Shown here: positions 1-64,000 of the stretch, piece after piece | Position numbering within the stretch: position 1 is the stretch's first letter | Layout of the letters: each line of letters starts with the position of its first letter | Source of the DNA: Pseudomonas sp. PDM18 | Lineage (GTDB): Bacteria; Pseudomonadota; Gammaproteobacteria; Pseudomonadales; Pseudomonadaceae | Assembly (NCBI RefSeq): GCF_014852585.1 | Contig: NZ_JACVBX010000006.1 | Location: forward strand, 62,001-126,000 | Reading direction: 5' to 3' | DNA length: 64,000 bases | The notes under the pieces: generated by a model | Databases searched by the model: none | Told to the model about the DNA's origin: nothing | The model's input: only the letters and a program-made list of their open reading frames with translations | Translations under genes and position numbers: made by a program

Positions 1-999
1 CGCGCGCAGGTCGCCGACACCTACTTTGGCCTGCGTACCGCCGAGGCGCGCCTGGATATCGCCCGCGAGAACGCCAGGCGCCAGGAGCGCAGCCTGGAAA
101 TCACCGAGCGGCTGTTCCGCCACGGAGAAAACGACGAGCTGGACTGGCAGCAGGCGCGTACCCAGTACCTGGCGACCAAAGCGACCATCCCCGAATTCGA
201 GAACCAGGTGAACGCTCTGCGCAACATCCTCTGCGCCCTCCTCGGCCGCCCGCCGGGCGAGATGCCGGAGCTGCTCGCGCGCCACGGCCAATTGCCGATG
301 CCCAACGGGGCGATCCTCCAGGATGTGCCGGCCCGCCTGCTGCAGCGCCGCCCGGACATCCGCGCCGCCGAACAGGCGGTGGCTGCGCAGTCGGCCCTGG
401 TGGGCGTCGCCGAGGCCGATCTGTACCCGTCGCTGAGCCTGATCGGCAGTCTGGGCTGGAGCTTCGTCTCGGCCAGCAACCTGCCCGACAGCTTCAACCT
501 CGCCGCCGGCCCGAGCCTGATCTGGAATCCTTTTGACTACGGCCGGCGTAAGAACGCCGTGCGCGTGGAGGATGCGCGTCTGCAGCAACTGATCGAGCTG
601 TACCAGCAGGATGTGCGCAACGCCGCGCGCGAAGCCGACGACGCAGCCAGTGGCCTGGTGCGCTCACTGCAGAGCGCCGGTATCCGCGAACAGGCCTCGC
701 AGGCGGCGCAGCGCTCGCTGAACCTCGCCAGTTCGCAGTACCGCGAAGGTTTCGCCGACTTCCAGCGCGTGCTCGATGCCCAGCAATTGCTGCTGCAACA
801 GCAGGACGGCTACCTCGTCAGCCGCGGTAACGCCGTTAGCAGCCTGGTGGCGCTGTACAAGGCGCTCGGCGGCGGTTGGGACAGCCAGCGCGCGCCCATC
901 GATTCCGCCACCCGGCAACAGATGCAGCAACGCACCGACTGGGGTGACCTGCTCGATGAGCCCTCCCCAGCCGCCAAGGACGAAGGAATCCCGAAATGA
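1..999 (+). CDS. Outer-membrane efflux factor (TolC/NodT family), 5' end cut by window
   Basis: The reading frame is open from base 1, so the N-terminal part including the signal peptide lies outside the window. The visible 332 residues form a typical second half of an outer-membrane efflux protein: RRPDIRAAEQAV followed by YPSLSLIGSLGW is the conserved start of the second repeat of NodT-type proteins, and long amphipathic helices (about 175-250 of the visible part) match the periplasmic alpha-barrel. The protein would form the exit channel of a tripartite pump. Its TGA overlaps the ATG of the HlyD gene, so the two are translationally coupled. The substrate is unknown. The family is secure. 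Confidence 0.93.
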   Translation, partial: RAQVADTYFGLRTAEARLDIARENARRQERSLEITERLFRHGENDELDWQQARTQYLATKATIPEFENQVNALRNILCALLGRPPGEMPELLARHGQLPMPNGAILQDVPARLLQRRPDIRAAEQAVAAQSALVGVAEADLYPSLSLIGSLGWSFVSASNLPDSFNLAAGPSLIWNPFDYGRRKNAVRVEDARLQQLIELYQQDVRNAAREADDAASGLVRSLQSAGIREQASQAAQRSLNLASSQYREGFADFQRVLDAQQLLLQQQDGYLVSRGNAVSSLVALYKALGGGWDSQRAPIDSATRQQMQQRTDWGDLLDEPSPAAKDEGIPK

Positions 1000-2120
1000 G
1001 TGACACCCCAGCTACCCCGCCGGCACCGCGCTCGCCCCCCGCCCCCGGCAAGTCCGCGCCGGATCGCGGCATGCGCCTGGTGTTGCTGCTGATCGTCGTC
1101 AGCCTGGTCTGGTACCTGCTCGCCGATCGCTTCACGCCCTATACCCAGCAGGCGCGGTTGCAGGCCTACGTGGTCGCGGTGAGCGCCGAGGTGGCCGGCC
1201 CGGTAAAGCGCGTGGCGGTGGGCAACAATCAGGAAGTGCGCAAGGGCGACGTGCTTTTCGAACTGGATCAGGAGCAATACCGCATCGCCCTGCAGCGCGC
1301 CGAGGCGGACCTGGACACGGTACGCCGACAGATCGGTGCCAGCACTGCCGGCATCGACTCCGCCCAAGCCTCGCTTGCCGCCGCCCAGGCCAACGAGCGC
1401 AAGGCCCGGCAAGATGCCGAGCGCCTGCAAAGGCTCTACCAGGAAGACCCCGGCACGGTTTCCGTGCGCCGGCTGGAAGCCGCGCAGGCAACCCGTGAAC
1501 AGGCGGCCAGCCAGGTCGCGGCAGCCCGCGCCGAAGTCGAGCGCGCCCGCGAACAGCAAGGCGGGCATGACGAAGACAATGCCCAGCTGCGCAGCGCTAC
1601 GGCCACCGTTGCCAAGGCCCGCCTCGATCTCGCCCGTACTACGGTCCGCGCCGATTCCGACGGCCTGATCACCGACCTGCGCACGGACGTCGGCCATTAC
1701 GTCGGCCCCGGCAGCCCGGTGATGACACTGATCGCCATCCACGACCTGTGGATCAGCGCCGACATGACCGAGAACAACCTCGGCCACCTGCGCAACGGCA
1801 CACCGGTGCTGGTAGTGCTCGATGCGCTGCCCGGCGAGTTGCTCAAGGGGCGCATTCGCAGCATCGGCTACGGCGTCAGTGTCGGCCAGGGTACGCCGCC
1901 GGGCTCGCTGCCGACGGTGCAGAACAGCCGCGAATGGCTGCGCTCGGCGCAGCGCTTCCCGGTGATTGTCGAGCTGGACCGCGACCAGTTGGAAAGCCCG
2001 GCCGGCCTGCGCGTGGGCGGCCAGGCCGAAGTCATGGCGCTGCCCAGCGAAGGTAATCCGCTGAACCTGCTCGGCCGCGTGTTCATGTGGCTAATGAGCT
2101 GGCTGTCGTATGCCTATTGA
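996..2120 (+). CDS. HlyD/EmrA-type periplasmic adaptor of efflux pump
   Basis: The 374-residue membrane fusion protein starts with a proline-rich cytoplasmic tail, then one transmembrane helix at about residues 26-44. The barrel-sandwich (lipoyl-like) half-motifs are NNQEVRKGDVLFELD near 75-90 and RADSDGLITDLRTDVG near 220-235; the alanine/arginine-rich stretch between them is the alpha-helical hairpin that contacts the outer-membrane factor. It should bridge the preceding outer-membrane factor and the following DUF2955 inner-membrane protein. It overlaps the upstream gene by 4 nt and the downstream gene by 11 nt, which shows a single operon. The transported compound is not evident. Confidence 0.93.
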   Translation: MSDTPATPPAPRSPPAPGKSAPDRGMRLVLLLIVVSLVWYLLADRFTPYTQQARLQAYVVAVSAEVAGPVKRVAVGNNQEVRKGDVLFELDQEQYRIALQRAEADLDTVRRQIGASTAGIDSAQASLAAAQANERKARQDAERLQRLYQEDPGTVSVRRLEAAQATREQAASQVAAARAEVERAREQQGGHDEDNAQLRSATATVAKARLDLARTTVRADSDGLITDLRTDVGHYVGPGSPVMTLIAIHDLWISADMTENNLGHLRNGTPVLVVLDALPGELLKGRIRSIGYGVSVGQGTPPGSLPTVQNSREWLRSAQRFPVIVELDRDQLESPAGLRVGGQAEVMALPSEGNPLNLLGRVFMWLMSWLSYAY

Positions 2121-3126
2121 GTTGCGGCGCCGCCGGGCTCTCCGGCTGGCCTGGGGCACGGCGCTGTGCCTGGCGGCCAGCTATGGCATCGGCATGCCCA
2201 TCCCGTTCCTCGCCCCCGTGCTTGCCGTGCTCCTGCTGGCGATGCGCGCTCAGGCACTGCCGCTCAAAGCGGCCCCGGCCCTGGCGGTACTGGTGATGCT
2301 CAGCTGCGGCATCGGCCTGCTGCTGATCCCACTGCTGCGCCACGCGCCACTGAGCGGCGTACTGTTGGTCGGCGTCGGTCTGTACTGCGTTTTCCGCTAT
2401 GCGCTGCGTGGTGGCAACGGCCTGCTGGCGAATCTGCTGGTGATCGGCCTGACCATGATCGCCGCCGCCGGCACCAGTGATTTCACGCTGGCGTTGTCGG
2501 TGGTCGAGGCACTGGCCAAGGGGATGCTGCTGGCCGTGCTGAGCACCACTGTCGCCCATGCACTGTTCCCGGAGCCGGCCAATGCGCCCTCGCCCCCTGC
2601 CCCGCCTCTGCCCAGCGAGGACGATGCCGCCTGGATCGCCCTGCGAGCCGTGCTGATCGTGATGCCAGCCTTCCTGCTGGCGATCATCGCGCCCGACCGC
2701 TTCATGCCGCTGATCATGAAGTCGGTGAGCCTCGGCCAGCAGGCCGGGGAAACCCGCGCGCGCCACGCCAGCCGCGAGCTGATCGGCTCCACCCTGCTGG
2801 CCGGCGTGCTGGCAATCCTGGTCTGGGGCGCACTGAGCCTGTTCGTGCACCTGTGGATGTTCTTCCTCTGGGTGCTGCTAGTCACTCTCTGGCAAGGGCG
2901 CCGCCTGTATGCCGCGGTGGCCACGCGCAAGAGCCCGGCGTATTGGGTCAGTTGCCTGACCACCATGCTGATCCTGCTCGGCCAGTCGGTGGCGGACAGC
3001 GCCGGCGGCCAGGATGTCTACCGCGCCTTCGCCATCCGCATGGCGCTGTTCCTCGCGGTGTCGCTCTACGCCAGCGGCATGCTCATCTGGATCGACGGCC
3101 GCCGCGCACGGGCCCGCGCGACCTAG
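2110..3126 (+). CDS. DUF2955 (FUSC-like) inner-membrane transport protein
   Basis: The 338-residue polytopic protein has two blocks of hydrophobic helices (about 10-150 and 180-330) separated by a soluble, proline-rich linker (PSPPAPPLPSEDD, near 160). The double-block pattern resembles the FUSC/AaeB fold, and I assign it to DUF2955, whose members sit beside HlyD and outer-membrane factor genes. In this operon it takes the place where an MFS or RND pump would normally be, so it is the likely energised inner-membrane component or pore. Its stop codon overlaps the stop of the convergent SulP gene. The role in aromatic-acid efflux is inferred by analogy with AaeB. Confidence 0.8.
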   Translation: MPIELRRRRALRLAWGTALCLAASYGIGMPIPFLAPVLAVLLLAMRAQALPLKAAPALAVLVMLSCGIGLLLIPLLRHAPLSGVLLVGVGLYCVFRYALRGGNGLLANLLVIGLTMIAAAGTSDFTLALSVVEALAKGMLLAVLSTTVAHALFPEPANAPSPPAPPLPSEDDAAWIALRAVLIVMPAFLLAIIAPDRFMPLIMKSVSLGQQAGETRARHASRELIGSTLLAGVLAILVWGALSLFVHLWMFFLWVLLVTLWQGRRLYAAVATRKSPAYWVSCLTTMLILLGQSVADSAGGQDVYRAFAIRMALFLAVSLYASGMLIWIDGRRARARAT

Positions 3127-4850
3127 GGCTTCCAGTCCACACCGGAGTCAGCCAGGTAGGCATCCACCGCAGCGCCCAGCGTCGGGTGAAACGCCGATTC
3201 GCCCAGGCCCTCGAACAGCTCGAACTGCTTCATCTTGTCCTTCACCGGGTCCTTCATCTCGGCGAACTGCAACTCGACGCCGCGCTGCTCCAGCACCTTG
3301 TCCAGCTCGGCGAGCATGTCCGCGGAAGTCACGTCGATGCTGGTCACCGGGCTCGCGGCGATCACCAGCCGCTGCACCGGCGTCGGTGACTCGTCCAGCG
3401 CCGCCAGCACCTGATTCTGGAACTGATCGGCGTTGGCGAAGAACAGCGGAGCATCCCAGCGCAGCAACACCAGGCCTGGGATGCGCCGGGCATTCGGGTA
3501 ACGCGTTACATCATGATAACCCCGCACCCCGTCTACTCTACCGAGCACCGCATGGTGCGGCCGCCAGCCGTCCCAGAGGAACTCGATCACCGAGATCACC
3601 ACGGCGATGCAGATACCCGGAATGGCGCCGAATACCGCCACGCCGACGAAGCAACTGATCGACAGCCAGAACTCCCAGGGCTGCATGCGGTAGATGCGCT
3701 TGAGGTCGGCGAACTCGAACAGACCTAGCGCAGCGGCGATTACTACGGCAGCCAGCGCGCTGTTGGGCAGATGCTCCATCAGGTTCGGTGCCACCAACAG
3801 TAAAAGCGTCACCGCCAGCGCGCCGATGATGCCGGTGAGCTGGGTTTTCGAGCCGGCGGCCTCCGCCACGGGGGTGCGCGAGGAACTGCTGCTGATAGGG
3901 ATCCCCTGGAACAGTCCGGAGGCGACGTTAGCCACGCCAAGGCCGAACATTTCCTGGTTGGGGTTCACCGGGCTTTTCAGCCGCGCCGCGTAGGTACGCG
4001 ACAGCACGCTGGTGTCGGCGAAGGAAACCAGCGCCACCGCGACACCGCCCAGCACCACTTCCAGCAGGTCGATTTCGGTTACCCAAGGAAAGGCGAACGA
4101 CGGCAACCCTTGCGGCAACTGCCCCAGCACCTTGACGCCCTGGCTGCCGAGGTCGAACAGGCTGACCGCCAGCGTCGCCAGGATCACCGCGATAAGAATG
4201 CCCGGAATACGCTTGTAGGGCTTGAGCAGCAGGATCAACACCAGGCTGCCGGCGCCCACCGCGAAGCTCGTCCAGTTGGCGCGCCCATCCATCAGCGCCT
4301 GCCCCAGGTGCCAGATATCCCGCAGCGGCCCTTCGCTGTCGACCTTGATGCCGAACAGCTTGGGCAACTGGCTGATCAGCACCGTGAGCGCGATGCCGTT
4401 CATGTAGCCGTAGCGGATCGGCTTGGACAGCAGTTCAGTGATGAAGCCCAGGCGCAACAGCCCAGCGATCATGCACACCGCGCCGGACACCAGGGCCATC
4501 AGGCTGGCGATGGCGATGGCCCGTTGCGGGTCGCTCGCCGCGTACTGCACCACCACCGCGAGGATCGGCGCGGCCAGCGCCGAGTCGGGGCCGAGCACCA
4601 GAATCCGGCTCGGCCCGAACAACGCGTAAGCCAGCAGCGGGATGATGGTTGCGTACAGGCCGTAGATGCCCGGCACGCCGGAAGCCTCGGCATAGGCGAT
4701 GCCCACCGGCACCAGCATGGTGGTCAGCACCAGGCCGGCGGCCAAGTCACGGGGCAGCCAGCCTGCCTGGTAATGACGCAGGGTGACGAGGCCAGGCAGC
4801 CAGCGCTGCCAGTCGAAGCCGGATTGGGATCGCGACGGGGTTTCGGACAT
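3123..4850 (-). CDS. SulP-family anion transporter with STAS domain
   Basis: A 575-residue protein when started at the ATG at 4850 (MSETPSRSQSGFDW); the frame is open to 4994 but the extra 48 residues look non-coding. The N-terminal two thirds contain about ten membrane segments with the SulP signature GLYATIIPLLAYALFGPSR near residue 75. The C-terminal region from about 440 is a STAS domain (VTSIDVTSADMLAELDKVLE). SulP proteins carry sulfate, bicarbonate or dicarboxylates; no neighbour fixes the anion. It is a single gene, convergent with the efflux operon and divergent from marC. Confidence 0.9.
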   Translation of the reverse strand: MSETPSRSQSGFDWQRWLPGLVTLRHYQAGWLPRDLAAGLVLTTMLVPVGIAYAEASGVPGIYGLYATIIPLLAYALFGPSRILVLGPDSALAAPILAVVVQYAASDPQRAIAIASLMALVSGAVCMIAGLLRLGFITELLSKPIRYGYMNGIALTVLISQLPKLFGIKVDSEGPLRDIWHLGQALMDGRANWTSFAVGAGSLVLILLLKPYKRIPGILIAVILATLAVSLFDLGSQGVKVLGQLPQGLPSFAFPWVTEIDLLEVVLGGVAVALVSFADTSVLSRTYAARLKSPVNPNQEMFGLGVANVASGLFQGIPISSSSSRTPVAEAAGSKTQLTGIIGALAVTLLLLVAPNLMEHLPNSALAAVVIAAALGLFEFADLKRIYRMQPWEFWLSISCFVGVAVFGAIPGICIAVVISVIEFLWDGWRPHHAVLGRVDGVRGYHDVTRYPNARRIPGLVLLRWDAPLFFANADQFQNQVLAALDESPTPVQRLVIAASPVTSIDVTSADMLAELDKVLEQRGVELQFAEMKDPVKDKMKQFELFEGLGESAFHPTLGAAVDAYLADSGVDWKP

Positions 4851-5014
4851 CAGGGAAAGGCTCCTGGCGAGTACTGCAAGGCTCAAGCGAAGCGGCAACC
4901 TTCGTGGTACAGCGTAGATCAGCGCCCGCACCGCGGCGATGCCGGCTTGCCGGCGGTTTGCAGATTCGCGCCTAGACTCACTGCTGCCAGACACCAGCGG
5001 AGAAACGCCCGACC

Positions 5015-5689
5015 ATGAGCAGTTTGTTCGACGCTATCCTACTTGGGCTGCTCGCTTTGCTGCCCCTGATCAATCCACCGACGACGGTGGCCCTTTTCCT
5101 CGCCCTATCCCAGGGTTTCAGCCGCGAAGAGAAGAACCAGCAGGCGCTGCTGACCGCCTGCTACGTGTTCATCATCATGACGCTGACCTACTACATCGGC
5201 GAGTTCATCATGGGGGTGTTCAGCATCTCGATTCCTGGCCTGCGCGTCGCCGGCGGCGGCATCCTCTGCATCATCGGCGGACGCATGCTGTTTCCCGCCC
5301 CCATGCCCTCCCCGGTCTCCCGTGAAGACCTGCCCGAACGCACCAGCTTCGCCTTCATTCCGCTGGCCATGCCCAGCACGGCCGGGCCCGGCACCATCGC
5401 GATGATCATCAGCTCCGCGTCCAGCATCAAGCACAGCACTACCTTCCCGCACTGGGTGATCCTGGTCGCACCGCCACTGATCTTCCTCTGCACGGGGTTG
5501 ATCCTCTGGGGCTGCCTGCGCGCCTCGGACCTGATCATGAAGGCCACTGGCAAGTCCGGAATCGACGCCATCTCGCGGCTGATGGGCTTCCTGCTGGTGT
5601 GCATGGGCGTTCAGTTCGCCATTAACGGTTTGGTGGAGGTCGCACAGACGCTGATCAACGCCAATGCCCATCTGCTCGCGCAACCCTGA
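5015..5689 (+). CDS. MarC-family integral membrane protein
   Basis: The 224-residue protein has about six transmembrane helices. The N-terminus ([23 protein letters not shown]) and the central [21 protein letters not shown] segment are typical of the MarC/UPF0056 family, in which two asparagine/proline-containing repeats face each other. The name comes from the E. coli mar locus, but no transport function is firmly established for the family. It stands alone and is followed by a perfect hairpin at 5694-5719 shared with the convergent solute-binding protein gene. Confidence 0.9.
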
Positions 5690-5693
5690 AACG

Positions 5694-5719
5694 CCAGCGG
5701 GCACCGAAGTGCCCGCTGG
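5694..5719. terminator. Bidirectional hairpin between convergent marC and SBP genes
   Basis: A perfect 11-bp inverted repeat (CCAGCGGGCAC ... GTGCCCGCTGG) closes on a CGAA tetraloop, 4 nt after the marC stop codon and 15 nt from the convergent gene end. There is no long T-tract on either strand, so it may be an imperfect terminator or an RNA 3'-end stabiliser. Confidence 0.6.
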
Positions 5720-5734
5720 TAGTTCCACCCGCGC

Positions 5735-6628
5735 CTACGGCCGCGAATAGACCTTGAACAGGTTCTGGTCCAACTCGCTCGGCGCGCCGAAGTACTTGCT
5801 GTAGAGCGGTACGAAAGCGTCGGAGCGGTAGAGCTCGCTCAACGCCGTGTCCACCTGAAGGCGGAAGTCCTCATCACCGCGCGGCATCACCAGCGCCACG
5901 GGCGCGAACTCGAAGCGACGGCTGAGCACCATCAGGTTGGCCTTGCCCGCGCTGTGCTCTACCAGGCTGCGCAATGCCATCTGGTCGTAGAAGAAGGCGT
6001 CGGCCTTGCCGGCGGCCACTGCGTCAACGCCTTCAGCCGGGCCTGCCACCGTCTGCACATTGACCAGCACCTTGAGCAGACGCAGCTTTTCCCGTACCCA
6101 TGTTTCCACCCGCGTATTGGCGGGCACCGCGAAGGTGTAGTCCGCCAGGCCGCGATTTGGGGTGGCGCGCCAGGTCGGGCCGCTCTTGTCCACCTCACCA
6201 TTGAGCGAGCGCACCAGGAAGAACGGCGCATCCTTGCGCACCACCACGCCCAGGCCGGCGGTGTAGACAGGCAGGGAGAAATCGAGGCTCTGCCGCGCCT
6301 TGAGGGTTTCCACCATCGGGCTGCAGAGCAGATCGACCCCGCCGGCGCCCACCGTTTCCAGAGCCTTGTCCTCACTCAGCGGGACGAAGCGCACCCGCAT
6401 CTGCGCCAGGCCTGGCTGGATGCGCAGCTGGTCTGCCACCTTCTGGCACAGGTCGATTCCGTAGCCGACGGCGGCCTCGCCTTCGCTGGCGGAGAATGGT
6501 GGACGCTTCGGCAGGTAACCCAGGGTCAGGGTGTGGCTGCTCCGGATGCGTTCCAGCGTCTGGGCCGGGGCCACCAGCGGCAGCGCGGCGGCCAGCATGA
6601 CGAGGGCGAGGTTGAACCAGCGCTTCAT
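5735..6628 (-). CDS. Periplasmic amino-acid-type solute-binding protein (family 3)
   Basis: The 297-residue protein starts with a clear signal peptide (MKRWFNLALVMLAAALPLVAPAQ). The mature part has the family-3 start (LERIRSSHTLTLGYLPKRPPFSA) and GYGIDLCQKVADQL, which line the amino-acid site in GltI/HisJ-like proteins. No ABC permease or ATPase is near. Instead its ATG overlaps the stop of a PotE-type permease by 4 nt, so both are made from one transcript. It may sense or capture the permease's substrate, or serve an ABC importer encoded elsewhere. Ligand is unknown. Confidence 0.85.
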   Translation of the reverse strand: MKRWFNLALVMLAAALPLVAPAQTLERIRSSHTLTLGYLPKRPPFSASEGEAAVGYGIDLCQKVADQLRIQPGLAQMRVRFVPLSEDKALETVGAGGVDLLCSPMVETLKARQSLDFSLPVYTAGLGVVVRKDAPFFLVRSLNGEVDKSGPTWRATPNRGLADYTFAVPANTRVETWVREKLRLLKVLVNVQTVAGPAEGVDAVAAGKADAFFYDQMALRSLVEHSAGKANLMVLSRRFEFAPVALVMPRGDEDFRLQVDTALSELYRSDAFVPLYSKYFGAPSELDQNLFKVYSRP

Positions 6629-7962
6629 GTCTGAGCCTCCGCTTTGAGCTTCGCCTGTGGATCGATGAAACGGTCCGCGATGTAGCCAAACATCAGGTAG
6701 CCCACCGCCGTGACCAGCATGCCGCCGAACACCGCCTCCATCCCCGACGCATACAGCGCGTAGAAGCTGTAGGCCATGGCGACCAGCAACGCCGCCACGT
6801 TGCGGTGGTGCGCGTAACCGGTCACGCCGGCTTTCTGCATGATCACCAGCAACGCCGACAGCGCGGTGATGTAAGGCACGATGTTGGTCACCGCCGCCAG
6901 GCTGACCAGCTTGCCGAACTGCTCCGACGCGTTGGGAGAAATGGTCGATACCGCCATCGCGCTCTGCAGCGCAGCGTTGGCCACCAGACCGAGGATCGGC
7001 GCGCCAAGCAGCGTCACTTTATTGAACAGACGCGGGAACATGCGCTGGTCGGCGGTGACCTTGGCGGTCTGCGCCAGGGTGAACTGCCAGCCCAGCAGCG
7101 AGCCCACGCAGGCCATCACCGCCAGCGCCATGATGATGTTGCCCACCATCGGATTAAACATCTGTGCGTAGACGTAGGCGAACGGCGCGCTGGAATTGGC
7201 CAGCTCGGCATTCGGCACGATACCCATGATCACCGTCGTCGACAGCACGTAGACCACCGCCGCGCCCAGGGTGCCCAGCAGACAGGCCAGCGGCACGTTG
7301 CGCTTGGGATTCTCCACGGCGTCGGAGTTCTGTGCCGCCGACTCCATGCCGAGGAAGGCCCAGAGAGTCAGCGGGATGCTCTGGGTGATGGCGTCGTTCA
7401 TGGCGATGTTGTTCGGGTTCCAGGCGGCGTCGAAGACCTCTTTGTCGAACCAGAACCAGCCGATGATCGACAGCCCCGCGACCGGGATGATCACACCCCA
7501 CACGGTGATCGAGCCGATCTGCCCAGTCACCTTCGGCCCGCCGAAGTTGGCCAGGGTGGTCAGCCAGATCAGCGCTACGCTGCCGATGAACAGCGGCATG
7601 GCGCCGGTGCCCAGCCAGGGAATGAAGGGCGTCAGGTAGCCCACGGCAGAGATGGCGATGGCCACGTTGCCGATGGCCAGCGACAGGAAGTACAGGTAGG
7701 AGCAGAGGAAGAACGCCGACTTGCCGTGGGCCTCCTCGGTGTACGCCGACATCCCGCCCGAGCGTGGGCAGTAGATGCCGCACTGGGCGAAGCAGTAGGC
7801 AATGGCCATCGAGCCGACGGCGGTGATGATCCACGACAGCAGGGAGATCGCCCCCAGCTGGGCCATGCTGGTGGGCAGCATGATGATGCCCGAGCCCATC
7901 ATGTTGACCGCGACCAGGGTGGTGAGCCCGGTTAGGGTCATTTTCTTGCCGGATGCTTCCAT
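6625..7962 (-). CDS. potE: PotE-like putrescine-ornithine antiporter (APC superfamily)
   Basis: The 445-residue APC transporter is close throughout to E. coli PotE as I recall it: NMMGSGIIMLPTSMAQLGAI at the first helix, WIITAVGSMAIAYCFAQCG, GQIGSITVWGVIIPVAGLS and LWAFLGMESA. PotE exchanges ornithine for putrescine or takes up putrescine with protons. No ornithine decarboxylase gene lies next to it, in contrast to the enterobacterial speF-potE pair; the partner here is a solute-binding protein gene overlapping its stop. A 15-bp palindrome (7985-7999) lies 22 bp upstream of the start codon and may be an operator. Exact substrate could be another diamine/amino-acid pair. Confidence 0.87.
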   Translation of the reverse strand: MEASGKKMTLTGLTTLVAVNMMGSGIIMLPTSMAQLGAISLLSWIITAVGSMAIAYCFAQCGIYCPRSGGMSAYTEEAHGKSAFFLCSYLYFLSLAIGNVAIAISAVGYLTPFIPWLGTGAMPLFIGSVALIWLTTLANFGGPKVTGQIGSITVWGVIIPVAGLSIIGWFWFDKEVFDAAWNPNNIAMNDAITQSIPLTLWAFLGMESAAQNSDAVENPKRNVPLACLLGTLGAAVVYVLSTTVIMGIVPNAELANSSAPFAYVYAQMFNPMVGNIIMALAVMACVGSLLGWQFTLAQTAKVTADQRMFPRLFNKVTLLGAPILGLVANAALQSAMAVSTISPNASEQFGKLVSLAAVTNIVPYITALSALLVIMQKAGVTGYAHHRNVAALLVAMAYSFYALYASGMEAVFGGMLVTAVGYLMFGYIADRFIDPQAKLKAEAQT

Positions 7963-7984
7963 GAAGGCACTCTTTTGCAGGAAA

Positions 7985-7999
7985 TATCTTCAGAAGATA
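7985..7999. promoter_or_regulatory. 15-bp palindrome upstream of potE-like gene
   Basis: TATCTTC-A-GAAGATA is a perfect inverted repeat with a single central base, 22 bp before the permease start codon on the minus strand. Its position fits an operator covering the promoter or the start of the transcript. The cognate regulator is unknown and none is encoded next to it. Confidence 0.45.
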
Positions 8000-8051
8000 G
8001 GAGCAGTCCGTCGTTGTTGCCGGTGTGCCGGGCATTAAATTTCTACTGGCG

Positions 8052-8311
8052 CTACCGCCGCGTTGCCGGCGGCCTTGCACCGCCGAGCCAATGCGCCAGG
8101 GGCGGGCCTCCCCTCGCGCCCCTGCTTGTTTTCCAGATCGCCGCCTGGATCTCCGGCACTGCCTCGAACAGATCGGCAACCAGGCCGTAGTCGGCGACCT
8201 GGAAGATCGGCGTCTCTTCGTCCTTGCTGATCGCAACGATCACTTTCGAATCATTCATGCCCGCCAGGTGCTGGATGGCGCTGCAGATACCGACGAAGAC
8301 GGACTTGCCGG
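8052..8311 (-). pseudogene. etfA: etfA 3' fragment (electron transfer flavoprotein alpha subunit)
   Basis: Reading leftward from about 8311, the frame gives [18 protein letters not shown] then [18 protein letters not shown] and [18 protein letters not shown]. This is the well conserved FAD-binding C-terminus of EtfA (normally [24 protein letters not shown]...). Everything upstream of this segment is missing; at about 8311 the sequence turns abruptly into a luxR fragment on the opposite strand. After the normal EtfA end the frame runs into a non-homologous tail to the stop at 8052. The changes GIC for GIS and the foreign tail support decay. It is a remnant, not a working gene. Confidence 0.85.
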
Positions 8312-8491
8312 CGCGAGATCCAGATGATCTGCCCGCTGGCCGCCGGACACTGGAACAAGGTGATCGCCGGGAAGATGTTCCTCTCCGAGTTCACCGCGAG
8401 GTCGCACCTGCGCAACATAAACGCCAAGCTCGGTGCGCAGGGGCGCACCGAGGTGGTGGTGAATGCCAGGGCACGGGATTTGCTCGACTGA
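8312..8491 (+). pseudogene. LuxR-type regulator 3' fragment (HTH domain remnant)
   Basis: The frame from 8312 to the TGA at 8489-8491 reads [20 protein letters not shown] then [20 protein letters not shown] and [19 protein letters not shown]. This is recognisably the LuxR C-terminal helix-turn-helix (consensus ...[30 protein letters not shown]), with damaging changes at otherwise invariant places (N-T-V-K to F-T-A-R). No start or N-terminal domain is present; the homology begins at the junction with the etfA fragment. The two fragments abut tail to tail at their broken ends, marking an old deletion or rearrangement point. Confidence 0.8.
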
Positions 8492-8755
8492 AAGCCCAAC
8501 GTCGAGCGCCGCGCGCACGTTTCTGTGTTTTCGCATCCCGATCTTGCCGGAAACATCTATCGCGAAGAGCTCAATTGCCGAAACGGGCTACTTCCCGACG
8601 CCAGCTATTAGCCCCTGCCGGCATGGGAATAGCGCTGCCGACCGCTCGGCGGAAAGTCCACCTGTATTTTGCAAATGGCGCGTGATCCGTGGTCCATCAC
8701 TCAACCCCTGCCGCCTGGCGGCAGGGCATCGTGCAACCTGCAAAGGAGACCGCGG

Positions 8756-9160
8756 ATGAGCGACGACCCGGAGAGTTTCTCCAGTGCCTACCAAAGCGCC
8801 CTGGTGGAGGTGGCCCTGCCAGCCTTTGCCCGCGCCAGCGAATTCGCCCGCCAGCACGGCCTGGAATGCAGCGTGGAGCTGTTGGAGGGCCGCCGCGACC
8901 TGCCGGAGTTGCGCCTGAAGGCCCGCCACTCGTGCTACGACGCCGAATGCATCTGCCGTATCAGCGCCGACCCGCAGACCCAGCGCCTGTGCCACGAGAA
9001 CCGCTGCGGCGAGACCGAAGCCGACGTGCAGCAGGTGATCGGATCGCTCGCTTCACTCAACGAAATGGTGCTGGATACCCGGCTGCTGGAGTTCTTCCAG
9101 AGCTCCTTCGCCCTGCACCTGGACTACGCGTCCAGCCGGCATGCCGGGGGGTTCTGGTAG
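8756..9160 (+). CDS. Cysteine-rich hypothetical protein
   Basis: The 134-residue protein starts at the ATG at 8756, with AAAGGAGA about 8 nt upstream; the frame is open further upstream but without a ribosome site. I do not recognise a named family. A cluster of five cysteines (60, 65, 67, 79 and 84; pattern C-x4-C-x-C-x11-C-x4-C) lies in the middle with two nearby histidines, which could bind zinc or an iron-sulfur centre. The flanks are predicted helices and there is no signal peptide. It is a single gene between the pseudogene scar and a good terminator at 9181-9216. Function unknown. Confidence 0.75.
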   Translation: MSDDPESFSSAYQSALVEVALPAFARASEFARQHGLECSVELLEGRRDLPELRLKARHSCYDAECICRISADPQTQRLCHENRCGETEADVQQVIGSLASLNEMVLDTRLLEFFQSSFALHLDYASSRHAGGFW

Positions 9161-9180
9161 CCATCGAGCCGGTACAACGA

Positions 9181-9216
9181 AGCCCCTTGTCCGTCACCGG
9201 GTAAGGGGCTTTTTTA
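9181..9216 (+). terminator. Rho-independent terminator after cysteine-rich gene
   Basis: AGCCCCTT and AAGGGGCT form a GC-rich stem around a 14-nt loop, followed by a run of six T residues. It is 20 nt after the stop of the gene at 8756-9160 and fits a classic intrinsic terminator. Confidence 0.85.
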
Positions 9217-9302
9217 CGGGGCGCGCACAGCCTTCGAGCTTCTGCTTCCGATTCCAGCTCACGAATGAAAGCCGGATTACTTATCTGGATGTAGAAAAAC
9301 CT

Positions 9303-9614
9303 TCAGCCCTGGCTGGCGATGGCCTGGGCCACCTGCAAGTCACTCAAGGGCGATTGCGGGTGCTCGCTTCGGTACAGGCGAAGGGCCTGCTCAAACTGAG
9401 CACCATGGATGTCTCCAGCGGAGGCGACGTAGGCCAGCGCGTCATCACGGGCCTGCTGATACGCGCGCGGCGCCTGACTGCTGGACTCGCTGACAGCGGC
9501 CGTGCCGAGGCTGGTGCCGACGGTGAAGTGATCAGAGGAGTTGCCCTTGCCATCCATGGCAGCGGCGGGGCCGGCAATGGCGAGCAGCAGAACGGCAGCG
9601 GCTTTCTTCAGCAT
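9303..9614 (-). CDS. DUF2388 small exported protein
   Basis: The 103-residue protein has a signal peptide (MLKKAAAVLLLAIAGPAAAM). Its C-terminal half, ARDDALAYVASAGDIHGAQF followed by EQALRLYRSEHPQSPLSDLQVAQAI, matches the DUF2388 pattern found in many Pseudomonas genomes. The family has no assigned function; it is presumed periplasmic. Its ATG overlaps the end of the upstream GNAT gene by 7 nt, so the two are probably co-expressed. Confidence 0.85.
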   Translation of the reverse strand: MLKKAAAVLLLAIAGPAAAMDGKGNSSDHFTVGTSLGTAAVSESSSQAPRAYQQARDDALAYVASAGDIHGAQFEQALRLYRSEHPQSPLSDLQVAQAIASQG

Positions 9615-10057
9615 CCGCAGACCGCCGGACGCGCGGTCCAGCCCATTCGCATCTCGGGATGCCCGGTGTGCTCGTCCTCGCGCTCCTCCAGCACCTCGAA
9701 TCCATGCCGCTGGTAGAACGCCACCGCACCGGCATTGGCCGAATAAACCGCAGTTTCCAGCATCGGCAAGTGAACCTTGGCGTCACTCAGCAGGTGCGAG
9801 CCCAGCCCTTGGCCCTGGCACTCGGGGGCAACGAACAGCGCTGCCAACGCGCCGTCGTGCAGGCTGTAGAAGCCAATCACGCAGCCATCGCTTTCGACAA
9901 CGCGCGAGGCGGCGGCAGGCAGGTAGACATCGCGCATGTCCTGCAAGCGCTGCTGCCAGAAATCGGTATCGATGAAGTTGTGGGCCTGCTGCGAAGCTCG
10001 CAGCCAGATATCCAGCACCCGGTCCATGTCGTCATCGCGAAAGTCACGGATCTGCAT
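9608..10057 (-). CDS. GNAT N-acetyltransferase (YiaC/YjaB-like)
   Basis: Started at ATG 10057 the protein has 149 residues (MQIRDFRDDDMDRVLDIWL); ATG 10090 is an alternative adding 11 residues. The motif ALFVAPECQGQGLGSHLLSDA is the acetyl-CoA pyrophosphate loop (Q/R-x-x-G-x-G/A) of GNAT enzymes, and NAGAVAFYQRHGFEVL is the usual C-terminal FYxxxGF signature. The opening helices resemble E. coli YiaC and YjaB, protein-lysine or small-molecule acetyltransferases of poorly defined specificity. It overlaps the DUF2388 gene downstream. Confidence 0.87.
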   Translation of the reverse strand: MQIRDFRDDDMDRVLDIWLRASQQAHNFIDTDFWQQRLQDMRDVYLPAAASRVVESDGCVIGFYSLHDGALAALFVAPECQGQGLGSHLLSDAKVHLPMLETAVYSANAGAVAFYQRHGFEVLEEREDEHTGHPEMRMGWTARPAVCGC

Positions 10058-10410
10058 CGGAGTCGTCTCCCGGTCTTTTGAAGTGCTCATGGCGTGGCGG
10101 GCGGCATCCTCGCATAAGCGAACGCCCCTGCGCTCCCCCGCGCACTGCCACCAATCGTCGCACCTGCACAGCCTCCAACAATGGCAAAAAAGAGCCGGCG
10201 AGCGACCTTTGCACTCAAGCACGCCCGAAGCGAACCGTCAGGTTCCACTCATCAGAATCAGTGAACGACCGGCGGTATGCGCGCTCTCTCGAAGGGACCG
10301 GCAGATCCGCCAACGCGCGAGGCAGCGCGCCCCGACGCCAATAGCGGATCGATGGCCGAATGCACAGCCGGTCCCCGAATTTCAACCAGAAGCAATCAAG
10401 GAGACAATCA
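10058..10410. other. Intergenic region, no gene recognised
   Basis: About 350 bp between the divergent GNAT and DUF883 genes. No credible coding frame was seen. The right edge carries the AAGGAG ribosome site (10398-10403) of the DUF883 gene. Promoters for both genes must lie here, but I could not pick convincing boxes by eye. Confidence 0.5.
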
Positions 10411-10728
10411 ATGGGCAGCTATCGATGGTTCCCCTCTACCCGCAACAGTGGCGTGCAGGAGCTGCAATCCCTGGTGAACGACCTGGAATCCCTGCTGACC
10501 AGCAGCCGGGACCTGACGGCAGAACAGCTCCCAGCGTTCAAGACGAGGCTGCGGGACCTGGTGGACAACAGCCGCGAAACCAGCGATCACCTGATTCAAC
10601 GTAGCCGCCGAGCCATTCGGGCGGGCGGCGAGTATGCCGGTGAGCACCCCTGGCAAACCGTCGCAGTGCTGGCCACCGCCGCGGGACTGCTCGCAGCGGT
10701 CTGCGCATTTAGTCGAAATCAGCAATGA
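10411..10728 (+). CDS. DUF883 (ElaB/YqjD-type) membrane-anchored protein
   Basis: The 105-residue protein starts at ATG 10411, 7 nt after a strong AAGGAG. Residues 10-75 form charged amphipathic helices (ELQSLVNDLESLLTSS, SRETSDHLIQRSRRAIRAGG). HPWQTVAVLATAAGLLAAVCA is the hallmark C-terminal membrane anchor of the DUF883/ElaB/YqjD family, with the typical G-E-Y-x-x-x-H-P-W lead-in. Family members are tail-anchored inner-membrane proteins; E. coli YqjD and ElaB bind ribosomes in stationary phase. A similar stress role is likely but inferred. Confidence 0.88.
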   Translation: MGSYRWFPSTRNSGVQELQSLVNDLESLLTSSRDLTAEQLPAFKTRLRDLVDNSRETSDHLIQRSRRAIRAGGEYAGEHPWQTVAVLATAAGLLAAVCAFSRNQQ

Positions 10729-10783
10729 CGCCCGGACGGTGACCGGCTGCAGCTGCGCCGGTCGCCGTGCACAGCGGCACAGC

Positions 10784-11011
10784 CTAATCGATAAAGCTGT
10801 CGATCAGCTCCAGGCCAAGACTACGCACCCGCCCGGCGCTGCTCAGCTCGTCACCGTGAATGCCGACCACGGTGGTAGAGGGCATGTCTGCCAGCTGGCT
10901 GCTGAAGCGGATTGAATAGCGGCCACCCTCCTCCCGGTAACAAGAGAAGTTGAACAGTGGATAGGCTTCGTGGAGCACCGCCTCCACGTCCAGGCGTCGG
11001 AACTGCGTCAT
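10784..11011 (-). CDS. Small hypothetical protein (DUF1652-like)
   Basis: The 75-residue protein begins at ATG 11011 behind an excellent AAAGGAGGT ribosome site; the longer open frame to 11113 lacks one. The layout (short helix, FNFSCYREEGGRYSIRFSSQ beta strands, then a D-E-L-S-S-A-G-R-V-R-S-L helix) resembles small Pseudomonas DUF1652 proteins, but the match is from memory and weak. No signal peptide or membrane segment. It is a monocistronic unit facing the DUF883 gene. Function unknown. Confidence 0.7.
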   Translation of the reverse strand: MTQFRRLDVEAVLHEAYPLFNFSCYREEGGRYSIRFSSQLADMPSTTVVGIHGDELSSAGRVRSLGLELIDSFID

Positions 11012-11341
11012 GGCCACCTCCTTTCCCTGGCTCAACCCTGCCCGCTGACTTGTCCGAGGGAAATGCTGGCGATTGGCCCAGGCAACGCGGTGCACCGGCA
11101 ATGCCACGCGCATCGCCAGCGCTGGCGGCGCCGTTGGCGAGACGGCACCCTTCGGACCCGACGAGTGTTTCTGACGGAAGGCCTGTCAGCGTGGCGAGAA
11201 AGGCGGCGACGCACCTGGCCGTGCATTTTCCAGCCCCTTGGCAGTGCGACCTTGCATCCTGCAAGCAGCCAAAGGCCAGTACGCCGTAGCGATCTCCAGC
11301 AATAACAACCTGTTAAGCGGATGAAACAGTCGCCCCGGGCC
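11012..11341. other. Intergenic region upstream of DUF3509 gene
   Basis: Some 330 bp without a convincing gene, before the sigma-54 candidate at 11342. It holds the strong ribosome site of the minus-strand gene at its left edge. On the right CTGTT and AACAG half-repeats separated by 10 bp (about 11310-11329) lie just upstream of the promoter candidate and could bind an activator. Nothing else was recognised. Confidence 0.4.
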
Positions 11342-11356
11342 TGGCACGGCTGATGC
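11342..11356 (+). promoter_or_regulatory. Sigma-54 (RpoN) -24/-12 promoter candidate
   Basis: TGGCACGGCTGATGC has the invariant GG and GC separated by exactly 10 nt and differs from the consensus TGGCACG-N4-TTGC by one base. It lies 56 nt upstream of the DUF3509 start codon. Transcription from here would begin near 11368, just before a 7-bp hairpin at 11371-11387. Confidence 0.6.
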
Positions 11357-11370
11357 GAGGTTCCTGGCTC

Positions 11371-11387
11371 AAGCCAGATCCTGGCTT
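11371..11387 (+). promoter_or_regulatory. 5'-leader hairpin before DUF3509 gene
   Basis: AAGCCAG-ATC-CTGGCTT forms a perfect 7-bp stem with a 3-nt loop and is followed by TT. It would sit at the very 5' end of a transcript from the sigma-54 candidate, 25 nt before the start codon, so it could stabilise the mRNA or act as a weak attenuator. Confidence 0.45.
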
Positions 11388-11412
11388 TTGCCTACCATCG
11401 GGAGGGATCGAC

Positions 11413-11790
11413 ATGTCCAGCTGCCGCCACACTGCCATCGAACACCTGAGCCACCTATTCAGCGACTACCGTCCACAGTTCACGACGAGGCCCGATGGCA
11501 CGCTGCTGATCAACCTGCGCAATGCCAGGGGCAAGCGGCTGATCTCCCGTGTTATCCAGCAGGAAGAACAGTCCAGCGCCGTGTTGCTGAACAACCTTGT
11601 GGAGCGCATCCGCCGCGACCTGATGACCGTGGAAGGGCCGCTGGAGGAGGACAATGTCGACTGGTTCCTCAAGCGTATCGAACTGCAGACTTTCGTCCCG
11701 GTGAACCCGACCCACCGGCCGCGCAAGGTGGTGGTCGCCGGCGCACGTCTGCGCGCCCTGGCGGACAAGCAGGCCCGGCAAGCGAGGTGA
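11413..11790 (+). CDS. DUF3509 domain protein
   Basis: The 125-residue protein starts at ATG 11413, preceded by GGGAGGGA. The N-terminal 75 residues (FSDYRPQFTTRPDGTLLINL, then KRLISRVIQQEE and LVERIRRDLMTVEGPL) match the DUF3509 pattern of Pseudomonas: a small beta sheet followed by a helix ending in RRDL. The C-terminal 40 residues are basic (HRPRKVVVAGARLRALADKQ). There is no membrane segment. It is followed after 2 nt by a short frame that is probably co-translated. The only clue to regulation is the sigma-54 promoter candidate upstream. Confidence 0.75.
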   Translation: MSSCRHTAIEHLSHLFSDYRPQFTTRPDGTLLINLRNARGKRLISRVIQQEEQSSAVLLNNLVERIRRDLMTVEGPLEEDNVDWFLKRIELQTFVPVNPTHRPRKVVVAGARLRALADKQARQAR

Positions 11791-11792
11791 GC

Positions 11793-11960
11793 ATGAAAAC
11801 CCCCGTGGATACCCCCGACCCCGATCCCAGAGTGACCCGCGAGGACTCACTGGAAAAACTGGTGGACATCGAACCGGAGGACAGCCGGCAGGAACCCACC
11901 TGTCTGCCGCCCAACAGGACGGCCTCAAGGACGGGCCGACATGAGCCGATAAGGACATGA
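11793..11960 (+). CDS. Small acidic hypothetical ORF (55 aa)
   Basis: An ATG 2 nt after the stop of the DUF3509 gene opens a 55-residue frame with an N-terminal acidic, proline-rich stretch (DTPDPDPRVTREDSLEKLVD). Tight spacing with the upstream gene and the GAGGTGAGC just before the ATG favour translation by coupling. No homology is recognised and coding is uncertain. Confidence 0.4.
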   Translation: MKTPVDTPDPDPRVTREDSLEKLVDIEPEDSRQEPTCLPPNRTASRTGRHEPIRT

Positions 11961-12092
11961 GCCTAGATAGACCGCCAGCGTCGCCAAGCCGACGGAAAGT
12001 GCATTCCGGTGGCCGCCGTCAGTCCGAGCAGTCGGGCGGCCGCCGGTTCTCTTCCCAAAAGAAGGTGCGAAGGAGCGCTGTGAAGCTCGCTG

Positions 12093-13820
<1,728 letters not shown>

Positions 13821-14648
13821 TCAGCAGGCAATGAACTCGAACGGCAGGTCTTCCACCCGTTTGAGCTGAGGCGCGACATAGTCACCCTCGCCCGTCAGCT
13901 CGTGCAGCAGCGCCTCGCGTTGGCGCAGGAAGTCGTATCCGCCGCGCTCGCGGGGATGCACCAGCGGCACTTCGACGATGCGTTTGATGCGCCCCGGCCG
14001 CGGCGCCATCACCACCACGCGGTCAGCCAGGAACAGCGCCTCCTCCACGTCGTGGGTCACCAGCACCGTGGTGATCCGCTCGCGCTGGCGGATGCGCAGC
14101 AGCTCTTCCTGCAACTGCTGACGAGTCAGCGCGTCCAGCGCGCCGAAGGGTTCGTCCAGAAGCAGAATGCGCGGGCTCGCGACCAGGCCACGGGCAATCG
14201 CCACTCGTTGTGCCATGCCGCCGGACAGCTGGTGCGGATAGGCGCGGGCGAACGCCGTCAGACCCACCAGTTGCAGGTAATCGGCAACCTTGGCGGCCTT
14301 GCCGGTCTCGCTCAGTGGTTCGTTGACCAGGCCCAGGGCGACGTTCTGCTCCACGCTCAGCCAGGGGAAAAGACGGTGCTCCTGGAAGACGATGCCCCGC
14401 TCGCCGCCGATGCCATCGATGAGCGCGCCGTCGATGCGGATCTCACCCTGGAATTCGCGATCCAGCCCCACCAGCAGGCGCAGCAGCGTGGACTTGCCAC
14501 AGCCGCTGGCGCCGACGATGGCGATGAATTCGCCGTCGGCGATCTCCAGGTCGAAACGTTCGATGGCCTGCAGCTCGCGGCCATCCACGGGGAAGCTCTT
14601 GGCGACCTGGCGAAAGCTCACCAGCGCCTGGGATGCGAATGCGTTCAT
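13821..14648 (-). CDS. atsC: Sulfate-ester ABC transporter ATP-binding protein AtsC
   Basis: The 275-residue ATPase has Walker A GASGCGKST near residue 46, the signature LSGGMAQRVAIARGL, Walker B ILLLDEPFGALD and the H-loop VTHDVEEALFLADRVVVM. It belongs to the SsuB/TauB group that energises uptake of sulfonates, nitrate and sulfate esters. Its start overlaps the stop of the permease gene by 4 nt. With arylsulfatase downstream and AtsR upstream it completes the Ats importer. Confidence 0.93.
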   Translation of the reverse strand: MNAFASQALVSFRQVAKSFPVDGRELQAIERFDLEIADGEFIAIVGASGCGKSTLLRLLVGLDREFQGEIRIDGALIDGIGGERGIVFQEHRLFPWLSVEQNVALGLVNEPLSETGKAAKVADYLQLVGLTAFARAYPHQLSGGMAQRVAIARGLVASPRILLLDEPFGALDALTRQQLQEELLRIRQRERITTVLVTHDVEEALFLADRVVVMAPRPGRIKRIVEVPLVHPRERGGYDFLRQREALLHELTGEGDYVAPQLKRVEDLPFEFIAC

Positions 14649-16246
14649 GCGTGTCTCCAGCGCGTCACCCGCGCTTCGATGCGCTGGCCGAGAGCGGCCA
14701 GCAAGGCTCCAGTAAGGCCGACCAGCAACATGCCGGCGCCGACCAGGTCCATGCGGAAGAGTTGTTGCGCGCCGATCATCAGGCTGCCGATGCCGCCGTC
14801 CGAAGGCATGAAGTACTCAGCGCCGATGGTTCCGAGCCAGGCGTAGATCAGCGCCAGGCGCACCCCGGCGAACACCGAGGGCGCGGCACCCGGCAACACC
14901 AGCCGGCGCAGGCGTTGCCAGGGCGAAAGGCGCAACGCGATCGCCGCCTCGCTCAGCTGCGGCGGCAGGCTGGCGATGCCGCGCTGGGTCGCCAGCAGCA
15001 ACGGGAAGAAGGCGGCGAGACCGACGAACACGACTTTCGCGAGTTCACCCAGGCCGAACCAAGCCGTGAGCAGTGGAACCCAGGCAAAGATCGCCACTTG
15101 CCGCAGTGCCGCGAAGGACGGGCCAAGCAGTCGTTCCGCCCGGCGCCACAAGCCCAGGCCGAGGCCAAGCAAGAAGCCCAGCGAACCGCCCAGCAGCAAG
15201 CCGGCGAGCGTGCGTTGCAGACTGGCAAGCAGTGCGACGGTCAGGCTGTTGTCCAGCAGGCCATCCCACAACGCGACAGCCACCGACGCGGGGCTGGCAA
15301 GAATCGCCGGATCGACCCATTCCAGGGTGCTTGCCGCCTGCCAGATCGCCAACAGGGCCAATGGCAGCAGCCATGGCTCAAGGCGCTCCCACCCTTGCCC
15401 CGCGCCACTACGTCGGAACTCCCCTGCGGCCTGCTGCGGCCAGTGCACCAGACGTCGGTCCAGTGCCTGGATGCCACGGTCCATAGCCGCGCCTACCAGG
15501 CCGATGACCAGGATGCAGACGAACACGATGTCGAGCATGAACAACTGGCGCGCCTGCACCATCAGGTAGCCGATACCTTCGCTGGAGGCCAGCAACTCCA
15601 CCGCCAGCAAGGAGGTCCAGCCCTGCGCCAGTGCCAGGCGCACACCGGTGAGGAACGCCGGGAGCGCCGCTGGCAGGATCAGTCGCCACAGCAATAGCCT
15701 GCGCGGCAGGCGCAGCACGGCGGCGGCCTCGCGCAGACGCGGCTGGGAATCACGTACGCCGACCAGGGTGTGCAGCGTCACCGGCACGATGATGGCCTTG
15801 ATCAGCACCACCAGCTTGAGCAGTTCGCCGATACCGAAGAACAGCATGAACAGCGGAATCCAGGCGAGGGTCGGAACCTGAGCCAGGGCAGTGAAGGTGG
15901 GCAGCACCAGACGCTCGGCGCGGCGGCTGAAGCCGAGCCAGGCGCCCAGTGCCAGCCCGCTGAGGATGCCGGCCAGCAGGCCCCAGAGCAGACGTTTCAG
16001 GCTGACGCCCAACTGCTGCCAGAGCTCGCCGGTCAGCAGTTCTCGTCCGGCCTGCAGCACCAGTTCGGGGGTGGGGAGGATTTGCGCGGACATCCAATGA
16101 CGATGGCTGGCGGCCCACCAAAGCACCGCAATGGCCAGCGGCACCAACCACGGCAACAAGGGTTCGAAGCCACGCCAGCCTAGGGCCGCAGGCCTCAGAC
16201 GGGGGTTTGGAAGAGCAAGGCGATACGGCTTAGTAATATTCTTCAT
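14645..16246 (-). CDS. atsB: Sulfate-ester ABC transporter permease AtsB (two fused permease domains)
   Basis: The chosen start is ATG 16246 (MKNITKPYRLALPNPRL), giving 533 residues; a GTG at 16288 would add 14. Neither has a good ribosome site. The protein is a tandem of two BPD_transp_1 permease domains, about residues 55-265 and 300-520, each with an EAA-type loop (LREAAAVLRLPRRLLLWRLILPAALPAF is read as EAA...LP; second copy LSEAAIALRLSPWQRLRRLVLPG). Most importers of the SsuC/TauC class use a homodimer, so the fusion is a distinguishing trait of AtsB. It couples to AtsC and receives substrate from AtsR. Confidence 0.92.
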   Translation of the reverse strand: MKNITKPYRLALPNPRLRPAALGWRGFEPLLPWLVPLAIAVLWWAASHRHWMSAQILPTPELVLQAGRELLTGELWQQLGVSLKRLLWGLLAGILSGLALGAWLGFSRRAERLVLPTFTALAQVPTLAWIPLFMLFFGIGELLKLVVLIKAIIVPVTLHTLVGVRDSQPRLREAAAVLRLPRRLLLWRLILPAALPAFLTGVRLALAQGWTSLLAVELLASSEGIGYLMVQARQLFMLDIVFVCILVIGLVGAAMDRGIQALDRRLVHWPQQAAGEFRRSGAGQGWERLEPWLLPLALLAIWQAASTLEWVDPAILASPASVAVALWDGLLDNSLTVALLASLQRTLAGLLLGGSLGFLLGLGLGLWRRAERLLGPSFAALRQVAIFAWVPLLTAWFGLGELAKVVFVGLAAFFPLLLATQRGIASLPPQLSEAAIALRLSPWQRLRRLVLPGAAPSVFAGVRLALIYAWLGTIGAEYFMPSDGGIGSLMIGAQQLFRMDLVGAGMLLVGLTGALLAALGQRIEARVTRWRHA

Positions 16247-16503
16247 TGGAATATAAATATTTATATCAATGCATTTATGAGCTAACACGGGCCATTTAAG
16301 GGAAGGTCCCGGTGCTCATCCAATGCATTCGCCGAATATTTTTTATGCCCTACGGGCATCTTCCCTCGAGGCCCTGTGATCTCTCGCTTAGCTCGAATAA
16401 TTCCTAAAAAATGCATTTTTATTATTTTGTTGATGGACAGCCTCATGTCTTTAGTGCTGGCGCCGGAGCCACATGCGCTCCCCCACTGCAGGAGGCAGGC
16501 GCC
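16247..16503. promoter_or_regulatory. AT-rich divergent control region atsB/atsR
   Basis: This short region between the divergent transporter genes is strikingly AT-rich compared with the rest of the window. It carries two perfect palindromes: ATATAAATATTTATAT at 16251-16266, immediately before the atsB start, and AAAAATGCATTTTT at 16407-16420, ahead of atsR. Smaller inverted repeats (ATTCG-CC-GAAT near 16327, ATGCCC-TAC-GGGCAT near 16344) lie between. CysB, which controls sulfate-starvation genes, binds AT-rich DNA, so it is the likely regulator by inference. Confidence 0.6.
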
Positions 16504-17565
16504 ATGAAGGCCCTCACCAATCAATTGCTGTCCCTTTTCGCTGCGCCGGTGCTGGCCGGCCTGCTCGGCGCCTATCCGCTGGTCACCCAGGCCGCTGACC
16601 CGGTGAGGGAAATCCGCATCGCCGTGCCCGACGTCAGCGCCGGGCAAAACCACTCCAGCGGCGGTGTGGCGGACATCCTCTACACCCGCCAGTTGCTGGA
16701 GAAGGAATTCGCCGCCGACGGCATCCAGGTGAAATGGAGCTTCTTCAAGGGGGCGGGCCCGGTAGTCAATGAAGCATTCGCCAACGGCCAGGTGGACTTC
16801 GCCTACCTGGGCGACCTGGCGGCGATCATCGGCAAATCCAGCGGCCTGGACAGCCGTGTACTGGCCGCCACGGCGCGCGGGGTGAACCATTACCTGGGCG
16901 TGCAGCCGGGCTCGGGGATCAAGACCCTGGCTGACCTGAAGGGCAAGCGCGTGGGCATCTTCCGTGGCACCGCCAGCCAGCTGTCGTTCGACAACGCGCT
17001 TGCCAGCGCCGGCCTGACCGAGAAGGACCTGAAGGTGATCAACCTCGACTTCAGCGCCGCCCTCGCCGCGCTCGCTGCCAAGCAGATCGACGCCACCTGG
17101 GGCCTGGCCGGTCTGTTCGCCCTGCGTGACAAGGGGCTGGCGGAAATCCCGCTGAGCACCCACGACCTCGGCGGCGCCGGGACCCTGCAGGCGCTGTTGG
17201 TGGGCAACGGAGAGTTCATCGACGCCCACCCGGACATCGTCGAGCGCCTGCTCAAGGTGCAATTGCAGGCCGTTCAATGGGCCAGCGCCGATGCCAACCG
17301 CGATGCCTTCATCGACCTGATATCCAAGCAGGCCAACTACCCTGCCGTGATCTTCAAGAGCGAATACCAGGGCCGCCCGCTGCTGGAGGTGCTTTCGCCC
17401 AAGCTGGACGCCGACTTCCTCGGTCGCCTGGACGCCTCGATCACGGCGGCGAAGTCCTACGGCCTGATCCGTCGCGACTTCAAGGCCGCCGACTGGGCCA
17501 ACCCGGCACCACAGGATGCAGCAAGTCGGCAGCTCGCCGGGCAACCGGTGGCGGCGATTCAGTAA
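16504..17565 (+). CDS. atsR: Sulfate-ester-binding periplasmic protein AtsR
   Basis: The 353-residue protein starts at ATG 16504 (MKALTNQLLSLFAAPVLAGL, signal peptide ending near AQAA), behind GGAGGCAGGCGCC. It belongs to the SsuA/TauA/NrtA-like binding proteins: ADILYTRQLLEKEFAADGIQ, GQVDFAYLGDLAAIIGKSSG and LADLKGKRVGIFRGTASQ are the expected lobe motifs. It would deliver sulfate esters to AtsBC and is divergently transcribed from them. A strong UUCG-capped hairpin follows at 17670-17689. Confidence 0.92.
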   Translation: MKALTNQLLSLFAAPVLAGLLGAYPLVTQAADPVREIRIAVPDVSAGQNHSSGGVADILYTRQLLEKEFAADGIQVKWSFFKGAGPVVNEAFANGQVDFAYLGDLAAIIGKSSGLDSRVLAATARGVNHYLGVQPGSGIKTLADLKGKRVGIFRGTASQLSFDNALASAGLTEKDLKVINLDFSAALAALAAKQIDATWGLAGLFALRDKGLAEIPLSTHDLGGAGTLQALLVGNGEFIDAHPDIVERLLKVQLQAVQWASADANRDAFIDLISKQANYPAVIFKSEYQGRPLLEVLSPKLDADFLGRLDASITAAKSYGLIRRDFKAADWANPAPQDAASRQLAGQPVAAIQ

Positions 17566-17669
17566 TCCGCTTCACGATAATCCTGTCCGCGTCCGAGCGG
17601 CCTCACAGTCAGCCCCCCATCTCAGCCCCGGCACTCAAGCGCACGTCATGCACTGTGCGCTGTACACCC

Positions 17670-17689
17670 AACCGGCCTTCGGGCCGGTT
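17670..17689 (+). terminator. Terminator hairpin after atsR
   Basis: ACCGGCC-TTCG-GGCCGGTT is a GC-rich stem capped by the very stable UUCG tetraloop, 104 nt after the atsR stop. Only a weak T-tract follows. Confidence 0.65.
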
Positions 17690-17918
17690 CCTCATTCCCA
17701 CGCCCCAGCCGGTAGAAGCGAGCCCGCTCGCGAACGGACGCCATGGTGACTTCAACGCCACGGGGTTCATGGCATACCCGCACCGGCATGCAACGCCCCT
17801 CCTGCGTCTTTGCGCATTTCTGATATCGCCCCACCCCGCGCCCTTCGTACCTTCTCACTGCCGGCCGCACCTGACGGCAGGCGCGTGCAACCCACAAAAC
17901 AACAAGAAGGGCCACCCC
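17690..17918. other. Intergenic region before permease operon
   Basis: Part of a 470-bp gap between atsR and the APC permease. It contains a degenerate single REP-like stretch (GAAGCGAGCCCGCTCGCGAA near 17716-17735). No gene of normal coding character was seen apart from the leader frame that follows. Confidence 0.4.
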
Positions 17919-17993
17919 ATGACTTCACGCATCCAACCGTCGGCATCCGCCGGCGCCCTCCCTTGCCCGCTGCGCTCCGGCGCGCGCGGCTGA
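17919..17993 (+). CDS. Possible 24-aa leader peptide upstream of APC permease
   Basis: ATG 17919, preceded at 8-9 nt by AAGAAGGG, opens a 24-codon frame (MTSRIQPSASAGALPCPLRS then GARG) ending 43 nt before the permease start. Position, ribosome site and size fit an upstream leader frame that could couple translation or transcription to amino-acid or ribosome status. Without conservation data it may be chance. Confidence 0.35.
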   Translation: MTSRIQPSASAGALPCPLRSGARG

Positions 17994-18036
17994 CTGCCGT
18001 TCACCCCTCATCACTCACAGGCAAGGGACACTCGAC

Positions 18037-19356
18037 ATGCTCAAACAAGGCGTACTTCGCTGGCCCCAGATCGCCGGGCTCGGTATTTCACTGGTTATCG
18101 CCGGGCAGTTCTCCGGCTGGAACTACGGCCTGGCCAGCAGCGGCTGGGCCAATATGCTCGTCGCCACGCTGCTCATGGCCGTGCTCTGCGGCGGCCTGGC
18201 GCTGTGCGTATGCGAACTCTCCACAGCACGCCCCCACGCCGGCGGCGTGTTTGCCTATGCGCAGTTGGCCTTCGGGCCTTTCGTCGGCTACCTGGTCGGC
18301 GCGGCCTGTGCGCTGGCGCTGACCATTGGCACCGGCGCGGCCGCCAACTTCCTCGCCGCGTATATGGAGTCGGTGTTCGGCTTCGGCGGCTGGCCGGTGC
18401 GCATCGGCCTGTTCGCGGCGATCATCGGCATCCACATCATCGGCGTCGGCGAGGCTCTTGGGCTAACCCTGCTGGCCGGTGCCGTGGCGGCCATCGCGCT
18501 GCTGGCCTTCGGCGGTGCCATGCTGCCCCACGTGCACTGGGAAAACCTGCTGCCCAGCGCCGGCAGCGCACTGCCGGACGTGAGCGTCGGCGGCGTATTT
18601 GCCTGCGTACCCTTCGCCATCTGGATGTTCATCTGCCTGGAGCAGGTCGCCTCCGCCGCCGAGGAAGCCGCCGAACCCGGCCGCAGCATGCCGCGCGGGA
18701 TCATCGCCGCCGTCGGCACCCTGCTGTTGACGGCGCTGACCGTGGTGATCAGCGCGCCGGGCGCCGCAGGGGTGGAAGTGGTCGGCAACGCGGGTGATCC
18801 GCTGTACGCCGCCATGACCCACGGTGGGCTCTACGGCGAGCGCGACTGGCTGCCGTTGCTGGTCGGCTCGGGCGCCGTGTGCGGCCTGCTGGCGACGTTC
18901 TTCTCGGTGGTGTTCTCCGCCTCCCGCCAACTATTTGCCCTGGCCCGTGACGGCTTCTTCCCCGCCGCGCTGGCCCGCACCAACCGCCGTGGCGCGCCCT
19001 ATGTCGCCCTGCTGGTGCTGACCGTGATCGGCCTGCCGCTGACCCTGGTGCCACCGGAAAAACTCCTGCTGTGCATCGTCCTGCTGCTGGGTAGCTGCCA
19101 TCTGGTGCTGTTCGCCGCCTACCTGCGCCTGCACCGCACCCAGCCCGGCCTGGTGCGCCCCTTCCGCCTGCGCGGCGGCCCGGTCGTGGCCAGCGTCGGC
19201 ATGCTGCTGACGCTGGTGGTGATCGCCGCCTGCTTCCAGCTGGAAGTGGCGATGCTCAGCGCCCTGGCCCTGGTGGTCGCCGCGCTGATCCTCAACTACC
19301 TGCTGCGCGCCGCATCCCGCGCCGGCAAGCCCCTGGAGAATGCCGAGAATGTCTGA
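18037..19356 (+). CDS. APC-family permease, ethanolamine-permease-like
   Basis: The 439-residue protein has about 12 membrane helices. The first helix region (LRWPQIAGLGISLVIAGQFS then GWNYGLASSGWANML) is characteristic of the ethanolamine/eat group of the APC superfamily, as are AGGVFAYAQLAFGPF and FCxLEQVASAAEEAAEPGR-like helix 6 sequence. It should take up a small amine or amino acid by proton symport. It overlaps by 8 nt the gene of a class III PLP enzyme, and a kinase gene follows, so the three form one operon. Ethanolamine or a similar amino alcohol is the likely substrate, inferred from the enzymes. Confidence 0.85.
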   Translation: MLKQGVLRWPQIAGLGISLVIAGQFSGWNYGLASSGWANMLVATLLMAVLCGGLALCVCELSTARPHAGGVFAYAQLAFGPFVGYLVGAACALALTIGTGAAANFLAAYMESVFGFGGWPVRIGLFAAIIGIHIIGVGEALGLTLLAGAVAAIALLAFGGAMLPHVHWENLLPSAGSALPDVSVGGVFACVPFAIWMFICLEQVASAAEEAAEPGRSMPRGIIAAVGTLLLTALTVVISAPGAAGVEVVGNAGDPLYAAMTHGGLYGERDWLPLLVGSGAVCGLLATFFSVVFSASRQLFALARDGFFPAALARTNRRGAPYVALLVLTVIGLPLTLVPPEKLLLCIVLLLGSCHLVLFAAYLRLHRTQPGLVRPFRLRGGPVVASVGMLLTLVVIAACFQLEVAMLSALALVVAALILNYLLRAASRAGKPLENAENV

Positions 19357-20623
19357 AGCAACCCTGCTGCAACGCCGCCATCAGGTCATGGGCGATGCCT
19401 CGCCGCTGTTCTACGACGAACCGCTGGAGCTGGTGAAAGGCGAAGGCGTCTGGCTCATCGATGCCGCCGGCAAGCGCTACCTGGACTGCTACAACAACGT
19501 GCCCTGCGTCGGCCATTGCCACCCGAAGGTGGTGGCGGCCATGGCCGAACAGGCGGCGACGCTGAACATCCACACCCGCTACCTCAACGAGCGCGTGGTG
19601 CGCTACGCCGAGAACCTCACCGCGACCTTCGCAGGGCCCCTGGACAGCCTGATGTTCACCTGCACCGGCAGCGAGGCCAACGAGCTGGCCCTGCGCATGG
19701 CGCGCTTCGCCACCGGCCACAAGGGCGTGATCGTCAGCGACTACAACTACCACGGCAACACCACCACGCTGGCGGCGGTGACCACCGCACTGCCCAGCTC
19801 CGAGCCGTTCTCGGCCCATGCGCGGGCCGTGCCGATACCCTGCCTGTACCACGCGGACGGCGCACCCGAGCAGGTCGCCGAGCGCTACGTGGCCAAGGTC
19901 GCCGAGGCCATCGCCGAACTGCAGGCGGCCGGCGTCGGCCTGGCGGCCATGCTGATCGACACCCTGTTCGCCAACGAAGGCATCCCGCGCCTGCCGGCCG
20001 GCTACCTGGAGCGCGTGGCGAAGCTGGTGCGCGAGGCCGGCGGCCTGCTGATCACCGACGAGGTGCAATCGGGCTTCGCCCGCACCGGCGACCATATGTG
20101 GGGCCACCAGTCGCACCCGCTGGTGCCGGACATCGTCACCCTCGGCAAGCCCATGGGCAACGGCTTCCCCCTGGCGGGTGTGGTGACCAACCGCGAGCGC
20201 GTCGAGACCTTCGGCCGCAGCAATATGTACTTCAACACCTTCGGCGGCTCGCCGGTGGCCGCGGCCGTCGGCCAGGCGGTGCTGGACGTGATCGCCGAAC
20301 AGGATCTGCAAGGCAACGCCCGGCGCCAGGGCGCGCAGCTCAGCGCCGAGCTGCACCGCCTCGCCGAGCGCCATTCGATCATCGGTGACGTGCGCGGCCA
20401 GGGCCTGTTCTTCGCCGTGGAACTGGTGCGCGACCGTGCCAGCCGCGAGCCGGCCGGCCTGGAAGCGCGGCGCATCGTCAACAGCATGCGCCAGCGTGGC
20501 GTGCTGATCAGCAAGATCGGCGGCGCCGACAACATCCTCAAGATCCGCCCGCCGCTGGTGTTCGAGGCCGAGCACGGCGAGCTGTTCATCGACACCCTGG
20601 ACCAGGTCCTGAGCGAACTCTGA
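19349..20623 (+). CDS. Class III PLP enzyme, amino-alcohol-phosphate phospho-lyase type
   Basis: The 424-residue protein has a fold-type I, class III aminotransferase sequence: CTGSEANELALRMARFATG at 105-123, ITDEVQSGFARTGDHMWG with Asp237, and the PLP lysine Lys267 in TLGKPMGNGFPLAGVV. Compared from memory with human ETNPPL (AGXT2L1) it shares many unusual blocks: YLDCYNNVPCVGHCHP, LNIHTRYLN, YFNTFGGSPVAAAVGQAVLD, EQDLQGNARR and ILKIRPPLVF. That subfamily eliminates phosphate from O-phosphoethanolamine or phosphohydroxylysine instead of transaminating. A kinase gene 9 nt downstream would make the phospho-substrate, which supports lyase activity. A plain aminotransferase remains possible. Confidence 0.82.
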   Translation: MSEATLLQRRHQVMGDASPLFYDEPLELVKGEGVWLIDAAGKRYLDCYNNVPCVGHCHPKVVAAMAEQAATLNIHTRYLNERVVRYAENLTATFAGPLDSLMFTCTGSEANELALRMARFATGHKGVIVSDYNYHGNTTTLAAVTTALPSSEPFSAHARAVPIPCLYHADGAPEQVAERYVAKVAEAIAELQAAGVGLAAMLIDTLFANEGIPRLPAGYLERVAKLVREAGGLLITDEVQSGFARTGDHMWGHQSHPLVPDIVTLGKPMGNGFPLAGVVTNRERVETFGRSNMYFNTFGGSPVAAAVGQAVLDVIAEQDLQGNARRQGAQLSAELHRLAERHSIIGDVRGQGLFFAVELVRDRASREPAGLEARRIVNSMRQRGVLISKIGGADNILKIRPPLVFEAEHGELFIDTLDQVLSEL

Positions 20624-20632
20624 GGAGCCACC

Positions 20633-21667
20633 ATGAACGACTTTTCCAAGGCTTGTTTCGCAGAGCTCGATCACGACCAGCAGATCGCCTGCCTGCGCGA
20701 CCTTGCGCTGGACGCCCTGCGCCACTGGGACGGCGATTTCGTCGGCCTGGAACTGCTCAAGTACCGCGAGAACGCGGTGTTCTGCGCCACCCGCAGCGAC
20801 GGAACCCGCAGCGCCCTGCGCGTGCACCGCGGCGGCTACCACAGCGAGGCGGCGCTGCGTTCAGAGCTGACCTGGATGGAGCAACTGGCCGCCGGCGGCA
20901 TCGGCGTACCGAGCATCATCCGCACCCGCAGCGGCGAACACCTGGCGGAGGTGCGCAGCGCCGCCCTGGAGGAATCGCGCTTCGTCGACATGCTCGGCTG
21001 GCTGTCCGGCAGCACTTTGGGCTCTGCCGAACAGGGCCTGAGCGCCGATGGCGACATCGAGGCGCTGTTCCATCAGGCCGGCGCGGTGGCTGCGCGCATC
21101 CACCTGAATTCAGCCCAGTGGCGCCAGCCCAACGAATTCACCCGGCACGCCTGGGACGAGGAAGGCCTTGTCGGCGCCAACCCGTTCTGGGGGCGATTCT
21201 GGGAGCTGGACCTGCTCAGCGATGGGCAACGCGAGCTTCTGCAGAGAGCTCGACAGGAAGCCCGCCTCGACCTGCGCCGCTACGGCCGCAACCTGGGCAA
21301 CTTCGGTATGATCCACGCCGACCTGGTGCCGGAGAACCTGCTGCTCGAAGGCGGCGAACTGCAGCTGATCGACTTCGACGATGCCGGCTTCGGCTGGCAC
21401 ATGTTCGAGCTGGCCACCGCGCTGTACTTCTGCCTGGACGACCCGCGCCTGGCGCAGATTCAGACGGTGCTGCTGGCCGGCTACGACTCGGTCAAGCTAC
21501 TGTCCGAAGCCGACCGCGCCGCGCTGCCGCTGTTCCTTGCCCTGCGCGGCACCACCTACCTGGGCTGGGTGCATACCCGACGTAACAGCGAAACCGCCCG
21601 GGAACTGGCGCCCATGCTGATCGAGCGCGCCTGTACACTCGCCGCCGCCTACCTCGCCGGCCGCTGA
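20633..21667 (+). CDS. APH-family kinase, probable amino-alcohol kinase
   Basis: The 344-residue protein has an excellent GAGGAG ribosome site 9 nt after the lyase gene. The catalytic Brenner motif is H228-A-D230-LVPEN235 and the magnesium motif is D247-F-D249; GENAVF/SALRVHR near 48-65 corresponds to the nucleotide-binding strand and lysine-equivalent region. This aminoglycoside-phosphotransferase/choline-kinase fold phosphorylates hydroxyl groups on small amines (homoserine, choline, ethanolamine, hydroxylysine). Placement next to a phospho-lyase and an amine permease suggests it phosphorylates the imported amino alcohol. A 13-bp perfect hairpin ends the operon. Confidence 0.83.
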   Translation: MNDFSKACFAELDHDQQIACLRDLALDALRHWDGDFVGLELLKYRENAVFCATRSDGTRSALRVHRGGYHSEAALRSELTWMEQLAAGGIGVPSIIRTRSGEHLAEVRSAALEESRFVDMLGWLSGSTLGSAEQGLSADGDIEALFHQAGAVAARIHLNSAQWRQPNEFTRHAWDEEGLVGANPFWGRFWELDLLSDGQRELLQRARQEARLDLRRYGRNLGNFGMIHADLVPENLLLEGGELQLIDFDDAGFGWHMFELATALYFCLDDPRLAQIQTVLLAGYDSVKLLSEADRAALPLFLALRGTTYLGWVHTRRNSETARELAPMLIERACTLAAAYLAGR

Positions 21668-21690
21668 AACTGGCAGAGCGCCGCAACACC

Positions 21691-21720
21691 CTGGCGCGCA
21701 GGCACAAGCCTGCGCGCCAG
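21691..21720 (+). terminator. Strong hairpin after kinase gene
   Basis: CTGGCGCGCAGGC and GCCTGCGCGCCAG form a perfect 13-bp stem with an ACAA loop, 24 nt after the kinase stop and 40 nt before the AraC start. No T-run follows, so it may reduce, not abolish, read-through into the regulator gene. Confidence 0.6.
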
Positions 21721-21759
21721 CACTGACCGATACTCGGCCTACAACCGAGGTGAACCGCA

Positions 21760-22707
21760 ATGACCGGCATCGCCCGCCACCAGGCAACCGACTCCGATGA
21801 ACTGGCCTGCGCCCTCGCCGGCTGGAGCCAGGACTACACCCAGCTCGGCCACGGCCGCCTGCAGGCGGAGCTGCTGCATGTGCAGCTGCCCGACGCCTCG
21901 CTGATCTACGAACACTCCAATCTACACCTGCACGAGAACATGGCGCCGCCCGCCGGCCACCTGGTGATCGGCATCCCGCTGAGTGCCAGTGCCGATTCGC
22001 GCTTCAACGGCCAGGCCCTGCACGACGACACCCTGCTGGTGCTCGAAGGCGGACGCGAGCTGGAAATCTGCGCCGCCGGGGAAATCCACATGCTCGGCCT
22101 GACCTTCAGCCAGCCACAGCTGGAACGCCTGCTCGGCGCCGAGGAACGCGAGCTGTTCGAGCGCGCGCTGCAGCAACGACGCCTGGAGCTTTCGCCTACC
22201 GGCGCCGGCGGCCTGCGCCGCAGCCTGTGCGACGCCCTCGCCGCCTTCGAAGGTGAGCCGTGGCGGGTGGACGACCCGCAACAGGCCGGGCACGCCGTGG
22301 CGCTGGTGCTCAGTCATGTGCTGCAGGCGCTGGAAGAAATCCTCCCTGGCAATGACCGCGAAGGCGCGCCACGCTCACTGCAGCAGCATCGCCGCCTGGT
22401 GCTGGCGGCCATCGAACGCATGCAGGCGGACCTCTCCGAGCCGCTGTCGCTGCTGGAACTGAGCCAGAGCCTGAACACCAGCCAGCGCACTTTGCAGTAC
22501 TGCTTCCGGCAAATTTGCCAGAGCACACCGCAGCAGTTCTTCCTCAGCCTGCGCCTGGCCGAGGCGCGCCGCCGGCTCAAGCAGGAGCCGCAGCAGAGCA
22601 TCACGCACCTGGCGCTGGACCTGGGGTTTGCCAGTTCCAGTCATTTCTCGGCGCTCTACAAGCGCCTGTACGCCGAACAACCGTCATTGATCTCGCGCTC
22701 GCGCTGA
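21760..22707 (+). CDS. AraC-family transcriptional regulator (EutR-like)
   Basis: The 315-residue regulator carries two C-terminal helix-turn-helix units (LSLLELSQSLNTSQRTLQYC and ITHLALDLGFASSSHFSALYKRLY), with the AraC signature in the second. The N-terminal 200 residues form an effector domain without a cupin signature I can name; the arrangement resembles EutR, the ethanolamine regulator of enterobacteria. Co-directional placement right after permease-lyase-kinase suggests it activates that operon, perhaps together with the barrel and chemoreceptor genes downstream. Confidence 0.88.
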   Translation: MTGIARHQATDSDELACALAGWSQDYTQLGHGRLQAELLHVQLPDASLIYEHSNLHLHENMAPPAGHLVIGIPLSASADSRFNGQALHDDTLLVLEGGRELEICAAGEIHMLGLTFSQPQLERLLGAEERELFERALQQRRLELSPTGAGGLRRSLCDALAAFEGEPWRVDDPQQAGHAVALVLSHVLQALEEILPGNDREGAPRSLQQHRRLVLAAIERMQADLSEPLSLLELSQSLNTSQRTLQYCFRQICQSTPQQFFLSLRLAEARRRLKQEPQQSITHLALDLGFASSSHFSALYKRLYAEQPSLISRSR

Positions 22708-22719
22708 TCGGCGCCACCT

Positions 22720-22812
22720 GTAGGAGCGAGCTTGCTCGCGAACAAACTCACCGGCAGCTCCCGCGTCAAGCGGGTTCGCGAGCAAGAGCTAGGCGCCCCC
22801 CTCGCTCCTACA
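22720..22812. repeat. REP pair with variant right arm
   Basis: The left unit is a full consensus REP (TGTAGGAGCGAGCTTGCTCG...). The right unit begins as usual (TTCGCGAGCAAGAG) but continues CTAGGCGCCCCCCTCGCTCC before TACA, a longer variant arm that recurs at 49223-49305 and 63147-63240. It lies between the AraC gene and the outer-membrane barrel gene. Confidence 0.85.
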
Positions 22813-22948
22813 AAAGCACTATCGCCCGATCTGGCAACCACACCCAATCACTTGGCAGACAGGAGCAACGGCACAGGGCCAGCCCTTACTTAGCATCGGC
22901 AGAAGTCACATCCCCTCAATCGACAATAACGAAACGGATGCCTTCACC

Positions 22949-24286
22949 ATGACCCACGCCGCCGTGCTGCGCCCCACCCTGCTCGCCCTGCTCATCGCCG
23001 GGGCCAGTTCCGCCAGCGCCTACCAGCTGTACGCGACCGACGACACGCACCTGAACGCCGACCTCTCGGCGACCTTCGGGCTGTTCCACAGCCAGGAACG
23101 CTACAACATGACCGGCACCCTGGATGAAGGCTCGTCCTCCTGGCAGGAAGGTTTCATCAAGTACGGTCTGAGCGGCGACCAGAAGCTGGGCGGCGCGGGC
23201 ACCGCCTACGGCGCCTTCAACCTGCTCAGTTCCGGCACCTGGGGCGATGGCGATGCCGCGGGCTTCAGCGACGGTTCCGAGCGCACCACCAAGATCGAGG
23301 ACGCCTACGCCGGCTGGCGTTCGGCCGGGCTGTTCCCGGTGCTGGGCGAGGATGGCATCGACCTGTCCTTCGGCCGCCAGAACATCGTGGTCGGCGATGG
23401 CTTTCTGATCGACGGCGATGCTCTGAATATGGGCAAGGGCCTGGCCGACGGCGAATACAACCGCGGCGGCGCCTACTATCTGGCGGCGCGTCGCGACTTC
23501 GACGAAACCGCCGTGCTGCGCATCGGCGGCAAGGAAGGCTGGCGCGGCGACCTGATGCGCCTGAAATCGGACAACCGCGCCCAGGCCAACTCCGAGCTGT
23601 ACGTGGCAACCCTCGAACACGTCGCCCCGGAAGCCACCTTCGGCCTGACCTACATCGACGTCACCGATGTGGACGAGCGCTACGCCTCGCCCATCCAGCT
23701 CGACCGCAAGGATATGAAGACCTACAGCCTGCGCGGCACCGGCAACGCCGGCGTGGAGAACCTGTTCCTCTCCGGCGAGTACGCCTGGCAGGACAAGCGC
23801 GATGCCCAGTACACCGACGACACCGCCAACGCCTGGTACCTGGAGGCCGGCTGGACATTCTCCGACGTCACCTGGAAGCCCTATATCAGCTACCGCTTCA
23901 GCCGCTTCTCCGAAGGCTACGACACCCTCTTCTACGGCTTCAGCCGTGGCTTCGGCACCTGGTTCCAGGGCGAGGTGGCGGGCAACTACTCCGGCCCGTT
24001 CAACAACAACACCCGCGTACACAACGTCGGCGCCAAGATCACCCCGCTGGAGAACCTTTCCATCGGCGCGCAGTTCTTCGACTTCCACACCCTGGACACC
24101 GACCTGGGCAACACCGATGGCCGCGAGCTGGACCTCTACGCCGAATGGGCGATCAACGAGCACCTGGTGATCATCCCGCTGGTGGGCCTGTACCAGCCGA
24201 AGAAAAGCGCAGCCGAAGGCGGCACTCAGATCGGCAACGACAACAGCAACCTCTACAGCCAGTTGCTGTTCTCCACCACGTTCTGA
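22949..24286 (+). CDS. Outer-membrane beta-barrel porin (alginate-export/OprD-like size)
   Basis: The 445-residue protein has a signal peptide (LLALLIAGASSASA) and then alternating amphipathic strands rich in aromatic and acidic residues (YGAFNLLSSGTWGDG, WKPYISYRFSRFSEGYDTLF, GREILDLYAEWA-like) ending in a terminal phenylalanine (LLFSTTF), the outer-membrane insertion signal. Length and the internal block FGRQNIVVGDGFLIDGDALN recall the alginate-export family of 18-stranded barrels more than OprD, but I cannot decide firmly. Beside an uptake and catabolic operon and a chemoreceptor, it is probably the substrate entry channel. Confidence 0.8.
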   Translation: MTHAAVLRPTLLALLIAGASSASAYQLYATDDTHLNADLSATFGLFHSQERYNMTGTLDEGSSSWQEGFIKYGLSGDQKLGGAGTAYGAFNLLSSGTWGDGDAAGFSDGSERTTKIEDAYAGWRSAGLFPVLGEDGIDLSFGRQNIVVGDGFLIDGDALNMGKGLADGEYNRGGAYYLAARRDFDETAVLRIGGKEGWRGDLMRLKSDNRAQANSELYVATLEHVAPEATFGLTYIDVTDVDERYASPIQLDRKDMKTYSLRGTGNAGVENLFLSGEYAWQDKRDAQYTDDTANAWYLEAGWTFSDVTWKPYISYRFSRFSEGYDTLFYGFSRGFGTWFQGEVAGNYSGPFNNNTRVHNVGAKITPLENLSIGAQFFDFHTLDTDLGNTDGRELDLYAEWAINEHLVIIPLVGLYQPKKSAAEGGTQIGNDNSNLYSQLLFSTTF

Positions 24287-24318
24287 TCCAGGGATTCGAA
24301 GCATAAGGAAAGCCCGCC

Positions 24319-26442
24319 ATGCCCAGCCTCCTGACGTCCATCCAGGGCCGTATCACCTGGCTGGCGGGCCTCTGCCTGATCCTCGTCGCCAGCGTCCTGA
24401 TCGGTCTTTCGCTGTACCAGGCGCGGCAGGACAGTCGCACCATCCAGCACGACAGCGGCGAACTCTTCGCCGTTGCCGCGCGGCACAATCTGGAAACCCA
24501 GGGCCAGGTCCAGGCCCTGCTGATCCGCGAGCGCCTGCAGAACAACCTGCTGCTCGGTGAAGGCCTGCTGCGCACCGTGCAGACCCTGCGCGCACAACAG
24601 CATCAGGGCGTCCTCGACGCCGCGGCCCTGCGCTCCGCGCTCAACCAGGCGATGGCCGAAACCCTCGGCGCGCACCCGGAGCTGCTTGGCCTGTTCCTGG
24701 TGTTCCAGCCCGATACTCTGGATGCCGCCGACAGCCAGTTCGTAGCCCGCGAAGATCTGGGCAGCAACGAGACCGGCCGCTTCGCCCTCTACCTGCTGCA
24801 GAACGGCGGGCAAACCCAGCGGGTAATCGGCACCGAGCAGGTCCTCGGCGACATCACGCCCGGCCCCAGCGGCCAGCCCTACAACGCCTTCTTCACCTGC
24901 TCCACCGGGCATGCCCGCCCCTGCGTGCTCGACCCGTATTTCGACGACGCCTCGGGGCAGCGCCGGTTGGTCACCAGCGTTACCCTGCCGCTGCTGGAGA
25001 ACGGCAAGGCCATCGCCGCCGTGGGCTTTGACATCGACCTCGCGGCCCTGCAACAAAGCAGCGCTGACGGGAGCCGCAGCCTGTTCGACGGCCAGGGTCG
25101 CATCCGCATCCTCAGCCCCAACGGCCTGATCGCCAGCGACAGTGGCGACGCCTCGAAGCTGGGGCAGAAATTCGAAGACAAAACCGTGTTCGAGGAAATC
25201 GCCGCCGGACGCTCGCAGTCCTTTGAGGACGGTGAATCCATCAGCGTGCTGCACAGCCTCGCCCCGGTGCCGGACGCCGCGCCCTGGGGCATCCTGCTCA
25301 GCGTGCCGCGCGCGGTGATGCTCGCCCCGGCTGAACGCCTCAAGGGCACGCTGGACGACCTGCGCTGGAAAAGCACTGCGCTGGAAACCGGCGTCGGCAT
25401 CGCCACCGGGCTGCTCGGCATGCTGCTGGTGGCGCTCACCGCGCTCGGCATCAGCCGGCCGATCCTGCGTCTGGCGCGGATGCTGGAAGACATTGCCGAC
25501 GGCGAAGGCGACCTCACCCGCCGCCTTGATTACCCGCGCCGCGACGAACTGGGCCGCCTGGCCACCGCCTTCAACCGCTTTCTCGACAAACTTCAGCCGA
25601 GCATCGCCGCCGTGCAGTCGGCGTCCCGCGAGGCACACTCCACCGCCGACCGCTCGGCGCAGATCGCCCGTCAGACCAGCGACGGCATGCAGCAACAGTT
25701 CCGCGAGATCGACATGGTCGCCACGGCGCTCCAGGAGATGTCCGCCACCGCCCAGGACTCGGCCCGCAGCGCCGCCCGCGCCGCCGACGCCGCACGCACC
25801 GCAGAGCAGGCCTGCGACGATGGCTTCCGCACGCTCAACGCCACCAACAGCGGCATCGACCTGCTCGCCGCCGGGATGAACCAGGCCATGACGGAGTTGC
25901 AGCAACTGGCGGCGAGCAACGAGCAGATCGGCTCGATCCTCGAAGTCATCTGCGGCATCGCCGCGCAGACCAACCTGCTGGCCCTCAACGCCGCCATCGA
26001 AGCGGCGCGCGCGGGCGACGCCGGGCGCGGCTTCGCTGTGGTCGCCGACGAAGTACGCGGGCTGGCCCGGCGCACCCAGGAATCGGTGGAAGAGATTCGC
26101 GAGGTGATCGAAAACCTGCAGGCGCGCGGTCAGTCAGTGACCAGCGCGATGCAAGGCAGCTTCACCCAGGCCCAGGGCAACGTCGATCAGGCGCGCCAAG
26201 CCATCGACGCGCTGCGCCGGATCGGCGAGGCGGTGAACCTGATCAGCGAAATGAACCTGCAGATCGCCAGCGCGGCGGAGGAACAGAGCAGCGTCGCCGA
26301 GGAGATCAACCGCAACATCGCCGGCATCCGCGACGTCACCCAGACTATTTCCGATCAAGCGCAACAAGCCGCCAGCGCCAGTCGTTCACTGAACGACCTG
26401 GCCAGCCGGCAGCAGGGATTGGTGGAGCAGTTCCGCGCCTGA
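24319..26442 (+). CDS. Methyl-accepting chemotaxis protein with Cache ligand domain
   Basis: The 707-residue chemoreceptor has an N-terminal membrane helix (about 13-33), a periplasmic sensor of about 315 residues of the double-Cache type ([20 protein letters not shown] and [20 protein letters not shown] are Cache signatures), a second membrane helix near 355-378, a HAMP domain ([20 protein letters not shown]) and the signalling tip [20 protein letters not shown]. dCache receptors often bind amino acids and amines. It follows the porin gene by 32 nt, so taxis toward the compound used by the 18-24 kb cluster is a reasonable inference. Confidence 0.93.
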
Positions 26443-26443
26443 C

Positions 26444-26686
26444 TCAGATGTCGCTGCAGCGCGGAGTCTGGCGCAGGTACTTGACGGTGTGCTGCTGTCC
26501 CTGGGAGTCCAGGTAGACCATGGTGGCCTGGCTGACTTCGCAGCGCTCGTTGGGTTGGGAGATGCTCAGCACCTTGGCCACGTCCAGCGGCATACCGTAG
26601 TGGTAAACGGCTGCAGCGTCGGCGAAAGCGCTCAAGGACAACAGCAAGGCGGGGATGGAAATGAGTGCGGAAAGAGTGGATTTCAT
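26444..26686 (-). CDS. DUF2790 small exported protein
   Basis: The 80-residue protein starts at ATG 26686 (MKSTLSALISIPALLLSLSA, signal peptide). YHYGMPLDVAKVLSISQPNE, CEVSQATMVYLDSQG and HTVKYLRQTPRCSD are the DUF2790 pattern, with two cysteines that could pair in the periplasm. Several paralogues occur in each Pseudomonas genome and some respond to metals or stress, but no activity is known. It is convergent with the chemoreceptor gene with 1 nt between stop codons. Confidence 0.88.
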   Translation of the reverse strand: MKSTLSALISIPALLLSLSAFADAAAVYHYGMPLDVAKVLSISQPNERCEVSQATMVYLDSQGQQHTVKYLRQTPRCSDI

Positions 26687-26946
26687 GGCAGGAACCTCAG
26701 GGATCACGCGGGTCGCGCCGATCGTGGCCCACTGCCATAAATCTAGCCGATCGGACCTTTCCTACACAGATCGACTTCGACAATGCATTTCTGCAAATAG
26801 CGCAACAATAGTGGCTTGCTGGCGTTACTGCCCTGTGATTGTCACGCCATTTGACGGCTGATTGGCAGCATTCGCACCCCCGACACGTTTGCGGCCAACG
26901 CTTTCTCCCGCAAGAATGAACGCCATCGATTGGATCGGGAGGCGCC

Positions 26947-27909
26947 ATGAAACGCGTGGCTATGCTGCTGTTCCCCGGCGTGCAGGCGCTGGATGTTTCC
27001 GGGCCGCTGGACGTGTTCGCCGAGGCCAATGCCTTCGTCCCTGCCGGCCAGGGCTACCAGGTGGTAACCCTCGCCGCGCCGCCCTTCCCGCTGCGCGCCT
27101 CCAACGGCCAACTGCTTGGCGCCGACTTCAGTCTCGAACAGGGTGACAGCGCGGCTGACATCCTGCTGGTGCCGGGTGGGCCGCGATTGCCAGAAGAGTC
27201 ACCCGCACCCGAGTTGCTCGAGTGGTTACGCACGGCCTGTGCCATGGCGGCGCGTTACGGATCAATCTGCACCGGGGCCTTCCTGCTTGGTCATGCCGGG
27301 CTGCTCGACGGCAAGCGAGTGACGACGCACTGGAGCGACGCTCGTCGGCTTGCCGAGCTGTTCCCTCAGGCGCTGGTCGAGCCGGACCGGATTCATGTGC
27401 GCGATGGTGCATTGGTGACTTCGGCCGGCGTGACTGCCGGCATCGATCTGGCACTGGCCTTGGTCGCCGAGGACCATGGCGCGGCGGTGGCGCTGTCGGT
27501 GGCGAAACGGCTGCTGGTAGTAACGCAGCGTCAGGGCGGGCAATCGCAGTTCAGCCCCTTCCTACAGGCGCCGGCCGACGAAGGCTCACCGGTGGCGCGC
27601 ATCCAGCGCTACGTGCAGGAAAACCTCGAGCAGCCGCTGGGCGTGCCGCAACTGGCCGCCGAGGTGGCGATGAGCCCGCGCAGTTTCGCCCGCGTGTTCG
27701 TCCGCGAGGCGGGCGTGACGCCTGCGGAGTTCGTCCAGCGTGCCCGTATCGACGCCGCTCGCGGGTTGCTGGAAGGCAGCGATCTGGCGCTGAAAGTGAT
27801 CGCATGGCGCTGCGGCTTCGGCAGCGCCGCGCGCATGCGCCTGGTGTTCGCCCAGCGTCTGGGGGTGACGCCGACGCAGTATCGCGAACAGTTCCGCCGC
27901 GAGGGTTGA
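26947..27909 (+). CDS. GlxA-type regulator (DJ-1/PfpI domain plus AraC HTH)
   Basis: The 320-residue protein joins an N-terminal DJ-1/PfpI-like domain (VAMLLFPGVQALDVSGPLDV; CTGAFLLGHAGLLDGKRVTT with the nucleophile-position cysteine) to a C-terminal AraC helix-turn-helix (PQLAAEVAMSPRSFARVFVR, GFGSAARMRLVFAQRLGVTP). GlxA regulators such as GbdR, ArgR and CdhR in Pseudomonas sense amine or amino-acid catabolites. It is flanked by an unrelated DUF2790 gene and by convergent bkdR, so its targets are not apparent. The start codon is preceded by GGGAGGC. Confidence 0.92.
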   Translation: MKRVAMLLFPGVQALDVSGPLDVFAEANAFVPAGQGYQVVTLAAPPFPLRASNGQLLGADFSLEQGDSAADILLVPGGPRLPEESPAPELLEWLRTACAMAARYGSICTGAFLLGHAGLLDGKRVTTHWSDARRLAELFPQALVEPDRIHVRDGALVTSAGVTAGIDLALALVAEDHGAAVALSVAKRLLVVTQRQGGQSQFSPFLQAPADEGSPVARIQRYVQENLEQPLGVPQLAAEVAMSPRSFARVFVREAGVTPAEFVQRARIDAARGLLEGSDLALKVIAWRCGFGSAARMRLVFAQRLGVTPTQYREQFRREG

Positions 27910-27962
27910 GCCTCCACGCCAAAGTGTCCGGCGTGCCTCGTCGTAGGATGGTGTCGAGCGCC

Positions 27963-28424
27963 TCAGATCGGCGGCGCCGAGCGCAGCATCACCGACTTCA
28001 GCGCGAAGGCCGACTTGATCCCCGCTACGCCGGGAATCTGCGTCAGCGTGTTGGTGAGGAACAGCTGGTACGCCGACAGGTCCTTCACCACCACCCGCAG
28101 CATGTAGTCGGCGTCGCCGGTCATCTGGAAGCAACTCATCACCTGCGGCGCCTGGACGATGCGTTCTTCGAACCGCGCGAGGTAGTCACCGGTCTGTTTT
28201 TCCAGGGACACCGAGACGAACACGCTCATGCCACCGGACAGGCGCTCCTCGTCCAGGCGCGCGAAGTAACCCTGGATGTAGTGCTCTTCCTCCAGGCGGC
28301 GGACCCGGCGCAGTGTCGGGGTCAGCGACAGGCCGATGTTCTGCGCGAGATCGCGCCAGGAGAGCCGGCCATCGTCGGCCAGGGCGCGAAGGATTTTCAG
28401 GTCGGTGCGGTCGAGATCGGCCAT
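27963..28424 (-). CDS. bkdR: Lrp/AsnC-family regulator BkdR
   Basis: The 153-residue protein has an N-terminal HTH (DRTDLKILRALADDGRLSWR; LAQNIGLSLTPTLRRVRRLE) and a C-terminal RAM ligand domain (QVMSCFQMTGDADYMLRVVV). It is divergent from the branched-chain keto acid dehydrogenase operon, exactly as BkdR is in P. putida, where it activates bkd transcription in response to L-branched-chain amino acids. The 272-bp intergenic region should contain its sites. Confidence 0.93.
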   Translation of the reverse strand: MADLDRTDLKILRALADDGRLSWRDLAQNIGLSLTPTLRRVRRLEEEHYIQGYFARLDEERLSGGMSVFVSVSLEKQTGDYLARFEERIVQAPQVMSCFQMTGDADYMLRVVVKDLSAYQLFLTNTLTQIPGVAGIKSAFALKSVMLRSAPPI

Positions 28425-28562
28425 TTTTCGCTGTACTACCCAGAGCTGTTTTTATAGTTCAAACACACTAAACCTGAAGGTTAGAGCTAGTCAATTTGGA
28501 GCAAAAAACCAATCGGTCACACCTATACTGAAACCACAACTACAACAACCGAGGACCTCACC
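28425..28562. promoter_or_regulatory. bkdR/bkdA1 divergent promoter region
   Basis: This stretch is AT-rich compared with its surroundings, as expected for Lrp-type binding. A TATACT at 28524-28529 is a plausible -10 box for the bkd operon, 34 nt before the leader frame. No convincing -35 was found at the standard distance, which would fit activator dependence on BkdR. Confidence 0.5.
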
Positions 28563-30978
<2,416 letters not shown>

Positions 30979-32262
30979 ATGGGCACTCACGTCATCAAGA
31001 TGCCGGACATCGGCGAAGGCATTGCCGAGGTCGAGCTGGTGGAGTGGCATGTCCAGGTCGGCGACGAGGTCCACGAGGACCAGCTGCTGGCGGAAGTCAT
31101 GACCGACAAGGCTACCGTGGAAATCCCTTCGCCGGTGTCGGGCAAGATCATTGCCCTGGGCGGCGTGCCCGGCCAGGTGATGGCCGTGGGCGGCGAGCTG
31201 ATCCGCCTGGAAGTGGAAGGCCTCGGCAACCACCGTGAAGCCGCACAACCCAAAGCCCACGAAGAAGTGCCGGCCAAGCCGGAAGCCAAACCCGCTCCCG
31301 TCGCCGAAGCGCCCAAGCCGGCACCGCGCGTGGAGAGCAAGCCGGTCGCCCCGGCCGCGCGCCCTGCTCCGTCGCCGGCTCCGCGCCGCGCACCGGGCGA
31401 GAAGCCGCTGGCCTCGCCGGCGGTACGTCAGCGTGCCCGCGACCTGGGCGTGGAGCTGCAGTTCGTGCAGGGCAGCGGCCCGGCCGGGCGCATCCTGCGC
31501 GAGGACCTGGAGCACTTCGTGGAACACGGCGGCGCGACCATCGCCTCCGGCTACGCCGCGCGCCACGACGAGCACCAGATCCCGGTGATCGGCCTGCGCC
31601 GCAAAATCGCGCAGAAGATGGCCGAGGCCAAGCGGCGCATCCCGCACTTCAGCTACGTCGAGGAAATCGACGTCACTGACCTCGAAGCGCTGCGCGTGCA
31701 CCTCAATGCCAAGCACGCGGCGGCACGCGGCAAGCTCACCCTGCTGCCCTTCATTGCCCGCGCCATGGTCGTCGCCCTGCGCGACATCCCGCAGCTCAAC
31801 GCGCGCTATGACGACGAAGCCGACGTGATCACACGCTACGGCGCGGTGCACCTGGGTGTCGCCACCCAGAGCGACAACGGGCTGATGGTTCCGGTGCTGC
31901 GCAACGCCGAGTCCCGCGACCTGTGGGGCAACTCCGCAGAAGTGGCGCGCCTCGCCGAAGCCGCGCGCCATGGCAAGGCCAGCCGCGAGGAGCTCTCCGG
32001 CTCGACCATCACCCTGAGCAGCCTCGGCGCCCTGGGCGGCATCGTCAGCACGCCGGTGATCAACTACCCGGAAGTGGCCATCGTCGGCGTCAACCGCATG
32101 GTCGAGCGGCCCATGGTGGTCAACGGCCAGGTGGTGGTGCGCAAGATGATGAACCTGTCCTCGTCCTTCGATCACCGGGTGGTCGATGGCATGGACGCGG
32201 CGGCCTTCATTCAGGCCGTACGCGCCCTGCTCGAACACCCCGCTACCCTGTTCATCGATTGA
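30979..32262 (+). CDS. bkdB: Branched-chain keto acid dehydrogenase E2 (dihydrolipoyl acyltransferase)
   Basis: The 427-residue core enzyme begins directly after the bkdA2 stop. It has a single lipoyl domain with the lipoylated lysine in [16 protein letters not shown] (Lys near 44), an alanine/proline linker (about 95-140), a peripheral subunit-binding domain ([20 protein letters not shown]), and the acyltransferase domain ending in [16 protein letters not shown] with the catalytic histidine. It transfers the branched acyl group to CoA and forms the complex core. Confidence 0.97.
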
Positions 32263-32276
32263 CGGAAGCCGCTGAC

Positions 32277-33683
<1,407 letters not shown>

Positions 33684-33729
33684 AGCCTGATCTCTCCAAC
33701 TGGCCTGGCCTCCAGGCTTCCCCCTCCTG

Positions 33730-33755
33730 ACCCGCCTTCTGGCGGGTCTTTTTTT
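33730..33755 (+). terminator. Rho-independent terminator of bkd operon
   Basis: ACCCGCC-TTCT-GGCGGGT followed by seven T residues, 46 nt after the lpdV stop. A classic intrinsic terminator. Confidence 0.93.
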
Positions 33756-33778
33756 GCCGGCGGCCCGGCGCTGGGCGG

Positions 33779-33794
33779 TTCGCGGGCATGGCCC
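33779..33794. repeat. Truncated REP at left edge of IS110 remnant
   Basis: TTCGCGGGCATGGCCC is the first part of a REP unit of the subtype whose intact copy lies at 34091-34114. The match stops where the IS-like sequence begins, as expected if the element integrated inside the REP. Confidence 0.6.
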
Positions 33795-34080
33795 ACTTGT
33801 ATGGCGTTAGGGTAGGAACCTGTCGGGGGTGGAGGGACAAGACCCGCTTCTGCAAGCCAGACGGTAGGAGACTTCCCACCCACGCGTTCACGACAAGCGC
33901 CGATAAGGAATCCATCGGACTGGGTAGCCCCCCAGACCGACGATACCGGCAAGCCTGCGCCACTGTGAGCCCCCGACAGGCAGTTCCATCTGCAGCGTCG
34001 GAGAGCCCCATGACAAGCCAGGTTGCGGTGATCGGAATTGATGTCGCCAAGGATTCGCTGGGTGTCTCCTACAGGGAGAC
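33795..34080 (+). mobile_element. IS110-family left-end remnant with start of DEDD transposase
   Basis: The ATG at 34010 opens MTSQVAVIGIDVAKDSLGVS followed by YRE, the canonical N-terminus of IS110-family transposases, with the first acidic residue of the DEDD active site in GIDVAK. Homology ends after about 23 codons and the sequence passes into a REP unit. The roughly 215 bp upstream of the ATG are non-coding and have several GC-rich inverted repeats; in IS110 elements this end contains the non-coding (bridge) RNA region. The remnant lies between two REP units of the same subtype, matching the known REP-targeting habit of Pseudomonas IS110 members. Non-functional. Confidence 0.75.
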
Positions 34081-34090
34081 TTGCGCTTGT

Positions 34091-34114
34091 GTAGGAGCGA
34101 GCCATGCCCGCGAA
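34091..34114. repeat. REP unit right of IS110 remnant
   Basis: An intact REP of the subtype with a GCCATGCCCGCGAA arm, beginning GTAGGAGCGAG. It is inverted relative to the truncated unit at 33779-33794. Confidence 0.8.
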
Positions 34115-34408
34115 CGGCGGACAACGTCCGCCGCAGAGTCCTCTGCCACGTCGAATCGATCGCGGACGGAGTTCGCCCCTACGCACGTGGTCGATCACCG
34201 CACGGATTGTGGCATCGCTCTCGCACGGCACTTTTCGCACGAAAGCATCAGATAGGAGCCATTACCCGGATTTTTGCCGTTTTAACCGAGGATATCGTGA
34301 CACTAACCGTTGCTCTATTGTCGCATTGACCAAATTAACCATTTGGTACATTTTGCTCCTACAGGCCTTTCTCCTTTCGGCCATACAAAAACAACGGAGC
34401 CACCCTTC
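34115..34408. promoter_or_regulatory. aroQ upstream region with inverted repeat
   Basis: No gene was seen here. The part from about 34260 is AT-rich and holds a perfect inverted repeat, ACCAAAT-TAACC-ATTTGGT (34329-34347), 62 bp before the aroQ start, placed where an operator or promoter would be. The left part contains short REP-like debris. Confidence 0.5.
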
Positions 34409-34858
34409 ATGCCCCACACCCTGCTCGTGCTCAACGGGCCGAACCTCAACCTGCTCGGCACCCGTGAGCCCACCACCTATGGTCACGAAACCCTCGATGA
34501 CATCGCTGCTCTCTGTCAGCAAGCCGGCGCCGAGCACGGCCTGGAAATCGAGTTCCGCCAGACCAACCATGAAGGCCAGCTGATCGACTGGATCCACCAG
34601 GCGCGCGGACGCTGTGCGGGCATCCTGATCAACCCGGCCGCCTGGACCCACACCTCGGTGGCTATCCGCGACGCGCTCGCCGCCGTGGAGCTGCCGGTGA
34701 TCGAAGTGCACCTGTCCAACGTGCACAAGCGTGAGGAGTTCCGCCATCACTCGTTCGTCTCCGCCGTCGCCGTGGGCGTCATCGCCGGGCTGGGCAGCGA
34801 CGGCTATCGCGCCGGCATCCAGCACTTCGCCAAGCTGCTGAAGGGGGGAGCGCCATGA
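34409..34858 (+). CDS. aroQ: Type II 3-dehydroquinate dehydratase
   Basis: The 149-residue enzyme starts at ATG 34409 behind [28 protein letters not shown] contains the lid region and catalytic tyrosine, [19 protein letters not shown] the substrate-binding asparagine, and [17 protein letters not shown] the catalytic histidine region. It interconverts 3-dehydroquinate and 3-dehydroshikimate. Next to a dehydrogenase, quiC and a transporter gene, it is probably the catabolic paralogue (AroQ2 type) of quinate/shikimate breakdown, not the biosynthetic one. It overlaps the next gene by 4 nt. Confidence 0.93.
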
Positions 34859-35703
34859 ACGACTACCGCACCGTGCTGGCCGGCCTGATCGGCGCCGGCA
34901 TCCAAGCCTCGCGCACCCCCGCCCTGCACGAGCGCGAGGGCGATGCCCAGGGGCTGCGCTATCTCTACCGGCTGATCGACCTGGACACCCTCGGCGTCGA
35001 TGCCGGCGCCCTGCCCGACCTGCTCGCCGCCGCCGAGCGCATGGGCTACACCGGGCTGAACATCACCTTCCCTTGCAAGCAGGCGGTGATTCCGCTGCTG
35101 CATGAGCTGTCCGACGAGGCGCGCGGCATCGGCGCGGTGAATACCGTGGTGCTCCGCGATGGCCAGCGCATCGGCCATAACACCGACTGCCTGGGCTTTG
35201 CCGAAGGCTTCCGGCGCAACCTCAGCGATGCACCGCGCGAGCGCGTGGTGCAACTGGGCGCTGGTGGCGCGGGCGCAGCGGTGGCCCACGCTCTGCTCAG
35301 CGAAGGCGTGCGGCAACTGACGATCTTCGAAGTGGATTCAGCTCGCGTCCAGGCGCTGGTGGACAACCTCAACGCGCATTTCGGCGGCCAGCGCGCGCGG
35401 ATCGGACACGACCTCGCCGGCGCAGTCAGCGAGGCGGACGGTTTGGTCAACACCACGCCGGTGGGCATGGCCAAACTGCCCGGCGCGCCGCTGCCGCTGG
35501 AACTGCTGCACGCGGGCTTGTGGGTGGCGGAGATCATCTACTTCCCGCTGGAGACCGAACTGCTCCGGCACGCTCGCAGCCTCGGCTGTCGCACGCTGGA
35601 TGGCGGCAACATGGCGGTGTTCCAGGCGGTGAAGGCTTTCGAGCTGTTCAGTGGCGTCGAGGCGGACGCCGAGCGGATGCTGGCGCATTTCGCCGCGATG
35701 TGA
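34855..35703 (+). CDS. Shikimate/quinate dehydrogenase (QsuD/RifI-like AroE paralogue)
   Basis: The 282-residue protein has the AroE fold: substrate domain with [13 protein letters not shown] (catalytic lysine) and GHNTDCLGF, then the NAD(P) domain with [16 protein letters not shown]. The N-terminal substrate loop is [14 protein letters not shown] in place of the S-x-S-x-x-x-H-N of biosynthetic AroE; this SRTPALHE form is seen in quinate/shikimate dehydrogenases such as C. glutamicum QsuD. Loss of the basic patch after the glycine motif (EVDSAR) also favours NAD. It probably oxidises shikimate and possibly quinate in catabolism. Confidence 0.88.
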
Positions 35704-35756
35704 TGTTGCAAGCGGACCATGCCCGCGATCCGCCGGCAAGGCCGGCGCAAGTCCGG

Positions 35757-35825
35757 GTTCGCGAGCAAGCTCGCTCCTACGAGGAGCAAAGGTGCCCGCC
35801 TGTAGGAGCGAGCTTGCTCGCGAAC
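35757..35825. repeat. REP pair (inverted)
   Basis: Two near-perfect REP units in opposite orientation (TTCGCGAGCAAGCTCGCTCC ... GTAGGAGCGAGCTTGCTCGC) between the convergent aroE-type and tetR genes. They could act as a transcript-end structure for both. Confidence 0.92.
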
Positions 35826-35849
35826 AGCCGCGCTCCAATTCGAACCGGC

Positions 35850-36515
35850 TTACGGCTGAATAAACCGCAACACCGCCTCGATGATCATGTCCTTGTGCCG
35901 CGCCTTGATCGCCGGGTCTTCCAGCTCAACCTGGAACAGCGAGCCGACGGTATGCCGGTTGGACACGCGATAGAAGCAGAACCCGCTGATCAGCATGTGT
36001 ACGTCGATGGCCTGCAGGCCATCGCGGAACGCACCGCTGGCGGCGCCGCGCTGGAGGATGTCCTCGATGGTGCGCAGGATGTTGCTGTTCATCGAACGGA
36101 TCGCCTCGGAGCCGGCGGCGAACTGACCGTAGTGGATGTTCTCGATGCTGACGATACGCACGAAATCGACGTTGCGATCATGGTGGTCGAAGGTGAAATC
36201 CACCAGCCGGCGCATCGCCTCCAGCGGGTCCAGCTCGGCCAGGTGCAGGCTCTGCTCGGTGCCACGGATATCACCGTAGAGCTTCTCCAGCACCGCCTGG
36301 TAGAGCTGCTCCTTGCTGCCGAAGTAGTAGTAGATCATCCGCTTCGAGGTGTTCATGCGCTCGGCGATGGCATCCACCCGCGCGCCGGAAAGGCCCTGCT
36401 GGACGAACTCGACGATGGCCGCCTGGAGGATGTCCTCGCGGGTCTTCTCCGGGTTGTTCTTGCGGCCCCGGCGAGCGGTTTCGGCGGGAGTCGGCTGGAT
36501 AGCGCTGTCGGTCAT
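35850..36515 (-). CDS. TetR-family regulator of quinate/shikimate genes
   Basis: The 221-residue repressor has an N-terminal TetR HTH (TREDILQAAIVEFVQQGLSG; IAERMNTSKRMIYYYFGSKE) preceded by a basic arm (ARRGRKNNPEK). The C-terminal ligand domain is unassigned. It lies 98 nt downstream of quiC on the same strand, as in P. aeruginosa where the equivalent gene sits between quiC1 and the aroE paralogue. The palindrome at 38624-38637 in front of quiC is the best candidate operator, and a near copy at 42694-42707 suggests a second target. Confidence 0.9.
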   Translation of the reverse strand: MTDSAIQPTPAETARRGRKNNPEKTREDILQAAIVEFVQQGLSGARVDAIAERMNTSKRMIYYYFGSKEQLYQAVLEKLYGDIRGTEQSLHLAELDPLEAMRRLVDFTFDHHDRNVDFVRIVSIENIHYGQFAAGSEAIRSMNSNILRTIEDILQRGAASGAFRDGLQAIDVHMLISGFCFYRVSNRHTVGSLFQVELEDPAIKARHKDMIIEAVLRFIQP

Positions 36516-36613
36516 GGCTCGGCATCGTCTGGCAGGCGCCAGGGGCGCCTGCTGTGTGAAGGGGTGCGCGGATTATGCGCGCCGGCACCCTTCGGAGGCA
36601 AAGCGCGGCAGGG

Positions 36614-38524
36614 CTAGACCTTGGGCCGACGCGTCGCCCCATTGCGCGCCTGGGCCATGGCCGCCAGGCGCACAGCGACATTGGCTGCGCCATAACCGGC
36701 ATAGCCGCCGCGACGCTGGATGATCTCGAAGAAGAAGCGCTCCTCGAACGGTTCGGTGTATACGTGGAACAGTTCGCCGCCGCTGGCGTCGCGGTCGTAG
36801 AGCACGTTGAAGTAGGCCAGCTCGCTGAGGAACTCGTCATCGAAGTCGAAGCGCGCGGCGAGGTCGTCGTAGTAGTTGAGCGGGATCTCCAGCAGCGGCA
36901 CTCCGGCGTCCTTCGCCCGCGCCACCTCGGCAAAGATGTCTTCGCAGGCGAAGGCGATGTGATGGACGCCGGAGCCGCGATAACTGGACAGCGCATGGGA
37001 GATGGCGGTGTTGCGATTCTCCGAGATATTCAGCGGCAACCGCACACTGCCGTTGGTGCTGCGCAGGGCGCGGCTCTTCACCAGGCCGTAGGGGTCGGGC
37101 AACACCACTTCGTCGTCGGCCTCGAAGTCGAACAGGCCCTTGTAGAACAGCACCCAGCTGTCCAGCCCGTCCGCCGGCAACGCCATGGCCATGTGGTCGA
37201 TGCGCTGCAGCTGGCCGCTGGGTTTGGCCTCAGGGTCGAGGCGGAAGTCGATGTCATAAATGGTCTGTCCGGCGGCCCGCTCTTCCACCAGATAGATCAG
37301 ACTTCCGTCCGGCGCGCGCACAGCGGGAATCTCCCGCTCGTTGGGGCCGACCAGCCCGCGATACGGCTGGCCCTTGTAGGCCTGCGCACGCTCCAGCGCA
37401 CTGGCGGCGTCCCGCACGCGCAAGGCGGTAGCGCACAGCGACGGGCCGTGGGCCTCAAAGAAGCTGTGGGCGAAGGAATAGGGCTCGGCGTTGAGCACGA
37501 TATTGATATCGCCCTGGCGCAACAGGCTCACCGCCTTGGAGCGGTGCTCGCCGGCGCGGGCGAAACCCAGGCGCTCCAGCCAGTTGCCCAGGCGCGCACC
37601 GAGGGCTTCGTCGACGGCAAATTCGAGAAACTCCACGCCATCCAGCTGGCTGGCCGTCGGCGGCGCGAAGAGGCAGTCGAGCTGCTCCTTGGGCGCGCCT
37701 TCGCTTTCCAGCCGGGCGCGCGTCTTTTCCTCGAGGAACAGCAGCGAGCGCAGTCCATCCGCGGCGTTGGCGCGGGGCGGCGCGGCACGGAACCCGTCGT
37801 TGAAGATTTCCAGCGACAGCGGGCCGCGATAGCCGCTCTTGAGGATCGGCGCGAGGAAGCCCGGCAGGTCGAACTCGCCCTGGCCGGGGAAGTTGCGGAA
37901 GTGCCGGCTCCACTCCAGCACGTCCATGGCCAGAATCGGTGCGTCGGCCATCTGCACGAAGAAGATCTTCTCCCCCGGAATCTGCGCGATCCCGGCCGGG
38001 TCGCCCTTAAGCGAGAGGGTGTGGAAGCTATCGAGGATCACGCCCAGCGCTGGGTGATTCACTTCGTGCACCAGGTCCCAGACTTGCTGCCAGGTGTTCA
38101 CGTGGCGGCCCCAGGCCAGGGCTTCGTAGCCCACGCGCAGGCCACGGGCGCCGGCACGCTCGGCGGCCAGACCAAGGTCTTCGAGGAGGAATTCACGCTC
38201 GCCCAGCGAATCGGTGGCGACGTTGCTGCACATCAGCACCAGGTCGGTACCCAGCTCCTGCATCAGGTCGAACTTGCGCTCCAGGCGGTCGAGGTTGCGC
38301 GCCAGGCGATCGCGGCGGCAACCCTCGAAGTCACGGAACGGCTGGAACAGGGTGATCGCCAGCCCCAGACCCTCGCAGACGCGGCGCACGTCGCGCGGAC
38401 TGCCGCCGTAATAGAGGAGATCGTTCTCGAAGATTTCCACGCCGTCAAAGCCGGCAGCGGCGATGGCTTCGAGCTTGTCCGGCAGGGTTCCGCTCAAGGA
38501 AACGGTGGCGATCGAACGATGCAT
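36614..38524 (-). CDS. quiC: 3-dehydroshikimate dehydratase QuiC1 with fused HPPD-like domain
   Basis: The 636-residue fusion has an N-terminal TIM-barrel dehydratase (about 1-290). Metal ligands expected for QuiC1 enzymes are present at Glu134 (VGYEALAWG), Asp165 (ILDSFHT), Gln191 (FFVQMAD) and Glu239 (LSLEIFND). From about 300 to 636 a vicinal-oxygen-chelate region like 4-hydroxyphenylpyruvate dioxygenase follows, keeping a His-His-Glu set (RIDHMAM, GVHHIAF, FFFEIIQRR). It converts 3-dehydroshikimate to protocatechuate; the role of the second domain is unresolved. It is divergent from the MFS gene. Confidence 0.93.
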   Translation of the reverse strand: MHRSIATVSLSGTLPDKLEAIAAAGFDGVEIFENDLLYYGGSPRDVRRVCEGLGLAITLFQPFRDFEGCRRDRLARNLDRLERKFDLMQELGTDLVLMCSNVATDSLGEREFLLEDLGLAAERAGARGLRVGYEALAWGRHVNTWQQVWDLVHEVNHPALGVILDSFHTLSLKGDPAGIAQIPGEKIFFVQMADAPILAMDVLEWSRHFRNFPGQGEFDLPGFLAPILKSGYRGPLSLEIFNDGFRAAPPRANAADGLRSLLFLEEKTRARLESEGAPKEQLDCLFAPPTASQLDGVEFLEFAVDEALGARLGNWLERLGFARAGEHRSKAVSLLRQGDINIVLNAEPYSFAHSFFEAHGPSLCATALRVRDAASALERAQAYKGQPYRGLVGPNEREIPAVRAPDGSLIYLVEERAAGQTIYDIDFRLDPEAKPSGQLQRIDHMAMALPADGLDSWVLFYKGLFDFEADDEVVLPDPYGLVKSRALRSTNGSVRLPLNISENRNTAISHALSSYRGSGVHHIAFACEDIFAEVARAKDAGVPLLEIPLNYYDDLAARFDFDDEFLSELAYFNVLYDRDASGGELFHVYTEPFEERFFFEIIQRRGGYAGYGAANVAVRLAAMAQARNGATRRPKV

Positions 38525-39060
38525 TTCTTTGACTCCTGCCGGGCGTGCTGAGGGCTTGTTGGAATCGGTCTCCGGCTGAGTCTGATTATTCTGGCGGTCC
38601 GGGTTGCCGGCAATTTAAAGTGTACTAACTGGTTAGTTTTGTGTTCGATTACCGAACCAAAGGCCGTTTATCGAATTGACGCTGTTCCGGCCGCTGATCA
38701 AGATTTAGCCACGTCGACGCAATCCGGCTGGCCGGGGATCTGCCTCAATCCCCGGCGAACTGACAGCCGCTGCGAGATGGCCTGTGTGTCATCCATAACA
38801 ATTTCAAGAACGGGTAAATGCTCATGTACATCCTCCACCCTCTCCTCGCCGCCGCCATTTCCCATCTGCAAAGCACTCTGGCCCATCCGATGCCTGGGCG
38901 GTGCAGCCTACACGGACGCCATCGCGCGCACTGATTTTCGCCAGCCACCGCACGTCCTTGTGTCAGTCAACGCCGATAAGCGGCGGACCACGCGCAACGG
39001 CTGCGGCACGACAATAATTCCTGAGGCTGCGCGTCAGCCCGATAACGGATGGCTCCGATC
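38525..39060. promoter_or_regulatory. quiC/MFS divergent intergenic region
   Basis: 536 bp without a credible gene. The left part near 38610-38660 is AT-rich and carries the ACTAAC-TG-GTTAGT palindrome listed separately, so the quiC promoter is probably there. The right 350 bp before the MFS gene show no recognised signal. Confidence 0.5.
38624..38637. promoter_or_regulatory. Operator candidate ACTAAC-TG-GTTAGT upstream of quiC
   Basis: A perfect 6-bp inverted repeat with a 2-bp centre, 100 bp upstream of the quiC start codon in an AT-rich pocket. Size and symmetry fit a TetR-family site, and the TetR gene lies directly downstream of quiC. A copy with one base change occurs at 42694-42707. 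Confidence 0.6.
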
Positions 39061-40395
39061 ATGATCCACACGCAATCCGCTCCCCTCGCCGCGGTCGCCC
39101 CGCATGGTTCTTCCTTCTTCGGCAAGGTGCGTGGCGCCATGGCCGTCGGCAAGGTGCGCTGGGGCATGCTCGCCCTGGTGTTCTTCGCCACCACCCTGAA
39201 CTACATCGACCGCGCCGCGCTGGGCGTGATGCAGCCGGTGCTCGCCGAGAAGATGGCCTGGACGGCCATGGACTACGCCAACATCAACTTCTGGTTCCAG
39301 GTCGGCTATGCCATCGGCTTCGTGCTGCAGGGCCGGCTGATCGACCGCATCGGCGTGAAGCGCGCGTTCTTCTTCGCCGTGCTGCTGTGGAGCTTTGCCA
39401 CCGGCGCCCACGGCCTGGCCAGTTCAGCAGCCGGCTTCATGGTCTGCCGCTTCATCCTCGGGCTTACGGAAGCGGCCAACTACCCGGCCTGCGTGAAGAC
39501 CACGCGCCTGTGGTTCCCCGCCGGCGAGCGGGCCATGGCCACCGGCATCTTCAACGCCGGCACCAACGTCGGCGCCATGGTCACCCCCGCGCTGCTGCCG
39601 CTGATCCTCGCGGCCTGGGGCTGGCAGGCGGCGTTCCTGTGCATGAGTGCGCTGGGCTTCGTCTGGGTGGTGCTGTGGAGCCTGAAGTACTTCAATCCCG
39701 AAGAACACCCGACGGTGAAGCAGAGTGAACTGGATTACATCCAGGAAGCCGCAGAACCGCCGGCCGAGCGCGTGCCCTTTTCCGTCATTCTGCGCATGCG
39801 CGGCACCTGGGCCTTCGCAGTGGCCCTTTCGCTGACCGCCCCGGTGTTCTGGTTCTATCTCTACTGGCTGCCGCCCTTTCTCAACCAGCAATATGGCCTG
39901 GGTATCAGCGTAACCCAAATGGGCATCCCGCTGATGCTGATCTGGCTGACCGCGGATTTCGGCAGCATCGGCGGCGGCATCCTCTCGTCCTGGCTGATCG
40001 GCCGCGGCATGAAGCCGATCAACGCGCGCCTACTGTCAATGTTCATCTGCGCCTGCGCGATCATCGGCGTGGTTTTCGCCGCCAAGGCCAGCGGCCTGTG
40101 GATCGCCGTGGCTGCCATCGCTTTGGGTGTAGGGGCGCACCAGGCCTGGACGGCGAACATCTGGAGCCTGGTGATGGACTACACGCCCAAGCACATGATG
40201 AGCACGGTGTTTGGCTTCGGCGGCATGTGCGCGGCGATTGGCGGCATGTTCATGACTCAGATCGTCGGCTACATCCTCACCGTCACCCACAACAACTATG
40301 CGGTGCTGTTCACCATCATCCCCACCATGTACTTCCTGGCCCTGGCCTGGATGTACTTCATGGCCCCGCGCAAGGTGCCCGGCGCGCCGGAGTGA
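39061..40395 (+). CDS. MFS transporter, probable quinate/shikimate/aromatic acid importer
   Basis: Twelve-helix major facilitator of the anion:cation symporter (GudP/ExuT-like) group: LNYIDRAALGVMQPVLAEKM, LIDRIGVKRAFFFAVLLWSF and LGLTEAANYPACVKTTRLWF are typical. The start is uncertain: ATG 39061 is used (444 residues), ATG 39049 adds four residues, and ATG 39139, behind AAGGTG, would remove 26. Divergence from quiC indicates uptake of quinate, shikimate or dehydroshikimate. A 13-bp perfect terminator hairpin follows. Confidence 0.87.
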   Translation: MIHTQSAPLAAVAPHGSSFFGKVRGAMAVGKVRWGMLALVFFATTLNYIDRAALGVMQPVLAEKMAWTAMDYANINFWFQVGYAIGFVLQGRLIDRIGVKRAFFFAVLLWSFATGAHGLASSAAGFMVCRFILGLTEAANYPACVKTTRLWFPAGERAMATGIFNAGTNVGAMVTPALLPLILAAWGWQAAFLCMSALGFVWVVLWSLKYFNPEEHPTVKQSELDYIQEAAEPPAERVPFSVILRMRGTWAFAVALSLTAPVFWFYLYWLPPFLNQQYGLGISVTQMGIPLMLIWLTADFGSIGGGILSSWLIGRGMKPINARLLSMFICACAIIGVVFAAKASGLWIAVAAIALGVGAHQAWTANIWSLVMDYTPKHMMSTVFGFGGMCAAIGGMFMTQIVGYILTVTHNNYAVLFTIIPTMYFLALAWMYFMAPRKVPGAPE

Positions 40396-40410
40396 GGCTG
40401 ACGCTGTAAT

Positions 40411-40440
40411 GAAGAACCCCGCCAATCGGCGGGGTTCTTC
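40411..40440. terminator. Bidirectional terminator between MFS and cupin genes
   Basis: GAAGAACCCCGCC-AATC-GGCGGGGTTCTTC is a perfect 13-bp stem with a 4-nt loop between convergent genes, with TTC-rich 3' arms on both strands. Confidence 0.85.
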
Positions 40441-40449
40441 GTCCTGCGC

Positions 40450-40863
40450 TCACTGCTTCAGCGGCGTCAGCACCGGCGCCTTCTCATCCAGCAGCATCCA
40501 CACCAGCAGCTTCGCCGGCTTTTCGTTGCTGGCGTTGCGCGAGACCAGGTGCGGCGTGTTCGGCGCTTCGTACCAGGACTGGCCGGCCTGGTAGGTCACC
40601 GGCTTCTGCCCCTCCAGCTGGGAGATCACCGCGCCTTCGAGCACGTAGGCGAACACCGAACCGCTGTGCACATGGGCGCCGGAGGACTGCCCGGGCGCAT
40701 AGGAGACCATGATCATCAGCCCCTTCTTGCCCGCAGCGTCGGGCAGCCTGTGCTCCTGCTGAACCTCGATCTTTTCCTGGGTGGCGTCGTGGGCGAAGAG
40801 CGGCAGGCTCAGGGCCAAGCCAAGGCCGGCGAGGAGGCATTTCAGCGAAGTGGTGGCAGGCAT
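40450..40863 (-). CDS. Exported cupin-domain protein
   Basis: The 137-residue protein starts at ATG 40863 with a signal peptide (LKCLLAGLGLALSLPLFAHD). The cupin core is GAHVHSGSVFAYVLEGAVIS (first motif, two histidines and a glutamate position) and YEAPNTPHLVSRNASNE (second motif histidine). It is a single-domain metal-binding cupin of the periplasm with unknown substrate. Longer open sequence upstream of this start does not look coding. Confidence 0.87.
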   Translation of the reverse strand: MPATTSLKCLLAGLGLALSLPLFAHDATQEKIEVQQEHRLPDAAGKKGLMIMVSYAPGQSSGAHVHSGSVFAYVLEGAVISQLEGQKPVTYQAGQSWYEAPNTPHLVSRNASNEKPAKLLVWMLLDEKAPVLTPLKQ

Positions 40864-41002
40864 GGCGGCGTTCTCGACAGTGGGAAGATGAGTCCACGCT
40901 ACGCCCGGCGGCCAGGAGGCCCAATAGCCAATTCGGCAGAAGTTCGAGGGGCCATTGGCGGTTACCGGCTGCTTTGTGCCAATCGGGCCGCGCAGCGGCC
41001 AC

Positions 41003-41032
41003 AAAAAAGCCCCGCACGCTGGCGGGGCTTTC
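41003..41032 (-). terminator. Terminator of Dyp peroxidase gene
   Basis: On the minus strand GAAAGCCCCGCC and GCGGGGCTTTTTT-type arms form a stem around AGCGT and end in a six-T run, 17 nt after the Dyp stop codon. Confidence 0.85.
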
Positions 41033-41048
41033 GCGGCGCAGCGGCAGA

Positions 41049-41930
41049 TCAGCCCAACAATGCACTCAGGTCCAGCATTCCATCCTTGCGCGGCGGGCAC
41101 CAGTAGTAGCCGCCGGTCAGCGGCCGGCTGAAGCGGTACAAGGCGTCGGTGATGCCGTCTTCCAGCCCGCTCATGCGGCGCAGTTGCACTTCGAAGGCAT
41201 CCAGGGTGCAGCCGAAGGCGAGGAACATCAGCCCGGCGTCCTGCCCCTGGGTCCAGGGCATGGAGCGGCGCACGATGAAGGCTTCGGGTTCGAAGCTTTC
41301 CTGGGCGGTGCGCTTGACGTGGGCGGATTCCGGCGCGTCGTCCAGTTCCTCGTTGTCGCTCAGGCGACGGCCCATGATGTCGTCGCGCTCGTGCTGCGGC
41401 AGCGCCGCGAAATCCTGCAGTTGGTGACGCCACTGCTGGATCGCGGCGAAGCTGCCGCCGGCCAGGCCTGCACCACCTTCGACGATGGCCGCGGCGATGG
41501 CATCATCGTCCTGCGGGTTCTCAGTGCCATCCTCGTAGCCGGTCAGGTCGTGGCCGCTGCCATGGCGGAAGGCCTCGGTCAGGCCACCCAGCTCCAGCGC
41601 CGGCGCCAGCAGGGACTGGACTTGCTGGGTGCGCAGAAGCAGTTCGCCGCGCTCATCACCGCGCAGCCAGACCCACAGTGCATGCGGGGTGGACGGGTTG
41701 TCGACGCCCACGCCGGAGATCGCCGGAAACTCGCGAAGCCCCTCGATGCGGCGGCCCAGCGCACGCACCAGCGACTCGCCGAAGCCGACCACCGCGCGCT
41801 CGCCATCGGCGAACTGCATCAGGCGTTCCAGCGCGGCGGGCAGATCCTGCAGCGACTTCAGATCGAAGAACAGGTGGCGGGCGTGGGCGGGAACCGGGGT
41901 GGCGAGAATGCCGGGCTGGTAAAGGCTCAT
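41049..41930 (-). CDS. Dyp-type heme peroxidase (YfeX-like)
   Basis: The 293-residue enzyme has the Dyp signature G-x-x-D-G in LTGYEDGTENPQDDDAIAAA, whose aspartate acts as acid-base catalyst, the proximal heme histidine in PESAHVKRTAQES and the distal arginine in FIVRRSMPW. Length and motifs match the cytoplasmic YfeX class; no signal or encapsulin-targeting tail is evident. It uses peroxide to oxidise dyes or porphyrin-like compounds; the natural substrate is unknown. Monocistronic with its own terminator. Confidence 0.92.
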   Translation of the reverse strand: MSLYQPGILATPVPAHARHLFFDLKSLQDLPAALERLMQFADGERAVVGFGESLVRALGRRIEGLREFPAISGVGVDNPSTPHALWVWLRGDERGELLLRTQQVQSLLAPALELGGLTEAFRHGSGHDLTGYEDGTENPQDDDAIAAAIVEGGAGLAGGSFAAIQQWRHQLQDFAALPQHERDDIMGRRLSDNEELDDAPESAHVKRTAQESFEPEAFIVRRSMPWTQGQDAGLMFLAFGCTLDAFEVQLRRMSGLEDGITDALYRFSRPLTGGYYWCPPRKDGMLDLSALLG

Positions 41931-42012
41931 GACAGCGTCCTTGAACGAAAGAGCGGCGATTCTAATCGCGCCGCGCGTGAATCCAAACCGCTCTGTATCA
42001 AGGACTTGGCGA

Positions 42013-42606
42013 TCAGTTCGCCGATCTGTCGAGCCTGCGCTTGTGCCGATGCCGCCCGTAGCGCCACACCGCCAGGCCGCCGAACACCAGCAGCACCGCG
42101 ACGAACACCGGCAAACGGTACGGCCGCAGGTTGCCCAGCCATTGTTCCAGCAACTCGCCGGCCCAGTATCCGGCGCTGGCGAACAGCAGCGCCCAGCACA
42201 AGGCGCCGAGCAGGTTGATCAGCAGGAAACGCAGCGGCCCTACCCGGCTCGCCCCGATCAACAGCGGCCCGGCCAGGCGCATGCCGTAGAGAAAGCGCAC
42301 CGCGAAGATCGACAGGTGCGGATAACGCTCGATCAATCCGGTGACCCGCTCGATGGCCAGGCCGCGCCTTTGCAGCCAAGGCACCGCGCGATCCCCAGCA
42401 CGGCGGCCGATCCAGAAGAGCAGTTGGTCGCCCAGGGTCCCCGCCAGCGTCGCCCAGAACACCACCGGGGTGAAGCCGAGCAGCCCCTGGTGCGCCGCGA
42501 TGCCCGCGAGCAGCAGCATCGATTCGCCTTCGAGCAGGCAACCGAGGAACAGCACCGGATAGCCGTAGCTGGAAAGCAGTTGGGCGAGGTCGAGATGCTC
42601 GAACAT
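42013..42606 (-). CDS. DedA-family membrane protein
   Basis: The 197-residue protein has the DedA/VTT-domain layout: LGCLLEGESMLLLAGIAAHQ, ATLAGTLGDQLLFWIGRRAG and VRFLYGMRLAGPLLIGASRV, with the conserved glutamate and arginines of this transporter family, then a final helix and a basic tail (RRLDRSAN). DedA proteins are undecaprenyl-phosphate or phospholipid flippases. It is divergent from the symporter gene, and the ACTAACTGGTCAGT site lies 88 bp upstream. Confidence 0.9.
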   Translation of the reverse strand: MFEHLDLAQLLSSYGYPVLFLGCLLEGESMLLLAGIAAHQGLLGFTPVVFWATLAGTLGDQLLFWIGRRAGDRAVPWLQRRGLAIERVTGLIERYPHLSIFAVRFLYGMRLAGPLLIGASRVGPLRFLLINLLGALCWALLFASAGYWAGELLEQWLGNLRPYRLPVFVAVLLVFGGLAVWRYGRHRHKRRLDRSAN

Positions 42607-42989
42607 GAAGGTCCTTCGAAGGCATGCCGTGCCAAGAGCCTAGCGGCTTGGCGGATGTTCTGCTTATCGAACAATGACTGTAAAAAATAAACGACTAACT
42701 GGTCAGTCAGGATCGTTAGCAACCAATCAAATCAATCCTTTAACTACGCCATTCGTCTTGAGATGTAATTTTTTTCGCTCATGAGCAATTCAAGTGTTTG
42801 ACATATTTGACGGATTTGGCAGACTGCGGCCCGTTGTCGCAACTGGTTACGTTTTTCCGGCTCCCACTGCCTGGGGCACCGGATGACCTTGGCCGCGCAA
42901 CCCAACAAAAACAACTTTGTCAGTCGTGGCCCACCTGCCCGAGCTTCGTCTCGGCGGTACGGTTCCCGGCGAGCCAACGGAACGAACAA
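42607..42989. promoter_or_regulatory. dedA/symporter intergenic region
   Basis: 383 bp with an AT-rich left part. A TTGACA at 42798-42803 could be a -35 box for the symporter, but no good -10 was found at 16-18 bp. The palindrome at 42694-42707 is listed separately. No gene seen. Confidence 0.45.
42694..42707. promoter_or_regulatory. Operator candidate ACTAACTGGTCAGT
   Basis: This 14-mer differs from the palindrome upstream of quiC (38624-38637) by a single base, T to C in the right arm. It lies between dedA and the sodium:solute symporter gene, suggesting that the quiC-linked TetR protein also acts here. Confidence 0.5.
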
Positions 42990-44444
42990 ATGCTGATCTG
43001 GTTTGTAGCGGTGTATCTGGTGATCACCGTAGCTGTCGGTTTCTACGCCACCACCCGCGTGCACAACTCCTCGGACTATGCCGCCGCTGGCCGGAGCATG
43101 TCCTTCCCCCTCGTCGTGACCATGGTGTTCGCCACCTGGTTCGGCTCCGAAGCCGTGCTGGGCATTCCGGCCACCTTCCTCGAAGAAGGCTTCGCCGGGA
43201 TCATCGAAGACCCCTTCGGCTCCTTCGGCTGCCTGATGCTGGTCGGCGTCGTCTTCGCCCGCCCGCTGTACCGCCTCAACTTGCTCACCATCGGTGACTT
43301 CTTCCGCAAGCGCTTCGGCCAGCACGTGGAAATCTTCACCAGTCTGGTGATCATCATCTCCTACATGGGCTGGGTCGCCGCGCAGATCACCGCGCTGGGC
43401 GTGGTCTTCAGCGTGCTCTCCGACGGTGGCCTGACCACCACCCAGGGCATGATCATCGGTACCGTCATCGTCCTGCTGCACACCCTGTTCGGCGGTATGT
43501 GGTCCGTTGCGCTGACTGACTTCCTGCAGATGATCATCATCGTCTGCGGCCTGTTCTACCTGGTCTGGCTCATCGGCGACATGGCCGGCGGCCCGGTCAA
43601 CGTGATCAGCCACGCCGCCAGCGAAGGCAAGTTCACCTTCCTGCACGGCACCTCGGCCAAGGACATCGTCGCCTTCCTCGGCGCCGCGGTGACCATGATG
43701 TTCGGCTCCATCCCGCAGCAGGACGTGTATGCCCGCGTGATGTCGGCCAAGACCGAGAAGATCGCCCAGCGCGCCACCATGACCGGTGCCTGCTGCTACC
43801 TGGTCTTCTGCATGCTGCCGATCTTCCTGATCTACGCCGCCTCGATGATCGAGCCGGAGATGGTCAAGCACTGGCTGGCCGAAGACTCCCAGCAGATCCT
43901 GCCGCACCTGATCCTGGAACGTACCCCGCTGTTCGCCCAGATCATGTTCTTCGGCGCGCTGCTCTCGGCCATCATGTCCTCCGCCTCGGGCGCCCTGCTG
44001 GCCCCATCGGTGACCCTGACCGAGAACATCGTCAAGCACTTCCTGCCCAACATGAACGACCGCCAGGCCCTGCTGGCCATGCGTTGCAGCGTACTGGCGA
44101 TGACCGTCGCCACCTGCCTGTTCGCCCTGCTGTCCAACGCCAGCATCTACGAGATGGTCGGCAACGCCTACAAGGTGACCCTGGTCGCCGCCGTGGTGCC
44201 GCTGTTCTTCGGCCTGTTCTGGAAGCGCGCGACCACCCAGGGCGCCCTCACTGCCATCGCCTGCGGCCTGATCGGCTGGGTATCGCTGGAGCTGGGCTAC
44301 CAGGAAGGCGACTTCTGGCCGCCGCAGCTGGTCGGCCTGATCTGCAGCGCCATCGGCATGATCGTCGGCTCCCTGGCTCCGCAGTTCAGCCAGCACCGTG
44401 GCGAGAGCGTGTCGGAGATGGCCGCCGCGGCCGCTACCAACTGA
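42990..44444 (+). CDS. Sodium:solute symporter (SSS family)
   Basis: Started at ATG 42990 (MLIWFVAVYLVITVAVGFYA) the transporter has 484 residues and about 13 helices. Typical SSS blocks are SSDYAAAGRSMSFPLVVTMV, TWFGSEAVLGIPATFLEEG and MSSASGALLAPSVTLTENIV. The family imports proline, sugars, carboxylates and related solutes with sodium; no substrate can be read from sequence. The operator shared with quiC hints at shikimate-pathway acids or an associated metabolite. A terminator follows at 44462-44493. Confidence 0.9.
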   Translation: MLIWFVAVYLVITVAVGFYATTRVHNSSDYAAAGRSMSFPLVVTMVFATWFGSEAVLGIPATFLEEGFAGIIEDPFGSFGCLMLVGVVFARPLYRLNLLTIGDFFRKRFGQHVEIFTSLVIIISYMGWVAAQITALGVVFSVLSDGGLTTTQGMIIGTVIVLLHTLFGGMWSVALTDFLQMIIIVCGLFYLVWLIGDMAGGPVNVISHAASEGKFTFLHGTSAKDIVAFLGAAVTMMFGSIPQQDVYARVMSAKTEKIAQRATMTGACCYLVFCMLPIFLIYAASMIEPEMVKHWLAEDSQQILPHLILERTPLFAQIMFFGALLSAIMSSASGALLAPSVTLTENIVKHFLPNMNDRQALLAMRCSVLAMTVATCLFALLSNASIYEMVGNAYKVTLVAAVVPLFFGLFWKRATTQGALTAIACGLIGWVSLELGYQEGDFWPPQLVGLICSAIGMIVGSLAPQFSQHRGESVSEMAAAAATN

Positions 44445-44461
44445 TCGCGCAATAGATGAAG

Positions 44462-44493
44462 AAAAAGCCCCGCCTTGTGCGGGGCTTTTTTTG
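44462..44493 (+). terminator. Terminator after symporter gene
   Basis: AAAAAGCCCCGC-CTTGT-GCGGGGCTTTTTTT, a perfect GC stem with A/T flanks and a seven-T run, 18 nt after the stop codon. Confidence 0.93.
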
Positions 44494-44597
44494 TGGTGAT
44501 CTGGCTGAGCGTTAAGACGTGGTTTTTCGTGGGAGCGGACCTTGCCCGTGAAATCCTCCGCGGCGTACTGCTGGACCGTGGGTTTCCCACGTAACAC

Positions 44598-44702
44598 GTA
44601 GGGCGCATAACCCGGAACGGGTTATCCGCCTATGTCACCGCGGCGGATAACGCTGGCGCGTTATCCGCCCTACGATCCTGTGCGAGCGAGCTTGCGCGCG
44701 AA
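44598..44702. repeat. GTAGGGCGGATAAC-type inverted repeats plus degenerate REP
   Basis: Two elements of a short dispersed family stand head to head: one with CATAACCC-GGAAC-GGGTTAT arms (about 44605-44627) and one with perfect 12-bp arms, GGCGGATAACGC-TGGC-GCGTTATCCGCC (44642-44669). They are followed by a degenerate REP (GCGAGCGAGCTTGCGCGCGA, 44685-44702). A diverged REP also occurs near 44525-44545. This is a repeat-rich gap between symporter and GFA genes. Confidence 0.75.
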
Positions 44703-44706
44703 CGCT

Positions 44707-45072
44707 CTAATCCGACTGCCCCGCTACGGTAGTCATGCTCTTGCCATCCACCCGCCGCACCGGCAGGGACTCGGGGTCGAATCCGTCGATGCAGCAGGCA
44801 TTCACGCTGAGCATCGCCGGGTTGCTGCGGCGCTGGTGATAGACGTAGATGCCGCACGTCCCGCAGAAATAATGCAGCGCGACACCGCTGTTCCAGCGAT
44901 ACAGACGCAAGCCCTGGTCGCCGCGGGTCAGGCGGAAGCTGTCCTTCGGCACGGTGGCCATCAGGGCGTTGCGCTTGCCACACAACGAGCAGTCGCAGCG
45001 CACCAGTTCGTCGAGTTCCGCGTCGAAGGCGAAGGCCACCGCGCCGCAGTGGCAGGTGCCGGTGTAATGCAT
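44707..45072 (-). CDS. GFA-domain (glutathione-dependent formaldehyde-activating-like) zinc protein
   Basis: The 121-residue protein has the cysteine pattern of the GFA/CENP-V fold: GTCHCGAVAFAF, VRCDCSLCGKRNALMATVP and YFCGTCGIYVYHQRR, which bind one structural and one catalytic zinc. Family members are annotated as glutathione adduct lyases, but most, including this one, have unknown substrates. It is divergent from the MFS exporter gene. Confidence 0.9.
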   Translation of the reverse strand: MHYTGTCHCGAVAFAFDAELDELVRCDCSLCGKRNALMATVPKDSFRLTRGDQGLRLYRWNSGVALHYFCGTCGIYVYHQRRSNPAMLSVNACCIDGFDPESLPVRRVDGKSMTTVAGQSD

Positions 45073-45226
45073 GGCTGAATACTCCTTGATGGATATTCCC
45101 AGCGTAGCCGGCCAGGCAATTCGTGACTCCAGATCAACTATCCTTTGTCGTTACCCTCGTTTTTCTCAAGGGCCGACTTCCGGACAATGCCTCCCATCGC
45201 ATCCCATTCGTCCGGAGCCCCACACC

Positions 45227-46426
45227 ATGCCCCTTGCACTCCTGGCATTGACGCTTAGCGCCTTCGCCATCGGCACGACGGAGTTCGTCATCGTCGGCCT
45301 GATTCCAACCATCGCCACCGACCTCGGCGTCACCCTGCCCTCCGCAGGCCTGCTGGTCAGCCTCTACGCCCTGAGCGTCGCCATCGGCGCGCCGCTGCTC
45401 ACCGCCATGACCGGGCGCATCCCGCGCAAGGCGTTGCTGGTCGGCCTGATGGCGCTGTTCACCGTCGGCAACCTGGTGGCCTGGCAGGCGCCCAGCTACG
45501 AATCGCTGATCATCGCGCGCATCCTTACCGGTCTCGCCCACGGCGTGTTCTTCTCGGTCGGCTCGATCATCGCCACCAACCTGGTGAGCAAGGACAGGGC
45601 CGCCAGCGCCATCGCCACCATGTTCAGCGGCATGACCGTCGCCTTCGTCACCGGTATCCCGCTGGGCACCTTCATCGGCCAGCACCTGGGCTGGCGCGTG
45701 ACCTTCCTGGTGGTCGCCGCCTTCGGCGTGGTCGCCCTGCTCGGCAGCCTGCTGTTCGTGCCTAAGAACATCCAGCACACCCCGCCGGCGCCGCTACTGC
45801 GCCAGGCCCGCGTGCTGCTGCAACCGCGTCTGCTGCTGGTCTATGCGATGACTGCCGTGGGCTACGGCGGCTCGCTGATCGCCTTCACCTTCCTCGCGCC
45901 GATCCTCCAGGACCTGGCCGGCTTCAGTCCGAACATGGTCGGCGCGGTACTCCTGGCCTACGGTGTCTCGGTGGCCATCGGCAATATCTGGGGCGGCCGC
46001 CTGGCCGACAAGCGCGGCCCGGTCAGCGCACTGAAGATCATCTTCGGCCTGCTGGCTTCGGTTCTGCTGGTGCTGACCTTCACCGCCGGCAACCCGTGGC
46101 TGGTGGTACTGACGGTGCTGGCCTGGGGCGCAGTCGCCTTCGGCAACGTGCCCGGTCTGCAGGTGTATGTCGTGCAGCAGGCCGAGCGCGTGGCGCCGGA
46201 TGCCGTAGACGTCGCCGCCGGCTTCAACATCGCCGCATTCAACCTCGGCGTGGCCGGCGGATCCTGGGCGGGCGGCCTGGTCGTCAGCCACCTGGGCCTG
46301 GGTCATACGCCCTGGATCGCCGCCGTCGTCACCCTCGCCGCCTTCGGCCTGACCGCCCTGAGTGGTCGTCTGGACCGCAGCAATTCCATGGAACCCGCCG
46401 CCCCTGGCGCGGTTCCCACTCACTGA
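45227..46426 (+). CDS. MFS exporter (DHA1, AraJ/YdhP-like)
   Basis: The 399-residue protein begins at ATG 45227 with the family start [20 protein letters not shown]. Twelve helices are evident, with motif A-like [20 protein letters not shown] and the helix-5 exporter motif [22 protein letters not shown]1 proteins of this type export arabinose, purines or drugs. It precedes dkgB by 19 nt and is probably in the same operon. Longer open sequence upstream has no ribosome site. Confidence 0.9.
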
Positions 46427-46445
46427 TCGACCAAGGAGACTTCCC

Positions 46446-47249
46446 ATGAGCGTTCCCGCATTCGGCCTCGGCACCTTCCGCCTCAAGGGCCAGACCGTCA
46501 TCGACTCCATCCGCACCGCACTGGACCTGGGCTACCGCGCCATCGACACCGCGCAGATCTACGGCAACGAAGCCGATGTCGGCGAGGCCATCGCAGGTGC
46601 CAAGGTCAAGCGTGACGAGCTGTACCTGACCACCAAGATCTGGACCGAGAACTACGCCGCCGACAAGCTGATCCCCAGCCTCAAGGACAGCCTGCACAAG
46701 CTGCGTACCGACCGCGTCGAGCTGACCCTGATCCACTGGCCGTCGCCCAAGGGCGAAGTGCCGGTCGCCGAGTTCATGGGCGCCTTGGCCGAAGCCAAGG
46801 CCCAGGGTCTCACTGGCGAAATCGGCGTCTCCAACTTCACCATCGCGCTGATGCAGGAAGCCATTGCCGCCGTGGGCGCCGGCCAGATCGCCACCAACCA
46901 GGTCGAGCTGCACCCCTACCTGCAGAACCGCAAGGTAGTGGATTTTGCCCGCAGCCAGGGCATCCACATCACCTCCTACATGACCCTGGGCTACGGCAAG
47001 GTGCTGGGCGACGAGGCGATCATCGAGATCGCCAAGCGCCACGGCGTCACCCCGGCGCAGGTCACCCTGGCCTGGGCCATGCAGCTGGGCTACTCGGTGA
47101 TCCCGTCGTCGACCAAGCGCGAGAACCTCGAAGGCAACCTGCGTGCCGTGGACCTGCGCCTGACCGACGCCGACATGGCCGCCATCGCCGCACTGGAGCG
47201 CAACGAACGCATCACCAGCCCGGAAAGCCTGGCCCCGGCCTGGGATTGA
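46446..47249 (+). CDS. dkgB: 2,5-diketo-D-gluconate reductase B (aldo-keto reductase)
   Basis: The 267-residue aldo-keto reductase is very close to E. coli DkgB as I recall it: [40 protein letters not shown] (Asp and Tyr of the catalytic tetrad), [15 protein letters not shown] (histidine) and [15 protein letters not shown] (NADPH site). It reduces 2,5-diketogluconate and methylglyoxal-like aldehydes. Strong AAGGAGA ribosome site. In E. coli dkgB neighbours yafC; a YafC-like regulator gene lies 2 kb downstream here. Confidence 0.95.
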
Positions 47250-47265
47250 TCCGCCGCTGACCGAC

Positions 47266-47287
47266 AGCCGCCCCACCGAGGGCGGCT
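47266..47287 (+). terminator. Weak hairpin between dkgB and the next gene
   Basis: AGCCGCC and GGCGGCT flank an 8-nt loop and are followed by TTCCCGTTT, 17 nt after dkgB. It may give partial termination inside the operon. Confidence 0.5.
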
Positions 47288-47309
47288 TTCCCGTTTCCAA
47301 GGAGTCTTC

Positions 47310-48323
47310 ATGAGCGCTATCACTGCAGATTATGCCGCCTGGACCTGGACGCCCGGCGCCGGCCTCGATGGCCTGAAACAGGTGCGCCTGCCGATTCCGC
47401 AGCCCGGTCCGGACGAGGTAATGGTGGCCAACACCGCTATCGCGCTGAATCCGGTGGACTGGAAGATGATCGACTGGGGCCGCGACGACTGGCAGCAAGG
47501 CCAGGTACCTGGCGTGGATGGTGTCGGCATCGTCATTGCGGTGGGCAGCGAAGTGAACCTGCGCGCCGGCGCCCGCGTCGCCTACCACCAGGCGCTGACC
47601 CGTGGCGGCAGCTTTGCCGAGTACACCCTGCTGCGCGCCCGTGCTGTCTACCCGGTGCCCGATTCGCTGGACGACGCCACCGCCGCCAGCCTGCCCTGCC
47701 CCGGCCTCACGGCCTGGCAAGCACTGAATAAGCTGCCGGCCTGCAACCACCGCGATGTGCTGGTGACCGGCGCCGGTGGTGCGGTCGGCTATCTGCTCGC
47801 GCAACTGGCGCTGCAACGTGGGCTGCGCGTGTGGGTGACCGCGGCGCCGAAACACCGCGAACACCTGCTGCAACTGGGTATCGCCGGGGTCTTCGACTAC
47901 CGCGACGGGCAGTGGTCCCAGCACCTGCGCGAAGCCCTCGGCCCGCGCCGCCTGCAGGGCATCTTCGATACCGTCAGCGGCAACCACGCCGCCAGCCTCG
48001 CCCCGCTGCTGGGCTACAACGGCCACCTGGTGTGCATTCAGGACCGCCAGGAAAACGCTCCGCTGCCAGCCTTCAGCACTGCCATCTCGCTGCACGAAGT
48101 GGCGCTCAACAGCATCCATGCCCACGGCGAAGCGCTGGACTGGCAGGAGCTGCACCAGGCGGCAGCGAGCCTGATGCAGGGCGTCGCCAGCGGCCAGTTG
48201 CAGGCGCCAGCGAAGCAGTTGTTCGACTTCGCCGAACTGCCCGAAGCGCTGCGGCGCTTGAAGTCCGGCGAAGGCAGCGGTAAATGGATCAGTCTGCTGC
48301 CGGCGCCGATGGTCGTTGCCTGA
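47310..48323 (+). CDS. Zinc-independent medium-chain dehydrogenase/reductase (quinone oxidoreductase-like)
   Basis: The 337-residue protein has the GroES-like N-terminal domain (LPIPQPGPDEVMVANTAIAL; NPVDWKMIDWG) and a Rossmann domain with VLVTGAGGAVGYLLAQLALQ near 150. The catalytic-zinc cysteine and histidine ligands of alcohol dehydrogenases are absent, so it is of the quinone/alkenal oxidoreductase branch using NADPH. It is co-directional with dkgB (60 nt) and an SDR gene, suggesting a carbonyl-detoxification set. Confidence 0.87.
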   Translation: MSAITADYAAWTWTPGAGLDGLKQVRLPIPQPGPDEVMVANTAIALNPVDWKMIDWGRDDWQQGQVPGVDGVGIVIAVGSEVNLRAGARVAYHQALTRGGSFAEYTLLRARAVYPVPDSLDDATAASLPCPGLTAWQALNKLPACNHRDVLVTGAGGAVGYLLAQLALQRGLRVWVTAAPKHREHLLQLGIAGVFDYRDGQWSQHLREALGPRRLQGIFDTVSGNHAASLAPLLGYNGHLVCIQDRQENAPLPAFSTAISLHEVALNSIHAHGEALDWQELHQAAASLMQGVASGQLQAPAKQLFDFAELPEALRRLKSGEGSGKWISLLPAPMVVA

Positions 48324-48415
48324 CCAGAGCGCTGCGGGCGAAAGCGGAACTCCCATTTCGCAGGACGAACACGTCCTACAAAGACACTCCCCGGGCAAAC
48401 ACACAGGAGAACAAC

Positions 48416-49198
48416 ATGGATCTGGGCATCAAGGGCCGCTGGGCCGTGGTCTGCGCCGCCAGCAAGGGGCTGGGCAAGGGTTGCGCCGTGGCGTTGGCCC
48501 GCGAGGGCGTGAACCTGGCGATCAACGCCCGCGACGTCGATACCCTCGCCGCTACCGCCGCCGAGCTGCGCCAACTGGGCGTGGAAGTGCGCGAAGTGGC
48601 CGGCGACATCAGCCAGCCGGAGGTGCGTGCCGCGCTGCTCGCCGCCTGCCCGCAGGTGGACATCCTGGTGAACAATGCCGGCGGCCCGCCACCCGGCGAT
48701 TTCCGCGACTGGGAGCGCGAGGACTGGCTGCGCGCCCTTGAGCTGAACATGCTCACGCCCATCGAGCTGATCAAGGCCACCATCGATGGCATGGCCGAGC
48801 GCGGCTTCGGGCGCATCGTCAACATCACCTCCGGCGCAGTGAAGGCGCCCATCGACGTGCTCGGCCTGTCCAACGGCGCGCGCAGCGGCCTGACCGGCTT
48901 CGTCGCCGGCCTCGCCCGCCAGCCGCGGGTGGCCGGCCATAACGTGACCATCAACGGCCTGCTGCCCGGCTCCTTCAATACCGACCGCCTGCGCAGCGGC
49001 CTCCATCGCGCGGCACAACTGAGCGGGCGCGACGAAGGCGAACTGGTGGAAGCCGAAAAACGGGCAATCCCCGCCGGGCGATTCGGCACTGCCGAGGAGT
49101 TCGGCACCTTCTGCGCCTTCCTCTGCAGCGCCCACGCCGGCTACCTGACCGGGCAAAACCTGCTGCTCGATGGCGGCGCCTATCCCGGCACCTTCTGA
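48416..49198 (+). CDS. Short-chain dehydrogenase/reductase with atypical active site
   Basis: The 260-residue SDR starts at ATG 48416 behind ACAGGAG. The cofactor motif is CAASKGLGKGCAVAL, followed by DILVNNAGGPPPGDF and the active-site strand IVNITSGAVKAPIDVLGLSN. Where classical SDRs have Y-x-x-x-K this protein reads SNGAR, so both the tyrosine and the lysine are replaced. A number of bacterial SDRs share this GLSN-x-ARSG form, and their chemistry is unclear. It ends the oxidoreductase run before the LysR gene. Confidence 0.87.
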   Translation: MDLGIKGRWAVVCAASKGLGKGCAVALAREGVNLAINARDVDTLAATAAELRQLGVEVREVAGDISQPEVRAALLAACPQVDILVNNAGGPPPGDFRDWEREDWLRALELNMLTPIELIKATIDGMAERGFGRIVNITSGAVKAPIDVLGLSNGARSGLTGFVAGLARQPRVAGHNVTINGLLPGSFNTDRLRSGLHRAAQLSGRDEGELVEAEKRAIPAGRFGTAEEFGTFCAFLCSAHAGYLTGQNLLLDGGAYPGTF

Positions 49199-49222
49199 TA
49201 CCTCCGGGATCTGAACGCTTTT

Positions 49223-49305
49223 CGTAGGAGCGAGGGGGACGCCTGGTTCTTGCTCGCGAACCGGCCCCGCTGCGATGTGGTTCGCGAGCAAGCCCGCTCC
49301 TACAG
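49223..49305. repeat. REP pair with variant left arm
   Basis: The left unit begins GTAGGAGCGAGGGGGACGCC and then TGGTTCTTGCTCGCGAA, the longer variant arm also seen in other orientations at 22720-22812 and 63147-63240. The right unit is normal (TTCGCGAGCAAGCCCGCTCC). Located between the SDR and LysR genes. Confidence 0.88.
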
Positions 49306-49356
49306 TCACCCCGCCAAACCCTACAATCACCCCGCCGCTCTCGAACAGGCCTGCCG

Positions 49357-50262
49357 ATGAAAGCCCACTCCGACGAACTCAAGACCTTCGCCACGGTGAT
49401 CGACTGCGGCTCCATCACTGCCGCCGCCGAACAGCTGGGGCTCACGCCCTCGGCAGTGAGCCGGGCGTTGTCGAAGCTGGAGGAAAAGCTCGGCACCACC
49501 CTGCTCAACCGCACCACCCGGCGCATGAAGCTGACCGAGGAAGGCGAATTCTTCCTGGAGAACGCCCGCCACATCCTCGAACAGATGGACGCCCTGGAAG
49601 AGCGCCTGGCCCTGCGCCAGCAATCCCCGGCCGGGCGTCTACGGATCAACGCGGCGTCGCCCTTCATGCTGCACGCCGTGGTGCCACATATCGGCGCCTT
49701 CCGCGAGCGCTACCCGGACATCGAGCTGCAGCTCAACACCAACGACCTGAACATCGACTTGCTGGAGCAGAGTACCGACATCGCCATCCGCATCGGCCAC
49801 CTCGCCGACTCCAGCCTGCACGCCCGTCCGCTGGGCAGCAGTCAGCTGAACCTGCTCGCTGCTCCCGAATACCTCGAGCGCCACGGCGCTCCGTCCGACC
49901 TGGAAGAACTGCTCGGCCACTCCCTGCTGGGCTTCACCCAGCCCGAGGCGCTGAACGTCTGGCCGATCCGCCACGCTGGCGGCGACACCCTCACGGTTAC
50001 CCCGTCGCTGTCCGCCTCCAGCGGCGAAACCCTGCGCCAGCTCGCCATCGGCGGCCAGGGCATCGCCTGCCTCGCCAGCTTCATGACCTGCGACGACATC
50101 CGTGCCGGGCGCCTGGTGCGCGTATTGCCGGAGATGACCAGCGAACGCCGCCAGCCCATCCACGCGGTGTACTACCGCAACTCGCAGCTGGCGCTGCGCA
50201 TCCAGTGCTTCCTCGACTTCATCCAGGAGCGTCTGGCGCAGTCGCTGCACGCCACCGGTTAA
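49357..50262 (+). CDS. LysR-family regulator, YafC-like
   Basis: The 301-residue regulator has an N-terminal winged HTH (FATVIDCGSITAAAEQLGLT; SAVSRALSKLEEKLGTTLLN) and a periplasmic-binding-protein-like effector domain. It aligns along its length with E. coli YafC as remembered (NRTTRRMKLTEEGE, LGFTQPEALNVWPI, SSGETLRQLAIGGQGIACLA). YafC is adjacent to dkgB in E. coli. Here it could control the dkgB-MDR-SDR genes upstream or the efflux operon starting 100 nt downstream, which in other species has a LysR regulator (AaeR). Confidence 0.9.
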   Translation: MKAHSDELKTFATVIDCGSITAAAEQLGLTPSAVSRALSKLEEKLGTTLLNRTTRRMKLTEEGEFFLENARHILEQMDALEERLALRQQSPAGRLRINAASPFMLHAVVPHIGAFRERYPDIELQLNTNDLNIDLLEQSTDIAIRIGHLADSSLHARPLGSSQLNLLAAPEYLERHGAPSDLEELLGHSLLGFTQPEALNVWPIRHAGGDTLTVTPSLSASSGETLRQLAIGGQGIACLASFMTCDDIRAGRLVRVLPEMTSERRQPIHAVYYRNSQLALRIQCFLDFIQERLAQSLHATG

Positions 50263-50362
50263 ACCAAGAAATTTCCCACAGCCGGAAAACCTCGACCACA
50301 CTCAACAGGGTTCGCGACGCTCCACCGAAGGGGCGTCTTCCCGCCGTGATCGAGGGCCTGGC

Positions 50363-52528
50363 ATGTCACCCATGCTGTTGTACCTGCGCGCCATCATTCA
50401 TCCTGGCCGCGATACCCTGCTGTTCGCCCTGCGCACCGTGCTCGCGGGGCTCCTGACGCTGTACCTGGCTTTCCTGCTAGACCTCGACCAGCCCAAATGG
50501 GCGACCATGACGGTGGTGATCATCAGCACCCCACTGGCCGGCATGACCCTGCAGAAAAGCTTCGCCCAGGTGATCGGCACCACCATCGGCGCCATGGTCG
50601 CGGTGGCGATCATGGCGCTGTTCCCGCAGGCGCCGTTGCCCTTCATCGTCACCCTGGCGCTGTGGCTGGCGCTCTGCACCGCCGGCGGCACCCTGATGCG
50701 CTTCACTTACTCCCACGCCTTCGTCCTCAGCGGTTTCACCGCAGTGATAGTCGCGTTGCTGGCCCAGCCGGCGCCCGAATCCACCTACACCCTGGCCATC
50801 ACCCGCGTCACCGAAACCCTGCTCGGCGTTGCCTGCGTGACCCTGGTCAGCCTGTTCTTCGCCCGTCCGCAGAGCGTGGCGCGCGGCTATTTCGCCAAGG
50901 TTGACCAGTTGATCCGACTGATTGCCGTGCACGCTGCCGCGGTGATCCGTGGCGAGGAGCTGGAGGAGGACTTCCAGCAGCGGCAGAAGCAGCTGCTGGG
51001 CGAGATTGCCGCCCTGGAAATGCTGCGCCGCCACCTGTATTTCGATGCCCCGCGCCTGCGCGGTGCCGACGAACTGGTGCAACAGTTGGCTAACCAGCTG
51101 GTGCTGATGACTTCACGGCTGGCCATCCTGCGGCGCCAGCGCAAACTGATCGAAGCGCGCTTGAGCGGCCCGCTGCCCGAGTCCGTGCGGCGTCTGCGCG
51201 AGGATGAACTGGCCTGCCTCGCCGAGCTTGCCGAGTTCGGCCGTGATCTGCCCAACGCTACCCGCAAACGCATCACCCAACTGCGTCAGCGCTTCGACGC
51301 CGCCGCGCGGCAGGCGGAGGAACTGGCAGACGGCCTGCCCACTTCGCTGCGCTCCCTGGCCTGGGCGTTGCGCTTCGAGCAGGCGCGGCTGATGCAGCAG
51401 CTGGACGAGATGATCGAGCTGAGCGAGGCGATCCAGGAAGGCCGCCCCGGCAGCAGTTCCTATCCGCAGAGCCAGGCCCATGCGCTGCACCTGGACTTTC
51501 ATCTCGCCGCGATGAACGCCACACGTGCCTTCGTCGCACTGTGCTGCGCCGGCTGGATATGGATCGAGACCGCTTGGGACGGCGCTCGCGCCGGAATGAT
51601 CCTGATCGGTATTCTCTGCTCCCTGCTAGCCACCTTCCCGCGCCCGCTGATGGCCAGCCTGGCCTACATGCGCGGGCTGGCCATGGCGCTGGTGGCGGCG
51701 GCGCTGCTGCAGTTCCTGCTGCTGCCCAGCGTGGGTGACTTCGAGATGCTCGCGCTGTTCCTCACACCGCTGCTGTACGTGATCGCGGTGGGTCTGGCCA
51801 ACCCGCAGACCGCCGGGATCGGCATCGGCCTGGGGTTGTCTACTTTCCTGCTGGTCGGCCCGCAAAACCAGGGCGCGTGGATCAACACCTCGCTGCAATG
51901 GTTCGAGTTCGCCGGCGGTTACGTCAGCGCCGGTGTGCTGGCGTTGCTGGTGTACGCCTGGGTGTTCCCCTTCGACGCCGATGCCCGCCTGCGCCGTCAA
52001 TCGCGCCGCACTCGCGCCGAGGTACGCTCGGTGCTGCTGTCCAAGCCCAGCGAGGCGCGCCGCTTCCTGTTCGAGAGCCGAATGGTGGATCGCCTGGCGA
52101 TCATGCTCGGATTACTGCCGGCGGCGCGCGACAGCCACTCCGGCGAGCGTTTCCAGTGCAGCCTGGCGAGCATGACCCTGGGCGTCGTGCTGCACCAACT
52201 GCGCCGCGAGAGCCTGAATCCCAACGGTCTGCCGCAAGCCCTGCGCGAGCGCCTGTCACTGCTGCTGGATGAACTCGCCGCCTGCCTCGATCAGCCGCCT
52301 GCCGCACCCCTGCACCGGGTATTGCCGGCCATGCGCGAGCTGGGCAACGAGCTGGACGAATTGCAAGGACATGGCAACTACCCCAGCGGCGATGCCATGC
52401 GCCCGGTATTCGTCAGCGGCGTGGCACTGCTGGTAGCTGCCGACCTGCTCGAACGCTTCCGTGACCTCTACGGCGAATCCGCCGCCCTCCACGATGGCCA
52501 TGGGGAAGCCGCGCTGCATGCCCGTTGA
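50363..52528 (+). CDS. FUSC-family efflux protein (AaeB-like)
   Basis: The 721-residue protein has two membrane blocks (about 10-170 and 385-545), each followed by a cytoplasmic domain, which is the FUSC/AaeB layout. The N-terminus (LFALRTVLAGLLTLYLAFLL then DLDQPKWATMTVVIIS) is highly typical. AaeB-type proteins pump aromatic carboxylic acids out of the cell with an AaeA adaptor. A DUF1656 gene (11-nt overlap) and an HlyD gene (next base) follow, making a three-gene efflux operon without its own outer-membrane factor. ATG 50363 is the chosen start. Confidence 0.92.
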   Translation: MSPMLLYLRAIIHPGRDTLLFALRTVLAGLLTLYLAFLLDLDQPKWATMTVVIISTPLAGMTLQKSFAQVIGTTIGAMVAVAIMALFPQAPLPFIVTLALWLALCTAGGTLMRFTYSHAFVLSGFTAVIVALLAQPAPESTYTLAITRVTETLLGVACVTLVSLFFARPQSVARGYFAKVDQLIRLIAVHAAAVIRGEELEEDFQQRQKQLLGEIAALEMLRRHLYFDAPRLRGADELVQQLANQLVLMTSRLAILRRQRKLIEARLSGPLPESVRRLREDELACLAELAEFGRDLPNATRKRITQLRQRFDAAARQAEELADGLPTSLRSLAWALRFEQARLMQQLDEMIELSEAIQEGRPGSSSYPQSQAHALHLDFHLAAMNATRAFVALCCAGWIWIETAWDGARAGMILIGILCSLLATFPRPLMASLAYMRGLAMALVAAALLQFLLLPSVGDFEMLALFLTPLLYVIAVGLANPQTAGIGIGLGLSTFLLVGPQNQGAWINTSLQWFEFAGGYVSAGVLALLVYAWVFPFDADARLRRQSRRTRAEVRSVLLSKPSEARRFLFESRMVDRLAIMLGLLPAARDSHSGERFQCSLASMTLGVVLHQLRRESLNPNGLPQALRERLSLLLDELAACLDQPPAAPLHRVLPAMRELGNELDELQGHGNYPSGDAMRPVFVSGVALLVAADLLERFRDLYGESAALHDGHGEAALHAR

Positions 52529-52724
52529 TATCGAACTGGGCGGCGTCTATCTGCCGCCGCTGGCCCAGGCGCTGCTGCTGGCCCTGCCGATCTTCCTGCT
52601 GCTGGACTGGAGCCTGCGCCGCCTTGGCGTCCTGCGCCTGGTCTGGCATGAGGCGCTGTTCGAAGGCGCGCTCTATGCCTGCATCTGCGCGGGCCTGATC
52701 CTGCTCATGGGAGCCCTGCACTGA
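52518..52724 (+). CDS. DUF1656 (AaeX-like) small membrane protein
   Basis: The 68-residue protein starts at ATG 52518 inside the end of the FUSC gene. It begins with the DUF1656 motif PVDIELGGVYLPPLAQALLL and has two transmembrane helices (about 12-32 and 45-65). Such proteins accompany FUSC-HlyD pairs in nearly all cases; their precise job in the pump is unknown. Its stop codon abuts the HlyD start. Confidence 0.9.
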   Translation: MPVDIELGGVYLPPLAQALLLALPIFLLLDWSLRRLGVLRLVWHEALFEGALYACICAGLILLMGALH

Positions 52725-53699
52725 ATGGCCAGCCTGCGCAAAATCGTCCCGCCACTGATCACCCTGGCGGTGGTCGCGCTCGCACTTATCCTCGGCTACT
52801 TCGCCTGGACCTACTACACCCGTGCGCCCTGGACCCGCGACGCGCGGGTACGCGCCGACGTGGTGACGCTCTCGGCGGACGTCACCGGGCGTATCGTCGA
52901 GCTGCGGGTGAAGGACAACCAGCACGTCAGCAAGGGCGAGCTGCTGCTGACCATCGACCCGGCGCGCTACGAACTGGCGGTGCTGCACGCCGACCGCGCG
53001 GTGGAGGTTGCCCGCGCTGCGCTCGGCCAGTCCCAGGCAGCCATCGCCGCCAACCAGGCGCTGTTGCAGCAGCGCCATAGCGAGGAAGTCCGCCGCCGGG
53101 CCCTGAAGGCGCGCTCGGCGATCTCCAACGAGGAATGGGAGAAAGCCCAGACCGACGTCACTGTGGCCGAGGCGCAGTTGCTGCGCGAACAGGCCAACCT
53201 GGGTCTGGCGCAAGCCAACGTGGCCCTGTCCGAAGCTGCGCAGAAGCAGGCACGCCTGGACCTGGAGCGAACCCAGGTGGTGGCACCGGTGAACGGCTAC
53301 GTGACCAACCTGCTGACTCGTGCCGGCGACTACGCCACCGCAGGCCATTCACTGGTGGCGCTGGTGGACAGTGATTCCTTCTATGTCAGCGGCTACTTCG
53401 AGGAAACCAAGCTGCCGCGCATCCGCGAAGGTGACCGGGTAGATGTGCAACTGATGAGCGGCGAGCGCTTCGACGGCCGCGTCGAGAGCATCGCCTTTGC
53501 CATCACCGACCGGGAGAATGTCGCCGGCGCGCGCCTGCTGGCCAACATCAACCCGAGCTACACTTGGGTGAAGCTCGCCCAGCGCATCCCCGTGCGCATC
53601 GCCATCGCCGCGGATTACCAGAGTCGCGCCCGCCTACGCGCAGGCACCACGGCCACCGTCAGCGTAATGGACAGCAACAATACCGAAGACCTTCGATAG
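52725..53699 (+). CDS. HlyD-family adaptor of FUSC pump (AaeA-like)
   Basis: The 324-residue adaptor has one N-terminal membrane helix (ITLAVVALALILGYFAWTYY), the DARVRADVVTLSADVTGRIV strand set typical of AaeA/EmrA proteins, a helical hairpin (about 80-165) and a second half-motif (VVAPVNGYVTNLLTRAGDYA). It would connect the FUSC protein to an outer-membrane factor encoded elsewhere, possibly one like that at the start of the window. It terminates the operon. Confidence 0.92.
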   Translation: MASLRKIVPPLITLAVVALALILGYFAWTYYTRAPWTRDARVRADVVTLSADVTGRIVELRVKDNQHVSKGELLLTIDPARYELAVLHADRAVEVARAALGQSQAAIAANQALLQQRHSEEVRRRALKARSAISNEEWEKAQTDVTVAEAQLLREQANLGLAQANVALSEAAQKQARLDLERTQVVAPVNGYVTNLLTRAGDYATAGHSLVALVDSDSFYVSGYFEETKLPRIREGDRVDVQLMSGERFDGRVESIAFAITDRENVAGARLLANINPSYTWVKLAQRIPVRIAIAADYQSRARLRAGTTATVSVMDSNNTEDLR

Positions 53700-53826
53700 G
53701 CTCGCTGCGGAACTTTAATCACCGTCTCGTCATCAATCGATCGTGTGATTGTCACCTTGCCGGGTGCAGCATGCATGCGCCCAGCCTCCCGCAATCCCGC
53801 GCGGACGCCCCGCCCGAGGATCGCCC

Positions 53827-54444
53827 TTGCCCCGCACTACCCTGTTCGCCGCCGCCCTCCTGGCCTGCACCACCTTCGCCCTGGTCGCCTGGCGTTCGTT
53901 GCCATCGCCACTTGAGGAGGTGCCGAGCAGCAGCCTGTTCGCGCAAAACTGGGCCCGCGGCGGGGTCGTCCTGCTGGTACGCCATATGGAACGTTGCGAC
54001 CGCTCCGCCGCCGAATGCCTGGGCGCCGCCGACGGCATCACCTCCCGCGCCGCCGCCCTGGCACAGAGCATGGGCGACAGCATCGCCCGCCTGGGCCTGA
54101 CTGCCACTGACATCTACAGCAGCCCGGCCAACCGCACCGTGCAGACCGCCGACCTGATGTTCGACCGCAACGTGGTGCGCCAGGACTGGCTGCTCACCTG
54201 CAAGGACGGTGACCTTGCCGAGCAGATCCGCCAGCACAAGGCCGCGCACCGCAATCTGGTGCTGGTCACCCACAGCGAATGCTTCGACCTCCTGCGCGAG
54301 AACCTGAAGGTCCGCGAGACCGATACCCCCGAGTACGGCAGCGCCCTGGTGCTGTTCGATGAGAGCGAACCGAAGCTGCGCATCGCCGGCGAAGTCGAGA
54401 CCGATGAGTGGCTGAAGCTGGTGGATTCGCACAACCCGAGCTGA
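53827..54444 (+). CDS. Histidine phosphatase-family protein, membrane-anchored or exported
   Basis: The best start is TTG 53827, with GAGGA 6 nt upstream, giving 205 residues (PRTTLFAAALLACTTFALVA is then an N-terminal signal or anchor); an ATG-equivalent start at 53749 lacks support. The catalytic motif is LLVRHMERCD in place of the usual RHG, and the second histidine is in LVLVTHSECFD. The family removes phosphate from sugars or LPS cores; E. coli Ais is an example. Located 61 nt before the MscS-type gene. Start choice is moderate, family is good. Confidence 0.82.
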   Translation: MPRTTLFAAALLACTTFALVAWRSLPSPLEEVPSSSLFAQNWARGGVVLLVRHMERCDRSAAECLGAADGITSRAAALAQSMGDSIARLGLTATDIYSSPANRTVQTADLMFDRNVVRQDWLLTCKDGDLAEQIRQHKAAHRNLVLVTHSECFDLLRENLKVRETDTPEYGSALVLFDESEPKLRIAGEVETDEWLKLVDSHNPS

Positions 54445-54505
54445 GGGCGCTGCCAGAAAGCGCTTTCTGTGCCATCTTCTTGCGATCGTTCCAAGGAGAG
54501 GCTCG

Positions 54506-55966
54506 ATGCCCGCCCTGCTCACCACCCACCCGCTGTTCGCCGCCCCCGTCCTGCTGCTGATCGACCTGCTGCTCTGGCGGCTGGTCGGACCGGCCCATCC
54601 GCACTGGCGGCTGGCCGCGCGCATTTTGTGTTTCCTGCTGTTCAGCCTGCTGCTGTTCAACGCCGGGATGAACCCGCTGCGCGCCGCGCCCTGGCCGGAC
54701 GACCTGCCCAGCCACATGGTCGCCACCGCCGTACAGATCTTCTGGTGGCTGTTCGCCGCGCGCTGCCTGACCGTGGTGCTGGGCTTCCTGCTGGTGCAAC
54801 GCATCGGCCACGGCGGGCGGCTGCTGCAAGACGTGGTCGGCGCGCTGATCTTCCTGGTCGCCATCATCGCTGCCGCCGGCTACGTGCTGGAGCTGCCGGT
54901 GAAGGGCCTGCTGGCCACTTCCGGGGTGGTTGCCATCGTCCTCGGCCTGGCGCTGCAGAGCACGCTGAGCGACGTGTTCTCCGGCATCGTGCTCAACACC
55001 ACCAAGCCCTACCAGCTTGACGACTGGATCTCCATCGACGGTATCGAGGGCAAAGTCACCGAAATCGACTGGCGCTCCACCTACCTGCAGACCTCTCAGG
55101 GCACGCTCGCGGTAGTGCCCAACTCCCTCGCCGCCAAGGCCAAGGTGCTCAACCTGAGCCGACCGGCAAACCTTTATGGGGTCAGCGTGAGCCTGACGGT
55201 CAGCCCGCACATCCGCCCACGCAAGGTGATCGAGGCCCTGGAGCAAGCCCTCGGGGGCTGCCGCGCCCTGCTGGCCAGTCCGGCACCGGCGGTCAGCGTA
55301 CGCAAGTCCGCGCCGGACGGGGTGGAGTACGAAATGAGCGGTTTCGTCGCAGCCATGGGGGAGAAGCGCGAGGTGCGCAATCAACTGTTCGACCTCGCCT
55401 ACCGCCATCTGCAGGCCGCCGGCATCAACCTGCTGGCCGAGGCCGACGCGCCGATGCGCGAGAGCGCCTCGCGGGCACGGGCGCTGCTGGTGCGCTCGGG
55501 CCTGTTCGACGCGCTCCGCGACGAGGAACGCGACGAGCTGGCGAACCGCATGCAGCGCCGACCGTTCAAGCGCGGCGAAGTGCTGCTGGCGCCGGGGGAT
55601 GTCAGTGACCGTCTGCAAATCATCGACTCCGGCGTGGTCAGCGTCACCCTGCCCCACGAGAGCCAGACCATCGAGGCCGGCCGCATGGGGCCGGGCGAAG
55701 TGTTCGGCGAGGCCGGTGTGCTGACCGGCTCTGCCTGGCAGGCACAGTTCACCGCCATCAGCGACGGCGCCGCCTACTACATCGACAAGGAAACCCTCGC
55801 CCCCTGCATGGAGGCGCGCCAGGAGATCGCCGAGGCCATGGGCCGTCTGCTGGACTTCCGCCAGAAGGCCAGCGCCGCGCTATTGGTGGAGCAACCCGCT
55901 GTGGTGCAGCAGCGTGGGCTGATGGCGTGGCTCAAGCAGCACGCCGGGCGCCGCTACAAGGCCTGA
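54506..55966 (+). CDS. MscS-type mechanosensitive channel fused to cyclic-nucleotide-binding domain
   Basis: The 486-residue protein has four membrane helices in the first 155 residues, the last being the pore helix GLLATSGVVAIVLGLALQST, followed by the MscS beta domain (LDDWISIDGIEGKVTEIDWR; VVPNSLAAKAKVLNLSRP). From about 335 to 465 a cNMP-binding domain follows: MQRRPFKRGEVLLAPGDVSD, MGPGEVFGEAGVLTGSAWQA. This matches the bacterial cyclic-nucleotide-gated channel group, in which MscS pores are gated by cAMP-like ligands more than by tension. Start at ATG 54506 behind AAGGAGAGG. Confidence 0.92.
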   Translation: MPALLTTHPLFAAPVLLLIDLLLWRLVGPAHPHWRLAARILCFLLFSLLLFNAGMNPLRAAPWPDDLPSHMVATAVQIFWWLFAARCLTVVLGFLLVQRIGHGGRLLQDVVGALIFLVAIIAAAGYVLELPVKGLLATSGVVAIVLGLALQSTLSDVFSGIVLNTTKPYQLDDWISIDGIEGKVTEIDWRSTYLQTSQGTLAVVPNSLAAKAKVLNLSRPANLYGVSVSLTVSPHIRPRKVIEALEQALGGCRALLASPAPAVSVRKSAPDGVEYEMSGFVAAMGEKREVRNQLFDLAYRHLQAAGINLLAEADAPMRESASRARALLVRSGLFDALRDEERDELANRMQRRPFKRGEVLLAPGDVSDRLQIIDSGVVSVTLPHESQTIEAGRMGPGEVFGEAGVLTGSAWQAQFTAISDGAAYYIDKETLAPCMEARQEIAEAMGRLLDFRQKASAALLVEQPAVVQQRGLMAWLKQHAGRRYKA

Positions 55967-55992
55967 CTCCATAGCAGATCAGGCGTCGCGGG

Positions 55993-56346
55993 TCAGGCGC
56001 TGACTTCCTGCAGGCAATCCAGCGGTACCCAGCCCGCCTCGCCGCTGGGGCGGACGCACCAGAGCCAGCCGCCCAGCTCACGCCCGCCTTCGAGCCGCTC
56101 ACCGACCTCCACGTCGAGTTCACGGGCGGTGTAGTCCTCCATCGCCACCCCGGCACCCGGCGCGGTCATGTTGAACACCTGCGCCGGCACCCAACCCTCG
56201 CGCTGCCCGGGCGTGGAGCAGAAGTACCAGTCTTCCCAGCCCTCGGCGCCTTCATAGCGCTCGCCCACGAACAGCGGCGCGCCCTTGGCAAAGGTGATGG
56301 GCGCGGGGTATTCGCTGCGGTGGCGCTGAATCACTTCGTAGTGCAT
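55993..56346 (-). CDS. Bacterial SH3-like domain protein
   Basis: The 117-residue cytoplasmic protein has two short SH3-like repeats: ITFAKGAPLFVGERYEGAEG then REGWVPAQVFNM, and AMEDYTARELDVEVGERLEG then SGEAGWVPLDCL. The GWVP motif closing each repeat is the variant SH3 signature. Such proteins may bind peptides or membranes; no function is known. It is followed upstream by an oxygenase gene on the same strand, 39 nt away. Confidence 0.82.
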   Translation of the reverse strand: MHYEVIQRHRSEYPAPITFAKGAPLFVGERYEGAEGWEDWYFCSTPGQREGWVPAQVFNMTAPGAGVAMEDYTARELDVEVGERLEGGRELGGWLWCVRPSGEAGWVPLDCLQEVSA

Positions 56347-56385
56347 GTCGATCTCCCGGTTCCCTGGACCGATCCATGCTACTCC

Positions 56386-57093
56386 TCACAGCGCATCGTG
56401 GAAGATCACCCCGAGGGCGAAGCGCTCGCCGGTACACACGCGACTGACGCCGTGGCGCAGGTTGACCCGGTGATAGCCTCGCGCGCCGCGTACCGGGCGC
56501 TGCGCCACGGCGAACACCACGGCATCGCCCTGACGCAACGGCACCACGGATGCTCGCGACTGCATGCGCGGACGCTGCTCGGTGAGGACGAACTCGCCCC
56601 CCGTGAACTCCTCGCCAGGCCGCGACAGCAGGATCGCCACCTGCAGCGGGAAGGCCAGTTCGCCGTAGAGGTCCTGGTGCAGGCAGTTGTAGTCGCCGGC
56701 ACGGTAGCGCAGCAGCAAGGGCGTCGGCCGACACTGGCCGGCGACATGGCACTGGGCTAGAAAATCGGCATGCTCCGGCGGGTACTGCATACCGGTGTCC
56801 ATGCGTTCCTGCCAGGTATTGGCGATGGCCTGAAGCGGTGGATAGAAGGACTCGCGCAGTTCCTGCAGCAGAGCGGGCAAGGGATAGGCGAAGTAGCGGT
56901 ACTCGCCGAGGCCGAAGTTGTGCCGAGCCATGACCACGCGGCTACGAAATGGCGCGTCCCGGTCGTAGAGCGCACGTAGCATCTCGCACTGCGCTCTATC
57001 CAGCAGGCCCGGGATCAGCGCATGGCCTTCGGCGTCGAGTTGCTGGGTGAGTGCGGGCCAATCCAGGGCACGCAGGGTTCGGGAGAGGGACAT
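56386..57093 (-). CDS. 2-oxoglutarate/Fe(II)-dependent oxygenase
   Basis: Started at ATG 57093 (MSLSRTLRALDWPALTQQLD) the protein has 235 residues; ATG 57114 is an alternative. The iron triad is H-x-D in YNCLHQDLYGELAFPLQVAI and the distal histidine in GYHRVNLRHGVSRVCTGERF, with the 2-oxoglutarate arginine in GERFALGVIFHDA. It resembles prolyl-hydroxylase-type (P4Hc) enzymes that modify proteins or small molecules. The substrate is unknown. It may be co-transcribed with the SH3 gene. Confidence 0.87.
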   Translation of the reverse strand: MSLSRTLRALDWPALTQQLDAEGHALIPGLLDRAQCEMLRALYDRDAPFRSRVVMARHNFGLGEYRYFAYPLPALLQELRESFYPPLQAIANTWQERMDTGMQYPPEHADFLAQCHVAGQCRPTPLLLRYRAGDYNCLHQDLYGELAFPLQVAILLSRPGEEFTGGEFVLTEQRPRMQSRASVVPLRQGDAVVFAVAQRPVRGARGYHRVNLRHGVSRVCTGERFALGVIFHDAL

Positions 57094-57211
57094 CTTGTCG
57101 ATCCGTTGCTGCAATGCTTCAGTCTAGAACCGCCCGTCGATACCCGCGTCCCAGCGCTGACTTTCAAACTCCACTGTAGAATCAGGCATCAATTTCGGAC
57201 CGACCACTACC

Positions 57212-57838
57212 ATGAGCACCGAAGACCCGATCCTGCGCGACATTTCCCGCTTCACCCTGCAGCACTACCAGGACAGCGCCGACTCCTTCCGTGAGGGCAC
57301 CTGGTACCACGACGTCACCCAGAACATCGCCGCGCTGCTGCGGCACATCCAGGGCGAGGCGCCCTTCGCCCTACTCGACTTCGGTTGTGGTCCGGGCCGC
57401 GATCTGTGTGCGCTGAAAGACATGGGGCATGCGCCGGTCGGCCTCGACGGCTGTTCCGACTTCGTCACCATGGCACGCGAGGCCAGCGGTTGTGAGGTCT
57501 GGCAGCAGGACTTCCTTGCCCTCGACCTGCCCGCCGAGCACTTCGACGGCATCTATGCCAACGCCAGCCTCTTCCACGTACCGCGCAGCGAACTGCCGCG
57601 GGTGTTGCGCCAGCTTCATCAAGCGCTGAAGCCGGGCGGCGTACTGTTCAGCTCCAATCCGCGCGGGGAGAACCAGGAAGGCTGGAACGGCGGGCGCTAC
57701 GGCTCCTACCACGACCTGGCGAACTGGACAAACCTGCTGGAGGAAGCCGGCTTCCGTGAACTGGAGCACTACTATCGCCCCGCTGGCCTGCCGCGGGAGC
57801 AGCAGCCCTGGCTGGCGAGCGTTTGGCGCAAGGTCTGA
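57212..57838 (+). CDS. SAM-dependent methyltransferase (class I)
   Basis: The 208-residue protein has the SAM-binding motif I LLDFGCGPGRDLCALKDMGH near 52-71, the acidic post-I residue in APVGLDGCSDF, and motif IV DGIYANASLFHVP. It is closest to small-molecule methyltransferases of the Methyltransf_11/25 type. It is divergent from the 2OG oxygenase gene, and no substrate is evident. Confidence 0.88.
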   Translation: MSTEDPILRDISRFTLQHYQDSADSFREGTWYHDVTQNIAALLRHIQGEAPFALLDFGCGPGRDLCALKDMGHAPVGLDGCSDFVTMAREASGCEVWQQDFLALDLPAEHFDGIYANASLFHVPRSELPRVLRQLHQALKPGGVLFSSNPRGENQEGWNGGRYGSYHDLANWTNLLEEAGFRELEHYYRPAGLPREQQPWLASVWRKV

Positions 57839-58019
57839 GTCGACGAGAAGCCCGATCCCCGCGCCGCTTCTGGCGAGGCGGGGCGCAATGCAGCCGCGTA
57901 GTCCCCGTCGTGCGCCCCGCTCCGGAGTATTCGCCCTACAAGCAAGTCACAGTCTGCCCTGACTATAGTGCTCAGCCGGCCAACAACAACGGGCCGGCGA
58001 TTCAATGAGGATTCGCAGC

Positions 58020-58523
58020 ATGGATTACCAGATTCGCCCCGAACAATCCGAAGACACAGCACGCATCCGCGACGTGACGACCGCAGCCTTTGCCGTGGCC
58101 GAGCACAGCAGCGGTACCGAAGGGGCCATCGTCGACGCCTTGCGTGCAGCCGGGGCGCTGAGCGTTTCCCTAGTCGCCACTATGGAGAGCGCGGTGGTCG
58201 GCCATGTGGCGTTCTCGCCCGTCACCCTGAACGGTGCGGACCTCGGATGGTACGGGCTGGGTCCAGTTTCGGTGCGGCCCGATCTGCAAGGCAGGGGGAT
58301 CGGCGCGGCGCTCATCCGCGCCGGGCTGGAGCGCTTGAATGCCCTGAACGCGAAAGGCTGCGTGGTGCTCGGCGACCCGGCTTACTACCCGCGCTTCGGC
58401 TTCCGCCAGGACCCGGCCATCCAATACGCGGGCGTGCCAGCGGAATACTTCATGGCGCTGTCGCTGGATGGCTCGAAAGCTGAAGGCCAGGTCGCCTACC
58501 ACAGCGGATTCTCCGCCACCTGA
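58020..58523 (+). CDS. GNAT N-acetyltransferase (YhbS-like)
   Basis: Started at ATG 58020 (MDYQIRPEQSEDTARIRDVT) with GAGG 11 nt upstream, 167 residues. YGLGPVSVRPDLQGRGIGAA is the acetyl-CoA loop and PAYYPRFGFRQDP the YhbS-specific end motif. YhbS proteins are broad GNATs of unclear substrate. Its stop overlaps the ATG of a second GNAT gene by 1 nt (TGATG). Confidence 0.9.
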   Translation: MDYQIRPEQSEDTARIRDVTTAAFAVAEHSSGTEGAIVDALRAAGALSVSLVATMESAVVGHVAFSPVTLNGADLGWYGLGPVSVRPDLQGRGIGAALIRAGLERLNALNAKGCVVLGDPAYYPRFGFRQDPAIQYAGVPAEYFMALSLDGSKAEGQVAYHSGFSAT

Positions 58524-59008
58524 TGTCGAGAACAGTCGCCATGTCTCCATCGATCCGCACCGCATCGGTCCGCATCGCCACACCGGCGGACATCGACACC
58601 CTCTTCGACATCCGCACCAGCGTGCGGGAGAACCACCTGAGCCGTGAGCAGATGGCCGAGCTGGGCATCACGCCGCAGGTGCTGACCGAGGCGATCAAAA
58701 CCGCGCCCTGCGCGTGGGTCGCCGAGATCGAGGGCGTTGCCGGCGGCTTCGCCATGGTGGATACCCAGGAAGGAGAACTCTTCGCTCTGTTCGTGCGCCC
58801 GGAGTGCGAGCGGCTGGGCATGGGCAGCCTGTTGTTGGCGGCAGCCGAGGAACAGCTGTTCCGCGAGCATGGGAACATATGGCTGGTGACCGATGGCGGC
58901 GACGGCATTCGCGCCAACGCCTTCTATCGCCGCCACGGCTGGCAACTGTCCGGGCGCGTGGACGAGCGGGATGTGCGGTACGAGAAATCACGGTCGAGCG
59001 CAACGTAG
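58523..59008 (+). CDS. GNAT N-acetyltransferase
   Basis: The 161-residue protein is coupled to the preceding GNAT; an internal ATG six codons in is an alternative start. FALFVRPECERLGMGSLLLA is the cofactor loop and ANAFYRRHGWQLSG the C-terminal signature. It is distinct in sequence from the YhbS-like neighbour, so this is not a recent tandem duplication. Substrate unknown. Confidence 0.9.
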   Translation: MSRTVAMSPSIRTASVRIATPADIDTLFDIRTSVRENHLSREQMAELGITPQVLTEAIKTAPCAWVAEIEGVAGGFAMVDTQEGELFALFVRPECERLGMGSLLLAAAEEQLFREHGNIWLVTDGGDGIRANAFYRRHGWQLSGRVDERDVRYEKSRSSAT

Positions 59009-59062
59009 GATGGCGAGCCCATCCTACAAACGCGCGCGACAAATGGGGGCCGCGCGCCCCCA
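59005..59062. terminator. Two hairpins between convergent GNAT and DUF2501 genes
   Basis: GTAGGATGG-CGAGC-CCATCCTAC (59005-59027) overlaps the GNAT stop codon, and TGGGGGC-CGCGC-GCCCCCA (59044-59062) follows. Both are perfect inverted repeats without T-runs and could end or protect transcripts from both sides. Confidence 0.55.
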
Positions 59063-59077
59063 TACGCTGCAGCGGTA

Positions 59078-59476
59078 TCAGAGCAGTGACTTGCCCTGGC
59101 TCAGGACCTTGTCGCACACCTGCTTGGTGACCTTCTCCTTGATGCCGCTACCGGACAGGTCGAGGCTCTTGCCGTCGCTACCGGTGAGGATGCCCTTGGC
59201 GCCATCCTTGTAGCCGCTGTCGCTGGTGGTGGTATTGCCCGGCAGCTTGCCCAGCAGCTTGTCCTTCACCTGCGTGGCGGCATTGGCATTGAGGTAATTG
59301 TTCTTCGCGCAGTACTCCAACAACCCGGCGACGTTGCTACTGCTGGAAGACGCGGACGGCAGGCTGCCCAGGCCCCCGAGCTGACCGGCGACATCGCCGA
59401 GGGAGGCGGCCTGGGCCAGCGAGCAGGGCAACAAGACGGCGGCAAGGGCAGCGGGAATCAGTTTGCGGGCAATCAT
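59078..59476 (-). CDS. DUF2501 exported protein (YjjA-like)
   Basis: The 132-residue protein has a signal peptide (LIPAALAAVLLPCSLAQA). The rest matches DUF2501: VAGLLEYCAKNNYLNANAAT, QVKDKLLGKLPG and KEKVTKQVCDKVLSQGKSLL with two conserved cysteines, separated by a glycine/serine-rich linker. E. coli YjjA is periplasmic with unknown function. Confidence 0.88.
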   Translation of the reverse strand: MIARKLIPAALAAVLLPCSLAQAASLGDVAGQLGGLGSLPSASSSSSNVAGLLEYCAKNNYLNANAATQVKDKLLGKLPGNTTTSDSGYKDGAKGILTGSDGKSLDLSGSGIKEKVTKQVCDKVLSQGKSLL

Positions 59477-59557
59477 TGGGCTCTCCTATTCATGGGACTC
59501 TCCCGGTTGCGCATGACGGGACGGGACGCCACTGCGAGTGTAGACATCCCCTGCAAC

Positions 59558-60646
59558 TCAGTAGCCCACCGACTTCAGCACCTCATCCACGTCGCGGCTC
59601 GGCGGCCGGCCGAGGAACATCAGCAACTGGTCGGTTCTGTTGGTGAAGAAGCCGTCCACGCCGGCCTTGGTGAGCGTGTCGAAGTCCACCGAGTCATCGA
59701 CCGTGTAGGCATGCACGAACAGGCCACGTTCATGGGCGGCCTGGTTCATCCACGGCTGCACCAGGTCCATGTAGCTCTGGTCGCCGCGGGCGGTCAGGGT
59801 CGCCGAGGGCCCTGTACCCAGCGCGCCATGGGCCTTGGCCCAGTCCAGCCAGGCGAAGAATTCTTCCTTGGACTTCACCTCCTGCCGGGCATAGAAATCC
59901 GCTTTGATCTTCTCGCCGGACTGGGCGAAGGTGGTCGGGCTCTTCGCCGCCATGTAGCCATCGCCGGTCCAGAGCAGCAGGATCTTGGGCACCTTCGGCA
60001 TGCTCTTCTGCAGCAGCTCGAGGCTGCTCTTCTCGAAGGTCTGCAGGACGATCTTGCCTTGCGGCTCGCCCTGCGCATCGAGCCAGCCGCGGCTCTCAAG
60101 CGCTTTGCGCAGGTCCTCCTCGATACCGGGGAACTGCCCCGGCGCCTTGGTTTCCAGGTACAGGCCGGGGGTTTCGCCACCGCCTTCGGCAATGTCGATC
60201 AGCTCGTCCAGGGTAAGGATGCGCAGCCCCGCGTACTTGGAACGGGCGCGCTCGGGATAGCTGATGTTGAACCAGCTGCCGGCGTCCAGGCGCTTGAGCT
60301 CGGCCAGGGTGAACTTGCTTACCGGGTCCTTCTCGCGGCCGGGAAAGACCTTGGCGATGTTGGTGGTGCGCTCCAGGGTGTCGTCGTGCACGGCCACCAG
60401 CACGCCGTCGCTGGTGCGCTGCAGGTCCGCCTCCAGATAGTCCGCGCCCAGCTCACGGGCGGCGAGATAGGCCGGCGCGGTTTCTTCGGGGGCGTCGTGG
60501 GAAGCGCCACGGTGGGCGATCACCGTCGGCCAGGGAACGCCGGCGGCCGCGCTCAGGGCGCGGCCGGGAGACTCCTCGGCGCTGGCGGTGAAACTGGCGG
60601 CGGCCAGCGCGATGGTGCCCAGTACAGCGGTGATGCGACGGCGCAT
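59558..60646 (-). CDS. glpQ: Glycerophosphodiester phosphodiesterase (periplasmic)
   Basis: The 362-residue enzyme has a signal peptide (AVLGTIALAAASFTASAE). The GDPD signature is VIAHRGASHDAPEETAPAYL, with the catalytic histidines in HRG and in VAVHDDTLERTTN and acidic metal ligands in YLEADLQRTSDG. It splits glycerophosphodiesters to glycerol-3-phosphate and an alcohol such as ethanolamine or choline. It is a single gene ahead of the katG terminator region. The symbol follows the family; a GlpQ-like paralogue is possible. Confidence 0.9.
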   Translation of the reverse strand: MRRRITAVLGTIALAAASFTASAEESPGRALSAAAGVPWPTVIAHRGASHDAPEETAPAYLAARELGADYLEADLQRTSDGVLVAVHDDTLERTTNIAKVFPGREKDPVSKFTLAELKRLDAGSWFNISYPERARSKYAGLRILTLDELIDIAEGGGETPGLYLETKAPGQFPGIEEDLRKALESRGWLDAQGEPQGKIVLQTFEKSSLELLQKSMPKVPKILLLWTGDGYMAAKSPTTFAQSGEKIKADFYARQEVKSKEEFFAWLDWAKAHGALGTGPSATLTARGDQSYMDLVQPWMNQAAHERGLFVHAYTVDDSVDFDTLTKAGVDGFFTNRTDQLLMFLGRPPSRDVDEVLKSVGY

Positions 60647-60741
60647 GTGCGAAACCCCTTTCGATGGGTATCGGATAAGCGGCCCAGTCTGCCGGCAGCC
60701 TGTGAAGATATTGCGACGGCCGGCTCCCTCACGAACGACAA

Positions 60742-60771
60742 GGCCCGCGGACGATCGCTCGTCCGCGGGCC
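60742..60771. terminator. Strong hairpin between katG and glpQ
   Basis: GGCCCGCGGACGA-TCGC-TCGTCCGCGGGCC is a perfect 13-bp stem with a 4-nt loop, 20 nt downstream of the katG stop codon on the minus strand, followed there by TTGTCGTT. Confidence 0.75.
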
Positions 60772-60791
60772 CTTGGCTCCTGCCTGTCCGA

Positions 60792-63240
<2,449 letters not shown>

Positions 63241-63282
63241 GAGCCCGCCGTGCCGGGCGGCAAGGCAGGCTCCAGCTCACCA

Positions 63283-64000
63283 TCAGAACGCGAAGCAGGA
63301 ACAGCCGAACGCGCCCCAGAACCCGGCGAAGTCACTCACCGGCACGTCCTTGGTACGTGCCCGCTCGTGGCTGTGGCCATGTACGCCGCAGGAACCGATG
63401 CACTGGTGCACGGCCTGCTGCAGCGGCGCCTGCGGGCGCCAGTGGCCGGGAACCATGGCCACCGGGGACCACTCCGGCACCACCGGGATGCTCGGCGGGG
63501 CGAGCTTGTCGAATTCGCGGTCGCCGTGGACGATCTTGCCGCCCACCACGGTGAGCACCGACTCGATGGTCTTGATCGCCTCTTCCTCGACGCTGAAGAA
63601 GTCATCCGAGAGCACCGCCAGGTCCGCCAACTGGCCGGCCTTGAGCATGCCCTTCTTGCCCTGCTCGCTGGAGAACCAGGCGCTGCCGTGGGTGAACAGC
63701 TGGATCGCCACTTCACGGGACAGGCCTTCCGGGTACAGGCTCAGGCCGCCCACAGTCTTGCCGCTGACCATCCAGTACAGCGAAGTCCACGGGTTGTAGC
63801 TGGACACGCGGGTGGCGTCGGTGCCGGCGCCGACCGGCACACCTTCGGCCAGCATGCGCTTGATCGGCGGCGTGGCCTCGGCGGCCTGCTTGCCGTAGCG
63901 GTCGACGAAGTACTCACCCTGGAACGCCATGCGGTCCTGAATGGCGATACCGCCGCCCAGCGCCCTCACCCGCTCGATGTTCTTCGGCGTGATGGTCTCG
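63283..64000 (-). CDS. Amidohydrolase (YtcJ-like), 5' end outside window
   Basis: The frame stays open to base 64000, so the N-terminal metal-binding half is missing. The visible 239 residues include GGGIAIQDRMAFQGEYFVDR, GVPVGAGTDATRVSSYNPWT (the aspartate metal ligand), GKKGMLKAGQLADLAVLSDD and VVGGKIVHGDREF, the standard C-terminal part of YtcJ-type metal-dependent hydrolases. The last 50 residues are unusual: they contain several cysteines and histidines (CIGSCGVHGHSHERAR, GCSCFAF) that might bind metal. Substrate unknown. Confidence 0.88.
   Translation of the reverse strand, partial: ETITPKNIERVRALGGGIAIQDRMAFQGEYFVDRYGKQAAEATPPIKRMLAEGVPVGAGTDATRVSSYNPWTSLYWMVSGKTVGGLSLYPEGLSREVAIQLFTHGSAWFSSEQGKKGMLKAGQLADLAVLSDDFFSVEEEAIKTIESVLTVVGGKIVHGDREFDKLAPPSIPVVPEWSPVAMVPGHWRPQAPLQQAVHQCIGSCGVHGHSHERARTKDVPVSDFAGFWGAFGCSCFAF

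Follow-up and report, generated by a model that had tools for sequence, protein, structure and literature searches.

A kinase and phospho-lyase gene block of Pseudomonas sp. PDM18 with a predicted role in aryl-ethanolamine catabolism

Amino-alcohol kinases and phospho-lyases were described in older work on Erwinia and Pseudomonas, and octopamine and synephrine hydro-lyases are likewise known from older work, in which no genes were given. Among proteins of solved structure, the closest to the two enzymes considered here are the kinase 6ef6, which we take to be the (S)-1-amino-2-propanol kinase of the Mycobacterium RMM microcompartment, and the phospho-lyase 5g4i, presumably A1RDF1, an enzyme acting on O-phosphoethanolamine. 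The 5g4i sequence matched at 100% over 419 residues a protein of plasmid pTC2 of Paenarthrobacter aurescens TC1 (AAur_pTC20101), the gene of which lies in a 4-hydroxyphenylacetate cluster, with homoserine kinase, permease, phenylacetaldehyde dehydrogenase, HpaE, HpaH and HpaI annotated nearby. Another class III enzyme, PbfA, an (R)-1-hydroxy-2-aminoethylphosphonate ammonia-lyase, is presented as a lyase and not a transaminase in the available part of PMC8154272. The open-access literature searched, judged by titles and the beginnings of abstracts, contained no report of such a kinase/phospho-lyase pathway for aryl-ethanolamines.

Organization and conservation of the gene block

The window, a stretch of 64,000 nucleotides of Pseudomonas sp. 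PDM18, contains the six genes of interest, for which gene order, protein families, tree placement and neighbourhoods were computed. An ORF check confirmed that all six lie on one strand (+) at the positions given in the earlier note. The first gene encodes an APC-family amine permease for import (18037–19356; Pfam AA_permease_2), followed by a PLP enzyme of class III fold, a predicted aryl-ethanolamine-phosphate phospho-lyase (19340–20623; Aminotran_3), and an APH-fold kinase, a predicted aryl-ethanolamine kinase (20633–21667; APH). Further on, an AraC-family regulator (21760–22707; HTH_18 and HTH_AraC), an outer-membrane beta-barrel (22949–24286) and a methyl-accepting chemotaxis protein with a dCache-like sensor (24319–26442; MCPsignal, HAMP) are encoded. 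The gaps between the ORFs are −17, 9, 92, 241 and 32 bases in this order, the first being a 17-base overlap of the permease and PLP genes, and we infer co-expression of the genes. The promoter scan revealed 0 promoter-like sites, and the terminator scan 4 terminator-like sites vs 4.7 expected.

Conservation was counted in 17 loci, comprising seven from the same genus with a close kinase relative and the ten next ones (L088–L097). All six genes were found in the same order and strand in 7/7 same-genus loci, including an identical position of the AraC gene, which bears out the conserved block proposed before. The permease, PLP and kinase genes occurred together in 10/10 of the L088–L097 loci and the complete six-gene set in 0/10. 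In L058, one of the seven same-genus loci, the barrel and AraC genes are about 3.6 kb apart.

For the barrel, sequence searches gave no Pfam or NCBIfam match and no solved relative; it was assigned as a predicted porin from its structure model, which is of modest confidence (mean pLDDT 64), with AlgE as the nearest solved structure (4afk, TM 0.58). The model of the sensor part of the chemoreceptor (24409–25368) had a mean pLDDT of 81.3, and its nearest solved structure was the histamine receptor TlpQ (6fu4; TM 0.82–0.83, 41–42% identity). On the basis of this model, the protein is predicted to be a biogenic-amine receptor.

Placement of the phospho-lyase and the kinase

Among solved structures, the PLP enzyme scored best against 5g4i (465.6 bits), followed by 6tor (ETNPPL, 347.6 bits), with the next one at 192.5 bits. 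In a tree in which six of 11 further class III relatives from the same genome served for comparison, it grouped with 6tor and 5g4i on a branch with a support of 100, apart from the six own-genome aminotransferases; this was a quick tree with long branches among these six and with 42 loci of our choosing. The assignment to the phospho-lyase subfamily made in the earlier note was thus upheld, and a position among true aminotransferases, named there as the result that would speak against it, was not observed. The window enzyme and 5g4i shared one 34-row set (support 99) and one 15-row set (support 97), and 6tor was placed outside the bacterial rows (support 92). A two-residue gap with NN, together with an FNT motif, was present in 46/46 rows of the phospho-lyase side and 0/6 of the other side. 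The window enzyme contains NNVPCVGH and NTFGGSPV. The catalytic K270 and D240 were identical in all 52 rows of the alignment; these are the residues reported previously as Lys267 and Asp237, a numbering that fits a start at the fourth codon but not the longest ORF.

The best solved relative of the kinase was 6ef6 (160.8 bits; next 47 bits), and a homoserine kinase identity was rejected (53.5 bits vs a cut-off of 271). Residues H228, D230, N235, D247 and D249 did not vary across alignment A1, which has 20 rows including the window sequence, so the pairs H228/D230 and D247/D249 stand as described. In the kinase tree, sampled from the best 80 among the matches listed and without L129 and L131, which duplicate L061 and L062, a branch with a support of 100 united 99 rows and excluded both 6ef6 and the 17 outgroup loci. 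A PLP gene was located within 400 bases of the kinase gene on the same strand in 85/99 group loci vs 7/17 outgroup loci, in agreement with the claimed partnership of the two enzymes. At one outgroup kinase locus (L059), the PLP enzyme grouped with the window type. Because the PLP enzyme is grouped with the phospho-lyases and its gene adjoins that of the kinase in most group loci, the kinase and phospho-lyase chemistry of the earlier note holds as a function predicted from sequence.

The kinase data bear directly on 1-amino-2-propanol, which the same chemistry would convert to propionaldehyde as in the Mycobacterium/Rhodococcus RMM route, here without a shell. The nearest solved kinase is presumably one that acts on the (S) form of this compound. 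The RMM 1-amino-2-propanol metabolosome is also named in the available part of PMC6787980. However, the branch with a support of 100 separates the window kinase from 6ef6 and 17 relatives, 38 columns differ between the two kinase groups, catalytic-loop positions 232–234 included, and the genome contained 0 matches to BMC shell proteins (PF00936), which places the block outside RMM microcompartments. Together with the difference in aromatic neighbours between the kinase groups (34/99 vs 0/17), these data make this substrate, one of those suggested previously, unlikely.

Aromatic neighbourhoods and candidate substrates

Phenylacetate, homoprotocatechuate or aromatic-amine genes were used as aromatic markers, the strict set being without HpaF, HpaG, HpaI, HpcD and PaaX. 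Strict markers were found near the kinase gene in the 34/99 group loci, in 0/17 outgroup loci and in 0/40 arbitrary 19-kb regions; six genomes of the same genus as the window contributed 36 of these 40, and the control set is thus not matched to the other phyla and orders. Seven loci had served as marker sources and were positive by construction (L084, L092, L098, L168, L169, L170 and L172); their removal left 27/92 (Fisher 0.006 vs the outgroup, with kinship ignored). Locus L058 was scored as negative although PaaZ spans its cut end. Weak or edge matches to HpaF were noticed at L065, L162 and L163, which would add positive rows if counted. At least seven changes of the marker label were forced by the starred branches of the kinase tree.

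In Mesorhizobium AR07, the permease, PLP and kinase genes are followed by paaX, paaABCDE and paaZ. The Rhizobium BT03 locus contains hpaE, hpaD, hpaH and hpaI, the Sphingobium locus hpcB and hpcD, and the Phyllobacterium locus a tyramine oxidase gene. Among genomes of the genus, PaaZ was present in 15/15 with a kinase of at least 85% and in 6/10 others, and in 8/15 of the former it lay nearby, within 9 kb. The 64-kb window itself gave no marker matches. The TTQ proteins were under the cut-offs and only modestly closer to aromatic than to methylamine dehydrogenase (174.7 vs 155.6 bits at L098).

The neighbourhoods are an association and do not define the substrate, and what really connects the genes could be the oxidation of amines in these islands. 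The pair might also act on another amino alcohol O-phosphate (5-hydroxylysine or an unrecognised aliphatic amine), with the aromatic neighbours reflecting hitch-hiking in catabolic islands. The 65/99 group loci without a strict marker and the different neighbours of the Caldilineaceae loci are in line with this. Pseudomonas MPC6 (L171), one of five plasmid loci inspected among 30 listed, had neither a marker nor an adjoining PLP relative. Such hitch-hiking nevertheless appears improbable, as the association recurs in Pseudomonas, in sphingomonads and in Rhizobiales and is seen again next to the Paenarthrobacter gene of 5g4i, and arbitrary regions with markers numbered 0/40.

A cobalamin-free route from ethanolamine to acetaldehyde, favoured by the best NCBIfam models of the window permease (ethanolamine permease TIGR00908) and AraC regulator (EutR) and by the presumed activity of 5g4i on O-phosphoethanolamine, is very improbable, since both window proteins are under the cut-offs (315.3 vs 381.75 bits and 105 vs 319 bits, respectively), the relatives lie in aromatic context, and EutB is encoded at another locus, together with three proteins that pass their cut-offs, namely EutC, ExaC and, at 614 bits, an ethanolamine permease. 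EutB has a single match in the genome, on contig C33 and not on the contig of the block, and none of the six block proteins matches EutB or EutC (Pfam, NCBIfam), so the distinction from the EutBC route drawn in the earlier note remains valid. Its aliphatic substrates, weakened further by the location of relatives of the pair in phenylacetate, homoprotocatechuate and aromatic-amine clusters, probably do not hold.

Proposed route and comparison with known systems

We consider it likely that the block serves as a peripheral module for the catabolism of an aryl-ethylamine with a beta-hydroxyl group. This amine is the predicted ligand of the chemoreceptor, which would draw the cell toward it, and uptake would proceed via the barrel and the permease. 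With Ar-CH(OH)-CH2-NH2 as substrate, the kinase would transfer a phosphate from ATP to the benzylic hydroxyl, and the PLP enzyme would form a Schiff base with the primary amine and then eliminate the phosphate, the resulting enamine hydrolysing to ammonia and Ar-CH2-CHO. A distant StyD-like aldehyde dehydrogenase may oxidise the arylacetaldehyde to arylacetate, to be degraded by the paa route (paaABCDE, paaZ). We infer the substrate, the phosphorylation site and the products of this route.

No aldehyde dehydrogenase gene adjoins the block, as remarked previously, but an enzyme with a 74% match to a StyD-like enzyme is encoded on another contig (C22:437081–438577), which also carries paaABCDE (tblastn) and PaaZ over its cut-off; hence, the aldehyde step appears distant and not absent. 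The StyD-like protein scored 677, under the cut-off of 850. TTQ amine dehydrogenase subunits are also present in the genome. The genome has paa genes but no HpaD match over the cut-off, which makes an unsubstituted phenyl the most likely Ar here and 2-amino-1-phenylethanol the probable substrate. Where relatives carry hpa or hpc genes, a substrate of the octopamine or noradrenaline type would be expected.

On balance, we favour the view that the kinase/phospho-lyase pair is a widespread basis of aryl-ethanolamine catabolism in Pseudomonadota and Actinomycetota (2-amino-1-phenylethanol, octopamine, noradrenaline), to which Pseudomonas adds its own import and amine-chemotaxis genes, and that 5g4i is one such enzyme and not a dedicated phosphoethanolamine lyase; its presumed activity on O-phosphoethanolamine suggests that the lyase may accept small substrates. 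If true, this would provide genes and a testable mechanism for how bacteria degrade amines of the octopamine and noradrenaline type and would give the crystallised phospholyase a different natural role. It would also amount to a single module that couples chemotaxis toward a biogenic amine with its import and degradation.

Like the predicted phospho-lyase of the window, PbfA is a class III lyase and not a transaminase, but membership of the window enzyme in this family was rejected (222.9 bits vs a cut-off of 525). The EutBC route also leads from an amino alcohol to an aldehyde and ammonia, and the window permease and AraC regulator resemble Eut models, whereas EutB is located on another contig beside EutC, ExaC and its permease. 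The kinase 6ef6 has the HADL and DFDD motifs in common with the window kinase, but the fully supported branch lies between them. Human ETNPPL (6tor) has the NN and FNT motifs and falls on the same side of the tree, yet outside the bacterial rows and with a lower score than 5g4i. The kinase of pTC2 is divergent, with 36% to that of the window and 32% to 6ef6, and has a long branch; the rows closest to it belong to the window group, but none of the starred sets comprising at most half of the rows includes it. This kinase is encoded on the opposite strand in a cluster holding hpa genes, whereas the window block is without an hpa gene and includes AraC, barrel and chemoreceptor genes. Both systems have a PLP enzyme that groups with the phospho-lyases of the class III fold, and kinase and permease genes lie near its gene.

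Organization and conservation of the six-gene block

All six ORFs described in the earlier note were confirmed on the + strand at 18037-26442, with gaps of -17, 9, 92, 241 and 32 bases between successive genes. The permease gene (Pfam AA_permease_2) comes first, followed by those for the PLP enzyme (Aminotran_3), the kinase (APH), the AraC-type regulator (HTH_18), the barrel, for which no Pfam match was found, and the chemoreceptor (MCPsignal and HAMP). The order and strand of the six genes were kept in all seven same-genus loci, which had been chosen around a kinase of at least 85% identity. In the next loci (L088-L097), the permease, PLP gene and kinase occurred together in 10 of 10 and the complete set in none. 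Of 25 genomes from the genus, 15 encoded a kinase with at least 85% identity, and two further genomes had one at 34-35%. Downstream of the block, genes for a DJ-1/PfpI-AraC regulator (26947-27909) and an Lrp-type regulator (27963-28424) are located, and both or one of these were present in the same place in loci L057, L084, L085 and L086. The matches of the PLP gene in L086 (10300-11601) and of the chemoreceptor gene in L084 (4429-6627) were each split over two overlapping ORFs, reflecting a frameshift or an assembly error.

The model of the chemoreceptor sensor (mean pLDDT 81.3) was closest to the histamine receptor TlpQ (TM 0.82-0.83, 41-42% identity) and then to the polyamine receptor McpU, so that an amine would suit as its ligand. 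The assignment of the barrel as a putative porin is weak because its model had a mean pLDDT of 64 and the closest structure, AlgE, gave a TM of 0.58.

Phospho-lyase and kinase

The top solved relatives of the PLP enzyme were 5g4i, named a phospholyase (465.6 bits), and human ETNPPL, 6tor (347.6 bits), with the third scoring 192.5 bits. The phylogeny suggested as a check in the earlier note was run as a quick tree of 52 rows, which took in six of the 11 further class III relatives detected in the own genome; the enzyme grouped with 5g4i and 6tor, opposite these relatives, with a branch support of 100. A two-residue gap with NN, then FNT downstream, was present in 46 of 46 rows on the phospho-lyase side (V following NN in 45 rows, I in one) and in none of the six on the other side, and Lys270 and Asp240 were identical across all rows. 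Judged by its sequence, the PLP enzyme belongs to the phospho-lyase type.

A second pair of an APH-type kinase and a phospho-lyase-type PLP enzyme (56% identical) is encoded on contig C13 of the own genome (L009, 9650-12081), with a solute-binding protein, GntR, SDR and CoA-transferase as neighbors read by eye. A plasmid of Pseudomonas mandelii JR-1 (L198) has a comparable layout according to its annotation. PLP relatives of 5g4i were also found in 39 Klebsiella plasmid records.

The expected catalytic residues are present in the kinase, and its nearest solved relative was 6ef6 (160.8 bits), titled aminoglycoside phosphotransferase in the database and presumably a Mycobacterium microcompartment kinase acting on (S)-1-amino-2-propanol. 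The kinase loci sampled were the best 80 of the matches listed, together with hits by genus, phylum and plasmid. A quick kinase tree with 117 rows and 6ef6 as the root placed 99 rows including the window (window group) on a branch with a support of 100; the 17 other loci stayed with 6ef6 (outgroup). By the filter used, 38 columns distinguished the two sides, the catalytic-loop positions 232-234 among them. A PLP gene within 400 bases of the kinase and on the same strand was found in 85 of the 99 window-group loci vs. 7 of 17 in the outgroup; in one outgroup-type locus (L059), the PLP enzyme falls with the window type. The NCBIfam model PRK06148 (1015 positions) matched both proteins below the cut-off, the PLP enzyme near its end and the kinase, more weakly, near its start; this split match hints that natural kinase-PLP fusions may exist.

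Substrate class and gene neighborhoods

Strict markers comprised PaaA, B, C, D, E, Z and K, HpaB, D, E and H, HpcB, two TTQ amine dehydrogenase subunits, tyramine oxidase and a StyD-like dehydrogenase. At least one was found in 34 of the 99 window-group loci (18 of the 99 shorter than 14 kb, plasmid loci being longer), in none of the 17 outgroup loci and in none of 40 arbitrary 19-kb regions from eight genomes, 36 of these regions being drawn from six genomes of the window's genus. After dropping seven loci that had served as marker sources, the enrichment was a little weaker (27 of 92 positive; Fisher 0.006 vs. the outgroup and 2.6e-5 vs. the arbitrary regions, the loci being related). The marker label required 11 changes on the kinase tree, at least seven of them forced by starred branches.

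Among individual loci, the permease, PLP and kinase genes of Mesorhizobium AR07 are followed by paaX and the paa operon, and PaaZ and PaaE lie immediately upstream of the permease in L084 (both above cut-off) and likewise in L085 and L086 (tblastn). The Rhizobium BT03 locus carries hpa genes, with HpaD, HpaE and HpaH above cut-offs in the related L131; hpcB and hpcD are present in a Sphingobium locus and tyramine oxidase in a Phyllobacterium one. The nearby TTQ dehydrogenase in the Sphingomonas locus L098 scored higher as aromatic amine dehydrogenase (174.7 bits) than as methylamine dehydrogenase (155.6 bits), below the NCBIfam cut-off. No markers were found in the Pseudomonas MPC6 plasmid locus, one of five plasmid loci opened. 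In the Rhizobiales loci L172 (6584-10640) and L131, an IclR regulator, a Tm-1-like protein, a HAD hydrolase and a second class III aminotransferase adjoin the pair.

PaaZ was encoded in 15 of 15 genus genomes with a close kinase vs. 6 of 10 others (chance 0.017 under an assumption of independence that does not hold for these genomes), at most 9 kb from the kinase in eight of the 15, about 230 kb away in one and on another contig in six. No marker matched within the 64-kb window; contig C22 of the own genome carries paaABCDE and paaZ, a 74% relative of the StyD-like enzyme and, elsewhere, TTQ dehydrogenase subunits scoring below cut-offs. A substrate with an unsubstituted ring would fit this genome, since paa genes are present and no HpaD above cut-off was found in it.

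The earlier note had proposed ethanolamine, 1-amino-2-propanol or hydroxylysine as substrates. A separate Eut locus in the own genome strengthens the case against ethanolamine: it encodes EutB, and its EutC, ExaC and ethanolamine permease score above cut-offs. The AraC-type regulator beside it (L012, 4275-5582) matched QhpR (299.4, cut-off 250), not EutR. In a same-order genome (L079, 7484-13709), a permease gene, a kinase gene of the outgroup type and a PLP gene lie immediately upstream of EutB and EutC relatives. As for 1-amino-2-propanol, no BMC shell protein was found in the own genome. Together, the PLP placement, the separate Eut locus and the aromatic neighborhoods suggest that the phosphorylation/phospho-lyase chemistry of the earlier note is right and that its substrates are probably wrong.

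The neighborhoods of the relatives point to aromatic amines as the substrate class. For an aryl-ethanolamine, following established PLP chemistry, the phosphorylated benzylic oxygen would become the leaving group; the lyase would bind the primary amine as an aldimine and eliminate phosphate. Hydrolysis of the enamine would then yield ammonia and arylacetaldehyde, which a dehydrogenase could convert to arylacetate.

Comparison with plasmid pTC2

The 5g4i protein is identical (100% over 419 residues) to one encoded on plasmid pTC2 of Paenarthrobacter aurescens. Genes for an amino acid permease, phenylacetaldehyde dehydrogenase and HpaE are annotated near the 5g4i gene, together with putative HpaH and HpaI and a homoserine kinase; a copper amine oxidase gene is farther away. 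The kinase annotated there is divergent, at 36% to the window kinase and 32% to 6ef6. The rows nearest to it belong to the window group, but among sets of up to half the rows, no starred one contains it. Given the genes around it, 5g4i, an enzyme described as a phosphoethanolamine lyase, is thus encoded in a 4-hydroxyphenylacetate cluster.
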